Shown piece by piece: positions 1 to 64,000 of a stretch of 64,000 bases of DNA. The notes beneath the pieces were generated by a model. It saw only the letters and a program-made list of their open reading frames with translations, was not told the DNA's origin and made no database searches. This stretch comes from Urmitella timonensis (GTDB taxonomy: Bacteria; Actinomycetota; Actinomycetes; Actinomycetales; Actinomycetaceae), in assembly GCA_900120415.1 (NCBI GenBank), contig FQLW01000005.1:558001-622000 (forward strand). Direction: 5' to 3'. Made by a program: the position numbers and the translations under genes. Numbering within the stretch: position 1 is the first letter of the stretch; every line of letters begins with the position of its first letter.

Positions 1-288
1 AATCAGACGCAGCGGCAAAAAAGAGTCACGCTGACGAGACAGACAGTAACGAACTCTCTCGATATCGGCAGCAGAATACTTTCGGTAACCGCTGGCGGTT
101 CGGGCTGGGGAAACTATTCCCTGATCTTCTAAGAACCGCAGTTTCGATACCGAAACGGTAGGAAACTCGCCCTTTACCTGCTCAACCACTTTACCGATAG
201 AAAACACCGGTTTAGTGGATACGCCGACCGGCCAAATACCGGTGGTAGGCTCTGGCTCTAAGCGACGCTGGGACGCTGGGGACTGCAA
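1..288 (-). CDS. ftsR: MerR-family regulator FtsR (partial, runs off left edge)
   Basis: The N-terminal part of a MerR-type winged-helix regulator is readable on the minus strand; the gene leaves the window at base 1. The visible translation contains FSIGKVVEQ, then SKLRFLEDQGIVSP and SGYRKYSAADIERVRY, the helix-turn-helix and wing signature of the FtsR (formerly MerR-like) family. In corynebacteria FtsR activates ftsZ. It starts directly after the FHA gene, a conserved actinobacterial arrangement. A TTG at 288 lies 11 nt after a GGAGG; a GTG just before FSIG is the alternative start. The family call is confident; the start is not. Confidence 0.8.
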   Translation of the reverse strand, partial: MQSPASQRRLEPEPTTGIWPVGVSTKPVFSIGKVVEQVKGEFPTVSVSKLRFLEDQGIVSPARTASGYRKYSAADIERVRYCLSRQRDSFLPLRLI

Positions 289-290
289 CT

Positions 291-719
291 TTAGGAGTCC
301 CTCCGTGAAGCATAGTAAACCATCCGGTACTTGCCTATCTGTACACTATCGCCGGTCGTTAGCTGAGCAGATTCAACCCGCTCCCGGTTTACGTAGGTAC
401 CGTTCAAAGAACCAGCATCCCGTACCGCATAACCGTTACCTTCGCGCACAAAGTTGGCGTGTTTTCGCGAAACGGTCACGTCATCTAGGAAAATATCGCA
501 CTTCGGTTTGCGTCCTACCGAGATTTTCTCGGAGTTAAGCAGGAAACGCGCCCCTAGGTTTGGCCCGCGTACTACTACCAGCAGGGACGATCCCTCCGGA
601 AGCTCAGCAATGGTTTTACGGGCATCTTCCGACAGAGAACTGTTACCTGGCAGGTCATCATCCCTGATGGCGCCGATAACGGCGGTAGTTATGGGATCTG
701 CCAAGTTGTTTTCGCTCAT
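291..719 (-). CDS. garA: FHA domain protein, GarA/OdhI type
   Basis: A small cytosolic protein (142 aa) with one C-terminal forkhead-associated domain (about residues 45-138). The phosphothreonine-binding signature is visible as ISVGRKPKCDIFLDD, VSRKHA and SLNGTYVN. GarA/OdhI proteins bind and inhibit 2-oxoglutarate dehydrogenase and control glutamate metabolism; a Ser/Thr kinase such as PknG phosphorylates an N-terminal Thr pair and switches them off. The tail here has a TT pair (DPITTAV), though not the classical ETTS motif. The start is supported by AGGAG 7 nt upstream of the ATG. It is followed by ftsR. Another small FHA regulator is possible, but length and context favour GarA/OdhI. Confidence 0.8.
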   Translation of the reverse strand: MSENNLADPITTAVIGAIRDDDLPGNSSLSEDARKTIAELPEGSSLLVVVRGPNLGARFLLNSEKISVGRKPKCDIFLDDVTVSRKHANFVREGNGYAVRDAGSLNGTYVNRERVESAQLTTGDSVQIGKYRMVYYASRRDS

Positions 720-879
720 GGAGTTCTCCTGTTGGAATCGTTCGGGTGGTTAGATTGCCACTTAGACCTTTCAATGTTAGCGCAAAGTTTCATTCACGTC
801 ACCGCTTTATCACATCTTGATAACGATAATTTTGGTGTCAAAAAGCAGAAAGCGCCGAGTCGCTGATATAGTTTGCGCC

Positions 880-1734
880 ATGAACGAACCCGTATCACAT
901 CTTGTCTTAACCTTATCCTGTCCTGACCGTCCTGGAATTGTCCATGACGTAACGAAAGTGATTGTCAAGGTAGAGGGCAACATTGTCGATTCCCAACAGT
1001 TCGATGATCCCGAAACTAAAAGTTTCTTTATGCGGGTAGAGATCCACACCCGGCGCAACGTCCAGGAAGTTAGGGAGGCTTTTACCCCCTTGGCGCAGCA
1101 GTACTCGATGCGTTGGTCCGTCAATGAGGTCGGCAAGAAGGTTCGCACCATCATTATGGTTTCCAAAGAGGGACATTGCCTCTCTGACCTGCTATATCGC
1201 CGCCGTAATTTGAATCTACCGCTCGAAGTGGTGGCAGTAATCGGTAACCACCCGGATTTGGCGCCTCTCGCCCAGTTCTATGATGCACCCTTCTTGTGTA
1301 TCCCGGTGACAAAAGACACTAAAGCAAAGGCAGAAGAAGAGCTGCTCGCCCTCATCGATGCGGAAAATGTGGAACTGGTGGTGCTTGCCCGCTATATGCA
1401 GATCCTTTCCGATAAGGTTTGCGAGCGCCTGCACGGCCAAGTAATCAATATCCACCACTCTTTCTTGCCTTCTTTCAAGGGGGCACGTCCCTATCACCAG
1501 GCGCATCAGCGGGGAGTGAAACTCATTGGGGCAACTGCCCATTTCGTAACCCCCGATCTAGACGAAGGCCCGATTATTGCCCAAGAAGTGATTCCGGTTT
1601 CGCACCGAGACTCTACTGCCTCCATGGTGCAAAAGGGACAGGACGTGGAACGACGGGTGCTGGCTCAGGCAGTCACCTGGTATTCCCAGCGGCGAATCCT
1701 GCTAAACGGTAACCGCACTGTGGTTTTTGAATAG
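880..1734 (+). CDS. purU: Formyltetrahydrofolate deformylase
   Basis: This enzyme hydrolyses 10-formyl-THF to THF and formate, balancing one-carbon pools and feeding formate to purine synthesis. The 284-aa protein has an N-terminal ACT domain (LTLSCPDRPGIVHDVT) and a C-terminal formyltransferase-like domain with RYMQILS, INIHHSFLPSFKGA and the HFV-PDLDEGPII signature. The frame is open further upstream, but homology begins at the ATG at 880. No Shine-Dalgarno sequence precedes this ATG. A TATAGT hexamer at 867-872 ends 7 nt before it, which would suit a leaderless transcript, although no good -35 is visible. It is divergent from the FHA gene and convergent with nei. Confidence 0.92.
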   Translation: MNEPVSHLVLTLSCPDRPGIVHDVTKVIVKVEGNIVDSQQFDDPETKSFFMRVEIHTRRNVQEVREAFTPLAQQYSMRWSVNEVGKKVRTIIMVSKEGHCLSDLLYRRRNLNLPLEVVAVIGNHPDLAPLAQFYDAPFLCIPVTKDTKAKAEEELLALIDAENVELVVLARYMQILSDKVCERLHGQVINIHHSFLPSFKGARPYHQAHQRGVKLIGATAHFVTPDLDEGPIIAQEVIPVSHRDSTASMVQKGQDVERRVLAQAVTWYSQRRILLNGNRTVVFE

Positions 1735-1856
1735 GGCGTGCCTACAGATAGGGAGTGCCCTGCGTTTTTGCGCACAGATTAGGCTATTTTCGTATAGCTA
1801 AACCCATTTGCAGGCAACCGCATTCGAGGACGATTTACCAGAAGAAGAAACCTTGC

Positions 1857-2717
1857 CTACTTTTGGCACTTCGGGCACCAGTAGCTGCGTCTACCTGCTA
1901 AAACCTGGTCGCGAATAGTTGTTCCGCAACGCCGACAGGGCTGCCTCGAACGCTGGTAAACCCAAAAACGCCCTTGGGAGGGATCGTCGGTAGTGCAGAT
2001 CAAGCCTTCTTTGAGGCCGCGGCGCATTTGGGAGCGCAGGTCTTCCCATAGGGCTTGCAGTCGTTTGACCGAGACTTTAGCCGCCTGCCGGTTCGGGTTA
2101 ATCCGGCAACGAAACAGGCATTCGGCGCGGTAAATGTTGCCGGGTCCGGCGATAAAGGATTGATCCATTACTACTTCGCCTATCCGGCGAGCAGTTTTGC
2201 GGGCACGCTCAATAAAATCCTCATCTGTGCAAGAATCCACCAGCGGATCAGGGCCGAGGCGGGCTAAAATTTTATCTACCCCCTCTTTATCTAGCAGTTC
2301 GCACTGGTTAGGACCAGACAAATCGGCTACCGCTCGCGAAAACTCTAGCCGCAGCCGCACATTTTCGCCGGGAGGTAAAGGCTTAAAATCTCCTTTAACT
2401 TCCGAATAGGTATCGCCAGGGTGTTCTCCGGGCATCCGGGGCGCTCCGATGTGACCAGGTAGGGTTATCCCCTGCCCGGCCTGAAACTTCCAAGAACCAT
2501 ATAGACCCAGATGTACATGCAAAGTCGCTGGCTGCGGAACCTCAAAATCTAGGAACAGGTGTTTACCCCACGCCCAGGGGCGAGTAATTTTTGCGTTATC
2601 GAGGGCAGCTGCACCCTCAGAAAAGCGTCCTTGCGGGGAAGATGCGCGCACGATACCGAGTTTCGATAGCTCGGTAAATGCGATGGCTAAACGGTGAATA
2701 GAATGTCCCTCTGGCAT
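1857..2717 (-). CDS. nei: Fpg/Nei-family DNA glycosylase (endonuclease VIII-like)
   Basis: A base-excision-repair glycosylase/AP lyase for oxidised bases (286 aa). It begins MPEGHSIHRL: after Met removal the catalytic Pro and adjacent Glu are present, and the PEGH form is typical of actinobacterial Nei rather than Fpg (PELP). The helix-two-turn-helix region is at about residues 180-215 (GPGNIYRAECLF). A C-terminal zinc finger has its four cysteines (CRRCG ... CPKC, last 25 residues). It is convergent with purU and divergent from the M13 peptidase. The exact substrate cannot be assigned. Confidence 0.88.
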   Translation of the reverse strand: MPEGHSIHRLAIAFTELSKLGIVRASSPQGRFSEGAAALDNAKITRPWAWGKHLFLDFEVPQPATLHVHLGLYGSWKFQAGQGITLPGHIGAPRMPGEHPGDTYSEVKGDFKPLPPGENVRLRLEFSRAVADLSGPNQCELLDKEGVDKILARLGPDPLVDSCTDEDFIERARKTARRIGEVVMDQSFIAGPGNIYRAECLFRCRINPNRQAAKVSVKRLQALWEDLRSQMRRGLKEGLICTTDDPSQGRFWVYQRSRQPCRRCGTTIRDQVLAGRRSYWCPKCQK

Positions 2718-2779
2718 ATTATGATTCTTTCCTGTCAGCTTCCGTTTGCCAAACCGCTTGAATTATTTAGGCTTAAAAC

Positions 2780-4759
2780 ATGAGTGAAACTACCCTGGGG
2801 AAAACCCCTCGCGTGCAAGACGACCTATACCGCTATATAAATGGAAAATGGCTAGACACTTACGAAATTCCACCTGACCGCGCAGTAGATGGTGCCTTTC
2901 GCAACCTGGTTGAAGATTCGCTGCTTAAGTGTCGCAAACTATGTGAACAAGCTGCTTTAGGAACGCTAGCTCGCCCGGAGAACAGCGAAATCAGTCAGGA
3001 ACGCTGGGACTTTGATAGTGCGCGTATCGGGAAACTGTTTGCTGCCTACCAGGATTTAGATTCCCTTAACGCCCAAGGGACAGAGCCCATCGCCCCCCTA
3101 TTATCAAAACTCTTAGCAGCTGACAGTCACGATGAACTAGCCAAAATATTAGGAGAGTTAGAACGAGAAGGAATTGACTCCCCGGTGGCTTTCTTGGTCA
3201 GTGTAGATGCCGAGAATCCCTCTCGCTATATTGCACAGTTTTACCAGGGCGGTCTGGGCTTACCCGATGAATCCTATTACCATCAGGATGAACACCAGGA
3301 AATTCGGGAAAAATACCGGGAATTTTTGGCTAAATTGGCCTTAGAAAGCAAAGTTTGCCAAAGCGGGGAAGAAACCGACTTTGCGCAGGAAGTGTTCGAT
3401 TTTGAGACTAAGCTAGCGGCTCATCATTGGGACAGTGTGCGTAGCCGGGACGCGCAAGCTACCAATAACCCCACTACTTTCGAGGAATTTAGCGATAAAA
3501 ATAGCGGGTTCGCTTACGCTGCTTGGGCGCAGGGGCTTGGTCTTAAACTCGAAAATAAAGCCTCCCCAATTAATCTTTATATGCCTTCCTACCAGGAAGG
3601 ATTTTCGAGCTTATGGGCCAAAACTGATTTAACAACCCTAAAGCACTACCTGGAAATGAAGATTGTGCTCGCCTTTGCGCCCTATCTAACTGAGACCTTG
3701 CAAGAACTGCGTTTTTCATTCTACGGAACTATTCTTTCTGGCACTCCTGAGCGCCCGGAGCTGTGGAAACGCGCTGTTGGTACGGTTGAGAGCGTCCTCG
3801 ACCAAGCATTAGGGCGCGCCTGGGTGACCTATCATTTCCCGCCCGAACACCGCGCCACAATGGAAAAACTGGTAGATGAACTGCTAAAAGCCTACGCCAG
3901 CGCGATTCAAAAACTGGACTGGATGGGGCAAGAAACCCGCGAGCGCGCCCTTGAAAAACTTGAAAAGTTTACTGCGAAAATCGGATACCCCACCGTTTGG
4001 CGAGACGATAGTGGTCTTAGCTTCAATGACGGCGATACTTTGGTCGATATGATTCGCGCCGCTAGCGCTTTTGAAACCGATTTTCAGCTCGGGCGAATAA
4101 TGCAACCGGTTGATAGAGAAGAATGGCATATGAGCCCGCAGACGGTAAACGCCTATTATTCGCCGCTCACTAATGAAATCGTTTTCCCTGCCGCGATATT
4201 GCAGCCTCCATTTTTTGACCCGGAGGCTTCCTGGGCTACCAATTTTGGAGGTATTGGCGCGGTAATTGGTCACGAAATCGGTCACGGTTTTGATGATCAA
4301 GGCTCTCACTATGACGGGGACGGGAAACTTAATGAATGGTGGACCGAAGCTGACCGGGAGGAATTTACCAAACGGACCGGCGCCCTCATTGCTCAATATG
4401 ACCGTTACACCCCCACGGAACTTATTGGAGAGGACGTACACGTAAATGGGGCTTTAACCATTGGGGAAAATATCGGTGATTTGGGAGGACTAGCGATAGC
4501 TTTTCAGGCTTGGAAGAATGCCCATCCGGACGAGAGTAATCTAGCCCCAGAGTTTTTCTTCTCGTGGGCGCTAGTTTGGCGCACCGCTATCCGCCCGGAA
4601 GCTGCCCGCCAACGCCTGGTGATTGATCCACATTCTCCTGCCGAATTCCGCTGTAACGGGGTGGTACGTAACTTGGATGCTTTCCACGATACTTTCCAGA
4701 CCACTCCCGCCGATAAGCTCTGGATGGAGCCAGGCGAGCGGGTAAGAATTTGGGAATAG
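2780..4759 (+). CDS. pepO: M13 family zinc metallopeptidase (neprilysin/PepO-like)
   Basis: A 659-aa oligopeptidase of family M13. The zinc motif HEIGH lies near residue 497 (GHEIGHGFDDQGS), with the third ligand in the downstream GENIGDLGG (about residue 563). NAYYSP upstream matches the substrate-binding segment (NAYY/F) of this family. No signal peptide or membrane segment is visible, so it is probably cytosolic, as are PepO enzymes of Gram-positives. It lies 61 nt upstream of pepN on the same strand, suggesting a small peptide-degradation operon. Confidence 0.9.
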   Translation: MSETTLGKTPRVQDDLYRYINGKWLDTYEIPPDRAVDGAFRNLVEDSLLKCRKLCEQAALGTLARPENSEISQERWDFDSARIGKLFAAYQDLDSLNAQGTEPIAPLLSKLLAADSHDELAKILGELEREGIDSPVAFLVSVDAENPSRYIAQFYQGGLGLPDESYYHQDEHQEIREKYREFLAKLALESKVCQSGEETDFAQEVFDFETKLAAHHWDSVRSRDAQATNNPTTFEEFSDKNSGFAYAAWAQGLGLKLENKASPINLYMPSYQEGFSSLWAKTDLTTLKHYLEMKIVLAFAPYLTETLQELRFSFYGTILSGTPERPELWKRAVGTVESVLDQALGRAWVTYHFPPEHRATMEKLVDELLKAYASAIQKLDWMGQETRERALEKLEKFTAKIGYPTVWRDDSGLSFNDGDTLVDMIRAASAFETDFQLGRIMQPVDREEWHMSPQTVNAYYSPLTNEIVFPAAILQPPFFDPEASWATNFGGIGAVIGHEIGHGFDDQGSHYDGDGKLNEWWTEADREEFTKRTGALIAQYDRYTPTELIGEDVHVNGALTIGENIGDLGGLAIAFQAWKNAHPDESNLAPEFFFSWALVWRTAIRPEAARQRLVIDPHSPAEFRCNGVVRNLDAFHDTFQTTPADKLWMEPGERVRIWE

Positions 4760-4820
4760 CCACTCATACAATCAACCCGTAAAATCAAGCCATACAATAG
4801 TTTCAAAAACAGGAGAGGAA

Positions 4821-7379
4821 ATGCCGGGGAAGAACCTGACAAAAATTGAGGCACAAGCACGCCAGAACGTTATTGGGAAAGTTGATTACACCGTCCAGGT
4901 GGAGCTATCGGAAAATGGGGAAACTTTTCCCTCCCGTACGGTGATTGATTTTGAAGCTGAAGCGGGCGCAAGCACTTTCGTGGATTTAATTGCCCCTAAA
5001 GTGCGCTCTATCCAGTTAAATGGACAAGATTTGGGCACTGATTGTTACCGCGACAGCCGGATTGAGCTTAGCGACCTAAAGGCGGAAAACCACCTAGAAG
5101 TGGTGGCTGACTGCGCTTATATGCATACTGGCGAGGGCGCGCACCGCTTCACAGATCCGGCCGATGGCCTCACCTATGTTTATACCCAGTTCGAGGTGCC
5201 CGATGCCCGCAGGGTGTTCGCCTGTTTTGAACAACCGGATTTGAAAGCTACCTACCAGTTCAATGTGAGCGTACCGGCAAGCTGGACGGTGCTTTCCAAT
5301 ATGGACACTCCCGAACCCGAGTCATTAAAAGTAGAGCGGGCAGGAGAGGAGAAGAAAAATCTCTTCCGCTTCGCCCCCACCCCCCTACTGTCTAGCTACA
5401 TTACCGCCCTGGTTGCCGGTCCTTACCATAGCGTGAAATCGGTACTTACCAGTATTGATGGGCGCACTATTCCCTTGGGGGTTTACTGCCGGCAATCGCT
5501 AGCTAAATATCTGGACGCGGATTTTGTATTCGAGCAAACCATTGCGGGGTTCCGTTTTTACGAATCCCGCTTTGCTCGCCCCTATCCTTTCAGTAAATAT
5601 GACCAGATTTTTGTTCCCGAATATAACGCGGGGGCAATGGAAAATGCTGGCTGCATTACTTTTAGAGATGAATACATTTTCCGCACTAAACCTTCTGGGG
5701 CGCAGCTAGACCAGCTTACCAATACGATTTTGCACGAGCTGGCTCATATGTGGTTCGGGGATTTAGTCACTATGAAATGGTGGGATGACCTGTGGCTAAA
5801 CGAATCATTTGCCGAGTTCATGTCGTACTGGTGCATGGCAGAAGGGACCCGTTTTAGTGACGCTTGGACCGGGTTTACGATGCGAAAAGTCTGGGGGGTC
5901 AACTGTGATCAGCTGCCCACTACCCACCCGATTGTGGCTCCTATAACCGATTTGGCGGATGTGGAAGTCAATTTCGATGGCATCACCTATTCCAAAGGCG
6001 CTTGCGTGCTGCGCCAATTGGTTGCTTATGTTGGTGAACAGAACTTTTTGGTCGCCCTCCACAACTATTTTGCCCAGCACGAGTATTCCAATGCGACCCT
6101 TGCCGATTTCTTGGGTGAGTTAGAAAAAACCAGCGAACGCTCCCTTAAGGATTGGAGTAAAGTCTGGCTACTTCAAGCCGGTATTACACAACTTGAATCT
6201 CGCATTGAGCGAGATAAAGACGGTAAAGTTAGCAGTTTTAAAATCCTACAGTCCCTGCCTCAGGAGGGAACCAGTCTACGTCCTCATGCCACTACCGTGG
6301 GTGCTTATGATTTTGATGCTAACGGGAAACTATGTCTTGCGCGTCGCGCCGATGTGGATGTTAAAGGTGAGGTAACTGCGGTTCCGGGGCTAGTTGGCAC
6401 TAAACATGACGTATATGTGCTTAATGACCAGGATTTGGCGTACGCCAAGATTAGGTTCGATAAGGAATCTTGGAATCTACTTCATGCGCATGTTGGTGAT
6501 TTTGAGGATTCTCTGCCCCGAGCAGTGGTGATGTGCGCCGCCTGGGATATGGTACGTGATGGGGACTTGTCGGCTTCTAAATATCTGGAGATGGCGCTGG
6601 GGGCGCTCAGACACGAATCCAATTCTTCTGTGCTCAGCGGTATTTTGCGTCATATTCAAGGTGCTCTTTGCTACTATGCAGCCGATCCGGATGGTGCTCA
6701 AAGAATGTTGGCTCCCGCTCTACAGGCTCTTGCCGAGGACGCGCAGCCCGGTTCTGACCGGCAACGCCAATTGGTGCGGGCATTCTTGCAGGTAGCTGGG
6801 GCTCGTGAGGGGCAAACAGTTAAAGACTGGTTTGAAAATGCTTCGGTTTTGGACGGGGTAAACGTAGACACAGACCTGCGTTGGGATATGCTTTTTGCTT
6901 TAGCAGCTAATGGGCAGGCCAACGCGGATATGATTCGTAAAATGGCAGAAAGTGACGACACTATTACCGGTCGGGAGAATGCTTTCTTGGCGCGCGCTGC
7001 CCTGCCGGGTCGAGAGAACAAGGCGCAGTGGGCACAGCGGGTTCTGGAAGATACTTCTTTGACCAATGGGCAGATTGATGCTTTGACTGCCGGGATTGCG
7101 CGTTCCCTCTGGCTGCAACCAGCAGATGGTGCCGATATGATCGAGCCTTATTTTGCGGCGCTGGGCGATATTTGGGATCAGCGCACCATGCACATCGCTG
7201 AGTCTCTGGTTGGCGGGCTTTACCCCTTAGCTCTCCAAAGCCGGGAAGGCTTTGACCTGGTAGAGCGGACAGAGCGTTGGTTGGCAGAGAACCCAGATGC
7301 CGATAAGGCGCTGCGCCGCCTGGTACTAGAAGAACTAGATGGGGCGCGGCGTTCGCGCAGGGCTCGCACTGGTAAATAG
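4821..7379 (+). CDS. pepN: Aminopeptidase N (M1 family)
   Basis: A cytosolic zinc aminopeptidase of 852 aa, normal for actinobacterial PepN. The exopeptidase motif GAMEN is near residue 270 and the zinc motif HELAHMWFGD near 305, with the third ligand in NESFAEF (near 328). The ERAP1-like C-terminal helical domain fills residues from about 520. An AGGAGAGGAA Shine-Dalgarno precedes the ATG. It is the second gene of the pair with the M13 peptidase and is followed by a strong terminator. Confidence 0.95.
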   Translation: MPGKNLTKIEAQARQNVIGKVDYTVQVELSENGETFPSRTVIDFEAEAGASTFVDLIAPKVRSIQLNGQDLGTDCYRDSRIELSDLKAENHLEVVADCAYMHTGEGAHRFTDPADGLTYVYTQFEVPDARRVFACFEQPDLKATYQFNVSVPASWTVLSNMDTPEPESLKVERAGEEKKNLFRFAPTPLLSSYITALVAGPYHSVKSVLTSIDGRTIPLGVYCRQSLAKYLDADFVFEQTIAGFRFYESRFARPYPFSKYDQIFVPEYNAGAMENAGCITFRDEYIFRTKPSGAQLDQLTNTILHELAHMWFGDLVTMKWWDDLWLNESFAEFMSYWCMAEGTRFSDAWTGFTMRKVWGVNCDQLPTTHPIVAPITDLADVEVNFDGITYSKGACVLRQLVAYVGEQNFLVALHNYFAQHEYSNATLADFLGELEKTSERSLKDWSKVWLLQAGITQLESRIERDKDGKVSSFKILQSLPQEGTSLRPHATTVGAYDFDANGKLCLARRADVDVKGEVTAVPGLVGTKHDVYVLNDQDLAYAKIRFDKESWNLLHAHVGDFEDSLPRAVVMCAAWDMVRDGDLSASKYLEMALGALRHESNSSVLSGILRHIQGALCYYAADPDGAQRMLAPALQALAEDAQPGSDRQRQLVRAFLQVAGAREGQTVKDWFENASVLDGVNVDTDLRWDMLFALAANGQANADMIRKMAESDDTITGRENAFLARAALPGRENKAQWAQRVLEDTSLTNGQIDALTAGIARSLWLQPADGADMIEPYFAALGDIWDQRTMHIAESLVGGLYPLALQSREGFDLVERTERWLAENPDADKALRRLVLEELDGARRSRRARTGK

Positions 7380-7397
7380 TTTAAATCTTCATATTTA

Positions 7398-7438
7398 CCT
7401 GGGGTGGAGCTTTAGGTTTGCTCCACCCCAGGTTTTTA
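7398..7438 (+). terminator. Rho-independent terminator after pepN
   Basis: A perfect 13-bp stem (arms 7398-7410 and 7420-7432, sequence CCTGGGGTGGAGC and its complement) with a 9-nt loop, followed by TTTTT. It lies 19 nt after the pepN stop codon and ends the peptidase pair. Confidence 0.9.
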
Positions 7439-7582
7439 CTCCTAGGTAAACTACCCGCGTATGGTTTAGGTTAGTTTTTTTGGATACAGCCCGCTCGATT
7501 TGTGCCGTAATAGCGGGTTAATAGCTGAAATCATCTTCTAATCTTCAAAGAACGTACGCCGGTTTACCCTGCCTGCACTGAT

Positions 7583-10500
7583 TTAACGGAAATCTCGGGA
7601 TTTGGTGAGGACTGGCAGATTTAGCGGCACGATTTTATCGGCTAGCAGGGCTAGGGCTCCGTCTTTGGCTTGCAGCACTCCCCTGACAATTAGGGCGTTT
7701 TGGCTGAGGGCGAGGCGGCGGTAACGCTGCCAGCAACCAACTTGGCAGATCACGTTTACTAGCCCGGTTTCGTCCTCTAAAGATAAAAACACTACCCCTT
7801 TGGCGGTGTGGGGGCGTTGGCGGTGAGTAACTATCCCGGCGCACCGGATACGTTTGCCGGCTAACTGCGAGCGTAACCCAGCGGCCGGGAGGATTCCGCG
7901 CCGGGTAAGTTCGGGACGCACCAACTTCGTGGGGTATCCCCACAGGCTAATTCCTAGGGCTAAGCTGTCCCATTGCACTTGCTCTCCGGTAGTTAAGGGT
8001 GCGAAAGGCGGCGTGGTTTCTTTAAGGGCAAGTCCTGGTAGTTCTGGCTGGTAGAAGCGATTTTGTGGGGCGGATAGCAGGGGCGCGCGCCAGAGCCCTT
8101 CGCGGCGGGTGACTCCCAGGGAAGACAGTGCCCCCGAGGTAGCTAAAAGTTCTAGCACCGAAGTGGGCAAGCGGGTACGGGAAGTAAAGTCCTCTAGGGT
8201 TTTAAAACGCCGTCCACAGCTGTCATTGCGAGCGGCAAGAATTTTTTCTATCCAAGCCGGGCGTATCCCGCGAATCTCCGCTAGCCCCAGCTTTAGCGAG
8301 GCTAAATCGGTTCCGGGGATGGAATCCTTCTGAGAAGTGTTCACGTCTGGGCGCAGAATTTTAAGGCCGTGGCGGCGCGCATCAGAGATTAATGATTGCG
8401 GGGAATAAAAACCCATCGGTTGGTTAGCGAGGATTGCGGCATAGAATACCGCGGGATAATAGGCTTTTAGCCAGGCAGAAGCATATACCAGGTAGGCGAA
8501 GGAAAAAGCGTGCGATTCTGGGAAACCAAATTCGGCGAAACCGGACATTTGTGCCCAGATTTTTTCTTGTACCGGTGGCGGGATCTGGTTCTTTTCCATG
8601 CCTTTGAAGAACTCGGCACGCAAATCGGCTAAGTGTTCTCCCGGGTTTTTGCGTCCCATTGCCCGGCGCAGGTTATCTGATTGGGAGCCGTTAAACCCGG
8701 CGGCATCTTTGGCTATCCGCATTAGTTGTTCTTGAAAAAGTGGCACCCCCAAGGTGCGTTCCAGGGCGGGTTTTAGCAGCGGATGCAGGTAGGTGACTTT
8801 TTCGCGCCTTAAGCGGCGTGCCAGATAAGGGTTTACGGCTTGCCCTTGGATAGGGCCGGGGCGTATCAAAGCAACTTCGACTACCAGGTCATAGAAACAT
8901 TTTGGTTTTAGCCGCGGCAAGGTAGACATTTGGGCGCGGGACTCTACTTGAAAAACCCCAACCGTGTCGGCTGCCTGTAATAGCTGGTACACGCGCGGGT
9001 CTTCCGGAGGTAGGTTATGCAGGCGCCAGGGCTTTCCGGAGGGCGATTTTTCGCCATGCGCTTCTAAAGTTTCAAACGCGGTACGTAGCGCCCCCATCAT
9101 TCCCAGGGACAGTAAATCGATTTTCACTAACCCGGCTTCGGCGCAGCTGTCTTTATCCCATTGCACCACGGTTCGCCCTGGCATATTTGCCCAGTTAATC
9201 GCGGCTACTTCGGTGAGTGGTTTATCGGAAAGCACCATTCCACCACAGTGGATCCCCAGGTGGCGCGGAAGTTTTTGTAGCTGCCCCGCTATTTTTTGTA
9301 CGTTTTCCGGTAAGGAGTTGCGGTCTAGTCGTGCCCATTTGGCGGCAGTTCTCGCGTCATATCCGAGGACGCGGGCGGCGTCTTTTAGGGCGGCTCGCGG
9401 ACGGTAACTAATCACATTAGCTACTTGAGCAGCGTTTTCTCGTCCATATTTGGCGTAGACGTGCTGAAGTACTTTTTCGCGTTGGTTAGATTCAATATCC
9501 AGGTCAATATCGGGTAGATCTTTACGGTCTGGGGTTAGGAAGCGGTCGAATAGCATTTGGTGGCGTACCGCATCTACCGCGGTGATTCCCAGGCAGTAAC
9601 AGACTGCGGAGTTGGCGGCGGAGCCGCGTCCTTGCACATAGATACCGGAGGAAAAACAATAATCCACTATCTCTTTTACGATCAGGAAATATCCGGAGAA
9701 TCCTTTTTGGAAAATCACTTTCAATTCTTGCTGAATTGTCTCTGCGGCTTTTCCTGGCACCGGATCCCCGTAGCGGCTACGCGCTCCCTGCCAGGAAAGC
9801 TGCTCCAGGTAGGAGTCGGCGCTATAACCGGGCGGCACCCGGGCTAAAGGCAGATGCGGCGCGGGGGTAGAAAAATCAAAAATCAGGTCTTTACCTATCT
9901 GGGCAGCGTTATCGACTGCGCCCGGAAATTGCCGATGAATCCGAAGCATCTCAGCTTCGCTACGCAACATGGCATGGCAAGCCGGCAAGTCGTCTTGGAT
10001 TTTATCGAGAGGACGCGCCAGTCGGGTAGCGGTCATAACATCTGCTAGGCGTTGACTGGCAGGGTTAGCACAGCGGGCAGCGCTGGTGGCTACCAGGGGC
10101 AACTTGGTTTTGCGCGCCAAGTGATCTAGTTGCGCCGCTAGGCTCTCTTCCCCATCGAAACCAGCTAAGGCGGCCTCTACCGCTATGTTTTCTGCCCCGA
10201 ACAGTTCTTTTAGTTGCTCTAGGAAACGAGCTGCTGCCGCGATCCCGGAGCGGTAAAGTACGCGGCGGAGCGGCCCGGCGCGGGTGCCGGTTAATACTAG
10301 CCACTGCCCTTTTGCCCACTGGGCTAGTTCGGCTAGGTTTTGCCGGTCTGCTTCCCGTCTGCCGGCAGCTAGGTGATGGCTACTGATTGCCCCGGTTAAA
10401 GCAGAATATCCCTGGCTAGAGCGGCAAATAATCGGCAGATGGGTTTGGTCCTCTAAAGTAAATTCGCACCCCGGCAGGAAGGGCAGTTCGGCTTGGCGGG

Positions 10501-10663
10501 CGGCGGCGCGCGCCTCCATTAACCCGTAAACTCCGTCATAATCGAGTAGCGCTAGGCCGGATAGCTCCAGTTTTTTCGCCCCACGCACCATTTCGCGCGG
10601 CAAACACGCCCCCACTGCGAAGGAGTAGGCAGAATGGGCGTGTAGCTCGATATAGCCACTCAT
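7583..10663 (-). CDS. dnaE2: Error-prone DNA polymerase III alpha subunit (DnaE2/ImuC)
   Basis: The catalytic polymerase of the actinobacterial mutasome (1026 aa). An N-terminal PHP domain begins right after the start (IELHAHSAYSFAVGA). The C-family polymerase palm has its aspartates in PDIDLDIES near residue 386, a helix-hairpin-helix region follows, and an OB fold lies near the C-terminus. The frame is open upstream, but the ATG at 10663 is chosen because it overlaps the imuB stop (ATGA) and the PHP domain begins there; the upstream 66 codons are a shadow of imuB. With ImuA and ImuB it carries out SOS-induced translesion synthesis. It is the last gene of the LexA-controlled operon. Confidence 0.95.
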   Translation of the reverse strand: MSGYIELHAHSAYSFAVGACLPREMVRGAKKLELSGLALLDYDGVYGLMEARAAARQAELPFLPGCEFTLEDQTHLPIICRSSQGYSALTGAISSHHLAAGRREADRQNLAELAQWAKGQWLVLTGTRAGPLRRVLYRSGIAAAARFLEQLKELFGAENIAVEAALAGFDGEESLAAQLDHLARKTKLPLVATSAARCANPASQRLADVMTATRLARPLDKIQDDLPACHAMLRSEAEMLRIHRQFPGAVDNAAQIGKDLIFDFSTPAPHLPLARVPPGYSADSYLEQLSWQGARSRYGDPVPGKAAETIQQELKVIFQKGFSGYFLIVKEIVDYCFSSGIYVQGRGSAANSAVCYCLGITAVDAVRHQMLFDRFLTPDRKDLPDIDLDIESNQREKVLQHVYAKYGRENAAQVANVISYRPRAALKDAARVLGYDARTAAKWARLDRNSLPENVQKIAGQLQKLPRHLGIHCGGMVLSDKPLTEVAAINWANMPGRTVVQWDKDSCAEAGLVKIDLLSLGMMGALRTAFETLEAHGEKSPSGKPWRLHNLPPEDPRVYQLLQAADTVGVFQVESRAQMSTLPRLKPKCFYDLVVEVALIRPGPIQGQAVNPYLARRLRREKVTYLHPLLKPALERTLGVPLFQEQLMRIAKDAAGFNGSQSDNLRRAMGRKNPGEHLADLRAEFFKGMEKNQIPPPVQEKIWAQMSGFAEFGFPESHAFSFAYLVYASAWLKAYYPAVFYAAILANQPMGFYSPQSLISDARRHGLKILRPDVNTSQKDSIPGTDLASLKLGLAEIRGIRPAWIEKILAARNDSCGRRFKTLEDFTSRTRLPTSVLELLATSGALSSLGVTRREGLWRAPLLSAPQNRFYQPELPGLALKETTPPFAPLTTGEQVQWDSLALGISLWGYPTKLVRPELTRRGILPAAGLRSQLAGKRIRCAGIVTHRQRPHTAKGVVFLSLEDETGLVNVICQVGCWQRYRRLALSQNALIVRGVLQAKDGALALLADKIVPLNLPVLTKSRDFR

Positions 10664-12234
10664 TTTTGCCCCTCCCAGGCATCTAGCCACCAGGAGGATT
10701 TGCGGAACACCAGCAGTAAGGTTTCTTGCTCGCCGTAAACCCGAAGAAAGATTCGCGGTCCTAGACGACTGGGAGCATCCGGCCGCCACCACTGTCCATT
10801 TATCGGCCAGGGGCCTTCGGTTTTTTGCACCTTGATTTTCCGTCCAGCCACCTGCACCCATTTGACCGGGGCTTTTAGCTGTCCGTCACGTCCGGGCAGG
10901 ATTTTCCGGCCGCTACTATCGATAATTACGACCGGTTTGGGGTGCATGAACACTATTTCCGGCGCTACCCCACTGAGCGCCCCGATTCTAGGGTGCGGCC
11001 GTCTTTGAGCACCCCGCTCTTGCCAAGGTTTTAGTTCAATCACTGAACGCGGATCATATCCGCTGGTTAAATGGGGTACCCGCACCCCGTTTTTACCTAA
11101 TAAAGAGCTGGCATTGCGGGCTGCCTGATCTAGTTCTTGAGGAGGATCCGCGTTTCGTCCCCAAAGCGGGGTCATTGCCTGGCGGGCATCTACCGTCTTT
11201 AAGGGATGCAGCTCTATCTGGGAGACCGCCCCCAGGGCTTCGCTGCCGCCGCCTCCAACTGTAACCGTCTCTAACTGGTGTTTTATCCTCTCTACTAGAT
11301 CTTTGCTGCTGACCTCTACCCCCAGGTTCCAGCTGCGGCTAAGTACCTTCCCGTTTTCGCAGCGGCAAATAAACTGCACCTGGGTGCACACCTGCCCGTT
11401 TGCGCGCAGGCGGGCATACATTTCCACCACTAACGCCCGGGCAGGCAGTAACAGCTGGGTAAGGGAGCTGGCAGGTGGGGTGAAGAATTGGTAGAGACCG
11501 GGTGAGGCGGGCGCGGTTTTCACCCTGGCAGCGTCCTCTAGGTTTTCCCCGCTCGCTAAGTCGTAACTAATCGCCCCCAGAGTGCCGAACCGGCGAATCA
11601 GCGCCGGACGGCCCAAAGCGGTAAGTTGCCCCAGGCTGGTGATTCCCAGATGCGTTAGGCTGCCCACCATTTTTGTTAGGTACTGATCAGAGAAATCGAA
11701 TCCGCTTATTTTTATCCCCGGACGTAAGAAAAACCCCAGGCTACTTAGGGGCTGCGCGCCAAGGAAAGGCATTATCCCAGGGTCGGCAATCAGTAGCTGC
11801 TCGCGAGCAGCTAGGCACGCCGCTAAAGTGCCACTAGCGATTCCGATCTGCACCGCGTATCCTATCTGCGCTAAGTCTTCGGTTAGTTCTGCGGCCAGGG
11901 CGGATTCTGCGCGGCGCTGGCTGCGACTTAAAGCGGCGGTTATCAGCCCTGGGAACCAGCACTTGGGGGCATAGAGTTGTTTTCCCGCGGCCTCGATAAC
12001 CGGTTGGAATGCCAGTTCTGCTTCTGCCGGTGAATAGGGTTTTTCTTTCAGGGAGGGGCAGAGGACGCGCGCTTGCTTTAGCCGCATCTGCTCCCTGATT
12101 CCGGCGGCTCTCGCCGGGGCAGTAACCGCCTGCACCCGCCCGCCGCTGCACAGCGCCACTGCTTCATCTAGAGGGAGCTTCGCGGCTTGGGCTGGCCAGG
12201 CGGGTATATAGAGGGCTAGTAACCTATCGTTCAC
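10660..12234 (-). CDS. imuB: Y-family polymerase-like protein ImuB
   Basis: A DinB/UmuC-related protein of 524 aa (MNDRLLALYIPAWP at the N-terminus). ImuB proteins are catalytically inactive Y-family relatives that act as the hub linking the beta clamp, ImuA and DnaE2. The C-terminal third is family-typical (WPINGQWW, RIFLRVY). The start is a GTG with a GGAGGGCGAG ribosome site. The stop overlaps the dnaE2 start by 4 nt, so the two are translationally coupled. It lies 99 nt downstream of imuA. Confidence 0.92.
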   Translation of the reverse strand: MNDRLLALYIPAWPAQAAKLPLDEAVALCSGGRVQAVTAPARAAGIREQMRLKQARVLCPSLKEKPYSPAEAELAFQPVIEAAGKQLYAPKCWFPGLITAALSRSQRRAESALAAELTEDLAQIGYAVQIGIASGTLAACLAAREQLLIADPGIMPFLGAQPLSSLGFFLRPGIKISGFDFSDQYLTKMVGSLTHLGITSLGQLTALGRPALIRRFGTLGAISYDLASGENLEDAARVKTAPASPGLYQFFTPPASSLTQLLLPARALVVEMYARLRANGQVCTQVQFICRCENGKVLSRSWNLGVEVSSKDLVERIKHQLETVTVGGGGSEALGAVSQIELHPLKTVDARQAMTPLWGRNADPPQELDQAARNASSLLGKNGVRVPHLTSGYDPRSVIELKPWQERGAQRRPHPRIGALSGVAPEIVFMHPKPVVIIDSSGRKILPGRDGQLKAPVKWVQVAGRKIKVQKTEGPWPINGQWWRPDAPSRLGPRIFLRVYGEQETLLLVFRKSSWWLDAWEGQK

Positions 12235-12333
12235 CTCGCCCTCCTGGCTTTGTAGGGCTAGTTAGGAGGAGTCCAGGGGGCAGGCACGCAGATGATAACG
12301 CCGGTGGCGGAGTGATAGAGCTCAGAGATTTCA

Positions 12334-12819
12334 TCACGCACTCACCTTTATGACTGAAACTGCCCCAGGGGAACTTTCCGAGTGCCGGGGGTTAGCTGCT
12401 AGGGAGATAGCGCCTGCCCAGGGTGGCGCGGACAGAATTACGCAGCCGGAGCGGCGTGCTTTTGCGGTTAGAATCCGTTGTTGCTGCGGGCCGTAATCTA
12501 CCATTCCGATAGCCAGGACTGCCGTGCAGGGTACGAAAAGTTGGGCGCATGCCAGGGCGCTGCCGCCGGTATAGGGAATGGTGATTACCCGCCCTAAGTC
12601 CAGGCCGATTTGCCAGGCGCGCTGCCAGCCTAGATCGGGAAAATCTAGGAATACAGCCCAGCCGCTCTCCCCCATTTTTTCGGCGGCCATCTCTAGTAGC
12701 CCAGCCCCGCCCGTTACCTTTTGATAAGCGCTTGCCAGCGGCTTTGGGGCGCGAGACTGCATCCCCAAAACCTGGCGCGCCTTTTCCAGGCGCTGCAACT
12801 GAGCCAACTTATCGAACAT
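12334..12819 (-). CDS. imuA: ImuA-like SOS mutagenesis protein (short form)
   Basis: A 161-aa RecA-fold-like protein preceding imuB and dnaE2, the position and size of actinobacterial ImuA'. FLDFPDLGWQRAWQIGLDLGRVI and the following alternating segments resemble the degenerate RecA core seen in this family. The likely ATG at 12819 lies inside a perfect LexA box, and a consensus -10 ends 7 nt before it, so the mRNA is probably leaderless. Assignment rests mostly on synteny and general fold resemblance. Confidence 0.8.
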   Translation of the reverse strand: MFDKLAQLQRLEKARQVLGMQSRAPKPLASAYQKVTGGAGLLEMAAEKMGESGWAVFLDFPDLGWQRAWQIGLDLGRVITIPYTGGSALACAQLFVPCTAVLAIGMVDYGPQQQRILTAKARRSGCVILSAPPWAGAISLAANPRHSESSPGAVSVIKVSA

Positions 12820-12856
12820 ACGTTCGATTATAGGAACCCTCCCCCCGATTTGTCAC
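12812..12856 (-). promoter_or_regulatory. LexA-controlled, probably leaderless promoter of imuA-imuB-dnaE2
   Basis: Reading the minus strand: -35 GTGACA (12856-12851), 18-nt spacer, perfect -10 TATAAT (12832-12827), then 7 nt to the ATG of imuA (12819-12817). The sequence TCGAACGTATGTTCGA (12827-12812) has perfect 6-bp arms matching the actinobacterial/Bacillus-type SOS box TCGAAC-N4-GTTCGA. The box touches the end of the -10 and covers both the predicted transcription start and the start codon, so LexA would block promoter clearance. Confidence 0.88.
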
Positions 12857-12924
12857 CCCTTTTTCCGGGAGCGTTTTTGGGGTAAAAATCCACCTTAAAG
12901 AGATGCGGTTAAGTACTTATGCCC

Positions 12925-13212
12925 CTAAAAGAGGTCTGCATGACTTCCGGTTGCAACCAAGGACAGCACCAGCACGTCGTTTTGCTTGTAATAAATCAGC
13001 AACCAGTCTGGTTCGACATGACACTCTCGATGTTTCACCCAGTTACCAGTTAGTGCATGATCTCGACACTTTTCCGATAAAGGAGTATCGCTCGCCAGAA
13101 GGTCAACGATTCTCTCTAGTTTTCCAAGGTCTTTTCCGTCTTTTCCCCGCTTTTTAGCAGCTTTCAGTTGTTTGCGAAACTGCGAGGAGTATTTAATGGC
13201 ATAGCGCGCCAT
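12925..13212 (-). CDS. Type II toxin, YafQ/RelE family mRNA interferase
   Basis: A 95-aa RelE-superfamily toxin. SSQFRKQLKAAKKRGKD near the start, DHALTGNW in the middle, and ECHVEPDWLLIYY followed by L-ATGSHADLF at the end are typical of YafQ, including the C-terminal His/Phe motif needed for ribosome-dependent mRNA cleavage. Its ATG overlaps the antitoxin stop (TAATG), the usual coupling in such pairs. Confidence 0.9.
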   Translation of the reverse strand: MARYAIKYSSQFRKQLKAAKKRGKDGKDLGKLERIVDLLASDTPLSEKCRDHALTGNWVKHRECHVEPDWLLIYYKQNDVLVLSLVATGSHADLF

Positions 13213-13493
13213 TAGTCGTCCTCACTTAGAGCCACAGCAAATGCTTCACGGGCGTTTGCGTAGCCGGGAACGCGAGGGTCTTTGGCAATCTGTTCCGCCT
13301 CTAACATGGCGGCGATCGTCCCCCTATTGGGGTTGCCTAGTTGAATCTGAAAAGGAATGGCACGCTCGCGGATAGCTTGCCGCACGAAAATGTTAAACGC
13401 GGTAGAAATATTCATTCCCATCTCGCTAAACAGCTGATCCGCCTCTTTCTTCAAGGCCGCATCCATACGAATACTGATATTTGTTGTAGCCAT
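13212..13493 (-). CDS. Antitoxin, RelB/DinJ family
   Basis: A 93-aa ribbon-helix-helix antitoxin: TTNISIRMDAALKKEAD, then F-EMGMNISTAFNIFVRQ, as in DinJ. The N-terminal domain binds the operator DNA and the C-terminal half neutralises the YafQ toxin encoded next. The ATG at 13493 is chosen because homology starts there; eight more in-frame codons lie upstream. A palindromic operator overlaps the promoter. Confidence 0.9.
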   Translation of the reverse strand: MATTNISIRMDAALKKEADQLFSEMGMNISTAFNIFVRQAIRERAIPFQIQLGNPNRGTIAAMLEAEQIAKDPRVPGYANAREAFAVALSEDD

Positions 13494-13511
13494 AAAATAC
13501 CCCCCTTTTAG

Positions 13512-13544
13512 GTGCATAGTATGCTATTTGCACGAATAAATCAA
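13512..13544 (-). promoter_or_regulatory. Promoter and palindromic operator of the toxin-antitoxin pair
   Basis: On the minus strand, -35 TTGATT (13544-13539), 17-nt spacer and -10 TACTAT (13521-13516). An imperfect inverted repeat spans 13512-13533: GTGCATAG, 4 nt, CTA-TT-TGCAC. It covers the -10 and is a good candidate operator for autoregulation by the antitoxin-toxin complex. Confidence 0.65.
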
Positions 13545-13863
13545 TACTTTTCATGACAGAAGTAGTATTTAGAAATTACAGATAAATCCGGTAGCGTCTT
13601 CGCCACAACGACTGCACGCAAGCGCATGGGACGGAAGGAACCACGGACACTCTACTGGGGAACACTTTCTGGGCAAGAAAATCTACCTTTGAGGGTGGGC
13701 GGGATCCTCGAAATCTGCCCGCTTGGCACGGTTTTTATACCGCTTAGTCCAGATTACTTGTACTGTCGGCGATGAGGCTTTTAACTGTAAGTACCAGATA
13801 CGCAAGCACTCGCGTTTTGCTGATTATCGCCGGTAAGTGCGAGAGGAAAGGAGTCGCAACGGA
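13545..13863. other. Intergenic region between divergent TA and LytTR genes
   Basis: About 320 bases without a supported gene. They separate the toxin-antitoxin promoter (pointing left) from the LytTR gene (pointing right). An AAAGGAG ribosome site for the LytTR gene lies at about 13847-13853. No tRNA, strong terminator or repeat was found. Confidence 0.5.
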
Positions 13864-14337
13864 ATGAAATTGACGCTCACGATTGATCCCACCGTAACCG
13901 AAACTATCGTAACGGTAACGGCGCGGGAGGTCGACGCTGAGGTGCAAGCGATTCAAAGGCTCGTTTCCGGTAGCCTAGATAGTTCCTCTTCCCCCGCAGT
14001 TGAACGTCCGCTTCGCCGCCTCATCGGGACCAGCAGCAATGATGCCACGGTGTTGGAAGTGCGCTCGATACTCGCGTTCTTTACTAAAAAGAAAGCGGTG
14101 TTTGCCCACACCAGTAAGGGTAATTGGCGAATTAAAGCCCGAATGTATGAACTCGAAGAATCTCTACCCTCAGGCGATTTCGTACGTATTTCGCAATCGG
14201 AGATTGTCAATATTGCCGCGATCAAAAAACTTGATCTTTCTTTCTCGGGAACGATTAGTGTGCAGTTAAAAGATGGCTCGCGCTATTACGTCTCCCGCCG
14301 GCAACTTCCAGCTTTCAAATCCAAACTGGGAATCTAA
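13864..14337 (+). CDS. LytTR-domain DNA-binding regulator
   Basis: A 157-aa protein without a response-regulator receiver domain. The C-terminal half (about residues 60-155) is a LytTR domain: RPLRRLIGTSS is followed by the pattern EVRSILAFFTKKKAVFAHT, YELEESLP, FVRISQSEIVN and YYVSRRQLPAFK. It is followed 40 nt later by a DUF3021 membrane protein. Such LytTR/DUF3021 pairs are common in Firmicutes, where the membrane protein is thought to restrain the regulator. The start at 13864 has AGGAG 10 nt upstream; nine further in-frame codons (from a GTG at 13837) are possible. Confidence 0.88.
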   Translation: MKLTLTIDPTVTETIVTVTAREVDAEVQAIQRLVSGSLDSSSSPAVERPLRRLIGTSSNDATVLEVRSILAFFTKKKAVFAHTSKGNWRIKARMYELEESLPSGDFVRISQSEIVNIAAIKKLDLSFSGTISVQLKDGSRYYVSRRQLPAFKSKLGI

Positions 14338-14377
14338 CCCCGCAGAAAACCTCTAACTCATACGAAGGATAAAACCC

Positions 14378-14818
14378 ATGGAAACTAAAAAAATAGTTGG
14401 TCTCACCCTGGTAGGGGCTTGCATTGGGATCACTATCGGCACCAGTATTGAACTTATTATTTCTTCTCTTTCCTCCTCTAGCTATTACCCTGGGGTCCCA
14501 GAATTCTTAAACAGTTTTGAAAACGAAAACGTGGCAGTATTAATTGAGCGGCTTATTTACGCAGCCTACGGCATAATCAGCCGCTTCGCTGGGCTGCTTT
14601 ACCGTAACGAAACCCGCCCGCTTATCCTCAATACCGCCCTGCATTTCGGAATCGTACTTATCTGTGGGATTGCTGCTGGCAGCTACCTTAAATGGTGGGG
14701 CTCTAGCTTCGATATGCTCGGGGTAATCATCACCATAGTGCTTATCTATCTACTGATTTGGCTATTCAATTGGCTAGTGGTTCGCGCTGAAGTCAAAAAG
14801 ATGAACCAAAAACTGTAA
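14378..14818 (+). CDS. DUF3021 family membrane protein
   Basis: A 146-aa integral membrane protein with about four hydrophobic segments (near residues 8-30, 60-75, 90-108 and 118-138). The fourth ends in LIWLFNWLVVRAEVKKMN, the usual end of DUF3021 proteins. It is paired with the upstream LytTR regulator and probably controls or senses for it. GAAGGA precedes the ATG. A perfect 20-bp inverted repeat lies 10 nt after the stop. Confidence 0.85.
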   Translation: METKKIVGLTLVGACIGITIGTSIELIISSLSSSSYYPGVPEFLNSFENENVAVLIERLIYAAYGIISRFAGLLYRNETRPLILNTALHFGIVLICGIAAGSYLKWWGSSFDMLGVIITIVLIYLLIWLFNWLVVRAEVKKMNQKL

Positions 14819-14828
14819 TAAAGCCTCC

Positions 14829-14872
14829 CTCTGGATTCCCGTTTACTCAAATGAGTAAACGGGAATCCAGAG
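14829..14872. terminator. Perfect 20-bp hairpin after the LytTR/DUF3021 operon
   Basis: Arms 14829-14848 and 14853-14872 are perfectly complementary over 20 bp with loop AAAT. The position, between the DUF3021 stop and the convergent unknown gene, suggests a bidirectional terminator. Neither side has a U-tract, so a purely intrinsic mechanism is uncertain. Confidence 0.6.
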
Positions 14873-14961
14873 CAGAGAATATGGTTTTAGGCGCTATTAA
14901 ACCGAGCGGGGTTAGGCAGGGTAATAAACCTAGGAAGAAAGCAGCTAACGATTCTTTGCGG

Positions 14962-15804
14962 CTACTCGTTTTGTAGCTGCTCTATATATTGAGCCATTAG
15001 CTCACGCCGGCAAGTAATGCGCCTAGTCATTTCTGCCATCAAGTCACGCCAGTTGTCCTTATTGTCCTTATCATCATTAGGCGAATGTGGCAAAAGAATC
15101 GGATTACCTTGTTCGTCTATCCAAGGAGAAAGACAAAGCGAATCGCCCTCTTCCTGATTTTTCTTAAGCAGCTTTCGAAAAGGCATAGCCACGTCATATT
15201 TTCCATCATCATTTCGAGGTTTATAGAAAAGAGACTCTTTATCTTGGTAATACTTCTTTAAAGTTAAATCCCAGTAATCCTCGGTAGCTCGGTTGTTACG
15301 CTTAACATTAAATCCATCTGGCACAATAATCAGATTTGCCGAAGTGTATGCTGAGCGAATAAATTCTTGCACAGTTTTTTCTTCGAACACTTCCCTGAAT
15401 TCGTCAAAGTGCTTCAAGATCGCACCATAAGTACGATTCGTAGCACTTTTACCGTTGAAGGTCTTTTCGATATCAGGATTTTGGAACCACAAATCTCCAT
15501 TCTTATTTTCTCCGTAAGCCTCCTGTAGAGCGTACTTAAGGGTTGTCCACACCGAACACATCCAATCCCCCTGGACGTATTTAGACGGTCTCCGACTAAA
15601 TGTGTTACGGCATTCACGAACAGTAATACCTAGACGCTCTCCCCACAGCTCTTTATAAAAATAGCGAGCTCCATCAGAGGAATCAGGATCTTCTACCCCT
15701 CCTCCTGCTTTATACTCAAGCCACGTGCGGACGTGTTCTTCACTCGGTTCTTCAGAAAGCTTGGGATCCAGTAAAAAACAGTCAAGGTCAAAGAAATCAT
15801 TCAT
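14962..15804 (-). CDS. Uncharacterised protein in accessory island
   Basis: A 280-aa soluble, charged protein with no signal peptide or membrane segment. I do not recognise it with confidence; it may belong to a DUF6994-like family of proteins of unknown function (weak recollection). Visible features are an acidic N-terminus (MNDFFDLDCFLLDPKLSEE), tryptophan-rich segments (QGDWMCSVWTTLKYAL), SLCLSPWIDEQGNPILLP, and a C-terminal helix with several Arg and Glu residues. A GTGGA precedes the ATG. It sits between a regulator pair and the XRE-ImmA-PIN operon. Confidence 0.7.
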   Translation of the reverse strand: MNDFFDLDCFLLDPKLSEEPSEEHVRTWLEYKAGGGVEDPDSSDGARYFYKELWGERLGITVRECRNTFSRRPSKYVQGDWMCSVWTTLKYALQEAYGENKNGDLWFQNPDIEKTFNGKSATNRTYGAILKHFDEFREVFEEKTVQEFIRSAYTSANLIIVPDGFNVKRNNRATEDYWDLTLKKYYQDKESLFYKPRNDDGKYDVAMPFRKLLKKNQEEGDSLCLSPWIDEQGNPILLPHSPNDDKDNKDNWRDLMAEMTRRITCRRELMAQYIEQLQNE

Positions 15805-15840
15805 AAGTCCACGTTAATAGTCAGGATACAAATCCGGAAG

Positions 15841-16029
15841 ATGTTTGCACTAATACCTTCGGGGAGCCACCCTTTAGAACCGGCAGTTAGAATCAACATT
15901 ACTGATAATTTCCAGTATTCAATCTTGGAAAATTTCGACACAAACTCAAAAATCGAAGACATTGTAAGTCGCGAGTCATATTGGAAACGGGTGCTTGCTA
16001 CCCGAGAACATGGGCTGAATGAAAACTGA
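15841..16029 (+). pseudogene. C-terminal remnant resembling a GIY-YIG nuclease-family protein
   Basis: A 62-codon frame reads LIPSGSHPLEPAVRIN, ITDNFQYSILENF and YWKRVLATREHGLNEN. From memory, this matches the C-terminal end of actinobacterial GIY-YIG nuclease-family proteins; the catalytic N-terminal domain is absent. No ribosome site is visible, and the neighbouring upstream DNA codes for the unknown gene on the other strand. I read it as a truncated relic. The opposite-strand frame over the same bases is probably a shadow. Confidence 0.5.
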
Positions 16030-16146
16030 CGAAGATACCACTGCATGAAACTGCTACCTCAGTGGGAACCAAAACGTTGGGCTTCCGCTAGTACGCCCTC
16101 GGAAATAATACTGAGTGTCTATATTCGAGTAGTAAGGCTCGGAACG

Positions 16147-16659
16147 TTACAGAATATAGCGGCCCTGTTCCCTAAGCTGGGCAAGAATATCTGCTCTTTC
16201 CTGCGAAGAAACTAGCCTTTTCTTTTCTAACAGCTCCAGAAGTGTCCTCGTCCCGAAAGCGCCTTTTACCGCTTCCTGTTCCTGCGCAATTACAACCGCA
16301 TCCTCATCGTCGCTTACGAACAAAACATTGTCACTACAGGTGTAACGACAGACAATAATCGCTAGGGTTTCCGCTTCTCCTAGATTGTCCGTATTACCGT
16401 CATGCCCAGGGGTGTCGAAATAACTTTTAAATACCTGAGTTTGAGCGAGCTCACTGGGATTGGGCATATCAACAGTAAAGAATACCTCCTGCACCTGCGA
16501 TAATAAATCTTGCTGATTACGCAAAAGATACTGGACTTCTCGCATTACCGTAGGCGCTAAGCGAAGCTTATCTCCAAAAAGCTGCTTTATATGAGGGAGT
16601 AAATCCACTAAAGCTAAAGAATAAACAGTACAGGCATCATGGAAAAATAGCGCAGCCAA
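16147..16659 (-). CDS. PIN-domain-like protein of the XRE-ImmA-PIN operon
   Basis: A 170-aa protein with the acidic pattern of a PIN nuclease: Asp8 in FHDACTVYSL, Glu41, Glu95 in NLGEAETLAI, and Asp117/118/120 in FVSDDEDAVV. PIN domains are Mg-dependent RNases and often act as toxins. It starts three bases after the metalloprotease gene and is the third gene of an operon with an XRE regulator and an ImmA/IrrE protease. A nuclease function is inferred from the motif pattern; target and toxicity are unknown. Confidence 0.7.
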   Translation of the reverse strand: MAALFFHDACTVYSLALVDLLPHIKQLFGDKLRLAPTVMREVQYLLRNQQDLLSQVQEVFFTVDMPNPSELAQTQVFKSYFDTPGHDGNTDNLGEAETLAIIVCRYTCSDNVLFVSDDEDAVVIAQEQEAVKGAFGTRTLLELLEKKRLVSSQERADILAQLREQGRYIL

Positions 16660-16662
16660 GAT

Positions 16663-17412
16663 TTATTGCTCCAGCAGTTCAAGAACCTCGTCTGCCGACA
16701 GCAACTCGGGCGTCTGCCGGACAGATTCCTCCTCAGTTGTGGCTGTATTTTTCACCCCAAGAGCCCACTCATAGGTCCCAGCTGGTGCTTTCCCACTATT
16801 TACTTGTTCGTAGAGCTTAGCAAGCAGATACGCAGGAAATCTTTGCGCACCCGATAAACTGGCACGCCGTTGCACATCAGTCCAGGTAAGCCCGATTTCT
16901 TTTAGATGTTTACCCAGGAATTTTTGGGTAACTACTGTTTTGTCGTCCTCGAAAAGAAAATCTGGGGTAGGTAAGTCAAACTTATTGAGCCGATTCACCA
17001 AGGCCGCAACTGATACCCCCCAATCCCACAAAAACTTGGCGAACCTTGCTGGTTCAGCTTTGTCCTCTACCAGCCTTTCAACCTGTACTTTTGGCATCAA
17101 TAAGTCGGCAGCAAAACGATTAGCGCCCCGTTCCTGCTCCGATATTTCGTCGTCCCGCTTAATCGTAGTGTCGTTAGCTATATGCCCGATTTCGTGGGCA
17201 ATCGCAAACATTTGCCGAAACCAGTTATCGGTTCTGGGAACCACAATGACCGGGCGAGAAGCTAAAGATAAACAGGTACCGCCTGCTTTGAGTCCAATCT
17301 GCACCACGTCGATCTCAAGGCACTTTTCAACTTGGGAAGAAAAGTCAATCTCAATTCTCCCCCCAAGCAGCCCCAAGACTTGCGCCGGGGTCTTTCCTTC
17401 CAAAATGCTCAT
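16663..17412 (-). CDS. ImmA/IrrE family metallo-endopeptidase
   Basis: A 249-aa protein with the zinc-protease motif HEIGH at residues 73-77 and the third ligand in EQERGANRFAADLLMP (Glu94 region), the COG2856/ImmA-IrrE signature. Such proteases cleave a cognate XRE repressor (ImmA/ImmR of ICEBs1, IrrE/DdrO of Deinococcus) after a stress signal. The ATG overlaps the stop of the upstream XRE gene (ATGA), so the pair is co-translated. A C-terminal extension of about 120 residues is of unknown role. Confidence 0.9.
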   Translation of the reverse strand: MSILEGKTPAQVLGLLGGRIEIDFSSQVEKCLEIDVVQIGLKAGGTCLSLASRPVIVVPRTDNWFRQMFAIAHEIGHIANDTTIKRDDEISEQERGANRFAADLLMPKVQVERLVEDKAEPARFAKFLWDWGVSVAALVNRLNKFDLPTPDFLFEDDKTVVTQKFLGKHLKEIGLTWTDVQRRASLSGAQRFPAYLLAKLYEQVNSGKAPAGTYEWALGVKNTATTEEESVRQTPELLSADEVLELLEQ

Positions 17413-17741
17413 CCATATGCCTGCTTATAGACCAAGGCGATAGAACGGAAAACATCCAGATCTTCCTGGTTATGCCGGTATTCTTTGGTCTCCCCATCCC
17501 AATCGTGGCGGGCAGCAACATCTTTCGGCACCCAATAAGGGTCAGAGCCGGTAATTAACCAATCCAGAGAAACGTCCAAAATAGTCGCAATTTCGGCAAT
17601 CTCGCCAGCACTAACTTTGCGGCTACCGCTAATCACCCGGCTAAGTCGCGCCTGATCCCAATCCAGTCTCTCCGCCAACGCCTTTTGACTAAGACCGCTA
17701 TCCTTGCAAGCACTTCCAATCCGCTCTCCAATGGTTTCCAT
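17409..17741 (-). CDS. XRE-family helix-turn-helix regulator
   Basis: A 110-aa protein with an N-terminal Cro/C1-type HTH (GLSQKALAERLDWDQARLSR at about residues 16-35) and SLDWLITGSD after it. The ATG at 17741 is preceded by a strong GGAGGTG; the longer frame upstream has no ribosome site. The gene overlaps the ImmA/IrrE gene by 4 nt and is likely its cleavage substrate and the autoregulator of the operon. Confidence 0.9.
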   Translation of the reverse strand: METIGERIGSACKDSGLSQKALAERLDWDQARLSRVISGSRKVSAGEIAEIATILDVSLDWLITGSDPYWVPKDVAARHDWDGETKEYRHNQEDLDVFRSIALVYKQAYG

Positions 17742-17803
17742 CTCTAACACCTCCGTTCCATACCCCCAGCATAAACGAGAATCAGCGAATATAGAAGACA
17801 AAT

Positions 17804-17818
17804 TTGTGAAAATCACAA
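17804..17818. promoter_or_regulatory. Candidate operator upstream of the XRE gene
   Basis: An inverted repeat TTGTGA-AAA-TCACAA lies 62 nt upstream of the XRE start codon in otherwise A/T-rich DNA. A short palindrome in this place fits the autoregulatory site of an XRE repressor. Binding is inferred. Confidence 0.5.
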
Positions 17819-17941
17819 TTTAAATGGAAAAATTTCCCATACCGCCCAGAGGGACGACTAAACGCCCTTGCCACTGGCGGTTTTCAAATCCCGGACACCC
17901 CCCTTAACCACTCCTGCCCCCGCACAAAACCCACTCCTAAT

Positions 17942-17988
17942 CCCCTAGCGAACTCCCGACAAATGCCCCCTAGCGAACTCCCACAAAT
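17942..17988. repeat. Short tandem direct repeat
   Basis: Two copies of CCCCTAGCGAACTCCC(G)ACAAAT start at 17942 and 17967, 25 nt apart. They lie between the 3' end of the aminotransferase gene and the XRE operon promoter. No function is evident. Confidence 0.75.
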
Positions 17989-17995
17989 AAACGCC

Positions 17996-19417
17996 CTAGC
18001 TTAAAGCCTTGATACTACGCAAAACTTTCACCGCATTTTCTCGGAAAGAATCCGCTTCTAGCAGCAGCGATAGGCTAATAGCACCATTGAAAGGCAAATC
18101 AAAAAAGTATCCGGGCTGTAGGTAAATCCCCTGCTCATCTAGTAACTGTTTAACCAGTTCGTCCTCGTCCACGTGGGAGGGGAAACGCAGCAGCACGTTC
18201 CAGCCTCCCTGTGGCTCTAACACCGTAACTGGGCTGGTCGAATCCGCTGCCACCAGGTCTTCTAACACCTCCAGGTTAGCTGCGCAGCGCCCTCGAGTTA
18301 GCGCAACTTGCCGCGGAATTTCCTCCAAGAAACCGGGGAGCTGTCCAGCCAAAATCTCACTGAACGGCAAATATGCGTCAGCGATTATATCTAATCGCGT
18401 TTTCGCTTCTGCTACTAACGAATCCGGCCCAGATACCTCTAACCAGGCAATCTTGTAACCGGGGGCACTCAGACTTTTTGATAACCCGTCGAGGGCGAAT
18501 GTCAGGTTTTGGGGGCAACCGGCTAGGCGGGCGCGGGAAGAGGGCGCAGCGGGCAGGGGAAAATCATAGAATACTTCATCGGCGATTAGAGGCAGGGAAT
18601 GTCTGGCGCAATAGTTGAGCAGCGTTTTCCGCTCGCAGCTGTCCAGATAGGCTCCTGTAGGGTTGGAGGGGTTTATGACTATCAAGGCCCTGGCGCCTGA
18701 GCTGCGAGCGGAATCATTTGGGGTACTGGTACTAGCATTTTCGAAGGCTTGCATAACCGGGAAACCATCGGAATCACTTACGGCGCTGACGCTATCTCTG
18801 TCCGACTCCCGCCCCAGCAAGCTTCTGTCTGAGCTCCGCCCTATTAACGAGCGAGACCCCCTCAAGCCCCGCCCGAGCATACTTCCGCCCGACTCTCGCC
18901 CTGGCAAACGCTTATCGGATACCTGCCCCGTTACCGTCCCCGACGACCTCCAGCCTTGCTCCCCCGCAAAATCCTCACTTGCAATCAGCGAGAGCGGATC
19001 GAGTTCCCATTTTCGCCCTAGCCAAGCATACCTATACGGCACTACCTGCACATTTTCCAGGTCAGCTAGGGTTTCTATCAGGGGATAACCGGGGGTGGGA
19101 CTGAGCACCGCCTCCCCGAAATCGCATAATAGCTTCATTAACCAGCTATACCCTTGGGAGGTGGAGCTGAGCAGATATAGGTTGTCGGGATTCACCTCGC
19201 GACTGTCCCGTGCGGAAAGATATTTGGCGAGGGCGTGTCGGGCTTCGAGCGATCCGCGCGGATTTGCCTGGTAGGGGCTATTTCCTTTCCCTAACCCGTG
19301 CCGGGTCGGATTGGAGTCGGAGATATTAACTAGCGTTTGTCCCTGTGCGCGCCGTCTTTGTACCGCCAAAGATATGGCGTTGGGCTCTGGGTGACTTACT
19401 CGCCGTGAAAAATGCAT
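17996..19417 (-). CDS. Pyridoxal-phosphate aminotransferase (class I/II) with repetitive insert
   Basis: A fold-type I aminotransferase. Recognisable parts are SDSNPTRHGLG near the start, SSTSQGYSWLMKLL, SPTPGYPLIETLADLE, VINPSNPTGAYLDS (NPTG cofactor site), IADEVFYDF, and the PLP-lysine region LDGLSKSLSAPGYKIAW. The substrate is unknown. Between about residues 145 and 242 there is an extra stretch rich in Ser, Arg, Gly and Asp with a roughly 10-residue repeat (LxGRxSxR pattern), not expected in this family. The gene can start at GTG 19420 or ATG 19417; neither has a clear ribosome site. Confidence 0.85.
   Translation of the reverse strand: MHFSRRVSHPEPNAISLAVQRRRAQGQTLVNISDSNPTRHGLGKGNSPYQANPRGSLEARHALAKYLSARDSREVNPDNLYLLSSTSQGYSWLMKLLCDFGEAVLSPTPGYPLIETLADLENVQVVPYRYAWLGRKWELDPLSLIASEDFAGEQGWRSSGTVTGQVSDKRLPGRESGGSMLGRGLRGSRSLIGRSSDRSLLGRESDRDSVSAVSDSDGFPVMQAFENASTSTPNDSARSSGARALIVINPSNPTGAYLDSCERKTLLNYCARHSLPLIADEVFYDFPLPAAPSSRARLAGCPQNLTFALDGLSKSLSAPGYKIAWLEVSGPDSLVAEAKTRLDIIADAYLPFSEILAGQLPGFLEEIPRQVALTRGRCAANLEVLEDLVAADSTSPVTVLEPQGGWNVLLRFPSHVDEDELVKQLLDEQGIYLQPGYFFDLPFNGAISLSLLLEADSFRENAVKVLRSIKALS
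18791..18919 (-). repeat. Degenerate 30-bp tandem repeat inside the aminotransferase gene
   Basis: About four imperfect copies of a 30-bp unit, each coding for roughly ten residues of the form S-D-R-S-L-L-G-R-E-S. They form the core of the in-frame insert between the substrate-binding and cofactor-binding parts of the enzyme, and suggest expansion by slippage or unequal crossing-over. Confidence 0.65.
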
Positions 19418-19610
19418 CACTGTTACTTTATGACTTTTTGTTGCGGTTTTCTTTACCTATATCGCCCCGATAACCCCGTGTAGAAACCCCTGTTTTTTTC
19501 ACCGACATTTTTATTCTTTCCCCGCTTCCACCTGGCTTATCACATAACTTATTCTCAGAAATAGGAAGCTGGCTAGTGCTAAATATGAAGATTTGTGAAA
19601 CCCTAGAAGT

Positions 19611-21749
19611 ATGGAAATTTGGCCAGGAAAACCGTATCCCCTCGGCGCTACCTATGATGGGGTTGGCGTAAACTTCGCAGTTTTTAGCGAGGTCGCAACG
19701 AAAGTTTATCTTTGTTTAATCGCCGAGGACGGCAGTGAGGAACGCGTTGAGCTGCGCGAAGTGGACCATCACGTTTGGCATTGCTATATTCCGGGGCTTC
19801 GTGATGAGCAGCGTTATGGCTTTAGGGTTGAAGGCCCTTACAATCCAGCTTCGGGACATCGCTGCGATATTAACAAGTTCCTCTTAGATCCTTATGCGAA
19901 AGCCACCGATGGCGTGGTGGGGGCAAAACAGTCTCTATATTCCTATGACTGGAATGATCCCAGCCAACCTAACCATGATGATTCCTTGGCAGATATGGCG
20001 GTTTCGGTGGTTACTACTCCCTATTTTGATTGGGGAAATGACCGCCCTCCCGGACATGACTTGCATAAACTCGTAATTTACGAGGCGCATGTAAAGGGTT
20101 TCACTCATTTGAATGAGCGGATTCCGGAAAAGGAACGCGGCACCTATGCGGGAATCGCTAACCCGGTGACTATTGAATACCTGAAAGACCTGGGGATAAA
20201 TGCCATTGAACTGATGCCAGTACACCAGTTCGTTAATGACTCCACTCTGCAAGAGCGCGGTCTGTCAAACTATTGGGGCTATAACACTATTGGTTTTTTC
20301 GCTCCCCACGCCCAGTATCGTTCGCAAGATGTGGTTGATGGTCAGGTTCAAGAATTCAAACAGATGGTGAAAAACCTGCATCAGGCGGGCATTGAGGTAA
20401 TCCTGGATGTGGTCTATAACCACACCGCCGAAGGCAACCATATGGGACCGACCCTATCTTTCAAGGGGCTAGATAACGCCTCCTACTACCGCCTAGTAGA
20501 GGACGATAAGGCACACTATTTTGACACTACTGGAACCGGGAACTCGCTGCTCATGCGCTCTCCGGCGGTACTGCAACTGATTATGGATTCTTTGCGGTAT
20601 TGGGCAATCGAGATGCACGTGGATGGTTTCCGTTTCGACCTCGCCTCTACCTTGGCGCGCGAGCTGCACGATGTAGATAAGCTTTCCGCATTTTTCGATA
20701 TTATTCACCAAGATCCGGTGCTTTCGCAGCTGAAACTGATTGCCGAGCCTTGGGACGTGGGTGATGGCGGCTACCAGGTGGGGGGTTTCCCCTCGATGTG
20801 GAGCGAATGGAACGGCAAATACCGCGACACGGTTCGAGATTTTTGGCGCGGAAATTACGCTACCTTACCCGAGTTTGCTTCCCGTTTTTGCGGCAGTGCC
20901 GATTTGTATGAACAAAGCGGCCGCCGCCCGAATGCCTCTATCAACTTCGTTACTGCCCATGACGGTTTCACGATGCGTGACCTGGTTTCTTATAACGAGA
21001 AACATAACGAAGCTAATGGCGAGGGCGGGGGTGATGGGGAATCCCATAACCGCTCTTGGAACTGCGGGGTGGAAGGTCCCACCGATGACCCGGCGATTCA
21101 AAAGCTGCGTTCGCGCCAGCACCGGAACTTCTTGACCACCCTATTCCTTTCCCAGGGGGTTCCGATGCTACTCATGGGAGACGAGGTTGCCCGCACTCAG
21201 CAGGGAAACAACAACACCTATTGTCAAGACAATGAGCTTTCTTGGATGGATTGGTCCTTTGAGGACGCTGAAGAGGACGACTACCGGCTCCAACTCTTAG
21301 AGTTCACCAAACACCTGATTAAGTTCCGCAATCAGCACCCGGTTTTCCATCGGCGGCGTTTCTTTGCGGGCGCGCCCTCTCGCGGCGGCCAATCCGATTT
21401 GGGCGAGATTGACTGGTTTGCTCCCGATGGGCAAAAGATGACCGAGGAAGCCTGGAATAATGAAGAGGCACGTTCGCTGACTATTTTCCTAAATGGTCAA
21501 GCCATTAGGGAACCAGATTCGCGCGGAAAACCGATTATTGACGATTCTTTCTTACTGCTTTTCAATGCTGACCCTAAGCCTTGCACTTTCGCTCTCCCGC
21601 CAGGGTGCGGCTCCGGTTGGAAGATAGCTATTTCCACTATGCAAGAGGACGTGCACTCAGACTCGGATACGCTCTACAGCGCCGGGCAAGAACTTGAGTT
21701 ACTTGACCGTTCAGTAGTGGTTTTAATCCGAGAAATCGCCCAGGAATAA
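19611..21749 (+). CDS. glgX: Glycogen debranching enzyme GlgX/TreX
   Basis: A GH13 isoamylase-type enzyme (712 aa) that cleaves alpha-1,6 branches of glycogen, releasing maltodextrins. The N-terminal CBM48 begins at PGKPYPLGATYDGVGVNFAVFS. The catalytic barrel has DVVYNHTAEG, VDGFRFDLAS (nucleophile Asp), IAEPWDVG (acid/base Glu) and FVTAHDGFT. It is followed 24 nt later by treY and then treZ, so it probably acts as the TreX step that feeds trehalose synthesis. Confidence 0.95.
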   Translation: MEIWPGKPYPLGATYDGVGVNFAVFSEVATKVYLCLIAEDGSEERVELREVDHHVWHCYIPGLRDEQRYGFRVEGPYNPASGHRCDINKFLLDPYAKATDGVVGAKQSLYSYDWNDPSQPNHDDSLADMAVSVVTTPYFDWGNDRPPGHDLHKLVIYEAHVKGFTHLNERIPEKERGTYAGIANPVTIEYLKDLGINAIELMPVHQFVNDSTLQERGLSNYWGYNTIGFFAPHAQYRSQDVVDGQVQEFKQMVKNLHQAGIEVILDVVYNHTAEGNHMGPTLSFKGLDNASYYRLVEDDKAHYFDTTGTGNSLLMRSPAVLQLIMDSLRYWAIEMHVDGFRFDLASTLARELHDVDKLSAFFDIIHQDPVLSQLKLIAEPWDVGDGGYQVGGFPSMWSEWNGKYRDTVRDFWRGNYATLPEFASRFCGSADLYEQSGRRPNASINFVTAHDGFTMRDLVSYNEKHNEANGEGGGDGESHNRSWNCGVEGPTDDPAIQKLRSRQHRNFLTTLFLSQGVPMLLMGDEVARTQQGNNNTYCQDNELSWMDWSFEDAEEDDYRLQLLEFTKHLIKFRNQHPVFHRRRFFAGAPSRGGQSDLGEIDWFAPDGQKMTEEAWNNEEARSLTIFLNGQAIREPDSRGKPIIDDSFLLLFNADPKPCTFALPPGCGSGWKIAISTMQEDVHSDSDTLYSAGQELELLDRSVVVLIREIAQE

Positions 21750-21773
21750 GGAACATAAAACAGGAGGTTCCCC

Positions 21774-24293
21774 GTGTCCAGCCAACACCCCCATATGCCC
21801 GCCAGCGGTAAACATCTACCTATCAGCACTTACCGCCTACAGTTGAGTAAGGATTTTACTTTTCAAGATGCGCGCGAACACCTGGGATATTGGCAGGCTC
21901 TAGGAATCACGGATTTATTCCTTTCCCCTATTTTGCAGGCGGTTCCGGGCTCTATGCACGGATACGATGTGGTTGATCATCGCCATATTTCTACCGAATT
22001 AGGAGGACGCAACGCATTTGAGGATTTGGCTGACGCGGCTCACCGGGCGGGGTTGAGCATTATCGTTGATTTGGTTCCGAACCATATGGCAGTTCCCACT
22101 CCGGTTTGGATTAATCTGCCCATGTGGTCGGTGCTAAAGCAGGGTAAGGAATCCCCCTATGCACATTGGTTTGATATCGACATTGATCAACCGATTTTAA
22201 TGCCCATCCTGGGTAAACGTATCGGTCAGGTCTTAGCTGACCAGGAAATTTCTTTAGAGCAGCTAGCGGTTCCGGGCGAGGATAACCTGGGAAAACAGTG
22301 GGTTTTACGCTATTTTGACCACTATTTTCCGGTGGCAAGTGGAACCGAGGCTTTGCCAATGGAGGTGCTGTTAGAGCGACAGCATTACCGCCTGGCACAT
22401 TGGAAAGTCGCAGATGAGGAACTCAATTATCGCCGCTTTTTCGATATTGATTCCCTTGCGGCACTGCGGGTAGAAGAGCGGGACGTTTTTGACTCCACCC
22501 ACGCCCTTTTGCTACAGCTGTTCAATGCCGGTTTTATTGATGGTTTTAGGGTCGATCATCCCGATGGGTTAGCTGATCCTGCCGGTTATTTTCACTGGTT
22601 ATCGGAGGCTACCGGGGGCGCTTGGATTGCGGGGGAAAAGATTCTAGAGGACGCAGAGCGACTTCCTAGCGACTGGCCGATTTGTGGCACTACCGGTTAC
22701 GACACTTCCTGGCGGCTAACTGCGCTTCAGGTTGATTCACGTGCCTCGTTGCCACTGGGGACGCTGATGCAAAGCATTACTGGGGATTCCCCCTCGTCCT
22801 ATCGACAGATTGAACGGCAGTCTAAAGCGCAGATTATTGATACTTCGCTCGCGGCGGAGGTGCGCCGGATTGGGCAATTGTTGTGGCGGATTTGTCAGAA
22901 TGATTTTCGTTTGCGGGACTACACTTTCCGCTCTTTGCTGGATTGTTTGCGGGAACTAATTATGCAAATGCCCGCTTACCGCTCTTATGTTACTGTCGGC
23001 CAGCCTGCCAGCAACATTTCACGTGAGATTGTGCAATCTGCCGCGACCAGGGCTTTGCGCCAGCTCGACAGCGAGCATTCCGACACGATGGAAGTGATTG
23101 TTTCCCTGGTATTGGGGGATGAAATCGGTTCTGCTGCTTTGAATATAAGTGACCGGGATAGGCAAGAATTCTTGGTGCGTTTCCAACAGGTTTGCGGCGC
23201 TGTAATGGCGAAGGGGGTGGAGGATACTACTTTTTATCGTTGGACGCATTTGTTGTGTCTAAATGAGGTTGGCTCAAATCCGCAGGCTTTCGGGGTTTCT
23301 GCTGATAATCTGCATCTATTTGCGCGCGATATTCAAACTAACTGGCCAGCCACTATGACCACTAACTCTACCCACGACACTAAACGCGGTGAGGACGTGC
23401 GGATGCGTTTGGCACTTCTTAGCCAATACCCTACTTTGTGGACCCAGATTGTTTCTGATTTGCGTGATACAACCCAAGCTTATCGCCCTAATGATTTGGA
23501 TGGGCGCAGCGAGAATATGTTGTGGCAAACGTTAATCGGTTCTTGGGATGAGGACGGCCCGATTTCCTCCTCGCGTCTGCGTCAGTATCTGGTGAAAGCT
23601 ATCAGGGAGCAAAAATCTTGGACTACCTGGACTAACCCGGATACGGTTCGGGAAAATGAGCTGCTTGATTTTGCCGATCAGATTATTTGTGACCCCCAGG
23701 TAGCCGAAATTGTTTCCCGCTGGCATCTTGAAACTGGTGAGGCCACCGGTTACACCATTTTGGCTAATAAAGCCTTGCAACTAACCATGCCGGGGGTGGC
23801 GGACGTTTATCAAGGTTCAGAAATCACCCAAACATCGTTGGTGGATCCGGATAATCGCCGCCCGGTTGATTTTAGCGCCCTATCTAAAATGCTTTCTCAC
23901 CTTGACACCAAAGGGCTTGATTTTTCTGACGCCTCTTCCCTTGACCAGTCAAAACTGTATTTAACTGCCGCGATTTTGCGTTTGCGCAGGCGTTTACCTG
24001 ATTGTTTTGTCTCTGCTTACGCTACTTACCAGCCACTCGCCCTCTCTACTGGTTACGCGGTGGCGTTTGCGCGCGGGACTGCCCGTGAAGGTGCGCAAAT
24101 CGTAACTATTGCGCGCCGCCTTCCGGGGGTGTTAGCGCGTTATCAGGGTGATTTCCGCAGCGAACATACCGTGGTTTTACCAAAGGGTTCTTGGAAAGAT
24201 ATTTGCTCTAATGAGGTATTTTCTGCTGGGATGCAAAGCCTGGAAGAACTGCTATTTAAGCGGGGCGCACGGATACTGGAGCGAGTGGATTAA
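21774..24293 (+). CDS. treY: Maltooligosyl trehalose synthase
   Basis: A GH13 enzyme of 839 aa that isomerises the reducing-end alpha-1,4 bond of maltooligosaccharides into an alpha,alpha-1,1 bond. Family marks are STYRLQLSKDFTF at the N-terminus, YDVVDHRHI, DLVPNHMA, GFRVDHPDGLADP, GEKIL and the late THDTKRGEDVRMR. The start is a GTG with AGGAGG 8 nt upstream. The stop is directly followed by the ATG of treZ. Confidence 0.95.
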   Translation: MSSQHPHMPASGKHLPISTYRLQLSKDFTFQDAREHLGYWQALGITDLFLSPILQAVPGSMHGYDVVDHRHISTELGGRNAFEDLADAAHRAGLSIIVDLVPNHMAVPTPVWINLPMWSVLKQGKESPYAHWFDIDIDQPILMPILGKRIGQVLADQEISLEQLAVPGEDNLGKQWVLRYFDHYFPVASGTEALPMEVLLERQHYRLAHWKVADEELNYRRFFDIDSLAALRVEERDVFDSTHALLLQLFNAGFIDGFRVDHPDGLADPAGYFHWLSEATGGAWIAGEKILEDAERLPSDWPICGTTGYDTSWRLTALQVDSRASLPLGTLMQSITGDSPSSYRQIERQSKAQIIDTSLAAEVRRIGQLLWRICQNDFRLRDYTFRSLLDCLRELIMQMPAYRSYVTVGQPASNISREIVQSAATRALRQLDSEHSDTMEVIVSLVLGDEIGSAALNISDRDRQEFLVRFQQVCGAVMAKGVEDTTFYRWTHLLCLNEVGSNPQAFGVSADNLHLFARDIQTNWPATMTTNSTHDTKRGEDVRMRLALLSQYPTLWTQIVSDLRDTTQAYRPNDLDGRSENMLWQTLIGSWDEDGPISSSRLRQYLVKAIREQKSWTTWTNPDTVRENELLDFADQIICDPQVAEIVSRWHLETGEATGYTILANKALQLTMPGVADVYQGSEITQTSLVDPDNRRPVDFSALSKMLSHLDTKGLDFSDASSLDQSKLYLTAAILRLRRRLPDCFVSAYATYQPLALSTGYAVAFARGTAREGAQIVTIARRLPGVLARYQGDFRSEHTVVLPKGSWKDICSNEVFSAGMQSLEELLFKRGARILERVD

Positions 24294-26096
24294 ATGACTT
24301 TCTCCTCTAAAAGTACTGATTTGGGCAGTCTTAAACCTTGGAAGTTGCGCGCCGGGTGTCAAAGAGTGCCGCTGTGGGCTCCCGAAAAAAAGCAGGTAAC
24401 CCTATTAACGGGGGCTCCTGATAACCCGCAGCGCAGCGCGATGATACCTTGCGGTCAGTGGTGGCTTGCCCCGGAGGATTTACCGGAGGGCTGCGCTTAT
24501 GCTTTTGAGGTTGAGGGAAAGGGGCCTTTTCCTGATCCTCGGGCGCGTCTTTATCTGCCGGGCAGTCAAACTTGGGGGGTAACTGCTGATATTGGCGCTA
24601 TTTCGCGTTCAAGTCAGTGGCATCCGGACGAAAAGTTGCTCGGTAAGGTCTGGTATGAGCTTCATTTAGGTACTTTTACCCCTGCGGGTACGCTTAAAGC
24701 GGCTAGGGCTAAACTCCCCTACTTGGCAGATTTGGGGGTTGAGGTTATCGAGCTAATGCCGACCGCTTTTTTCCCAGGTGAGCGCGGTTGGGGCTATGAC
24801 GGAGTTGGTTTATATGCCCTTTTTAATCCCTATGGCTCCCCTAAAGATTTGGTGGATTTTATCGATAGGGCGCATGAACTAGGGATTGCGGTTACTCAAG
24901 ATTTAGTGCTGAACCATTTAGGGGTGTGTGGGAATTATCTTGCGCAGTTCGCTCCCTATTTTTCTGCTCGTCATCATACTCCTTGGGGGGATGGCTATAA
25001 CTTGGATGGCGCTGATAGCACCCTGGTTAGGGAGTTTTTACTGGGGGCAGCTTTGGCGCTGCTGCGTGATTATGGGTTTGATGGTTTACGCCTTGATGCG
25101 GTTCACGAGATTAAAGATGATTCGAAACTGCATTTTTTGGCTGAGTTATCGCTTCGGGTTGCTGATTTATCGCAGAATCTAGGCAGGCCGCTAACGTTGG
25201 TGGCGGAATCTGATTTGAATAATTCCCGCATGGTTACCCCTGTTGAACAGGGCGGTTACGGTATGGACGGTCAGTGGGATGACGATATTCATCATGGCAT
25301 ACATGTGGCTTTTACGGGCGAGACCCAAGGATATTACGCGGATTTTTCTGATACCGCGGCGCTAAGCAAAATCTATTCGCAAGTGTTTTATCATAACGGC
25401 ACTTACTCGAGTTTCCGAGGAAAAAACTGGGGTGCACCAGTTCCAGAGGACATGGAACGCAACCGTTTCTTTGGGTTTGCTTCCAACCACGACCAGGTGG
25501 GTAATCGCGCTTTAGGTGATCGCCCTAGCGAGAAACTATCTCCCGGACTTTTAGCTGGTCAAGCCGCTTTAGTTTTGGCTTCACCATTTACCCCGCTGCT
25601 TTTTCAAGGTGAGGAATGGGGCAGTCGTTCTCGTTTCCAGTTTTTCACTGATTTTCCAGATGAGACTATTGGGAATGCGGTTAATGAGGGACGTAAATCC
25701 GAGTTCGCCTCGCACGATTGGGACAAAATTTATGAGGGCGAGGTTACGGTTCCTATCCCCCAGGCGCTTTCTACTTTCCTTAACTCCAAGCTGCTTTGGC
25801 AAGAACTTTCTGAGGAAAAACATCAGAAGATGCTGAACTGGTATCACCTTTTGATTAGGCTGCGCCGCGAAGGAGTGTTTGCTGATTTTATTTCCCTTCA
25901 GCGCCAAGCAAATCTGCTGGTATTATCGACTGAGCGTGCCCAGGTGATTGTGAACCTTGGCACGCAGCAGGAAAATATCGGCGAACTGGTTCGCCCCGCT
26001 ATTCCTAGCTCTTACTATTCTTTTACCGATGGTCTATTAGGCAGCCTGCCCTTAAAAATCGGGGGCGAGGACGTTTTGCTAATCGTTTTCGATTAG
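24294..26096 (+). CDS. treZ: Malto-oligosyltrehalose trehalohydrolase
   Basis: A GH13 enzyme of 600 aa that releases trehalose from maltooligosyl trehalose, the last step of the TreX-TreY-TreZ route. Visible motifs: WYELHLGTFTPAGT, DLVLNHLG, FDGLRLDAVHEI (nucleophile), LVAESDLN (acid/base) and FASNHDQVGNRALGDR. The ATG abuts the treY stop without a gap and has no separate ribosome site, so translation is probably coupled. T-rich DNA follows the gene, without a clear stem. Confidence 0.95.
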   Translation: MTFSSKSTDLGSLKPWKLRAGCQRVPLWAPEKKQVTLLTGAPDNPQRSAMIPCGQWWLAPEDLPEGCAYAFEVEGKGPFPDPRARLYLPGSQTWGVTADIGAISRSSQWHPDEKLLGKVWYELHLGTFTPAGTLKAARAKLPYLADLGVEVIELMPTAFFPGERGWGYDGVGLYALFNPYGSPKDLVDFIDRAHELGIAVTQDLVLNHLGVCGNYLAQFAPYFSARHHTPWGDGYNLDGADSTLVREFLLGAALALLRDYGFDGLRLDAVHEIKDDSKLHFLAELSLRVADLSQNLGRPLTLVAESDLNNSRMVTPVEQGGYGMDGQWDDDIHHGIHVAFTGETQGYYADFSDTAALSKIYSQVFYHNGTYSSFRGKNWGAPVPEDMERNRFFGFASNHDQVGNRALGDRPSEKLSPGLLAGQAALVLASPFTPLLFQGEEWGSRSRFQFFTDFPDETIGNAVNEGRKSEFASHDWDKIYEGEVTVPIPQALSTFLNSKLLWQELSEEKHQKMLNWYHLLIRLRREGVFADFISLQRQANLLVLSTERAQVIVNLGTQQENIGELVRPAIPSSYYSFTDGLLGSLPLKIGGEDVLLIVFD

Positions 26097-26178
26097 CCCT
26101 CCCTAGGTGATTAGCCTCCCCGTTTTGCTCTCCCCAGGTTTTTCTTTTTTTTGGGGGGGTCTTGCGAGCTTTGTGCTT

Positions 26179-27522
26179 TTAGAGCCGGGTTAGCTCCGCT
26201 GTATCTAGGGAGCGGGTTTCCCCCTCACGGAATTTAGCGACCGGGTAGTTACGGTGATACTTTCGCCAATGATTCTCCCGGGCAATCACCACATATGCTA
26301 AACGTTTCAGACCCCGCAGACTCAGCCCCCATTCTGCGGGGTAATACAGGGGGTCATGATTTTTCTTTTGGCGATACAGGAACTTAATTTTTTTACCCAT
26401 TTCTTTATCTACGTAGCGAAGTACCAGATGTTTGGGCAGTATCGAGTAATATACCCGTTTGTTCAACCGCTGCGGGGTAACGCTTTTACCGCCGATTACG
26501 TCCTCGACAAAAAACTTCATCGGATTCATACCCGCCGAAGTGTTGTAGTAGGAGTTGCGCCCTATCCGGGGATTAACTTCAAAACAGTAGGGAATCCCGC
26601 TGCGCGAGTCTACTTTGAAATCAAAATTGGCGAAACCGTGCCACCCAACTCCCTGCAGGAAGCTGCTCACCTGTTCATATAGGCGCGGGTAGGGTTCGGT
26701 AATCATGGCTACCGGGTTACCGAGGGCGGTGGGAGAATGATCTTCTAATAGCACTTGGGCAGATCCGAGCATAGTTACGCGAGATTGTTTATCTACGTAG
26801 GCAGTCACCGAGAGGTTAAAACTATCGTTGCCCTCTACCCTCGGTTGCAGCACGAATCGACGTGCTTGTGGATTTTCGTGCGTGTGTTCATACAGGTTTT
26901 CCAGCAGCTTTTTAGCTTCTGTTTTGTCTGCAACCGAGTAAACTTTGGCTTTTCCCCTCCATTTCAAACGTTCATATCCTGCACTGGTGGCGGGTTTTAT
27001 AATCCAGGGAAATGGGTCTTTTATTTGCTCGATTTTCGCTATTTCGCCCTCTAGAGAGGTAGAAAAATCAATTTCGACTGTTGGGGGAACGTTCAGCCCG
27101 TGTTCTTTAGCTAGGAGCGGGAACTTCACTTTATCTGAGGTTTCTTCAATAACTTTTAGGGAGGGGAACGCGAATACATAATGCTCTTTGATTTCTTTTT
27201 CCCGTCGCATTACGTCACGCACATTAGAATCTATATTTGCTATTAGCAGCAGTGCCTTGCCGGGATGGTCTTTTTTCAGTTCCGGTCCGAGAGCGATTAG
27301 CCCGTCTATGAGTGGCATTTTTGATTGCGGATTTGCCAGTTTGGCGGGATTAACTAGCCGAGTGTCGATAATCCCGGATGACATAATCGGCCCGAGGATT
27401 TGGGTGGTTACGATAGTGGGTTTTATCTTCCATTCTTCGTGAAAAGATCTGGCCAGCGCGTAGGTTCCGATATCGGTTCCTAAAATAACTGGTTGAAATG
27501 CTAAGCCGGTATTTTCTTCCAC
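26179..27522 (-). CDS. ATP-grasp carboxylate-amine ligase (D-aspartate-ligase-like)
   Basis: A 447-aa ATP-grasp enzyme. The N-terminal pre-ATP-grasp part (FQPVILGTDIGTYALARSFHE) and ATP-grasp core (FPWIIKPATSAGYERLKWRGKAKV, FANFDFKVDSRSGIPYCFEVNPRIGRNSYY) are seen. The Glu-Val-Asn-Pro-Arg metal-binding motif is intact. The whole resembles Aslfm-type D-aspartate ligases, which add D-Asp to the Lys side chain of peptidoglycan precursors, but related members with other substrates exist. It is a stand-alone gene convergent with treZ. Confidence 0.75.
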   Translation of the reverse strand: MEENTGLAFQPVILGTDIGTYALARSFHEEWKIKPTIVTTQILGPIMSSGIIDTRLVNPAKLANPQSKMPLIDGLIALGPELKKDHPGKALLLIANIDSNVRDVMRREKEIKEHYVFAFPSLKVIEETSDKVKFPLLAKEHGLNVPPTVEIDFSTSLEGEIAKIEQIKDPFPWIIKPATSAGYERLKWRGKAKVYSVADKTEAKKLLENLYEHTHENPQARRFVLQPRVEGNDSFNLSVTAYVDKQSRVTMLGSAQVLLEDHSPTALGNPVAMITEPYPRLYEQVSSFLQGVGWHGFANFDFKVDSRSGIPYCFEVNPRIGRNSYYNTSAGMNPMKFFVEDVIGGKSVTPQRLNKRVYYSILPKHLVLRYVDKEMGKKIKFLYRQKKNHDPLYYPAEWGLSLRGLKRLAYVVIARENHWRKYHRNYPVAKFREGETRSLDTAELTRL

Positions 27523-27694
27523 AATGCCTCCCTGTTAATTGAGCCTTTTAATGTTATCAAAGCGCTGCCGCTAGCTGGAGAAATTTGGCATCAGAGATTG
27601 ACACTAACTCCTTTCACCGGGTGCTCCTCTTGGGAAGTAATAAAAGCTGAGGGCATGAGCGAAGAATCGCTAGGTAAACCACTAGGTCTAATGC

Positions 27695-28321
27695 TTGTCG
27701 GCGTGGCAGCGACTTTTGAAGCATTTTCCTGCTTACGCTGAGGTAGTGAATCAGAATCCGCCTACAGAGTTTACCGACGCTCTGCTCACGTTGCGTGACG
27801 CGACCTATGATTCACATGTAAAGGTTAGTGAGATTCCCTCCCCGCACGGGATTGCTCCTTTTGCTGCTGCGATTCGCCTGGATTGTGCCGCCTTGGATGA
27901 TAACTCCAATAGTGGCGGCGCGGGGCGTTTGGTGATTCTCTACGATCCCTTAGAGCAGCCGGGCTGGCAGGGGCGTTTTCGGCTGGTGACGATGCTGCAC
28001 GCACAGGTTGATGTGGATTTGGTTACTGAGCCTTTGGCGGATCAGGTTTGTTGGTCGTGGCTTACCGATTTTTTAACTCAGTCGGGGGCTAGTTTTATTC
28101 AGTCGGCTGGCTCGATTACCCGTTCTCACTCAGCGAGTTTTGGCGAGTTGGATAAACGTTCAGAATCGGCAGAGTTGGAGATTCGCGCCTCTTGGACTCC
28201 GCTAGCTAATAATTTGGCTTCGCACGGGGAAGCTATCTCTCGTCTTTTAGCTATGATGGCTGGTCACGCGGTAGAGCTGACTGCCGGTATTTCTCGTCTG
28301 GGGCAGGTAAGGCTGGTATGA
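27695..28321 (+). CDS. DUF3000 family protein
   Basis: An actinobacterial protein of unknown function. EIPSPHGIAPFAAAI, RFRLVTMLHAQVD, CWSWLTDFL, and the SITRSHSASFG and EIRASWTPL segments are typical of DUF3000. It overlaps rnd by 4 nt (ATGA), the common neighbour. The start is uncertain: a TTG at 27695 is the first after an in-frame stop, with AGG 8 nt upstream; the first 20 or so residues are not family-like. An ATG at 27655 in another frame gives a 28-codon reading that stops at about 27741. Confidence 0.8.
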   Translation: MSAWQRLLKHFPAYAEVVNQNPPTEFTDALLTLRDATYDSHVKVSEIPSPHGIAPFAAAIRLDCAALDDNSNSGGAGRLVILYDPLEQPGWQGRFRLVTMLHAQVDVDLVTEPLADQVCWSWLTDFLTQSGASFIQSAGSITRSHSASFGELDKRSESAELEIRASWTPLANNLASHGEAISRLLAMMAGHAVELTAGISRLGQVRLV

Positions 28322-29517
28322 GCGAGCCGCTTTATCGACCGCGTGGTGGCGCGGTGTCTGTGATTGATAATCTCCCGGATTACCGCCAGTGTCTGCGCGA
28401 TTACGATAATCCGGGTGGCTTGGTTGCTTTTGATACGGAACGGGCGTGTGGTATCCGCTATCTGGATAGGGCGTATTTGGTTCAGGCGAAGGCTGAGCGT
28501 TCCCCGCTGGTTTTGCTTGACCCGATTGCGCTTGGGGATTTATCGGATTTTGGTGCACGCTGCCAGGGTGCGACTTGGGTTTTGCACGCCGCTAAAGAGG
28601 ATTTGGAGTGTATGGATTGGGTGGGTCTTCACCCTCCTCGCCTGTTTGATACCCAAATCGCGGCGAAGCTGTTGGGTTTTAAGCAGGTCGGTTTGGGGGC
28701 GGTTACCGAGGACGTGTTGGGGGTGAGGCTCGCGAAGAATCATACTCGTGAGAATTGGTCTTGTCGTCCTCTTAAACAGTCTTGGCTCGATTATGCGGCT
28801 CTTGATGTGGATTATTTGGTGGATTTGGCGTTAGCGTTGCGCTCGCGTCTGGAAGAGGCGGGACGCTGGGAGTGGGCTTGTCAGGAGTTTGCTTTTGCGC
28901 TTGCTCATTTCCGCCGCCCTCATGATAGTGAACCTTGGCGTCATTTGAAGGGGGCAGGTAGGGCGCGTTCTCGGTTTCAGCTTGGGGTTTTGCGGGAGCT
29001 TTTTGTGCAGCGCGATAGGCTGGCACGTGAGGCGGATTTGGCTCCGGTCAGGGTGTTACCTAACCGGGATTTAGTGGATTTGGCGCTGCAGGTTCCTCGT
29101 TCTTATCAGGATTTAGCGCAACGTCCATTTATGGCTAATAGGCGGTTGCGCCGCTATGGTCGGCGCTGGTGGCAAGCTATTAAACAGGTTAGGGCTTTGG
29201 ATAGTACGCAGCTTCCCGTAAGGTCAGCCCCGCGGGAGCTGCATACGGTTACTTCTGTGTCTGCTTGGGAGAGAATCGATTCTCGACGGGCGGAGCTTTA
29301 CCGTTTGCTAAAGGCGGATGTTTCTGGCTGGGCTAATAAGAATCAGGTTTGGGCAGAGTCTGCGCTTTCACCTGCTGCTTGTCGCCGGGTGGCGGCTTAT
29401 TGGGATTCTCGCAGCGATTTGGAGCTTCTTTTTTCTGAAGGTCAGGCTCGCTCTTGGCAGGTCGCGGTTTTTTTGCCACGTTTTGAGCGTATTTGCCGCC
29501 TTTGGGATCAGAGCTAG
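28318..29517 (+). CDS. rnd: Ribonuclease D (HRDC domain)
   Basis: A 3'-5' exoribonuclease for tRNA and other RNA maturation (399 aa). The DEDD exonuclease core shows FDTERACGIRY (Exo I), LHAAKEDLECM (Exo II) and DYAALDVDYLVDLA (Exo III); an HRDC domain lies around residues 220-300. Translation is coupled to the DUF3000 gene through ATGA. Third codon positions are strongly T/G-rich, and this composition continues into the non-coding DNA downstream. Confidence 0.9.
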   Translation: MSEPLYRPRGGAVSVIDNLPDYRQCLRDYDNPGGLVAFDTERACGIRYLDRAYLVQAKAERSPLVLLDPIALGDLSDFGARCQGATWVLHAAKEDLECMDWVGLHPPRLFDTQIAAKLLGFKQVGLGAVTEDVLGVRLAKNHTRENWSCRPLKQSWLDYAALDVDYLVDLALALRSRLEEAGRWEWACQEFAFALAHFRRPHDSEPWRHLKGAGRARSRFQLGVLRELFVQRDRLAREADLAPVRVLPNRDLVDLALQVPRSYQDLAQRPFMANRRLRRYGRRWWQAIKQVRALDSTQLPVRSAPRELHTVTSVSAWERIDSRRAELYRLLKADVSGWANKNQVWAESALSPAACRRVAAYWDSRSDLELLFSEGQARSWQVAVFLPRFERICRLWDQS

Positions 29518-29518
29518 C

Positions 29519-30213
29519 GTGTAGCTTACGTTTTTTAGCTTGCCCGCTTGAGGTTTTTGGAGGGCGCGCTCGGTTTTTACTTTCCCTGCCTTTTTGGGGT
29601 CGGTTAGTTCGGGTTGGGCTTTCTGCCTGTCTCCCCCGGGTTGTTTTGTTGGGGGTGTTTTGCCTGGCTTCTCCCCTTGGCTGCTGCTGGTTCAGGGGCG
29701 CTCTGCCAATCTCCCCCCTGTATGTCGTTGGGTGCGGGGCGCTCTGCCCGTTCCTCCTGGCTCCTGCTGGTTCAGGGGCGCTTATCCGGTCTGCCCCTTT
29801 TGTTATTAGTTGAGGGGTGTTCGAGCTGCTAGCAAGGGTTAGGTTTTAGCAACCCCGCTTTCGCTTGCCACCAGACGCAACCCGCTAGGCTTCAAGGCTG
29901 CACCCCCGCTTGGGGGGTGTTTTCGGGAGGGCGGGGTGCTGGGTTTGCGGGTGTAGCTTACGTTTTTTCGTTCCCCCGCTTGGGGTTTGTTTTCGGTAGG
30001 GCGTGCTCGGGTTTGGAGGGTGGGTTGTCGGGTTTGCGCGGGTGGTTCGGTTTTTACTTGTCTCGCGTTTTTTTGGGGTTGGTTAGTTCGGGTCGGGTCT
30101 CCCCCGGCTGTTGTTGGTTGGGTGGGTTCTGCCTGTCCCCTCCCTTGGCTGCTGGTTCAGGGGTGTTCTGTCTGTATTCTTCTCTTGGGTGTTGTTGGTT
30201 TTTTGGGGGGTAT
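29519..30213 (+). repeat. G/T-rich non-coding region with a degenerate duplication
   Basis: About 700 bases without a supported gene; the open frames here are low-complexity (Phe, Gly, Leu, Cys-rich) and lack ribosome sites. Two diverged copies of a roughly 260-bp unit begin at 29519 and 29951, each starting GTGTAGCTTACGTTTTTT. They share in order CCCGCTTG, a GTTAGTTCGGG element, CTGCCTGTC, and CTGGTTCAGGGGCGCTCTG-type boxes (repeated further within copy one). The strand is strikingly G/T-rich. It could be decayed coding DNA or a structured 3' region; there is no evidence for either. Confidence 0.6.
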
Positions 30214-30252
30214 GGTTTACCGCCCCTCCCTTGTTGGGGGGGGCGGTAAACC
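30214..30252. terminator. Hairpin between RNase D and the pilin gene
   Basis: A perfect 13-bp stem (GGTTTACCGCCCC, 30214-30226, with 30240-30252) and a 13-nt loop. It lies 71 nt beyond the pilin stop on the minus strand and downstream of rnd on the plus strand. A T-rich stretch (TTATTTCTTTT) follows on the plus strand, so it may terminate either or both transcripts. Confidence 0.6.
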
Positions 30253-30323
30253 TGTTGGGGGTTATTTCTTTTAGTGTTACGGGTTGGGGTTACTCTATTT
30301 TTTGTAATCCTTTACCTGTTTGG

Positions 30324-31882
30324 TTAGTCCTTACGGCGTTTAACGGTTAGTACCACGCCCGCGGACACTAGAATCAAGCCCAGCACCGACACCAGGAGAA
30401 TCCCCTGAGCACCGGTAAGCGGCAGACCCGGGTTCTTGTAGTTAGTAATAGTGGTAGCGTTCCCGGCGTTGGCAGTAATAGCGCCAGCCATATCTTTAAC
30501 CGTGCCTTCTTTGGTCAGCTTGAAAGGAATTGCCTTCGGCAAAAGCTGGTAACCAGCCGGAGCCGTCGTCTCTACCAAGCAATAAGGAACCTGATTATCT
30601 TCAGAGACCTCTTTGCCATCAATGAAGTTAGTCAGCTGCAAATCAGAGATTTTCACTAAACCTTCAGCATTGGTAGCTTCGGAGGTCTTAATAAGATTGC
30701 CATAAGTGGAGCAATCCTTATTAGCTGAGTTATCTAGGTAAACACTGAAAACAGCGCCTTGCAAGACGTCGCCATCTTTATTAACCTTTTTGATTACGAT
30801 ATCGCCGTGCTTGGTTTCAACCTTAGGAGACACAACCGGTTTACCATTATCCTTAGACCACTTATTCGGGTAGAGCTTAGCCTGGTTCGGAGTGATTCCG
30901 TTTTCAGGAACCGAATTCAGATTAACTGTCAGCACTACCTCAATCGTGGTACCGGCTGCAATCTTGTTAAGACCTTCACCCTTGAAAACAATAGTTACTG
31001 TATCTTTCGCCGGGTTTCCCTCACTGGTCTTAGTCAAAGTGTAGTCGGTGTCAGCAGTAGCCACAGCTCCGCCAATCTTCACCTCAGCCGACACATAGCT
31101 CAGATTACTGTTTAGCTCGTCAACGATTTCGTAAACATTCCCTAAATCAGCGGCATCCATCTTGTTGTCACCGTTAGTATCAGCACCAGTAGACTTGGTA
31201 GACAGAGTATAGGTAAAGGTATTCCCAGTAGTAACACCCTTGTCTACAACCGTCTTATTTAGTTCGTTTTCCTGGTTCTTCGGGTAAACATGCACGTCAC
31301 TATTCCAGGCCGTACCCTCAGGATTGGTCATCGGCAAAGTAACCGCGAAAGGAGCAATCGGAGTAATCTTCTCCTTCTTAACCTCCACTTGACCGTTCAT
31401 GATCTTGGTCGAGCCTGCCAAATCCTCAACCACGACATACAGACCACGTTCTACATCAGCAAACTTAGCCGAACCATCATCACCGGTAGTCATCTCAGCC
31501 AGGGTAGCAGCCTTAAGAGTGTAAGTAGTACCTCCTACACTAATCCCGTTCTTGACTACATCAGCAGTCAGGGGGTCTCCCCGATTTTTTGAGCCAGTTT
31601 CAAGCCGTCATTAGTAGAAATATCAACATTCTCAACCTTGTAGAGCTTGAATTTAACCCCCGCCAAAGGCGTCTTGGGAAGCTTATCAGACTCAATCGCG
31701 GTACCATCATGGTTCAAATTCGTAGTCGCACCCAGATACTTATGCACCGTCAAAGACGCTTTATCCGGCTGAGATGTACCAAGTACAGTAGTATCAGCGC
31801 TGGCGGTTCCTGCTCCTGCCAGGCCTAGCAAGCCGACCGCTAGAGCGGTCGCTAAACCAAACAAACGTTTCCTTAAACTCAT
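30324..31882 (-). pseudogene. LPXTG pilus-shaft protein (SpaA/FimA-like), frameshifted in a C5 run
   Basis: A sortase-anchored major pilin as sequenced in two frames. The first part (31882 to about 31568) has a signal peptide (MSLRKRLFGLATALAVGLLG ... ASA) and the first pilin domain. It hits a stop just after KIGETP. The second frame continues as LTADVVKNGI and on to the end. One extra base in the C5 run at 31571-31575 would join them into 519 residues. The pilin motif VHVYPKN carries the shaft-linking Lys, an E-box reads YCLVETTAPAGYQL, and the anchor is LPLTG, a membrane helix and KRRKD. AGGAAA precedes the ATG, which overlaps the adhesin stop (TGATG). It may be a real mutation, a phase-off state or a sequencing error. 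Confidence 0.8.
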
Positions 31883-34800
31883 CACTTTTTCCTTTCAAAT
31901 AAAGTAACCCCAACAGCCACCCCGAGCAGCAAGACCCCTGCCAGTAACACCTGCAAAGACCCCGCCAACCCAGACAAAGGCAACCGTCCCTCGGGATAAT
32001 TAACAACCGTCAAGGACCTATCCCCGCCGGTAACAGTATTCACACTCCCCTTTCCAGAAATAACCTTAACCTTACCCGAACCATCAACCATGAAAACAAC
32101 CGGCTGAGGAAGCAACGCATACCCCCTCACCGTGGCAGTCTCCACCAAAGAATACTTCTGATTCGGCAAAACCTTAAACCTAACAATACCGTTCTTATCG
32201 GTAGTCAAAACCTGTGCCGGCCCGCTTGTCCCCTCGCGGGAAAGCTTAAACACCACGCCCGACATTGCCTCGCCCTTATCCGAGACCTTGTTAAGCTCGA
32301 TCTCAACCTCGGCGCGCTGGTTATAACGCACAAACGTAAACGAGGGATTATCACCCGTAGGAGAAACCTCCCATGCCGGGTTATCCTCTTCCAAACGATA
32401 ACCATCCGGAGCCTTAGTCTCCTGAACCGTATACTTCGCCCCCAAAGTCAAACCCGTAAACGTCGCGAGGCCAACCTCATTAGTAGTAAGCGTCTCCCTG
32501 GTTCCGTCGGGCTTGGTCAAAGTAAACTCCGCACCCTTTAGAGCCTTACCAGTTTCTTTCGATAGTTTCGAAACCGTGACCCTACCAGTGTCCTTACTAT
32601 TAGGAACCTCCAAAGTAATCAAACCAGTAAAACCCTCAAGCAAAGCATAATCAGAAACCCTAACCGACACCGCGTTAGACTTCGCCACATACCCCTTAGG
32701 AGCCTGAACCTCTTTCAGCTTATAAACCTTGTCCGGATCCAACTTCACGCCCTCCGGCAGCTCCACCAAACCATCATCACCCGTAGTAAGACCGCTAGCC
32801 ACCTCGGTAGTCTCATTCTCCTCAAAGAGAGTAAAACTCGCGCCCTTAAGCGGAATCACAACATCAAACGTGTCAGCAACCAAACCAGGCCGCTTAACCG
32901 CTCCCTTATTCTCAGCCACTACCTTATCCGCGGCATCAGAAGAAACCCCCCGAACCAACGGCTCAAACTTAAACACCCGCAAACGAGAAGGCTTATTATT
33001 CGCCGTCCAAGTAAACTGCTGCGCCCGATAATCATCAACCACAAACTCATATTGCGCATTCGGGTCCACAAAATACCCGGCAGGAGCCTTCAGCTCCTTC
33101 ACCCGGTAAACCCCACCAGCAAGACCAGTAAACTCAACCTGACCCGCATCATTCGTTACCTTAGTTTCAGAGGGAGTATCCGGCCAAGAAGTATCCGGGT
33201 TCTGTTTAAACAACCCGAACTCGGCGCCAGCAAGGAACCGGCCAGCACCCGCGTCAGACTCCGAGGCCGTAGGGTCAACCTTGGTGACCACAATCGAAGA
33301 CTCCTTCTTCGACTCCTCATTAGGAACCAACAACTCACGCTGCTCAAGCAAAAGATTACCGTCAGCGTCCAAAAGCCGCCCATCCGCGCCAACCTGGAAA
33401 TACAATGGCTCACCATTCTTGATATAACCCTCAGGAGCCTTAGTCTCTACCAAGGTATAAACCTGATTAACATCCAGATTATCGAGGATGACATTAGCAG
33501 CCGATCCCCCGGTGGTTACCGACCTAACAAGCTCGCCAGTTCCCTTACCCTTATAAAGATTAAAAGAAGCACCAGCCTTAACCACGCCATCACCGCGCTG
33601 CCACTCACCAAAAGCCTTACCCTTACCAGCCATGCCCCGCACACCCAACTTCGACAAAGACACCCGGCCCTTATCATTCACAACCTTTCCACCCACGCCA
33701 AGAGTCAATTTAAGCCCCCGCAAGTTAGTACACTCCGAACCAGTGCAACGAGTAATCGTAAACTCCACCGGCTCAATGGCCTGCAAATGACCATCACCCA
33801 CGTTTTCAGTCAAACGCCACCGACCCGCAGGCAAACCATAAAACTTCACAAAACCATCATCATTAGACCGCACCGTCACCGGCGCAGAATTCGGCTTCAC
33901 AAACCTACCCGTACCCCGGGGATTACAATCCTTATCCCCCGGCATCTTACCCGCAGTAGAACACTTAACCTCCTCAACCGCAACCGGCGAAACCGTAAAC
34001 TCCACACCCGCCAAAGGCTTACCAAGCGCATCAACCTTAGTAAACTCCACCGAACCAGTAACCGGCTCAACCGGCTGCCAACGGCTGAAGTTCTTTACTG
34101 TTCCTAAATCGATTTGGTAAACGTTTTGGTCGGTAAAGTTTTTGTCGCTGAAGTGGGTCGAGGTGAGTACGAACGATTTATCGCTAACCTGGTAGCCTTC
34201 GGGTGCGGATAGTTCTCGCACTGTCCAGCCGGGTTTCGCGTCTACCTCGTTGAACGATACTGTCCCGTCTTCGCCAGAGATTGCGGTAGCAACCAGCACA
34301 CCTTGCGGGTCGTATAAACCAAATTGCGCTCCGGCAAGAGCATCTTCTTTCACGTTGAATCCCTCTACCTTAAACCCGGTTTTATGCAGGATAATGTTGG
34401 AGGGCGGTGGAACCAGGGTATTGATTACCTGGTTCGAGTACAGCGTGCCTTTGTGGGATTCCCCGTCGGAGGAAAAGTCGTTTATTGCCTGTTTACCCAG
34501 GTGTTCTTGGGAGCGCGGATCAGCGCCCGCCGGGCCAGCAATCATGGGGACGGTTGCCCACACTTCGGAGCGTGCCTTCTGCTCACTGCTGGTGCTTAGT
34601 TTCAAACCGGTCACTGCCCCACAGGGTTCATCGTTCCAGGTAGCACCTTTAAGGGTTTCTTTTGTCAGATTGGTATCGCAGGTGTATTGGGCTTTCCAGC
34701 CGGGCACACTGCTCCCATCTGCCATTGCGAAGGTTACTTTTGCTCCGCTGCGATATTGGTTTATCAGGTTAGAGCCTTCTCGCGCCTCGGTTCCCGCTAC

Positions 34801-37652
34801 CGGTAGCAGGTCATATATCACCGAGTTTCGTTCGGCGATTTCCCCGTATCCCAGCCGTAACTGGTATTCGAAGTTTGCTCCTGCCAGGGTCTGGATTTTG
34901 TCGGTCCAGGGCGCGTTGGCTTTATCTTTTCGTATCCGCTTGTAGATATAGGTTTCATCTCCGACTGAAACCTTGGTGGTGTTCTCGGCCTTTGACCAAG
35001 TACCTGTCCCGGCTACCGGGTCATTTTCTACTTTGTTTAGGTAGACAATTTTCCCTTGGGCGCGCACGAATGCTTCGTTTACCATAAAGCCGCCGGGGGT
35101 ACGTTTGGAGATATAGGTTTCTAGCTGTCCCACGTTGTAAACATCGTTTACGTTGGTAACCTGGTCGGCGAGGAACCTGACCGCTTGCCGCCCAGTATTA
35201 TTCCAGTTAGATACGATTTCGTACCGCGCTCCCGGCAGAGCCGCGAATGTCCCGGTCATGGTCACGCCTTGTACTTCTAACCCATTGGGAAGCACGTCTA
35301 CCAGCTCAAAGGCAGTCAGGGGGGCTCCATAGTCGGTTTCTATTTCGGCCCCCACGGTATAGGTACCGGTCTTACCGGTGAGGGTGAGTTTTTCAAAAGT
35401 GTTCCGTTTAAGAGCTTTTATGGTTTTACCCTCGGGACGAATGTTGATGAATGCTTCTTTCTTTTTTTCACCAGAGCGTACCGAGTTAGCTAGGGGGGCT
35501 TCACACTTTGTTTGTTCGCACAGCTTTTTAGCGCTGTCCCTAAAACGCGTGTGTACTTTACTGATGGTACGTTTTCCAGGCTGCGCCTGGGTTTTGCTGA
35601 CCCACCGCAACCAAATATCAGGGTATTTAGTTAATTCTTCGGGCAGTTCGATACGTTTACCGTCAGTAATATCTATGGAATATAGGAGCTTGTCTACCCC
35701 ATCTTTCGAGGACAAGATTTCTAGTTTCCCGCCGATAAAGAACGGATCGGGGGTTACCCCGGTATAACGCAACCGTTTATCTAGGTTGTAGTCTTCTACG
35801 TTCACGATTCCGGCAGTCTGGGTGGTGTTATCGGTGTAAACACTCCAGTTGATTTCTTTTTTCCGGTCATTATCGGTGTCAAACAGGGTGGGTTCCGCGT
35901 CCACATAGTGCGGCCCGTCTGCTTTTTTGTCGAGGGCGGTCCCGGAGGGGAAGGTTTCGATTGGTTTATAGAAACTAATCCTGGTTCTTGCCGACCCGGT
36001 AATTACGGGTTCTTTAGCCCCTTGTTCTTCGGGGTTAAGGGTGAAGTCGGCACTATTGTTGATTCTTTCTTGTTTTTTCGCCCCCGGGAAGTGGAGCTTT
36101 AGCGTGCCTAAACCGGCGTATTCGCTGTGAATTATTCGGTCTTTATCCGTATAGGTCAAGGTCACCCCGTCGTCCCCAAGCGTCCAGCCAGGGTTTTCTT
36201 CCGCCACGAACTGGGCACGCGCAGTGGTTCCGTCTGCTTTGGTGTACTCGGGTAAAACATCGGTGATGGTGTAACCCTTCACGTTACGGAACAGGTCTTT
36301 TTTAATCCCGAAGGTAAAGGTAACCGCGTTTTTACCGGTTTCGGCTACGTGCCCATTTTCGTCTTCATCATAGTCACGGCACACCCCCAGGCTGCACCCT
36401 ACCGCATCTTTGATAAAGGTGGGCATCAAATAGTAACCTTGCAGGTTCACCGGCCCGGGCTGGGATGCCGGATTGGGTTTAACCACATAACGGGTTCCAT
36501 CATCAGCGGTTTCTATCAAGGTAGCCGTGACGGGGTAGCTCCCATCAGAGGGCGTAACCCGCTCTTTTAACCGCCAGTGAATCGGGATAGAGGTTCTGCG
36601 ATTCGCACCGTAATTTTCTCTTAATTTTATTTCGAGGACGCCGGGGGCGACCACGGTAGCAGAAGTGAAACCGTAGGCATCTTTGATTCCGGATTCTATA
36701 TATTCGACCCGGGTGGGATCATAGGTTATCCGGATAACCCCGTTAGCTAGCTCGGCGCCGGGCGCGTCCCCACCATAGGTGATATCGGTACGCAGCTTTT
36801 TACCTATCTGGTCTTTAAGAATATCGGAGCTGGGGAAGTTACCTTTTTCATCTGCCGGCTCATTAGTGAGCTTACCGCTTAACTCTAACAAACCATAGGT
36901 GGTGTTCTTCAAGGATTCTGGAACCGGTTTATAAACGAAAGTTAGTTCTTTATCTTCCCCATCAAGAGCAATCTTTTGCACCTCCGGCACGCTGTAACCG
37001 GCAATCACGGGAGGCGAGAAATTGTATTCATCTCCCCCATCGAGAGTGTTCAATACCTGCTCGGTTGATGGCTTTAGCTCTCTACCATTCTCGTCCACAT
37101 ATTTCGCAGTCACCTTGGTATCAACCAAAATAACAATCTTGCCCGGCACCGACGCCACATGATTAGGATTCTTCCCCGACTCGGGCCGCAAATAAATTGG
37201 GAGCGACTGACCAGATAGCCCCATGTAGTATTCAGTTGAACTGCCAGCGTTCGTGCTTTTACTGTTTTTAATCATGGCGATGGTAGCTTCTAGCTTGTCA
37301 TCGGGAACCGTAAAAACCGGGGAAGATATCTTCGTTCTGTAGAAAGCCATCCGAGTCGAAGTGAGATTACCTAAATATTCTGGTAAAGAAACTACCGCCG
37401 TACCATAGATGAAGCTGGCATCAATCTTCGTTACTTTACCCCAAGATGGCGGTAGCTCTTTTAATGACTCACAAGAACCAAAAGCAGAGTCTAATACCCG
37501 TTCAACGTTTCCCCAGCTCTTCGGAATAGAGACCAGAGCAGTGTCGTACCTAAAAGCACCTTGACCGATAGTGGTTACTTTCCCCCAATCAGAACCGGCA
37601 GATACCAATTTAGTATTATAACCGAAAGCACCTTCTGGAATAGTAGTTATTT
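31882..37652 (-). CDS. Giant LRR/CnaB surface adhesin, part 2 (after the G10 frameshift)
   Basis: Continuation of the adhesin in the shifted frame. It begins with EITTIPEGAF, completing the leucine-rich repeat broken by the G10 run, and holds four more such repeats. Next comes a MucBP-like domain (AKYVDENGRELKPS ... TFVYKP), then about 900 residues of adhesin-type beta domains (DUF11-like, unassigned). About seven CnaB/SpaA prealbumin-like domains follow, for example ILHKTGF, VEFTKVDALGKPLAGVEF, VVTKVD, VSKLSKETGKALKGAEF and IELNKVSDKGEAMSGVVF. The end has a sortase motif LPLSG, a hydrophobic helix and ERKK. The LPLSG form with Ser is a variant of LPXTG. The open frame upstream of the G10 run is a shadow. 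As the larger partner of the pilin it is a likely tip adhesin. Confidence 0.8.
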
Positions 37653-40600
37653 CCCCCCCCCCAAGATTCCGGTAGTTCGGCAATATGATTATAATAAAAA
37701 CACTCTTTCCCAAGACTATCGACCTGTCCCCAAGAGTCTGGCAAGGCTGCAATCTCATTATAGGGGAATGCCCTATCACCAATAGATTTAACATTATCCC
37801 AGGAAGCTGGAATAGCAATCAGATCATTATCAAAAAAAGCCTTCTCGGGGATAGCGGTTATATTCCCCCAGGGCGCACTTAACTTGGTTAACTGGTTTTT
37901 CTCAAATACTCCTTTGCCTAAGGAGCTAACTTCGCCCCAAGAATCTGGTAATAAAGTAAGGGCATTTTTAGAGAAAGCTTGTTCCCCAATCTTGGTTATT
38001 TTTCCCCAAGAAGCAGGAAGTTTCGTTATCTTATTAGACTCTTTATCGTACCAATCAAGCCCGAATGCACCCTCTCCTATTTCGGTAATATCACCCCAAG
38101 AATCCGGTAGAGAAGTCAAACGATTAAACGAGAAAGCCCTTGAAGGAATTTTGGTAATCTTTCCCCAAGAAGCAGTTAAAGAAGTCAGCAGGTTGTTAGT
38201 AAAAGTCCCAATCCCGAGCTCCGATACCTCTCCCCAGGACGCAGGTAAGCTAGTTAATTCATTCTTTTCAAAAGCATAGTTATCGATTTTACTTATTTGA
38301 CCCCAGGAGTCCGGTAGGGATTTGAGCTGATTGCTTGCAAAGGCAAAAGCACCGATTCTTTTAACGGTTCCCCAGCTATCAGGAAGAGATGTTAACTGGT
38401 TATAGGAAAAGATATTACTAGGTATTTCTTCCCACCCGTCCCAGGAAAATTTTAATTCACTAATTTTATTAGTGTAAAACGCTCTGGTTAATAAGCAGTG
38501 ACTCCCATTGCAATCAGCTTTAGCTTTTGTGATATCAATTTTACCCCAGTTATCCGGTATCGAAGTGATACTGTTATTAGCGAAAGCATAAGATTTTATA
38601 AAAGTAACGTTTTCCCAAGATTCTGGAATACTCGATAATTTCTTATTGTTATAAAAAGCGTAAGCACCTATTGTTTTTATATTTCCCCAAGAGTCTGGCA
38701 TGGAAGCTATTTGATTATTGGAAAACACCTGCTCCCGAAGCTCGGTTATCTTGCCCCAAGGGGCTTCCAATGCCGTAATCTTATTGTTACTAAAAGCGCT
38801 ACTCCCAAGATAGGAGACATTTCCCCAAGAATTAGGTAGGACAGTTAGCTGGTTATTTTCAAATGCACTACCTTGAATCGCTTCGACCTTGCCCCAAGAA
38901 TCCGGCACCGCGGTAAGTTTAGACTCTAAGAAGGCTCGCATTCCGATGTATTCTATATTCCCCCAAGATTCTGGCACCGAAGTTAAAGGCGTTGACCGGA
39001 ACGCGGCCTCACCAATAGAGTCGATCGGCTGTCCTTTGTCATCGACAGTAGGCCAGCACCAATCTGTACTATTTTTAGTTTTACCAGCTCTATATTTCGT
39101 CAACCCGTCATCACTAAAACCATCTACAGAGTTCCACTGTTTGCCTTCCGAATCAGTCCAGGTGTCATATTTGAAGTCTTTGACTTGCCAGCCGGGGCAG
39201 ATGATTTGTTCTGGCCAGTCCGGACCAACCGCGATATTACCCTTAACAGTCTTAGAACGCCCCTTAGCATCAGTAACCGTATAGAAAACCTCAGTCGTAC
39301 CCTCCACCGAAGTATCCACCGACTCCGGAGACACCTTCAACAGTCTAGTAATATTGTGTCCCTCAACGTCCTTAGCAGTTACGCCCTTAAGTAAAGCCGC
39401 AGTAGAGCCGTCAGCCCCATTAGCTAAATGCTTATTAACTTCACCAGTAATAGTCGGCGAAAAATCAGTACGCTTATAAACAAACGTAACCGTATTATCC
39501 CCACCCACCGTTGGAGTAATCTCCTCGGCCTCCTTAACAGCCGCAAAACCCGCAAGAGCTGGAGCCTTAACCGTATTCTTCTGACCCGCAAAATAAACCC
39601 CATCCGGCTCCGTAAACTCACTTTGCAAAACCTCAGGGCTACGCAACTGAGCCAGAGAACCATCCGGTTTTTGCTCCATAAACTTAACCGTTATCGAAAC
39701 CGCGTCCCCCGCAGCCACCTGACCAAACCCAGATTTGTATTTTTCGGACTTTACCCCGTCCGGGAGCGCTTGTTGCCCATCAGATTTTTCCAGCACCACC
39801 CAGCGCTTATTATTCGCAAACACCTGCGAACCAAACTCAGTGACACTAGCGGGAATCTTGACCTTCTCAATCTGGTTACCACTAAAAGCCTCCTGCCCCA
39901 CCTTTGCGAGCTTAGACGGAAGCGTAACCCCCTTAAGCTGGTTATTAGCAAACGCGCTAGCGCCAACCTCAGTTACCGCATCTGGCAGCTCCACCGTATC
40001 CAACTGATTATCACGAAAAGCATTCGCCGGAATAACAGTTACCGGGGCGCTCTTAATCTTTACCGATTTCAAAGCGCTATCGCTGAACGCACCCTCACCA
40101 ATAGTCTCCACCGTAGAAGACTCAAACGCGGTCAGCTTATTCTTCTGGAACGCGCCCTCACCAATAATCTTCAAACCCGAAGCCGTAAGTTCTGAAATCT
40201 GGTTATCGTAAAACGCGCGATCTGCAACCTCGGTCACCGAATCCGGCAACGTAACCTTCGTAAGCTTCAGTCCCGAAAACACGCCCTCCGTAATCTTAGT
40301 CGTGCCCGCCGGGATAGTCAGTTCCTTATTAGCCTTTAGCGCGGCCTTACCCTTATCAGTGAGCCCTACTAAAACGTTATCTTCAAAAACAAAACGATCA
40401 TCACTAGGACTAGCGCCCGCCCGCAACGGCCCCGAAGCCCGCCCGGCACCAGCAACAGAACCAGCCTCCCGAAAATCAAGCCGAGAAGTAGCAGCCGAAG
40501 ATTTACTTGCCACCTGGGTAGAGTGATTCGCGGCCGGAGCCGACAGGGGTACGACCGCCAGTAAAGAGGAGAAAGCCAATCCCACTACCGAAAGCAACGC

Positions 40601-40675
40601 CACCGCTTGACGACTAATACGTCCCTTGCCCTTAACAACCTCGGCAGCAGGTAGCCGATGCTTTTCGTTCCTCAC
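37616..40675 (-). CDS. Giant LRR/CnaB surface adhesin, part 1 (signal peptide and LRR domains)
   Basis: The 5' part of a surface protein of about 2,930 residues when intact. GTG 40675 with GAGG 8 nt upstream is preferred; ATG 40723 adds 16 codons. A signal peptide (RQAVALLSVVGLAFSSLLA) is followed by BspA-like leucine-rich repeats (KVTLPDSVTEVADRAFYDN ...) to about residue 280. Next come a MucBP-like domain (VKFMEQKPDGS ... TFVYKR) and an Ig-like DUF5011-type domain (TVEGTTEVFYTVTD style). Then 19 copies of a 23-residue LRR with a conserved tryptophan (LTSLPDSWGKITKIGEGAF consensus) run to the frameshift. As sequenced it would make a secreted, unanchored fragment of about 1,020 residues. Confidence 0.85.
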   Translation of the reverse strand: MRNEKHRLPAAEVVKGKGRISRQAVALLSVVGLAFSSLLAVVPLSAPAANHSTQVASKSSAATSRLDFREAGSVAGAGRASGPLRAGASPSDDRFVFEDNVLVGLTDKGKAALKANKELTIPAGTTKITEGVFSGLKLTKVTLPDSVTEVADRAFYDNQISELTASGLKIIGEGAFQKNKLTAFESSTVETIGEGAFSDSALKSVKIKSAPVTVIPANAFRDNQLDTVELPDAVTEVGASAFANNQLKGVTLPSKLAKVGQEAFSGNQIEKVKIPASVTEFGSQVFANNKRWVVLEKSDGQQALPDGVKSEKYKSGFGQVAAGDAVSITVKFMEQKPDGSLAQLRSPEVLQSEFTEPDGVYFAGQKNTVKAPALAGFAAVKEAEEITPTVGGDNTVTFVYKRTDFSPTITGEVNKHLANGADGSTAALLKGVTAKDVEGHNITRLLKVSPESVDTSVEGTTEVFYTVTDAKGRSKTVKGNIAVGPDWPEQIICPGWQVKDFKYDTWTDSEGKQWNSVDGFSDDGLTKYRAGKTKNSTDWCWPTVDDKGQPIDSIGEAAFRSTPLTSVPESWGNIEYIGMRAFLESKLTAVPDSWGKVEAIQGSAFENNQLTVLPNSWGNVSYLGSSAFSNNKITALEAPWGKITELREQVFSNNQIASMPDSWGNIKTIGAYAFYNNKKLSSIPESWENVTFIKSYAFANNSITSIPDNWGKIDITKAKADCNGSHCLLTRAFYTNKISELKFSWDGWEEIPSNIFSYNQLTSLPDSWGTVKRIGAFAFASNQLKSLPDSWGQISKIDNYAFEKNELTSLPASWGEVSELGIGTFTNNLLTSLTASWGKITKIPSRAFSFNRLTSLPDSWGDITEIGEGAFGLDWYDKESNKITKLPASWGKITKIGEQAFSKNALTLLPDSWGEVSSLGKGVFEKNQLTKLSAPWGNITAIPEKAFFDNDLIAIPASWDNVKSIGDRAFPYNEIAALPDSWGQVDSLGKECFYYNHIAELPESWGGGNNYYSRRCFRL
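37653..37662 (-). repeat. G10 homopolymer inside the adhesin gene
   Basis: Ten C on the plus strand, ten G in the coding strand, within the codons of an ESWG repeat. With ten G, the frame reads W-G-G-G-N-N-Y and stops at 37616. With nine it reads W-G-G-E-I-T-T and continues to the LPLSG anchor, about 1,925 residues further. The frame restored with nine G is exactly divisible by three from 40675 to 31882. This is the classic setting for slipped-strand phase variation. Confidence 0.9.
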
Positions 40676-40743
40676 GGTAACCTCACTCACGCAAAAGATA
40701 GGAAACAGTCGGTCTATCCTCATTAACCGACAACCCTTTTATC

Positions 40744-40772
40744 ATTATTTCGCTCTAAGGAACGACTGTCAA
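40744..40772 (-). promoter_or_regulatory. Predicted strong promoter of the adhesin-pilin operon
   Basis: On the minus strand: perfect -35 TTGACA (40772-40767), 17-nt spacer, -10 AATAAT (40749-40744, five of six bases). Transcription would start near 40737, 14 nt before the ATG at 40723 or 62 nt before the GTG at 40675. No other promoter is seen before the pilin gene. Confidence 0.75.
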
Positions 40773-40816
40773 GCGAGGTCTAGAAAGTGACCTGCGCCCT
40801 AAAGGCGAATAAGCCA

Positions 40817-40826
40817 CCCCCCCCCC
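40817..40826 (-). repeat. G10 homopolymer upstream of the adhesin promoter
   Basis: Ten C on the plus strand, so G10 on the adhesin strand, ending 44 nt upstream of the predicted -35 box. Its length could affect regulator or RNA-polymerase alpha contacts, as in phase-variable promoters elsewhere. It has the same length as the run inside the gene. Confidence 0.8.
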
Positions 40827-40958
40827 GCGAAATAACAAACCCACAGCTAAAAGCGATAAATAGCGAACAAAACAGCGACCTAAGTCCCACGAATATTATT
40901 ATAGTGCCATAATGTTGGACGTTAGTGGGCGGGGCTCCCAGAGGGCACGTCTAATAGT

Positions 40959-42540
40959 CCCTCTCGATTCAGTCCCTCCCAATACCGTTCCGCCCTCCCC
41001 AGACAAAACCACCCTCCCGATTCAGGCAAAACCACCAAAAACCAGCAGTCCCCACCAAACCCGGAGGGCGATTCGGTTGCGGGAGGGCGATTCCACACCG
41101 GGAGGGTGGTTCTGTCGCCGGAGGGTGATTCTGCCAAACCCCACCAGCAGTTTTAATCAACCACCCAACCATTCCACCCTCCCTGAACCGTTCCGCCCTC
41201 CCAATCCGGGCAAAACCGATGAAAATCAGGCTCTCCCGGTCAATCCGGAGGGCGTTTCGGTTATTGGAGGGTGATTCGGTTGCTGGAGGGCGATTTTGCA
41301 CCGGGAGGGTCATTCTGTCCCCGGAGGGTGATTCTGCCAAACCCCACCAGCACTTTTAATCAACCACCCAACCACTCTACCCTCCCGAAACAGCTCCGCC
41401 CTCCAAATCCCAACCCTGACTTTACCCTTCCCTTATCTCCCCCTACCTTCATTCTTCCCTCTCCTTCCAAAGCCGTTCGCCGGGCATGACCACCAAAACC
41501 CAGCCGTCCCCACCAAACCGGGAGGGTCATTCTGTCCCCGGGGGGGCGATAACGACAAGCCAATCAACGTGAACAGTAAAAACACGCAACCATTCCACCC
41601 TCCCGAAACAGCACCGCCCTCCAAATCCCAAGCCAGCCGACCATTCCATCCTCCCCAGACAGTTCCACCCTCCCAATCCCAAACCCAGCAGACAATTTCC
41701 AACCATTCCACCTTCCACAGACAGTTTCACCCTCCCAATCCTGACCCTGGCTTCGTTCTTCTCTTACCCCCAAGCCATCCATCCGGCATGACCCAGCCGT
41801 CCCCACCAAACCCGGAGGGCAATTTTGCACCAGGAGGGTCATTCTGCCAAACCCCACCAGCAGTTTTAATCAATCCCCTAACCATTCCACCCTCCACAGA
41901 CAGTTCCACCCTCCCAATCCGGGCAAAACCGCCAAAATCCAGCCCTCCCCACCGAACCCGGAGGGTGATTCGGTTATTGGAGGGCGATTTTACACCAGGA
42001 GGGTCATTCTGTTGCCAGAGGGTGATAACGTCAGGCAGAAAACACAACCAGCAAAAACACACGCTAACACCACCCTCCCGAGACAAAACCCCCCTCTCAG
42101 AACAGTTCCGCCCTCCAAATCCCGAACCCAGCAGACAAATCCCGACAGTTTCACCCTCCCGATTCAAAACCACCCTCCTAATTCAGCAATCAAGCCCAAA
42201 TAGCGGCGATTTCACATAAACCCGGAGGGAGATTCGGTTATTGGAGGGTGATTCGGTTGCTGGAGGGCGATTTTGCACCAGGAGGGCGATAACGTCAGCC
42301 AGACAAACACAACCAGCAAAAACACACTCCAACACCACCCTCCACAGACAAAAGCACCCTCCCAATCCCGCCAAAACCCGCAAAATCCAGCCATTTCCAC
42401 CAAACCGGGAGGGTGATTCCGTCCCCGGAGGGTGATAACGTCAGGCAGACAAATACAACCAGCAAAAACGCAGGGCAATTCCACACCCGGTGGGTCATTC
42501 CGTCCCCGGAGGGGGATACCACCAAACCCCACGAGCTCCC
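40959..42540. repeat. Non-coding array of 19-bp GGAGGG repeats in both orientations
   Basis: About 1.6 kb without a credible gene. A unit close to GGAGGGYGATTCNGNNNCC recurs in exact 19-nt register. Forward blocks: 41063, 41082, 41101, 41120; 41247, 41266, 41285, 41304, 41323; 41521, 41540; 41814, 41833; 41960, 41979, 41998, 42017; 42224, 42243, 42262, 42281; 42408, 42427; 42489, 42508. Reverse blocks (CCCTCC) alternate with these, for example 40974, 40993, 41012 and 41177, 41196. The first 12 bases are conserved; the last 7 vary within a small set (GGTTATT, GGTTGCT, TTGCACC, TGTCCCC). Larger boxes also recur: CCAAACCCCACCAGCAGTTT and GATAACGTCAGGCAGA. Reading frames on both strands are Pro/Arg/Gly-rich shadows. 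Confidence 0.85.
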
Positions 42541-42731
42541 CGGTTAAAGATGACGGGAAATAACGCCAGAAACTACGGGCATTAGCCAGAAACTAGAGCC
42601 TACTTAAAGCCAATTAGAGCTAATGCGACCTGGAATTACCCAGAAACTAACTTTAAAATCAGTCCTAAAACAAGTCCTAAAATTAACCCTAAAAAATAGC
42701 CCGGAATATACTCCTGAAACTAACTCAGAAA
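42541..42731. repeat. A-rich spacer with short CCAGAAACTA-type repeats
   Basis: Between the 19-bp array and the stop of the UDP-glucose pyrophosphorylase gene. CCAGAAACTA occurs near 42569, 42587 and 42640 with weaker relatives (CCTGAAACTA near 42713), and CCTAAAA-type boxes near 42664-42690. No gene or clear terminator is seen. Confidence 0.5.
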
Positions 42732-44111
42732 TTACTCGGAAAGAGTAGTGTTATCAGGAACCATCTGCTCGCCCTCGGCGGTCAAAGCCACATCCCCAAC
42801 AACTTTAACGTTTCTACCGAAAGTAAAAGCGCCACTAACCTTAAAGGAATTAGCTTCCCGAAGTGAAGGAACCCCGAAAGCAAAACGGGACTCAAAATCA
42901 GCAATCTTCTTGAAGAAATGGCTATCCAAATCGACTTCTACATTCCGGTTATTAACCTGACGCAAATGGAAATCCTCACCAAGCTCATAAATGTCCGAAC
43001 GCACCAAAGTCAGCTCGTTAGTGGTTTTAACCGGTAAGAAACGACTGCGAGGAACCAAAATAGCAGTTGCACCCGCGAAAGACGCAATCGCCGCGCCCAT
43101 CGCGGTTTCCATTTGGATAACTGCCGGACTGTCAGGATCGGAGGGATCAACCGTCTTGTGATTGGCAATCAACGGCAACCCCAAAACCGCGTTACGCTCT
43201 ACCAAAGCATCACGCAGCTTCAACAAATCAAACCAAAGATTATTAGTATGAAAAAACGGGTGTCGATGCTCATCAGTAAAATAATCCATCTGCTCGGGAG
43301 GAGTCTGCGCCGTATCGCGCAAAATCAACTGCCCATCAGATTTACGAATCGCCAAATGACCACCCTTACGGTCATTAACTGTACGAGTACAAAGCTCCGC
43401 CGCATAGGGCGCGCCACTGCTTGCAAACCAACCAGCTATCTCCGGGCTCGGAGTAGCCCCCAAATTATCCGAATTGGAAGTCATTGCGTAACGATAACCA
43501 GCGTCAATCAGTTTATCCAGCAACCCCGAACCAAAAAGTGCGGTATAAATATCGCCATGACCCGGAGGACACCATTCCAGTGAAGAATCCTTATCCCAAG
43601 AAACCGGGGTTAAATCATCGGCGCGCAGCTTCGGTTCTTGATTTTGCAGAAAATCCAAAGGCAAATCATCAACCTGGATTCCAGGATGTTTTTCCAAAGC
43701 CGCCAAAGTATCGGCTTGCGTGCGGAAAGAATCCATAAAAATCAGCGGTAATTTCACCCCGTAAGATTGCCGCGCCGCCAACACCTGGCGGCAAATAATA
43801 TCCAAAAAAGTAAGCCCCGAACGAACCGGCAATAAAGACTTGGCTTTATCCATACCCATAGAAGTGCCCAGCCCGCCGTTGAGCTTAATCATTACGGTTT
43901 TAGATAAAGCCTCACGGGCTTGCTCGGGACTGATCTGCGCATCTGCCAGGCTATCAACACTGGTGAGCGGGGAAATGGTTTCCTCCGGGATAAAACCGGT
44001 ATGCTCGCCCTCTAGCACCTGGTAATAGTGAGAAAATACCGAGATAGCTGCCGAGCTAACCCCAGCCTGCTCCATTTTTTCGACCGCTTGAGCCAGCCCT
44101 GCTTCACTCAT
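42732..44111 (-). CDS. ugpA: UTP-glucose-1-phosphate uridylyltransferase (UDPGP family)
   Basis: Makes UDP-glucose from UTP and glucose-1-phosphate. The 459-aa protein is of the eukaryotic-like UDPGP type found in bifidobacteria and Actinomyces, not the GalU type. The nucleotide-binding loop is KLNGGLGTSMGMDKAKSLLPV, followed by FMDSFRTQ, WCPPGHGDIY and SNSDNLGA. A left-handed beta-helix-like end follows (FTFGRNVKVVGDVALTAEG). AGGAGAAA precedes the ATG. Confidence 0.92.
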   Translation of the reverse strand: MSEAGLAQAVEKMEQAGVSSAAISVFSHYYQVLEGEHTGFIPEETISPLTSVDSLADAQISPEQAREALSKTVMIKLNGGLGTSMGMDKAKSLLPVRSGLTFLDIICRQVLAARQSYGVKLPLIFMDSFRTQADTLAALEKHPGIQVDDLPLDFLQNQEPKLRADDLTPVSWDKDSSLEWCPPGHGDIYTALFGSGLLDKLIDAGYRYAMTSNSDNLGATPSPEIAGWFASSGAPYAAELCTRTVNDRKGGHLAIRKSDGQLILRDTAQTPPEQMDYFTDEHRHPFFHTNNLWFDLLKLRDALVERNAVLGLPLIANHKTVDPSDPDSPAVIQMETAMGAAIASFAGATAILVPRSRFLPVKTTNELTLVRSDIYELGEDFHLRQVNNRNVEVDLDSHFFKKIADFESRFAFGVPSLREANSFKVSGAFTFGRNVKVVGDVALTAEGEQMVPDNTTLSE

Positions 44112-44169
44112 CTTCAGCTTTCTCCTTTACCTAAAACCATACCTAGACTGGAAAGTCTCCACCTTAAGA

Positions 44170-45510
44170 CTAGAAAGTTTCCACCTGTTGCAACCAAGCT
44201 CTACGTGCCTGTAAAGAGTCCTCAAGTTCTTTCAACTTGGTCTCGTCACCGGCAGATTTAGCCTGTTCGATTTGCGCCTCAATATCGGCGATTAAGCTCT
44301 TGAGCTGCCCCGCCATACCCTCGGCGCGAGCTTTAGTCTCTGGGTTGGACTTACGCCAGAGATCTTCCTCCAAGGTGCGCAAATGATCCTCAACCGCGCG
44401 CATGCGCCGCTCTACCCGCTCAACATCGGCACGCGGCACATGACCTACCTCGTCCCACTGTTCTTGCAAAGGACGCAGCTTGGCTTTGAGCTGCTCAATA
44501 TCGGTTAAATCCTTTAGCGGCTCTGCCTTTTCTAAAATGGCTTCCTTCTTCGCCAAATTTTCCGTCTCTAAAGCGCTCTCTGCTTCTTGCTGGGCGTTCC
44601 GGGCATCAAAAAATACCTGTTGAGCATGGTGAAAACGCTGCCACAAAACATCATCATCACGCCGGGAAGCTCGACCAGCCCGCTTCCACTGGCTCATCAA
44701 ATCCCTAAACGCCCGAGAGGTATCGCCCCAATTAGTAGACGAAGAAAGCGCCTCCGCCTGTTTAATCAGTTTTTCTTTAGCGACTTTCGCCTGAGTCTGG
44801 GCAGAATCCAACTCGTTAAAAAATGCCCGCCGGTTCTTTTCAAATAAAGAACGCGCCGCCGCGAAACGCTTCCAAAGTTCGTCCTCGAAAGAGCGCTCAA
44901 TCCGCGGTCCGTCGTGCTGAAGCCGCTTCCATTGGTCAAGCAAATCCCGCAGTTCCTGCCCGGACTGTTTCCATTGGGTGCGGGAAGAATCCTGCCCGGC
45001 AATTTCCTCAGCCCTGACCACCACTTTTTCGCGGTTTGCCCGCGCCTCTTCCTTAGCTTGAGCACGCTGCGCCGCAACCTCTTCTTTACGTTTATCAGCC
45101 TTTTCTTGCAGCTTAGCTACTTTTTCACGTAAAGCCGGTAAATCACCAACCGCAGCCGGTTCGCTCACCTGCTCCCGTAAAGAGCTCATCGTCTGATCAA
45201 TTTCGCGTTCAGCCAACTTTGGAAGCCGCTCTGCAAACAAAGAAATCTGGGCAGCTAAATCCAAATAGCGCCGCGCGTAAATCTTTAACGGATTTTCGGG
45301 AACTTCCGCCGGGAACTGTCCAATCTGGCGTTCCTGGTCACCATCCTTCACCCAAACGCGACCATCTTCATCAACCCGTCCAAAGGACAGAACCTGAGAC
45401 AAATCAGGAGTTTTAGCGGTATTCACCGGTTTATTTTGGGCAGATAAATGAATCTTCCCCGGAGTGGGAACAGGTTTAGGCTTCGGTGTCATATCAGGCT
45501 GTTCAGTCAC
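44170..45510 (-). CDS. DUF349 domain protein
   Basis: A 446-aa, largely helical cytosolic protein of unknown function. Three or more DUF349 modules are visible, each with a W-K/Q-x-x-G/S-Arg pattern: SRTQWKQSGQELRDLLDQWK, DTSRAFRDLMSQWKRAGRAS and QEQWDEVGHVPRADVERVE. A coiled coil lies at about residues 110-175 (KLQEKADKRKEEVAAQRAQ). The N-terminus is Pro/Lys-rich. The start is a GTG. Such proteins usually sit near rel in actinobacteria, as here. Confidence 0.88.
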   Translation of the reverse strand: MTEQPDMTPKPKPVPTPGKIHLSAQNKPVNTAKTPDLSQVLSFGRVDEDGRVWVKDGDQERQIGQFPAEVPENPLKIYARRYLDLAAQISLFAERLPKLAEREIDQTMSSLREQVSEPAAVGDLPALREKVAKLQEKADKRKEEVAAQRAQAKEEARANREKVVVRAEEIAGQDSSRTQWKQSGQELRDLLDQWKRLQHDGPRIERSFEDELWKRFAAARSLFEKNRRAFFNELDSAQTQAKVAKEKLIKQAEALSSSTNWGDTSRAFRDLMSQWKRAGRASRRDDDVLWQRFHHAQQVFFDARNAQQEAESALETENLAKKEAILEKAEPLKDLTDIEQLKAKLRPLQEQWDEVGHVPRADVERVERRMRAVEDHLRTLEEDLWRKSNPETKARAEGMAGQLKSLIADIEAQIEQAKSAGDETKLKELEDSLQARRAWLQQVETF

Positions 45511-45642
45511 TAATTTTTTCCTTAAATCAGTTCTTCCTGCGGCTAGGTTAAGCCGCGTGCGCGTGGGATGTTTTACCCCAACAACATATTACGCACTAGA
45601 GCCCCTAAAGCGCCAACAGCCGACATACTTTAGGATAAAAAT

Positions 45643-46398
45643 ATGAGGATAGAAAAACTGTACGCGCCCTATTACAGCGAAAATCCCTACATACTGCTGG
45701 CTGATGAAAGCCGAGAAGCTCTCGTTGTAGACCCCGGATATGGCGCTCTAGAGCAAATTCAATCAACATTGACCCGCCTTGAGGCAACGGTGGCAGCTGT
45801 GCTGTGCACCCACGGACATTCCGACCATATTTGGGATGCGCACGCGGTCGCCGGCTCAGCTCCGGTCTATATTCCCGCCCCCGATGAATACCGTTTTCAC
45901 CCCGATAAACTAGACCCGCGAGAGCGAGCCGAACACCAAATGAACTTGCCGCCTTGGCAAGAACCCCAGAATCTGCAAGTCCTGCCCGATATAGCCGCTG
46001 TAGAGGGCGTAGAGCTAGCTCCTGGAGTCTTCCTGCGTCTGCTGCCCGCTCCAGGACATACCGAAGGCTCTAGTCTGTTCTTGTTGGAGACTTCTAAAGT
46101 TTCCGGCTCCGCCGCCCAGGAAGCTCAAAACTCATTTAACCAGTGGCTACGATACTCCAATCAAGAGGACAGCTTGCTAACAAAACTGGCGCTTTGCGGG
46201 GATGTAGTCTTTGCTGATTCTGTAGGACGAACCGATTTGCCCGGTGGGGACAGTAAACAAATGTTGCACACCTTGCGCACCCTGCAAAACGTAATCGACC
46301 CGGACACAGTGCTGCTACCGGGGCATGGCCGGGCCACCGTGTTCGGTTTAGAAAAAGCGCACAACCCATTTTTGGCGCAAGCCCGCTACCAGGGATAA
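45643..46398 (+). CDS. MBL-fold metallo-hydrolase (glyoxalase II-like)
   Basis: A 251-aa protein with the metal-binding motif HGHSDH (residues 57-62), the third and fourth ligands in LPAPGHTEGS and LCGDVVF, and a final LLPGHGR. This is the glyoxalase II-like branch of the metallo-beta-lactamase fold. The substrate is unknown. It is divergent from the DUF349 gene, as often next to rel in actinobacteria. Confidence 0.9.
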   Translation: MRIEKLYAPYYSENPYILLADESREALVVDPGYGALEQIQSTLTRLEATVAAVLCTHGHSDHIWDAHAVAGSAPVYIPAPDEYRFHPDKLDPRERAEHQMNLPPWQEPQNLQVLPDIAAVEGVELAPGVFLRLLPAPGHTEGSSLFLLETSKVSGSAAQEAQNSFNQWLRYSNQEDSLLTKLALCGDVVFADSVGRTDLPGGDSKQMLHTLRTLQNVIDPDTVLLPGHGRATVFGLEKAHNPFLAQARYQG

Positions 46399-46514
46399 GA
46401 ATAACAACCCCGACAAAGCATCCTAGTTTTCCACAGCTATCCAGGTTGCATACTTTTCCTTACCGGCTTATTGCAGCATTTCCCGGAAAGGTTTCTAGCC
46501 TAAATCCTTAAAAG

Positions 46515-47288
46515 GTGGAAGCAATACTGGTAGATCCGTTAGGAAACCAAGTGATACATGGGGCCGCGCGTACCTCCCTGATTAAAGGTAACCGTTTTCA
46601 AATCTGGAACGGCGCCGACCGGGAAATACTCGCAGAACCAATCACTTTACGCTCGATTTATGGGCGCGCCTTGTTCTTAGCTCCAGTCATTCCTCGAGAT
46701 TGTATCTTGACCGGGAACTCTGCTGCCTGGGTATGGGCAGGCAGTGGCAATGCCCCCGAACTGTTGTATATAGCTTCCCCTAATCGTCCGCGCCGCGCGC
46801 AAGACTCCCGGTTTTGGATATACCTGAATAAATCCGCCAGGCAGAACCTGCAAACCCAGAAAATAAAACCTCTAGGCTCTCGGCGCGCTAGTAAACCAGT
46901 TTTGCCTGCCCTGCAAGCAGTAAATCCTGGGTCAGCGCCCCTAAACGCCGGCGCGGCTAACTCGGCAGAACCTAGCAGCCTATTGGCAAAGGACGCACCT
47001 GCAACCGCCGAGATAATCTCCCTCTACCCCAAGCACTCCCCTAGTGCAATCCCAGACACACAACCCCTTGAAAGCTCTATGAAAAGCAGAAACAACCTGA
47101 AAAAAGCCCAGAAGAAAGCAAATAACACCCCAAAATATCTACCTGGTGACTGCTTACAGCTGGCGGGAATACAAATCTTAAGCCCCGCCGCCACCTTGGA
47201 CTTTTGCGACCGCCACCCAAACCTACCCGGAAGTCATACCTGGGAGCGTACCCGCCTAGAATCTTTAACCTGCCGGGTGTTTACGTAA
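46515..47288 (+). CDS. Uncharacterised protein with AbiEi-like N-terminal features
   Basis: A 257-aa protein of unknown function, start GTG 46515 with AAAGG 3 nt upstream, so the start is tentative. The N-terminal 110 residues contain RALFLAPVIPRDCILTGNSAAWVW ... LLYIASPNRPRR, a pattern like the domain after the winged helix in AbiEi/Rv2827-like proteins. Residues 120-215 are low complexity (Ser, Ala, Pro, Asn, Lys). The end overlaps the 3' end of rel by 24 nt on the opposite strand. Weak evidence for function; reasonable evidence for a gene. Confidence 0.6.
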   Translation: MEAILVDPLGNQVIHGAARTSLIKGNRFQIWNGADREILAEPITLRSIYGRALFLAPVIPRDCILTGNSAAWVWAGSGNAPELLYIASPNRPRRAQDSRFWIYLNKSARQNLQTQKIKPLGSRRASKPVLPALQAVNPGSAPLNAGAANSAEPSSLLAKDAPATAEIISLYPKHSPSAIPDTQPLESSMKSRNNLKKAQKKANNTPKYLPGDCLQLAGIQILSPAATLDFCDRHPNLPGSHTWERTRLESLTCRVFT

Positions 47289-49592
47289 AGAATTAGTAGT
47301 CCGGTTCGCTGAAAACACCCCAGGAATCTTGCGAATATCAGTCAAAATCGTATGCAAATAGCGGCTATCAGCCACTTCGAACGTATAGCGGGAACTGGCA
47401 ACCCGATCCGAAGAAGTATTGACTACCGCCGCTAAGATATTGGCTCGATAATCGGAAAGCACCTTGGTGACATCGTTAATCAGCCCTTCACGGTCAAGAG
47501 CCTGAATCTCAATCTCTACCTGGAACTTCGCCGTCGGGTGAGCTGCCCAAGACACTTTAACTACCCGGTCGGTATTCACCATCAGGTTTTGGGCATTAGA
47601 ACACTCTTTGCGGTGAATCGAAACCCCATGCCCGCGGGTAACAAACCCCACGATTTCATCACCGGGCAACGGGTTACAACAGCGGGCAATCTTCGTCCAA
47701 ATCTCCCCCTGTCTCATTCCCTCCACTTGGATGCCAGCGCCCTCGGCAACGGTATTAGAACGGGTATCACCCTGGGCGGGCAGTACCGCCTCGGATAGAG
47801 TTTCCTCCGCGCCGTCCTCTCCTCCGACACTTTCCATCAGCTTATCTACCACATTGGAGGCTGAAATATGGTGGGAGCCGACCGCCGCGTAAAGTGCAGA
47901 AATATCGCTATATCCCATATCGGAAGCTAAAGCCGTCATGGTGTCATGGCTCATTAGCCGCTGCAAGGGGAGATTCTGTTTGCGCATATAGGCAGAAATA
48001 ATGCCTTGACCAGCTTCGATTGCTTCTTCACGGCGTTCTTTAGAGAACCAGGCTTTAATTTTGTTGCGAGCCCGGGGACTGGCAACAAAATTTAGCCAAT
48101 CACGAGAAGGACCCGAATTTGCCGAACGGGAAGTGAGCACTTCTACGTTGTCGCCATTTTGCAGCTTGGTGTCCAGGGGAACCAATTTACCGCCAACTTT
48201 TGCCCCCACCGTACGGTTACCAACTTCGGTATGAACCGCGTACGCAAAATCAACCGGGGTGGAATCAGCTGGCAATTCTTTAACCTCACCGGCGGGAGTA
48301 AACACATATACCCTGGAACCAGACATTTCATAGCGCAGCGAATCCAAAAACTCGCCCGGGTCTTGGGTTTCCTTTTGCCAATCCACCAGTTGGCGCAGCC
48401 ACCCCATTTCCTCTCCATCTGCTAAAACAGTTTTATTATCGCTAGTTGTTTTAGCGTTTTTAGCGTTGGGGTTCTCTTTGTAACGCCAATGGGCGGCAAT
48501 ACCGTATTCAGCCCGCCGATGCATCTCGTGGGTACGTATCTGGATTTCTACCGGTTTACCGCCCGGTCCTACCACCGTTGTATGTAGCGACTGGTAGAGG
48601 TTGAATTTGGGCATTGCAATATAGTCTTTGAAACGACCGGGAATCGGATTCCAGCGGGCGTGCATTTCCCCAAGAACCGCATAACAGTCCCGCACCGTAT
48701 CTACCAGCACCCGCACGCCAACTAAGTCGTAGATATCGTCAAAGTCACGACCACGCACAATCATTTTTTGATAGATGGAATAGTGATGCTTAGGACGACC
48801 AGTGACCTGACCAGCAATTTTATTTAGACGTAGCGCTTCTTTAATCTGGTCAATTACTTCCCGTAGATATTTTTCTCGCTGCGGGGCGCGCTCATGTACC
48901 AGATTATCGATTTCTTCATACAAATCGGGGTACAGGGTTCTGAAAGCTAAATCCTCTAGTTCCCACTTAATGGTGTTCATACCTAAACGGTGAGCGAGGG
49001 GGGCAAAAATCTCTAGAGTTTCGCGTGCCTTATTTTGAGCCGATTTAGGGGAAACATATTTCCAGGTGCGGGCATTATGAAGCCGATCACCAAGCTTTAT
49101 CACCAGTACCCGAATGTCGCGTGACATGGAGATAATCATTTTGCGCACGGTTTCGGACTGCGCCGCCTGCCCGTAGGTAACTTTGTCTAGTTTAGTTACC
49201 CCATCTACCAGTAGGGCGATTTCTTCCCCAAATTCGCTGGTCAGCTGCTCTAAGGTATAGTCAGTATCTTCTACCGTGTCATGAAGCAGAGCCGCCGCTA
49301 AAGTGGTGCTGGTCATCCCGATTTCTGCCAAAATAGTGGCGACCGCTACCGGATGGGTGATGTATGGCTCCCCCGATTTTCTGAATTGTCCCTGGTGGCA
49401 GCGGGAGGCTGTTCTATAGGCGCGCTCGATTAGGGAAATGTCGGCTTTCGGGTGGTTCGCCCTGAGCGCACGCACCAGGGCTTGAATGTGGGGATCTATA
49501 TTTTTGGAACGTCCAGTCAGCCAAGCTAAGGACGCGCGCACCCTAGAGGACGGAACCGCATTAGCGCCCTCATCAAAGGTGGTAGAACTCAT
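47265..49592 (-). CDS. rel: Bifunctional (p)ppGpp synthetase/hydrolase
   Basis: The long RSH protein of the stringent response (775 aa). The HD hydrolase domain has HDTVEDTDYT (His-Asp at 104-105). The synthetase domain shows RLHNARTWKYVSPKSAQ, YDLVGVRVLVDTVRDCY and KFNLYQSLHTTVVG. TGS (VYVFTPAGEVKELP), the Cys-containing zinc-finger/helical region (IARCCNPLPGDEIVGFVTRG) and ACT domain (QALDREGLINDVTKVLSDY) follow. All domains are intact. It is preceded by apt in the usual order secD-secF-apt-rel. Confidence 0.95.
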   Translation of the reverse strand: MSSTTFDEGANAVPSSRVRASLAWLTGRSKNIDPHIQALVRALRANHPKADISLIERAYRTASRCHQGQFRKSGEPYITHPVAVATILAEIGMTSTTLAAALLHDTVEDTDYTLEQLTSEFGEEIALLVDGVTKLDKVTYGQAAQSETVRKMIISMSRDIRVLVIKLGDRLHNARTWKYVSPKSAQNKARETLEIFAPLAHRLGMNTIKWELEDLAFRTLYPDLYEEIDNLVHERAPQREKYLREVIDQIKEALRLNKIAGQVTGRPKHHYSIYQKMIVRGRDFDDIYDLVGVRVLVDTVRDCYAVLGEMHARWNPIPGRFKDYIAMPKFNLYQSLHTTVVGPGGKPVEIQIRTHEMHRRAEYGIAAHWRYKENPNAKNAKTTSDNKTVLADGEEMGWLRQLVDWQKETQDPGEFLDSLRYEMSGSRVYVFTPAGEVKELPADSTPVDFAYAVHTEVGNRTVGAKVGGKLVPLDTKLQNGDNVEVLTSRSANSGPSRDWLNFVASPRARNKIKAWFSKERREEAIEAGQGIISAYMRKQNLPLQRLMSHDTMTALASDMGYSDISALYAAVGSHHISASNVVDKLMESVGGEDGAEETLSEAVLPAQGDTRSNTVAEGAGIQVEGMRQGEIWTKIARCCNPLPGDEIVGFVTRGHGVSIHRKECSNAQNLMVNTDRVVKVSWAAHPTAKFQVEIEIQALDREGLINDVTKVLSDYRANILAAVVNTSSDRVASSRYTFEVADSRYLHTILTDIRKIPGVFSANRTTNSLRKHPAG

Positions 49593-49667
49593 GTAACTAT
49601 TTTAGTGACCTAGCAGTCATTTCCCCAACTTGCCAGCTAAAAGCGTTACAAAAGCAATGGTATCTAG

Positions 49668-50207
49668 CTAAATCATGGTGAGGGCTTCACAGGGCAGGTC
49701 GCCAAGAGTGGAACGACCATCAAGCTCTGAAAGCTCCATTAACACACAAACTGATTCAACCTTTCCTCCCGCCCGTTTAATCAAGGCAGCGGAGGCATTC
49801 ACGGTTCCCCCAGTTGCCAGCACATCATCTAGTACCAGCACACGCGCTCCCGGTTCAATAGAATCAGGTTGCAGCTCCATCCGGGACTTACCGTATTCAA
49901 GACCGTAATCAATCCCAATCACGGGGCCTGGCAGTTTACCAGCTTTGCGAATCATCAAAGTTCCCAGCCCCAGCTCTACTGCCACCGGAGCCGCAATCAA
50001 GAAACCCCGAGACTCTAGACCTGCCACTAAATCAACCCGGCCACGGTAAAAATCAGCCAGTCCCTTAACCAGCTTAGAAAAAGCCTCGCCGTTAGCCAGC
50101 AGCGGGGAAATATCGCGGAACAGCACCCCGGTTTCCGGAAAATCCGGTACATCGCGCAGATTTGCGCGAATCAATTCCCCTAACGGAGCAAGTTTAGGGT
50201 TAATCAT
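49668..50207 (-). CDS. apt: Adenine phosphoribosyltransferase
   Basis: Salvages adenine to AMP using PRPP. The 179-aa protein has PETGVLFRDISPLL at the N-terminus, ESRGFLIAAPVA, and the PRPP-binding motif VLVLDDVLATGGT (residues 123-135). Its ATG overlaps the secF stop by 4 nt. Confidence 0.95.
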   Translation of the reverse strand: MINPKLAPLGELIRANLRDVPDFPETGVLFRDISPLLANGEAFSKLVKGLADFYRGRVDLVAGLESRGFLIAAPVAVELGLGTLMIRKAGKLPGPVIGIDYGLEYGKSRMELQPDSIEPGARVLVLDDVLATGGTVNASAALIKRAGGKVESVCVLMELSELDGRSTLGDLPCEALTMI

Positions 50208-51292
50208 CGTTTACTCCTGGCAGTGCGTTTAGGCTGAGCCTGTTGCCCCTGGTGGTGACCAGCTTTTAAGGGATGAGCAACCCGAATAGTATCTTTAGCG
50301 TCCTCGGCGTCCATATCAGAGCCATTGGCTCGTTTATCCAAAACTTTTTGTGTATGGGCAGCAATCTTTGTGCTGCGTGAACGCAACACAATCAACAGTG
50401 AAGGTGCAATCAAAATCGAGGAAAGCGTACCGGCAATCATACCTACGAACAATGCCAAAGAAATATCGCGCAAAGTTCCGCCACCTAAAGCAACCCAAGA
50501 AATCAATAAAATCGAGGTCACCGGCAGCAATGCCACCACGGAAGTGTTAATCGAACGTACCAAAGTCTGGTTGATAGCCAAGTTTACAAGCTCGCCGTAG
50601 GTGGAACGAGTTTGCTGCTCGAAATCAACCGACAATTCGCGAACCTTATCAAAGACCACCACCGTGTCATAGAGGGAATAACCCAAAATGGTAAGCACCC
50701 CAATAATAGTGGCTGGAGAAATCTCAACCCGGGTAAGTGCCAACACCAAACCGGTAATCAGCACGTCATGGCACAGCGCAAACAAGGCGGAAACCGCCAT
50801 TGTCCAGGTTCTGAAATATGCCCACAACATCAGGGAAACAAGCAGGAAGAAAATAATCAATGACTGCAGAGCCTTGTAGGTAACGTCGGCTCCCCAGGAC
50901 GGGCCGATAGTGGTGGCTGCCACTTTAGCTTCCGAAACGCTATAGGCTTTCGCCAAATCAGTTACTACCTGCCGTTTGTCGTTAGTGTCAAGACTAACTG
51001 ACTGTACCCTGACCGAGGACGCGCCTACCGAATTAACGGTCGAGCCTTTAAGTTTCGGGTTAGCATTGACTACGTTTTGCGCCGGTCCTTGATCAGCGCC
51101 GCTAACCGAAGAAACGGTGAACTCGGTTCCGCCCTTGAAATCAATCGAACGCTCTAGACCAAGCACTGACATTGCCAGTACCGAAATCGCCATTAAAATA
51201 GCGCCTGCAATCAGCAGATATTTACGATTACCAATAAAGTTATAGGACTTGCGACCAGAATAAAGGGCGTTACCCCAACTTGAAAAACTCAC
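50204..51292 (-). CDS. secF: Protein translocase subunit SecF
   Basis: Membrane partner of SecD, which uses proton motive force to help proteins through SecYEG. The 362-aa protein has TM1 near residues 27-45, RSIDFKGGTEFTV in the periplasmic-type loop, and a five-helix RND block (GVLTILGYSLYDTVVVFDKVRE, NQTLVRSINTSVVALLPV). A Lys/Arg/Gln-rich cytoplasmic tail ends it. It overlaps secD (upstream) and apt (downstream) by 4 nt each. Confidence 0.95.
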   Translation of the reverse strand: MSFSSWGNALYSGRKSYNFIGNRKYLLIAGAILMAISVLAMSVLGLERSIDFKGGTEFTVSSVSGADQGPAQNVVNANPKLKGSTVNSVGASSVRVQSVSLDTNDKRQVVTDLAKAYSVSEAKVAATTIGPSWGADVTYKALQSLIIFFLLVSLMLWAYFRTWTMAVSALFALCHDVLITGLVLALTRVEISPATIIGVLTILGYSLYDTVVVFDKVRELSVDFEQQTRSTYGELVNLAINQTLVRSINTSVVALLPVTSILLISWVALGGGTLRDISLALFVGMIAGTLSSILIAPSLLIVLRSRSTKIAAHTQKVLDKRANGSDMDAEDAKDTIRVAHPLKAGHHQGQQAQPKRTARSKR

Positions 51293-53172
51293 TTTTCTTC
51301 CTCCTGGTCCGTCGCGGATACTTTCGCTAACTCATCTGTGGCAGCATCATCCTGGTTAGAATCCCTATTTGCCACCTCTGTTTGCTCAGCTTTGTTTTCA
51401 CTGGGCTCGTTTGAATCTTCTTCCGGCTTAGCTTTATAGACCGAACGTATCTTGCGTACTTTACCAACGCCTACATAACGGTAGGTGCCCCGCTGCGCAC
51501 CCAAATGCTCCGGGTCAAGACCAGAAAGCTTATGACCTTCGGAATAGAACTTGAAACGCAGCAGCCACACCATCATCGGGTGAGTAAAGATAAAGATTAA
51601 CGCCAAGTCAATCAGGGTGGTTACCCCCAGGGTAAAGGCGAAGCCCTGAACCCCACCGACCGCAAGTAAATAAAGGACGCAGGCGGCCAAGATATTAACC
51701 AGGTCAGAGGTAATAATCGTGCGTTTGGCCCGATCCCAACCCACGCTGACCGCGCTAGATAGAGCTTTACCATCACGTACCTCGTCACGAATCCTCTCGA
51801 AGTAAATGATGAACGAGTCCGCCGTAGTACCAATCGACACAATCACACCGGCGATACCGGCAAGCGAGAGACGATACCCCATTGACCAAGAAAGCAAGGT
51901 AAGAACCAGGTATAACAGACCACCCGCACTGACCAGCGAACCGACAGCAACTAAAGCCAAACCGCGATACTGCCAAATCAGGTAGAACACCACCAGAATC
52001 AAACCGATGATACCGGCGATAACACCATAACGCAGCTGGTTAGCGCCCAAAGTAGCTGAAACTTGCTGCTCGGATTGCACATCAAAGTTCAATGGCAAAG
52101 AACCGAACTTTAACTGGTTAGCTAAAGCGGTAGCAGAAGAGCGGGTAAAAGATCCCGAGATTTCGGCTTTACCGTTAGTAATAGCGTTGTTTACCCCCGG
52201 AGCTGAAACTACTAAACCGTCTAGCACAATTGCGAACCGGTTCTTGTCATTGTTTTGTCCCGCGGGCAGACCATTTTGTCCTTGCACAGCCTGATTGCGG
52301 AACTTAAACAAGCGGGTGGTAGTGTTTCCAAACTGGGTAGCGCCTTGCTTATCGAAAGCGAGATTAACTACCCACTGACCGGTAGATTGACCAGAAGCGC
52401 CAGTTCCCATCCCGGATTCTGCCGAAGAAATCCGCGCACCCGATACTTCTGCCGGAGAGAGAATATATTTCTCGTGCCCGTCACTAGCACAAGCTACCAG
52501 CGGTTTCTTGATATCACCGGAAGAACCACCCTCTAGAGAGCTCTTCTGGGTACAGTCTTTAGCGTAAAACTCTTCAATGACTTTCTCGGTAATCCAAGCA
52601 TCATCGGAGTTATCTTTAGGCTGGCTAGCGGGCTGGTCGCTAATTTTGCCGTCTTTATTTATATCGGCAGCCTGTTTAGCGAATGCCTTGGGATCGACAT
52701 TAGTTTTCGGAGCAGCAGTCTTTCCAGCTTGTTGCTTCGCGGCTTGCTGAGCAATCACCGAATGCGGAACCCCGGGAGCCGAGCGCAGCACTGAACGGAA
52801 ATAAAGTTCTGCCGATTGACGCACCAAATCCAAAGTTTCTTTCGAGGGATTACCTGGTAAAGACACCAAAATATTGGAGTTACCTTGCGAGGTAATCTCG
52901 GCTTCGGAAACGCCGGAGGCATCAATACGCTGACGGATAACCTCAATCGCCTGGGTGATATCTTCGGCGGTTACTGCCCTTTTTGCCCCCGAGGCAGCAT
53001 TAGCTTTCGGGGTGAGAATCAGCTGAGTACCGCCCTCTAAATCCAAAGCCAAGGAGGGAGTAGGCTTTGCTTTCTTAGTGAGTACCCCCACCAGTAAAGT
53101 GCCGCCCAAAGCTAACACAAGGATTAGGAATACTGCCAGGACGCGCCCGGCCCGATATTTTTTCGTAGCCAC
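51289..53172 (-). CDS. secD: Protein translocase subunit SecD
   Basis: A 627-aa membrane protein. TM1 is close to the N-terminus, followed by LALDLEGGTQLILTPKA (D1 motif). A P1 domain carries a Lys/Ala/Gln-rich linker (about residues 145-195), typical of actinobacteria. Then come NLAFDKQGATQFG, VVSAPGVNNAITNGKAEISG and the RND helices with GVIVSIGTTADSFIIYFERIRDE. The tail is acidic. The start is GTG. It is followed by secF (ATGA overlap) and preceded by yajC. Confidence 0.95.
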   Translation of the reverse strand: MATKKYRAGRVLAVFLILVLALGGTLLVGVLTKKAKPTPSLALDLEGGTQLILTPKANAASGAKRAVTAEDITQAIEVIRQRIDASGVSEAEITSQGNSNILVSLPGNPSKETLDLVRQSAELYFRSVLRSAPGVPHSVIAQQAAKQQAGKTAAPKTNVDPKAFAKQAADINKDGKISDQPASQPKDNSDDAWITEKVIEEFYAKDCTQKSSLEGGSSGDIKKPLVACASDGHEKYILSPAEVSGARISSAESGMGTGASGQSTGQWVVNLAFDKQGATQFGNTTTRLFKFRNQAVQGQNGLPAGQNNDKNRFAIVLDGLVVSAPGVNNAITNGKAEISGSFTRSSATALANQLKFGSLPLNFDVQSEQQVSATLGANQLRYGVIAGIIGLILVVFYLIWQYRGLALVAVGSLVSAGGLLYLVLTLLSWSMGYRLSLAGIAGVIVSIGTTADSFIIYFERIRDEVRDGKALSSAVSVGWDRAKRTIITSDLVNILAACVLYLLAVGGVQGFAFTLGVTTLIDLALIFIFTHPMMVWLLRFKFYSEGHKLSGLDPEHLGAQRGTYRYVGVGKVRKIRSVYKAKPEEDSNEPSENKAEQTEVANRDSNQDDAATDELAKVSATDQEEEK

Positions 53173-53208
53173 TTGTTGTTCTTTCCGCTAAAACACCGAT
53201 TATTTCGT

Positions 53209-53664
53209 TTAGTTATTGTCAGAAGAGTTGGGTTGTTCTAAATCAGATTCTTCAGATTTGGATTCCACAGATTCCTCTTTACTGAGGTCGCCAGCCTCTT
53301 CGGTATCAGATTGCACCTCATCATCATTCATTGCCGAAGCGCTATCCTGGTTATCTTTTTCGCTAGCTTTCATGTCCGAATCGGTATCTGCCTCATCGGG
53401 AGCAAAAGGAGGGTTACCTACGCTGACGATTGCCCGAGATGTCCACAGGGTCTCGGTACCGTCAGAGGTTTCTAAGACAACTACGTCCCCATCGGTTTCC
53501 ACATAACGACCATAAAAACCGGAAGTAGTCATTACCCATGCACCGGGAACCATGTCCCTTTCCATTTGCTCTTTGCGCTGTGCCTGCTGCTTTTTTGCAT
53601 TGCGTGAAGAAAAAATCATCATCACTAAGAACGCGGCAATAACTGCCAGCAGTAGCATACTCAT
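53209..53664 (-). CDS. yajC: Preprotein translocase subunit YajC
   Basis: A 151-aa single-pass membrane protein: one N-terminal helix (MLLLAVIAAFLVMMIF), then a basic stretch and RDMVPGAWVMTTSGFYGRYVE, characteristic of YajC. The C-terminal third is strongly acidic and Ser/Glu/Asp-rich. ATG 53664 is preferred, with GGAAGG 7 nt upstream. It lies 36 nt upstream of secD. Confidence 0.9.
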   Translation of the reverse strand: MSMLLLAVIAAFLVMMIFSSRNAKKQQAQRKEQMERDMVPGAWVMTTSGFYGRYVETDGDVVVLETSDGTETLWTSRAIVSVGNPPFAPDEADTDSDMKASEKDNQDSASAMNDDEVQSDTEEAGDLSKEESVESKSEESDLEQPNSSDNN

Positions 53665-53777
53665 TGTCAAACCTTCCAATCAGAAAATCTTAACCTTAAC
53701 GATTCTAAGGGTTAAGGCACGTTTGTTTCATCTTTGGCGCTCAGATTTAGCCAGTTTTGTGACCAGTAGCGCCCTGA

Positions 53778-54836
53778 TTACGTCTGTTCGATATTAAAAA
53801 GAGAATCTTCTTCCCCTAGCTGGGGCGGGGTTAAACCCAAATGAGAGAAAGCATTACTGGTAGCTATCCGCCCTCTAGGGGTCCGCGCAATAAACCCTTC
53901 CCGCACCAAGTATGGCTCTGAAACCGTCTCCACAGTTTCCGGTTCCTCCCCCACGCTAACCGCCAAGGTAGTAAGCCCCACCGGTCCGCCCGCAAACCGC
54001 TCACACAGAGCCTGTAAAACCAAACGGTCAAGCCTATCCAAACCGGCGGGATCAACCTCAAATAGGTCGAGGGCGGCCTTCGCGGCAGACAGGGATAGCT
54101 CCCCGTTTCCGTGTACCTGGGCATAGTCGATTACCCGTCGCAGCAAACGGTTAGCAATCCGAGGAGTTCCCCGGGAGCGAGCTGCCATCTCTGCCGCTGC
54201 CTGGGGGTCAAGTTCAGCATCCATAAGCCGCGCCGAACGGGTAAGTACCTCGCGTAGCTCAGCTGGGGAATAGTAATCAAGATGGGCAGTAAAACCGAAA
54301 CGATCGCGCAAAGGAGCAGGTAACAGCCCAGAACGAGTAGTAGCACCCACTACCGTAAAGGGAGGTAAAGTTAGCGGAATGGAGGTCGCACCCGGCCCTT
54401 TACCCACCACTACATCAACCCGGAAATCCTCCATTGCCAGGTACAACATTTCTTCGGCGGTACGCGCTAAGCGGTGAATCTCATCGATAAATAGGACGTC
54501 GCCCTCTTGCAGGGCAGAAAGAATCGCTGCTAAATCGCCTGCGTGTTGAATCGCTGGCCCGGAAGTAAGACGCAGCGAAGTGCCGGTTTCGTGGGCAATA
54601 ATCATTGCTAACGTGGTTTTCCCTAAACCAGGAGGACCGGCCAAAAGCACATGGTCAGGGCATGCTCCCCTCCCAATGGCGGCTTTAAGCACCAGGTCAA
54701 GTTGGCGGCGAATCTTTTCTTGCCCTACAAAAGAATCCAGGTCTTTAGGACGCAGCGCCGCTTCCGCAGCCCGCTCAACCTCATCGGCACCTGCCCCCAG
54801 CGGCGAAGTAACTGCCCAATCGTTTGTTTCTTCCAC
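53778..54836 (-). CDS. ruvB: Holliday junction branch migration helicase RuvB
   Basis: The AAA+ motor that drives branch migration with RuvA (352 aa). Walker [12 protein letters not shown] (Lys73), Walker [12 protein letters not shown], sensor 1 VGATTR, Arg finger region PLRDRFGF, and the C-terminal winged helix ([14 protein letters not shown]). It lies 9 nt after ruvA in ruvC-ruvA-ruvB order. No SOS box was seen in front of this operon. Confidence 0.96.
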
Positions 54837-54845
54837 TTAACTCCC

Positions 54846-55445
54846 CTATGCGTGGTGTTTGCCCAGTAATTGTAAGGCAGCCCGCAAAAGTTCTGGCACT
54901 TGTGCCTGGGGATTTGCCTCGGCAGCCTGGGTAACTGCCTTTTGTGCCAGCGCCGTTTTCCAACCCAACTGTTCGAGGGCGTGGCAGACTTCTTCGCGTC
55001 CTACGCTGCCAATACCCCCCAGGTTAGCGGCTTGCGTTCCCCTGGGTTCACCCAGTTTGTCACCGATTTCCACCAGGATTCTTTGTGCTGATTTCTTTCC
55101 CACTCCCGGGATTTTAGTAAGGGATTCTAGATCCTGCTGGCTAACCACCGTGCGCAACTCCTCGGGAGCAAAGACCGCCAAAGCCGCCAATGCTAGTTTG
55201 GGACCAATCCCCGACACCGAAATTAATTTAGAGAAAACATCACGCTCAGCGGGTTTTATAAACCCGAAAAGAATCCATGCGTCCTCACGCACCACCAGAT
55301 AGGTTAATAGTTTTACCTGGTCACCAACTTTTAGAGCCGAAAGCGTAGTCGGAGTAGCAAAAAAACTATACCCTACTCCCGACACCTCAATAGTGGCTTG
55401 ATCTAAGCGAACTTCTTCAATCGTTCCCGATAAATGCGTAATCAT
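54846..55445 (-). CDS. ruvA: Holliday junction branch migration protein RuvA
   Basis: A 199-aa junction-binding protein. The N-terminal OB fold starts MITHLSGTIEEV. Two helix-hairpin-helix motifs follow (FSKLISVSGIGPKLALAAL and LTKIPGVGKKSAQRILVE), then the flexible linker and domain III, which contacts RuvB. ATG 55445 is chosen because homology begins there; the frame extends 11 codons upstream. Confidence 0.95.
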   Translation of the reverse strand: MITHLSGTIEEVRLDQATIEVSGVGYSFFATPTTLSALKVGDQVKLLTYLVVREDAWILFGFIKPAERDVFSKLISVSGIGPKLALAALAVFAPEELRTVVSQQDLESLTKIPGVGKKSAQRILVEIGDKLGEPRGTQAANLGGIGSVGREEVCHALEQLGWKTALAQKAVTQAAEANPQAQVPELLRAALQLLGKHHA

Positions 55446-55484
55446 AAAAATTCCTGGTAAATGGCTATTAGCTACCAAAATATC

Positions 55485-56126
55485 CTATTTTGAAGCTTTT
55501 TGCTTTCGACGGCGAGGATCAACCGCCCCTGTTCGCCTAGTAGCCGCCTGTGCCTGTGCCCAAAGTTTTTGGGCGTTGGTAAGTTCTCCCCGGGCAGAAA
55601 TCTTTCCTGATAGGGAAACATTGACTGTGCCGTCTCGGCTAGCGCCTTGCAGACCGTCACCGCGCCAACCATGACAGATAGCAATCGCTAAAGCATCAGC
55701 AGCGTCGGCAGGACGCACAACTTTATCCATTTTCAAAATGCGCTGCACCATGGCTTGAACCTGGGCTTTACCGGCAATCCCTGACCCGGTAACCGCAGCT
55801 TTTACCTCTGAGGGGGTGTGAATAGCTAGCGGCAGTTTATGCGCGGCGGCTTCGCTCATGGCGATGCCCATCACCCACATAGTTGAAGTCACCGATTGCA
55901 CGTTATCTTGAGCAAATACGCGCTCAACCGACATTACTTCCGGTTCAAAGCGTTCTATAGCTGCCGTAATCTGGCGACGTATCCTATCAAGGCGAAAGTG
56001 CGCCGCCATATTTTGGGCAGAGCGAGCCACCTCTACGTGAACCAGATGAGCCTGCCGGGTGGAATCCATATCAATAATTCCAATCCCGCAGCGGGTTAAA
56101 CCAGGATCAATACCAATAATGCGCAA
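55485..56126 (-). CDS. ruvC: Crossover junction endodeoxyribonuclease RuvC
   Basis: The Holliday-junction resolvase (213 aa). Catalytic acidic residues are in IIGIDPGLTRCG (Asp7), MSVERVFA (Glu), and DAADALAIAICH (paired Asp near the end of the core). The C-terminus is basic and extended (RRTGAVDPRRRKQKASK), longer than in E. coli. It is the first gene of the ruvCAB group, 29 nt after yebC. Confidence 0.95.
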   Translation of the reverse strand: MRIIGIDPGLTRCGIGIIDMDSTRQAHLVHVEVARSAQNMAAHFRLDRIRRQITAAIERFEPEVMSVERVFAQDNVQSVTSTMWVMGIAMSEAAAHKLPLAIHTPSEVKAAVTGSGIAGKAQVQAMVQRILKMDKVVRPADAADALAIAICHGWRGDGLQGASRDGTVNVSLSGKISARGELTNAQKLWAQAQAATRRTGAVDPRRRKQKASK

Positions 56127-56155
56127 GGAGAAAACCTAACTTGCGTCCTATTGAC

Positions 56156-56917
56156 CTATTCTTCTTCCTCGTATTGAGCCTGTACTTCGGGGCTAACCGT
56201 AAGATTGGTGAATACGTCTTGCACATCGTCACTGTCATCTAGGGCGTCAATTAGCCGCATCACTTGACGATATTTAGCAAGGTCAAGCTCGACTTCGGTG
56301 GTTGCTTGCCAACGTACTTCCGCGCTATCGTATTCGATTTGGGCTTCCTGTAGGGCGGTACGCACCTCCACCAAAGTCGCCGGGTCACATAGAACAGTGA
56401 AAGTTTCCTCGCCCTCAACTACTTCTTCGGCACCGGCATCAAGTACCGCCATCAAAATAGCGTCCTCGTCGATGCCGTCAGCTTTCTCTACTTCAATGGT
56501 TCCCACCCGATTAAACAGGTAAGACACCGAACCGGGGTCAGCTAGATTTCCCCCATTTTTATTGAAGGCGGTACGCACGTCGGCGGCTGCCCGATTCTTG
56601 TTATCGGTCAAGCACTCTACCAGCATTGCTACCCCAGCCGGACCATATCCCTCATAAGAAATGGTCTGCCAGTCAGCCCCACCAGCTTCTGCGCCCGAGC
56701 CGCGATTAACCGCGCGTTTAATGTTATCGGCGGGTACCGAGTTCTTCTTTGCCTTTTGAATCGCATCATAAAGCGTGGGGTTACCAGCAGGATCACCGCC
56801 ACCAGTACGTGCTGCCACCTCGATGTTCTTGATTAGACGGGCAAATAGTTTACCGCGCTTAGCATCAATCGCTGCTTTCTTGTGTTTGGTGGTAGCCCAC
56901 TTAGAGTGACCCGACAT
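56156..56917 (-). CDS. yebC: YebC/PmpR family regulator/translation factor
   Basis: A 253-aa protein starting [23 protein letters not shown], the family hallmark, with [20 protein letters not shown] in the second domain and an acidic end. Family members have been described as DNA-binding regulators and, more recently, as factors helping ribosomes at proline-rich stretches. It lies upstream of ruvC, as in most actinobacteria. Confidence 0.95.
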
Positions 56918-57004
56918 TCGCTCTCCTTTATCCCGCTCACATAGTAAGTTTCAAAATAACCAAGCCGATTTTACCGCTTTGATGGGCGCAGCGTCTAAAT
57001 TGGA

Positions 57005-57592
57005 TTAATCATAGAGGGTATGGACGATACCGTCCCAACCTGAAAGCCATTTACTGGCAAAATCCGCCAGCTTCGTTGGATAAATCGTTTGCTGCTGGTT
57101 CAAGGACGCAAGCTCGCTAACTGGAATCCAACTAAGTTCGTCCAACAGTTGCTTTTCCGATAATGTCCAACCACTGGCGTTAGCTGGCGGCGTATCTTGT
57201 TCAAGACGGGCAAGAAAATACTGTTCTGCCTGGATAGCCCAAAGACTATGGAATTTTAATAAAGATTCCCGGTAGAGCACCGGTCCGGTTAATTGGGTGA
57301 TATTAAGCTCTATCCCGGTTTCTTCTTTTAGTTCCCTTAACGCTGCTACCTGGGGATTCTCCCCCGCTTTGATACCGCCTCCGGGAGTAAACCACCAGCG
57401 GTGGCTAGCATCAGAAAAATCATGACCAGAGATTAATAGTATCCGATCATGGCTATCGAAAAGGATAATCCGAGCCGCCTGCCGCCCGGGATATCCGTCC
57501 TCGTCAATAAGCCAATCGCTCCCCAAAGAGTTTGCGCCAGAAGGCGGAAAAGGATTAGGGATAGGGCGCGGAAGCCGAAAACGGTTAGTCAC
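57005..57592 (-). CDS. NUDIX hydrolase
   Basis: A 195-aa protein with a complete Nudix box at residues 72-94 (GGIKAGENPQVAALRELKEE then TG). It hydrolyses a nucleoside-diphosphate-linked substrate that cannot be named from sequence. The start is a GTG directly after the stop of the PrsW-like gene (TAGGTG), so translation is probably coupled. Confidence 0.88.
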   Translation of the reverse strand: MTNRFRLPRPIPNPFPPSGANSLGSDWLIDEDGYPGRQAARIILFDSHDRILLISGHDFSDASHRWWFTPGGGIKAGENPQVAALRELKEETGIELNITQLTGPVLYRESLLKFHSLWAIQAEQYFLARLEQDTPPANASGWTLSEKQLLDELSWIPVSELASLNQQQTIYPTKLADFASKWLSGWDGIVHTLYD

Positions 57593-58933
57593 CTAAGCGC
57601 GCCCCATTCTAAACGCTGCCACCTGCGAACTTGCGGAAGCAAAATCGGCGCGCGCGCGTAGTAGTTTTTTCACTGCCTCTTGATTTTCTTGGCTGATAGT
57701 GTCACTAAGGCCGCGATGGGAACTGGCCACATAGTTTAACGCCAATACGGTACATGCCTGTTGGAAAGCAGATACCGCTTTGCGGGCCAGCGGAGAAATA
57801 GTGCGTGCCGAACGTCTAGCGCGACGCCGACCCGATAAAGAACAGAGCATTTGCGCTTCCCGTTCATCAATCCAACCAGCAGCAATGTAGGCTTGTAAAC
57901 CATTTTCAATGGCGTTTCGCTGCCGCACCGAAACCACCAAGTTGATCACTAGCCAAGTGATGAACATCGGTCCCCAAAAAAACACGTAAGAAACCACAAA
58001 CAAGGTCGCAGAATAGGTCGCTAAACCATTCCAGGCAGCGTGTAAACAAACCGCCGAAGCCAACCCGGAAACCGTGAGAATAACCCTGGTTTTAACAGAA
58101 GGAATCCTGGTGAGTGCCATTCCCAGCGCCAGACCGAAAATAGAAGTATAGACGGTGTGACCAAAAGGTCCTAGCATAGCGCGCATAAAGAAAACCAGCG
58201 GAAGTTCTTCATAGAAACGGGCAAAATAAAGAACGTTTTCAGTGAATGCGAATCCCGCCGCCAGAATACCGCCAATAACCACCCCATCTAGCGGGCTCTT
58301 AACTGCGCGGCGACGTGCCAACATAATGATTATCACTCCCAGTGCTTTCAAAGATTCCTCTACTAGCGGAGCCACAATCGTGGCTACAATCCCGAAAGAT
58401 TGGAAAGGGGTAGGACCAATATCAACCGATTGCAAGGCCTTACTAGAAAAAGAATTAAGCCCCAAAGCACATATCGAGGCGATTCCTGCCCCCCATAGGA
58501 ACGCCACTACCAGCAGCCACCAGGGTTTAGGAGCCCACCTATCTAGCCACACCATCACAATTACTACGATTGCCATCGGAACCAGGGCAGCAATTACCGC
58601 ACCTATGGTACTAGCAACCGATTCCTCCGCGGCGATAAAAATCGCGAAGTAGCTCAAGCCTCCACCGGCAGCTATTAAGCAAAATAGTTCTAGCCAGGGA
58701 AAAGAATTTAGTCGGGAACGTTTAGAAGATTTTTCCGCCCCCGGATCAACCACTAATGGCTGGCTAGATGCCCGCTGAGAAACTGCCGGATGAGGAATTA
58801 GGGGATCAGCTGGCAAACTAAGGGCATCAAAGCTGTAATGCTCCACTAATTGTTGCTCCAGCTGGGCATGAGTAACGCCAACACCAGCTAAATCGGGAGT
58901 ACCCGCAAGATATGCCGGGTTGTTTTGGCTCAC
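57593..58933 (-). CDS. PrsW family intramembrane metalloprotease
   Basis: A 446-aa protein with about eight hydrophobic segments between residues 75 and 335. The PrsW signature is present: VEESLKALG (double Glu), FAFTENVLYF, GHTVYTSIFGL and HAAWNGLA. The first 70 residues and the last 110 are cytosolic; the C-terminus has a basic run (SGRRRARRSAR). In Bacillus PrsW cleaves an anti-sigma factor; here the substrate is unknown. Confidence 0.88.
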   Translation of the reverse strand: MSQNNPAYLAGTPDLAGVGVTHAQLEQQLVEHYSFDALSLPADPLIPHPAVSQRASSQPLVVDPGAEKSSKRSRLNSFPWLELFCLIAAGGGLSYFAIFIAAEESVASTIGAVIAALVPMAIVVIVMVWLDRWAPKPWWLLVVAFLWGAGIASICALGLNSFSSKALQSVDIGPTPFQSFGIVATIVAPLVEESLKALGVIIIMLARRRAVKSPLDGVVIGGILAAGFAFTENVLYFARFYEELPLVFFMRAMLGPFGHTVYTSIFGLALGMALTRIPSVKTRVILTVSGLASAVCLHAAWNGLATYSATLFVVSYVFFWGPMFITWLVINLVVSVRQRNAIENGLQAYIAAGWIDEREAQMLCSLSGRRRARRSARTISPLARKAVSAFQQACTVLALNYVASSHRGLSDTISQENQEAVKKLLRARADFASASSQVAAFRMGRA

Positions 58934-59022
58934 CTATTCCTCCTTTGCTGGGCTAAACCTAGTTTAACGGTAAATCGCTATTGCTCATTTTCTTATATCC
59001 CGCCGCTAAGTGGAAATATGCT

Positions 59023-60147
59023 TTAGCCCGGCGGGTCCTGCTCGCTGCCAGCCAGGCAGCGCCGATAAACCTCTAATACTTGATCGGTAACCGCTGACCA
59101 GTCATAGCGTTTCGCATTTTCATGTCCCCGCCTTGCCAGATGCGCTGCTTGCTGGCGATTCTCACACACTGCTAGCAGTTTTTCAGCCAGCGAGCTTTCG
59201 TCCTCGGAAATAAAAATTTCCCCTAAACTCCCCTGTTCTAAAACCGCCTCAAATGCAGGAATAGAGGACGCGACCACCAGGCAACCTCCGGCCATAGCTT
59301 CCACTAGCACGATTCCGAAAGACTCCCCACCGGTTTGAGGAGCAATATAGGCAGTAGCCGATTTAAATAGGGAGAGCTTGTCTTGTTCCGAAAGAGGCCC
59401 TAGGAACTGCACATTTTCCCCATAGGGTTCTAAATCGGCGCGGGCGCGACTGGCATTTCCTGGCCCTGCAATCAAAAAACGCGCCTGCCCAAACCGCGCT
59501 AGCACCAAAGGAATAGCCTTAACCAGTATCGCAAGTCCTTTGCGGGGTTCATCAAGACGACCTAAGAAACAAAAAACCGGGGATTGCTCACTATCAGACC
59601 AGGTAGCCCTAGGTTTAGCTTCGGCGAAAGCTGAAAAATCAACCCCGTTTGGGATAATAACCGCGTCCCCACCCTGGTAGCGAAGCAAAGTACGCCGTGC
59701 CTCACTAGAGACTGCGATTTGGGCACTCAGTTTTTCTTTAACTGACTGCACTACCGGTTTACCTAAGGTGTACAGCAAAGAACGTTCAATCGCCACATGA
59801 AAAGTCCCCACCACCGGGCAGCGCGCGTGTTGCAATGCAATTAAAGACACCGAGGGAGTAGCGGGTTCATGAACATGAAGAATATCAAAATCGCTGGTAG
59901 TAACCCACTGCCTGGTTCTAGCAGCGACCCGCGGACCAAAAGCTAGCCGAGCTACAGATCCGTTATAGGGAATCGCGAAAGTCTTTCCCGCATTTACGAA
60001 ACCGTCCTCGCTATATTCGGTTTCTACCGGAGCAAACACTGAAACTTCATGTCCGCGTCGCCGCAATTCGCGCGCCTGATCGCGTACATGAAACTGTACG
60101 CCTCCCGGCACATCGTAAGCATAAGGGCAGACTATCCCAATTTTCAC
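59023..60147 (-). CDS. pimA: Phosphatidylinositol alpha-mannosyltransferase PimA (GT4)
   Basis: A 374-aa GT-B glycosyltransferase. N-terminal MKIGIVCPYAYDVPGGVQFHVRD binds the acceptor region. The donor site has FLGRLDEPRKGL and the EX7E-like TGGESFGIVLVEAMAGG. It adds the first mannose to phosphatidylinositol at the inner membrane face. The order pgsA-patA-pimA matches the mycobacterial PIM operon. It overlaps patA by 4 nt. Confidence 0.92.
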   Translation of the reverse strand: MKIGIVCPYAYDVPGGVQFHVRDQARELRRRGHEVSVFAPVETEYSEDGFVNAGKTFAIPYNGSVARLAFGPRVAARTRQWVTTSDFDILHVHEPATPSVSLIALQHARCPVVGTFHVAIERSLLYTLGKPVVQSVKEKLSAQIAVSSEARRTLLRYQGGDAVIIPNGVDFSAFAEAKPRATWSDSEQSPVFCFLGRLDEPRKGLAILVKAIPLVLARFGQARFLIAGPGNASRARADLEPYGENVQFLGPLSEQDKLSLFKSATAYIAPQTGGESFGIVLVEAMAGGCLVVASSIPAFEAVLEQGSLGEIFISEDESSLAEKLLAVCENRQQAAHLARRGHENAKRYDWSAVTDQVLEVYRRCLAGSEQDPPG

Positions 60148-61094
60148 TTTGCTGACTCCTGCCTTGCTCGCTCCCGTGCCCTAGTCAAACGCTGTTCATC
60201 TAAATCAGATACAAAAAGCTTTTGCAACATGAACCAAGACTGGGGAGAGTGAAGAATCATTCGCGATACCCGCTGCGCCCAATCCCTAGTCATAGTTTCT
60301 ACCTTAGCGGTTTTAAGCGGACCAGAAACACTAATCACGATTCCCCACTTGCAAGCAGATTCCCGCCTTCTCGCCTCCCCCAATTCTTCGACACTCATAT
60401 GAGCGCAATACAAAGGGAGTTTCAGTTTCTTCGCCAGGGCAGACGGCCCCGCTGCCACCAGTGCTTTCGATTTTCCAAAAGGAACTTCAATACCGCTACC
60501 AGTAATGTCACGGTCAGCAAGTAATGGAATCAAATAGTTGTTTTCACCAGCTGCTTTAAGCAATTGAGGAAAAGGTTTTCCTCCCTTTTGCGCAAAAATC
60601 AGCCGCATATTTGCTTGCTGCCTAACCTTGGTAAATGCTTGAAATAGCGCTTCCGATTTTACTTTCTCAGCCACCGTAAGCACCGGGCTAATCTCTAGAT
60701 TCGCGAAATAACCCGCCAAATCCCAGTTTCCCGAGTGAGTAAGAGCCAAACAGACGCTACCTTGAGAACAATCCCGCAACAGGTTTTGCGTATCCCCCTG
60801 TAACCTCACCCGAGAACGGATTTGAGAATCCGAAAAACTCCCCAGCAAAACCGTATCCGCAAACAGACGCATATAGCCCTGAATCCCTGCGCGCACCGCA
60901 CCTTCGATACTGCGCCCATCTACCCCCAGTTGGCGCAGATTCTTACGATATTGACGTACCCCGGAAGTATCTAGACGGTATAGCAAGCTTCCCAGCAGAT
61001 TAGCTGCCCCATGCAGGAAACCAACTGGAACGTGGCTAACTAAACCGAGAGTGAGTTCAGCGGCAATAGCGCTAAACTTAGCGGGGATTCTCAC
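60144..61094 (-). CDS. patA: Phosphatidylinositol mannoside acyltransferase (PatA-like)
   Basis: A lysophospholipid-type acyltransferase of the LpxL/HtrB family (about 316 aa). The HX4D/E catalytic motif is LTHSGNWDLAG, and PLLADRDITGSG lies further on, as in PatA. It would acylate PIM1/PIM2. The frame is open to 61133, but GTG 61094 overlaps the pgsA stop (GTGA) and gives the usual 4-nt coupling, so it is preferred. Confidence 0.88.
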   Translation of the reverse strand: MRIPAKFSAIAAELTLGLVSHVPVGFLHGAANLLGSLLYRLDTSGVRQYRKNLRQLGVDGRSIEGAVRAGIQGYMRLFADTVLLGSFSDSQIRSRVRLQGDTQNLLRDCSQGSVCLALTHSGNWDLAGYFANLEISPVLTVAEKVKSEALFQAFTKVRQQANMRLIFAQKGGKPFPQLLKAAGENNYLIPLLADRDITGSGIEVPFGKSKALVAAGPSALAKKLKLPLYCAHMSVEELGEARRRESACKWGIVISVSGPLKTAKVETMTRDWAQRVSRMILHSPQSWFMLQKLFVSDLDEQRLTRARERARQESAK

Positions 61095-61708
61095 TGGTCG
61101 ATATGCTTTCTTACAAAGTAAATCCGTTGACACACCGTAACAAAACTAGCAAAAGCTACCCAGCCTAAAGCCAGCGGAAAACAGATAAGTGGCGCCCCCA
61201 GGTCGGTTATCCCCGCACCCACCAGGGCCACTATCAACCTATCGGTACGCTCCCCAATCCCCACTTTAGCGACCACCCCAAAGGCTTCCCCGCGAGCCCT
61301 AACATAGGGTACCGCCGCCGCCCCTACCAGCGCGCATATAGCGCAAATAATGCTGGCAGTGCGCACAGAACCAGGGGTAAGCCCCGCTATCGCCCAATAA
61401 AGCAAAGAACCAAAAATAGCTCCATCTGCCAAGCGGTCAAGAGAAGAATCCAAGAATGCTCCAAACTGGCTAACCTGATTAGTTAGTCGGGCAAGCACTC
61501 CATCTAAAGAATCAGCGAAAGCGGTCACCCCAATCAAAACCGCCCCTAAAGCTAGATAACCGCGAGCCAACAAGCCCATAGCTAACGCCACATTAATTAC
61601 GGTACCGGCAACGGTTACCGCATTGGGACTAACTCCCCTTTTTGCCAGTATTTTTGCCGGTTTTGAGAATACGGCACTCGCCAAGGATCGACCATGATTT
61701 CCTAGCAT
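61091..61708 (-). CDS. pgsA: Phosphatidylinositol phosphate synthase (CDP-alcohol phosphatidyltransferase)
   Basis: A 205-aa membrane enzyme with the complete motif DxxDGxxAR-x8-GxxxDxxxD at residues 66-91 (ADSLDGVLARLT ... FGAFLDSSLDRLAD). Several membrane helices surround it. In actinobacteria this gene makes phosphatidylinositol phosphate from CDP-diacylglycerol and inositol phosphate, the base of PIMs. It lies 3 nt downstream of the HIT gene. Confidence 0.92.
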   Translation of the reverse strand: MLGNHGRSLASAVFSKPAKILAKRGVSPNAVTVAGTVINVALAMGLLARGYLALGAVLIGVTAFADSLDGVLARLTNQVSQFGAFLDSSLDRLADGAIFGSLLYWAIAGLTPGSVRTASIICAICALVGAAAVPYVRARGEAFGVVAKVGIGERTDRLIVALVGAGITDLGAPLICFPLALGWVAFASFVTVCQRIYFVRKHIDQ

Positions 61709-61711
61709 TAT

Positions 61712-62272
61712 TTATCCTTGCCAATTAGCTGCTATACGGGAACGAGCCTCGCTAAGTAGCTCGGGAATCGCTTTCGTGCGGGCAATCAGAGGGAAGAAAT
61801 TGGTGTCACCGCCCCAGCGGGGAACAATATGTTGATGCAGGTGACCAGCAATTCCCGCACCGGCAACTTCACCTTGATTCATCCCTAAGTTAAAACCGTC
61901 CGGGTTGGCAACCCGCTTTAAAGTTCTAATCGCCCTCGCAGTTACTTCCCCAAATTCGGCTCTCTCATCCTGGGTTAAATCAATATATTGAGGAATATGC
62001 CGGTAGGGGCAAATCAACATATGACCAGAGTTATAGGGGAAAAGATTCATAATCGCAAAAACCAGTTTCCCGCGATAAACAATCAGTGCGTCCTCGTCGC
62101 TGCGCTTCGGGGCGGCGCAAAACGGGCAGTGCGCACTATCCTTGGTTGCGGGGCGTTCCTCGCCAGAAATATATACCTGGCGGTGGGGAGTCCACAGCCG
62201 GTCAAAAGCGTCCGGCACGGCTCCAAATCCCTCACAGCCCTCAGTTAGAGGACGCGCATCTACCTCGTTCAT
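61712..62272 (-). CDS. HIT domain protein (Ap4A phosphorylase-like)
   Basis: A 186-aa histidine-triad hydrolase: GHLHQHIVPRW (His144, 146, 148) and FPYNSGHMLICPYRH. Near the N-terminus an HCPFC motif (from about residue 48) suggests a zinc site. This thrS-HIT-pgsA order is conserved in actinobacteria. The substrate is probably a dinucleoside polyphosphate. Confidence 0.9.
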   Translation of the reverse strand: MNEVDARPLTEGCEGFGAVPDAFDRLWTPHRQVYISGEERPATKDSAHCPFCAAPKRSDEDALIVYRGKLVFAIMNLFPYNSGHMLICPYRHIPQYIDLTQDERAEFGEVTARAIRTLKRVANPDGFNLGMNQGEVAGAGIAGHLHQHIVPRWGGDTNFFPLIARTKAIPELLSEARSRIAANWQG

Positions 62273-62275
62273 TAG

Positions 62276-64000
62276 CTATTTCCGCTCTTTTATCGCTTGG
62301 GTAATCTTGGTGATAGCCTGGGCAATCGGTATCGCATTTTCTTGACTACCGTCCCGGTAACGGAAGGAAACCGCGCCCGCCTCGGCGTCCTCGCCCCCAG
62401 CAATCAGGGTAAAGGGGATTTTATCTTTCGAGCAGTTACGGATTTTCTTGCCGAAACGGTCATCGGAGGTATCAACCTCGGCTCTAACTCCCAAAGCGCG
62501 CAGCTGGGAGGCGACATCTTCCAGATAATCATTAAAGGCTTCCGCCACTGGCACGCAGCGTACCTGGATAGGTGCTAGCCAAGCGGGAAATGCCCCTGCA
62601 TAGTGTTCTAGCAGCACCCCGAAGAAACGCTCAATAGAACCAAATAGGGCGCGGTGAATCATAACTGGACGCTGATGGGAACCATCGGCGGCCGTGTAGG
62701 TTAAATCGAAACGTTCGGGCAGGTTAAAGTCCAACTGGATAGTAGACATTTGCCAAGTGCGCCCAATCGCGTCTTTGACCTGCACCGAGATTTTCGGTCC
62801 ATAAAAAGCAGCCCCACCTGGATCCGGTACTAAATCTAGTCCCGAGGCGCTAGCTACCTGTTCCAAGGTTCTAGTAGCTTCTTCCCAAACCTCATCATCA
62901 CCCACAAACTTTTTCGGGTTCTTGGTGGAAAGCTCTAGATAAAAATCATTCAAACCATAGTCTTTTAACAGGTCAAGGACGAAAGTCAAAAGATTGGTAA
63001 GCTCACCTTTCATTTGTTCCCGGGTACAGTAAATGTGGGAATCATCCTGAGTGAAACCGCGAGCCCTGGTCAGACCGTGTACCACTCCGGACTTTTCGTA
63101 GCGGTAAACTGTTCCAAACTCGAATAGACGCAGCGGTAATTCCCGGTAGGAACGCCCTTTAGAAGCAAATATCAGGTTGTGCATCGGGCAGTTCATAGGC
63201 TTTAGATAGTAGTCTTGCCCCTGCTTGGTGACGTTTCCTTCCTGGTCGTGCTCTTCGTCCAGGTGCATCGGAGGATACATTCCCTCGGCATACCAATCCA
63301 GGTGTCCCGACTTTTTGAACAGTTCCCCTTTAGTGATATGGGGGGTGGATACGAAAGAATATCCGCCCTCAATATGGCGTTTGCGGGAATAGTTTTCCAT
63401 CTCCATGCGAATCGTAGCGCCCTTGGGGTGGAATACTGGCAGCCCGGAGCCAATTTCATCCGGGAAAGAGAACAAATCGAGTTCCCGCCCTAGTTTGCGG
63501 TGGTCACGCCGTTCTGCCTCTTTTAGGCGGGTCTGGTAGGCTACTAAATCATCTTTGCTAGCCCAGGCAGTACCGTAGATACGTTGCAGATGGTCGCCCG
63601 ATTGGTCACCTTTCCAATAGGCGGCAGAAGATTTCATTAAAGCAAAACCGTTACCAATATAGCGGGTATTGGGAACGTGCGGCCCGCGACATAAATCTTT
63701 CCAGGCGCACTGTCCGTTGCGGTCAATATTGTCATAAATAGTAAGCTGACCTGCTCCGACTTCTACATTTGCTCCGTCAGTTTCACTAGAGGCAGTCCCT
63801 TTAGTGTCAATCAGTTCCAATTTGTAGGGTTGATCAGCGAGTTCTGCCCTTGCCTCCTCATCGCTTACTTCCCGGCGCACAAAAAGCTGCCCGCTTTTAA
63901 CGATTTTCTTCATCCGTTTTTCCAGGTCTTTTAACAGCTCGGGGGTAACCGGATCGATATTGCCGAAATCGTAGTAAAAACCGTCAGTGATGTAGGGACC
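62276..64000 (-). CDS. thrS: Threonyl-tRNA synthetase (partial, runs off right edge)
   Basis: Class II synthetase that charges tRNA-Thr. The reading frame is open to the last base: [12 protein letters not shown] at the edge belongs to the N-terminal region, so the TGS domain lies outside the window. Visible are the editing domain end, motif 1 ([18 protein letters not shown]), zinc-ligand segment [11 protein letters not shown], motif 2 ([15 protein letters not shown]) and motif 3 ([15 protein letters not shown]). The C-terminal anticodon-binding domain is complete. It is the upstream gene of the HIT-pgsA-patA-pimA operon. Confidence 0.97.

Follow-up and report, generated by a model that had tools for sequence, protein, structure and literature searches.

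A conserved SOS box containing the imuA' start codon, with predicted leaderless initiation, in Varibaculum and related Actinomycetaceae

In Mycobacterium tuberculosis, the mutasome genes are induced by mitomycin C in a RecA-dependent manner, and SOS boxes precede most of the gene set (PMC8151990, available text). The mycobacterial imuA'-imuB/dnaE2 system is a LexA/SOS-regulated mutasome, as is predicted for the locus described here. Its boxes are described as lying in promoters, and the available text of that paper states no operator holding a start codon, unlike Varibaculum imuA'. The lexA gene of M. tuberculosis was reported to be leaderless, with the translation start placed at the transcription start (PMC2897130). 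It is a leaderless SOS gene of the kind proposed here, and an operator over the start codon is not described in the accessible part of that article. According to PMC6448022 (available text), 24% of M. smegmatis transcripts are leaderless and TANNNT is the preferred -10 element, both features being common in mycobacteria. The RDR regulon of Deinococcus (DdrO/RDRM) also comprises leaderless damage genes with a repressor motif that overlaps the promoter. The repressor is a different one, and in two examples from partially available sources the motif ends before the start codon, whereas the Varibaculum box contains it: ruvB has its transcription start at +1 and the RDRM motif from -35 (PMC5552922), and in ddrD the motif lies 10 nt before the putative start codon (PMC8254717). 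For Streptomyces venezuelae, actinobacterial SOS boxes of the LexA regulon were mapped by ChIP-seq (PMC9380542, available portion). Among the selected genes in Table 1 of that paper, boxes start between -199 and +91 of the predicted start codons; the closest upstream box is at -14, and none is at -8. No recognisable description of a LexA operator containing a start codon was found in the literature searched, part of it available as excerpts, with most subscription papers, including those on mycobacterial SOS boxes and LexA regulons, lying outside it. Leaderless mRNA and the LexA operator are each known; what appears to be new within that literature is that they are fused into a single recurrent operator-start word that follows a register rule.

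The locus was analyzed in a window of 64,000 nucleotides from Urmitella timonensis (GCA_900120415.1, contig FQLW01000005.1, positions 558,001 to 622,000). Its genome, G000, is counted here as one of six Varibaculum genomes; this genus assignment follows three named relatives, 88-90% identical in protein sequence, which match genomes listed under the same genus. On the minus strand the whole site reads 5'-GTGACA-AATCGGGGGGAGGGTTCC-TATAAT-CGAACGTATGTTCGA-3' (Table 1), where the -35/-10 spacer AATCGGGGGGAGGGTTCC is 18 nt long in G000 and 17 nt in the other five genomes. A first-pass annotation had described a perfect LexA box abutting TATAAT, with the imuA ATG inside the box seven bases past the -10. 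Each of these elements was confirmed. On the minus strand, the box matches TCGAACNNNNGTTCGA with 0 mismatches and shares its first T with the end of TATAAT, and the ATG (12819-12817) lies within the box at the proposed distance. The promoter thus carries the actinobacterial SOS box TCGAAC-N4-GTTCGA without mismatch, and the 7-nt gap falls within the approximately 6-8 nt that separate the -10 from the start codon in leaderless genes. The further claim that operator, predicted transcription start, and first codon are the same DNA needs narrowing: coding is confined to the right half of the box, ATGTTCGA, which encodes Met-Phe-Asp (the Asp codon with its first two bases), and the left 8 bp precede the ATG.

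No other exact match to the box pattern occurs in the 2.14-Mb genome, where about 0.13 would be expected by chance (our own arithmetic, equal base frequencies). A further 46 places match at one or two mismatches, fewer than a reversed control pattern gives, and loose matches therefore mean little in this genome. An inverted-repeat scan of the site (minimum length 8) reported no repeat, the box itself included. The promoter has 11/12 consensus matches and is the sole promoter-like site in 12500-13600; because shuffled sequence yields 0.9 such sites on average, the promoter score by itself is not evidence.

Table 1. Features of the imuA' promoter and operon (window coordinates)
Feature	Position	Strand	Support
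-35-like hexamer GTGACA	12851..12856	-	present in 6/6 Varibaculum genomes
-10 hexamer TATAAT	12827..12832	-	unchanged in 6/6 Varibaculum genomes
SOS box (predicted LexA operator) TCGAACGTATGTTCGA	12812..12827	-	0/16 positions variable in 6 Varibaculum genomes
imuA' start codon ATG, predicted transcript +1	12817..12819	-	+1 predicted from the 7-nt gap to the -10
imuA' (161 aa), DnaE2-dependent mutagenesis accessory factor-like	12334..12819	-	NF058630, 42 bits, cut-off 65; operon context
imuB (Y-family-like), GTG start behind AGGAGGG	10660..12234	-	PF00817, 38.9 bits, cut-off 23.2
dnaE2, ATG 10663 overlapping the imuB stop, SD GGGAGGGG	7583..10663	-	NF004225, 1182 bits, cut-off 939

The proposed assignment to an SOS mutasome operon was supported, imuB and dnaE2 being the next genes after imuA'. 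The NF058630 match of imuA' (E 7.7e-11) is under the curated cut-off, so the name depends on a weak match plus the place in the operon. No ImuB-named model was among the profile matches for the imuB product, which exceeds the cut-off of PF00817. Elsewhere in the genome there is one LexA-type match (PF01726, 61.6 bits, cut-off 23.7). Three imperfect SOS boxes (1-2 mismatches) were located between lexA and a divergent ORF (G000:C5:93337-93431; L002, L003), and this ORF appears, by eye, to have an SD-led start. A cluster at 14962-17816 of the window, also on the minus strand, contains among others a helix-turn-helix-like ORF and, after it, an ORF with what we take, by eye, to be a HEIGH-type metallopeptidase motif.

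LexA-repressed, leaderless initiation from within the operator is in our judgment the best reading of the site, with a probability of roughly 0.8. The geometry of the site, its conservation, and its recurrence can be read directly from the genomes; LexA repression, leaderless initiation, and mutasome function are ascribed by analogy with known families. On this model, the housekeeping RNA polymerase would recognize GTGACA-N17/18-TATAAT and begin transcription about 7 nt past the -10, at the A of the box ATG. Bound LexA would cover the -10 end, the start site, and the first codons, thereby blocking initiation, and upon DNA damage RecA-stimulated cleavage of LexA would free the site. The resulting mRNA, starting with AUG, would be translated leaderless into ImuA' with a Met-Phe-Asp N terminus, the right half of the operator doubling as codons 1-3, and the downstream genes imuB and dnaE2 would be translated via SD sequences.

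SD sequences are indeed present at imuB and dnaE2 (Table 1), and none was found at a usable distance from the box ATG of imuA'. Together with the disfavoring of alternative start codons described below, this pattern supports the leaderless start suggested in the first-pass annotation. Across the window, TANNNT occurred 6-8 nt before ATG or GTG in 10 of 87 early cases (first 60 codons of long frames) versus 20 of 594 later ones, an excess that weakly supports the existence of leaderless genes in this window.

The alternative that survives best is that most imuA' expression comes from a longer mRNA with a leader, through read-through from a relB-yafQ-like module or from an undetected upstream promoter, with the box ATG being the start codon but not the 5' end. 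Genes for a RelB/DinJ-like antitoxin and a YafQ-like toxin lie directly upstream of imuA' on the same strand (window 12925-13517, minus strand), and no terminator-like site was detected between this module and imuA'. The sequence GGAGGG, 17 nt upstream of the ATG and inside the promoter spacer, could act weakly on such a longer transcript, but this distance is too great for usual SD use. Moreover, the module varies among the available Varibaculum flanks, with a full-length match in G206 and G207, a partial one in G205, and none in G204 and G208, while the -10, box, and ATG are unchanged. We therefore regard a mainly leadered transcript as unlikely, and initiation at the box ATG from a leaderless mRNA remains the preferred reading.

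From the -10 to codon 3, 0/21 positions changed across the six Varibaculum genomes. Per genome, 6-11 of 47 positions differed from the window between -60 and -13, and 40-48 of 475 in the rest of imuA'. The absence of changes is only modestly telling because parts of imuA' itself are conserved (22/180 positions variable among Varibaculum genomes at imuA' positions 120 to 299). Downstream of the box ATG, third codon positions vary most: variable sites at the three codon positions numbered 9/10/26 in the first 240 nt and 11/10/31 beyond. Missing codon bias upstream was set aside as evidence for the start, as those stretches are nearly saturated; Varibaculum sequence before about -60 is too diverged for its absence to count.

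The protein might instead start elsewhere, at an upstream GTG, an internal TTG, or Met20, with the box ATG being incidental. A GTG at -36 is in frame in five of the six Varibaculum genomes, and TTG codons as well as Met20 follow the box ATG. However, the GTG is out of frame in G000, whose -35/-10 spacer is longer by one base, and in that genome the frame of the box ATG, followed upstream, reaches a stop before any other start codon. Met20, the next Met and the one relevant to the first-pass caveat that imuA might begin later, is not conserved and is replaced by AAC in G205. No SD sequence was seen by eye before the TTG codons. Later and upstream starts are thus disfavored for imuA', and we consider a start outside the box highly unlikely.

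To place the fused site in the family, imuA' orthologues were compared. A protein search gave matches in 175 of 213 Actinomycetaceae genomes, and DNA was compared for 110 of these loci (30 given by the search and 80 fetched); L007-L009, duplicates of Varibaculum genomes, were left out of the 110-locus counts. A box with at most two mismatches was present within 700 bp upstream at 105 of the 110 loci and absent at five, which bears out the expected conservation in related genomes. That the palindrome is a chance site or belongs to another regulator is barely credible, since, although its status as a LexA operator is predicted from sequence, it is the only exact match in the genome, has counterparts at nearly all of these loci, and is unchanged in Varibaculum.

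At 80 of the 105 boxed loci, no start codon within the box leads into imuA' through an open frame, and many of these show an SD-led start slightly downstream (uncounted). Six have an in-frame box ATG plus an SD-led start, and six an in-frame box GTG or TTG. At the remaining 13 the box ATG is in frame and an SD-led start is lacking within 60 nt; the geometry, called compact in the first-pass annotation, is thus unusual for imuA' (13/105 loci). Among the 26 genera sampled, these loci represent four: g1 (Varibaculum, 6), g18 (2), g25 (2), and g34 (3); G201, a fourth g34 genome outside the 110, shows the same arrangement by pattern. In this group, which was defined without reference to the -10, a TANNNT element shares its last T with the box in 13/13 cases, compared with 17/92 of the others (Fisher p 8.6e-9, with related genomes of the same genus not being independent). 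An in-frame box ATG alone was rejected as telling: a central ATG is present in 44 boxes and opens the imuA' frame in 19 of them, not far from the one in three expected by chance. The case therefore rests on the missing SD sequences, the -10 register, and the conservation.

In an rpoB tree of 30 genomes, g1 and g25 group together with full support and g34 is placed elsewhere. The arrangement needs at least two changes on this tree, and a single clade was rejected (AU p 2.7e-5); the two g18 assemblies gave no rpoB match and are outside the tree. Consequently, at least two origins or else many losses must be invoked for the arrangement, and the fused site is not peculiar to one genus. A related configuration was noted in genus g31 (L141-L145), where the -10 is in register and mini-ORFs of 3-29 codons begin at the box ATG ahead of imuA'; four of the five adjoin an SD-led start in another frame. 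These mini-ORFs possibly encode leaderless upstream peptides.

PafBC (RecA-NDp) promoters provide a further comparison. The motif for LexA-independent damage induction is tTGTCRgtg-8 nt-TannnT (PMC5656591), and a shorter form is given in PMC8151990, both as found in the available text. We scored TGTCRGTG-N8-TANNNT, requiring exact spacing and tolerating no more than two mismatches in TGTCRGTG. The motif was found at 39 of the 105 imuA' boxes, and its -10 shares the box T in 16 of these. A looser scan gave 42/105 at the box versus 3/105 at a control position no more than 300 bp upstream, a weak control because many loci have no candidate -10 there. In several related genera the imuA' -10 thus belongs to such a motif, overlapping or near the SOS box. 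In Varibaculum, by contrast, the motif was found in 0/6 imuA' promoters, which have a near-consensus -35 instead, and no WYL-domain pair was found, five genomes having no match and one a single marginal match (22.7 bits). WYL matches were counted as such, and their identity with PafB/PafC is presumed. The motif occurred in 38/88 genomes with at least two WYL matches and in 1/17 with fewer, the latter being a 79% complete assembly. WYL matches are present in genus g3, yet the motif was found there in 0/18, so PafBC does not require it at imuA' in that genus. In Varibaculum, imuA' has probably exchanged a two-input damage promoter for one under LexA control only.

The same cassette was found before other genes. 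The word TANNNTCGAACNNATGTTCGA is present in 26/213 family genomes and 71/394 class genomes, and the reversed control word in 0 among the matches listed for both sets. Sites with <330 nt downstream were left out of the class, viral, and family tables, and entries repeating the same 100-bp surroundings were removed, in the class set on the one hand and in the viral and family sets on the other. Among the genes whose start is the cassette ATG are dnaE2 (five sites, from g10 and g25), a umuD-like S24 gene (two sites in g24, one of them checked against Pfam), a gene for a UvrD-type helicase, a large DUF222/HNH group, and prophage genes. In the class sample, the box ATG set the GC3 frame at 27/32 in-register sites compared with 47/109 other in-box ATGs, and ORFs of at least 100 codons followed at 26/32 and 49/109, respectively. 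The in-register group was collected mostly by the -10 pattern, the other from an unselected sample of limited size drawn from these genomes, and 23 of the 26 in-register class genes with at least 75 codons belong to a single DUF222-rich cluster; because of both, the contrast is support and not proof. Eight of nine in-register class proteins chosen for the DUF222 check match that family. No 100-codon ORF follows the box ATG at 6/32 in-register class sites and 10/28 family sites. The box frame is best by GC3 in only 3/5 dnaE2 and 1/2 umuD-like genes, although homology makes the reading frame of these genes plain. There is redundancy in the viral set, where one prophage family accounts for 16 genes, and only 21/68 in-register viral sites have 100 codons.

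A prophage family from Mycobacterium abscessus bears on start annotation. In two phage records (L429:736-1086 and L430:736-1086) the annotated gene start is in frame with the box ATG but lies 35 codons ahead of it. The 16 members do not conserve upstream starts: in two, a stop lies 8 codons before the box ATG and no start codon intervenes, seven have only a TTG at -36, and an ATG at -105 occurs in two. Compared with L286, eleven members differ at 38-60 of 96 upstream positions and at no more than 44 of 240 past the box ATG, where there are no gaps. Among all 16 sequences 90/96 upstream columns vary, which is near saturation, and the five members that align upstream show only 4 changes there. 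The comparison argues that the box ATG is the true start of the prophage gene and that the annotated start in L429 and L430 is probably too long.

Two other groups were observed. Viral-contig genes starting at the cassette include L254, which encodes an IrrE-like metallopeptidase (PF06114), and L270, L278, L280, L289, L296, L304, and L317, which cluster with it; they are possible SOS-timed prophage induction factors. In several genomes from family f26, L357, L372, L374, L379, L380, L389, L391, L395, and L398 have similar DNA after an SOS box, mostly with MFDSILQK in frame. Because the frame is not kept open, this stretch may be a repeat or regulatory element.

A wider reading, which we hold tentatively and at somewhat less than even odds, is that TANNNTCGAACNNATGTTCGA is a portable actinobacterial 21-bp module combining operator, transcript start, and leaderless start codon. 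It would have been recruited repeatedly before DNA-damage genes (imuA', dnaE2, umuD-like, and DUF222/HNH genes) and prophage genes, stamping Met-Phe-Asp/Glu on their products. Under the same reading, an out-of-frame ATG in related genera would open a leaderless mini-ORF ahead of imuA', a likely path to a coding operator, and the Varibaculum promoter would have switched class from a PafBC type to a near-consensus sigma-70 type.

If LexA-repressed, leaderless initiation from within the operator is correct, the recognition sequence of a repressor is also translated, and operator and N terminus would have to evolve together. The SOS box with an ATG and an in-register -10 would provide a sequence rule for finding leaderless SOS genes and for correcting start codons, as in the two M. 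abscessus phage records. It also suggests how SOS control and leaderless translation can combine where the damage response may have lost its PafBC arm. In Varibaculum and related bacteria, the off-switch, the transcript start, and the protein start are thus probably combined in one short sequence.
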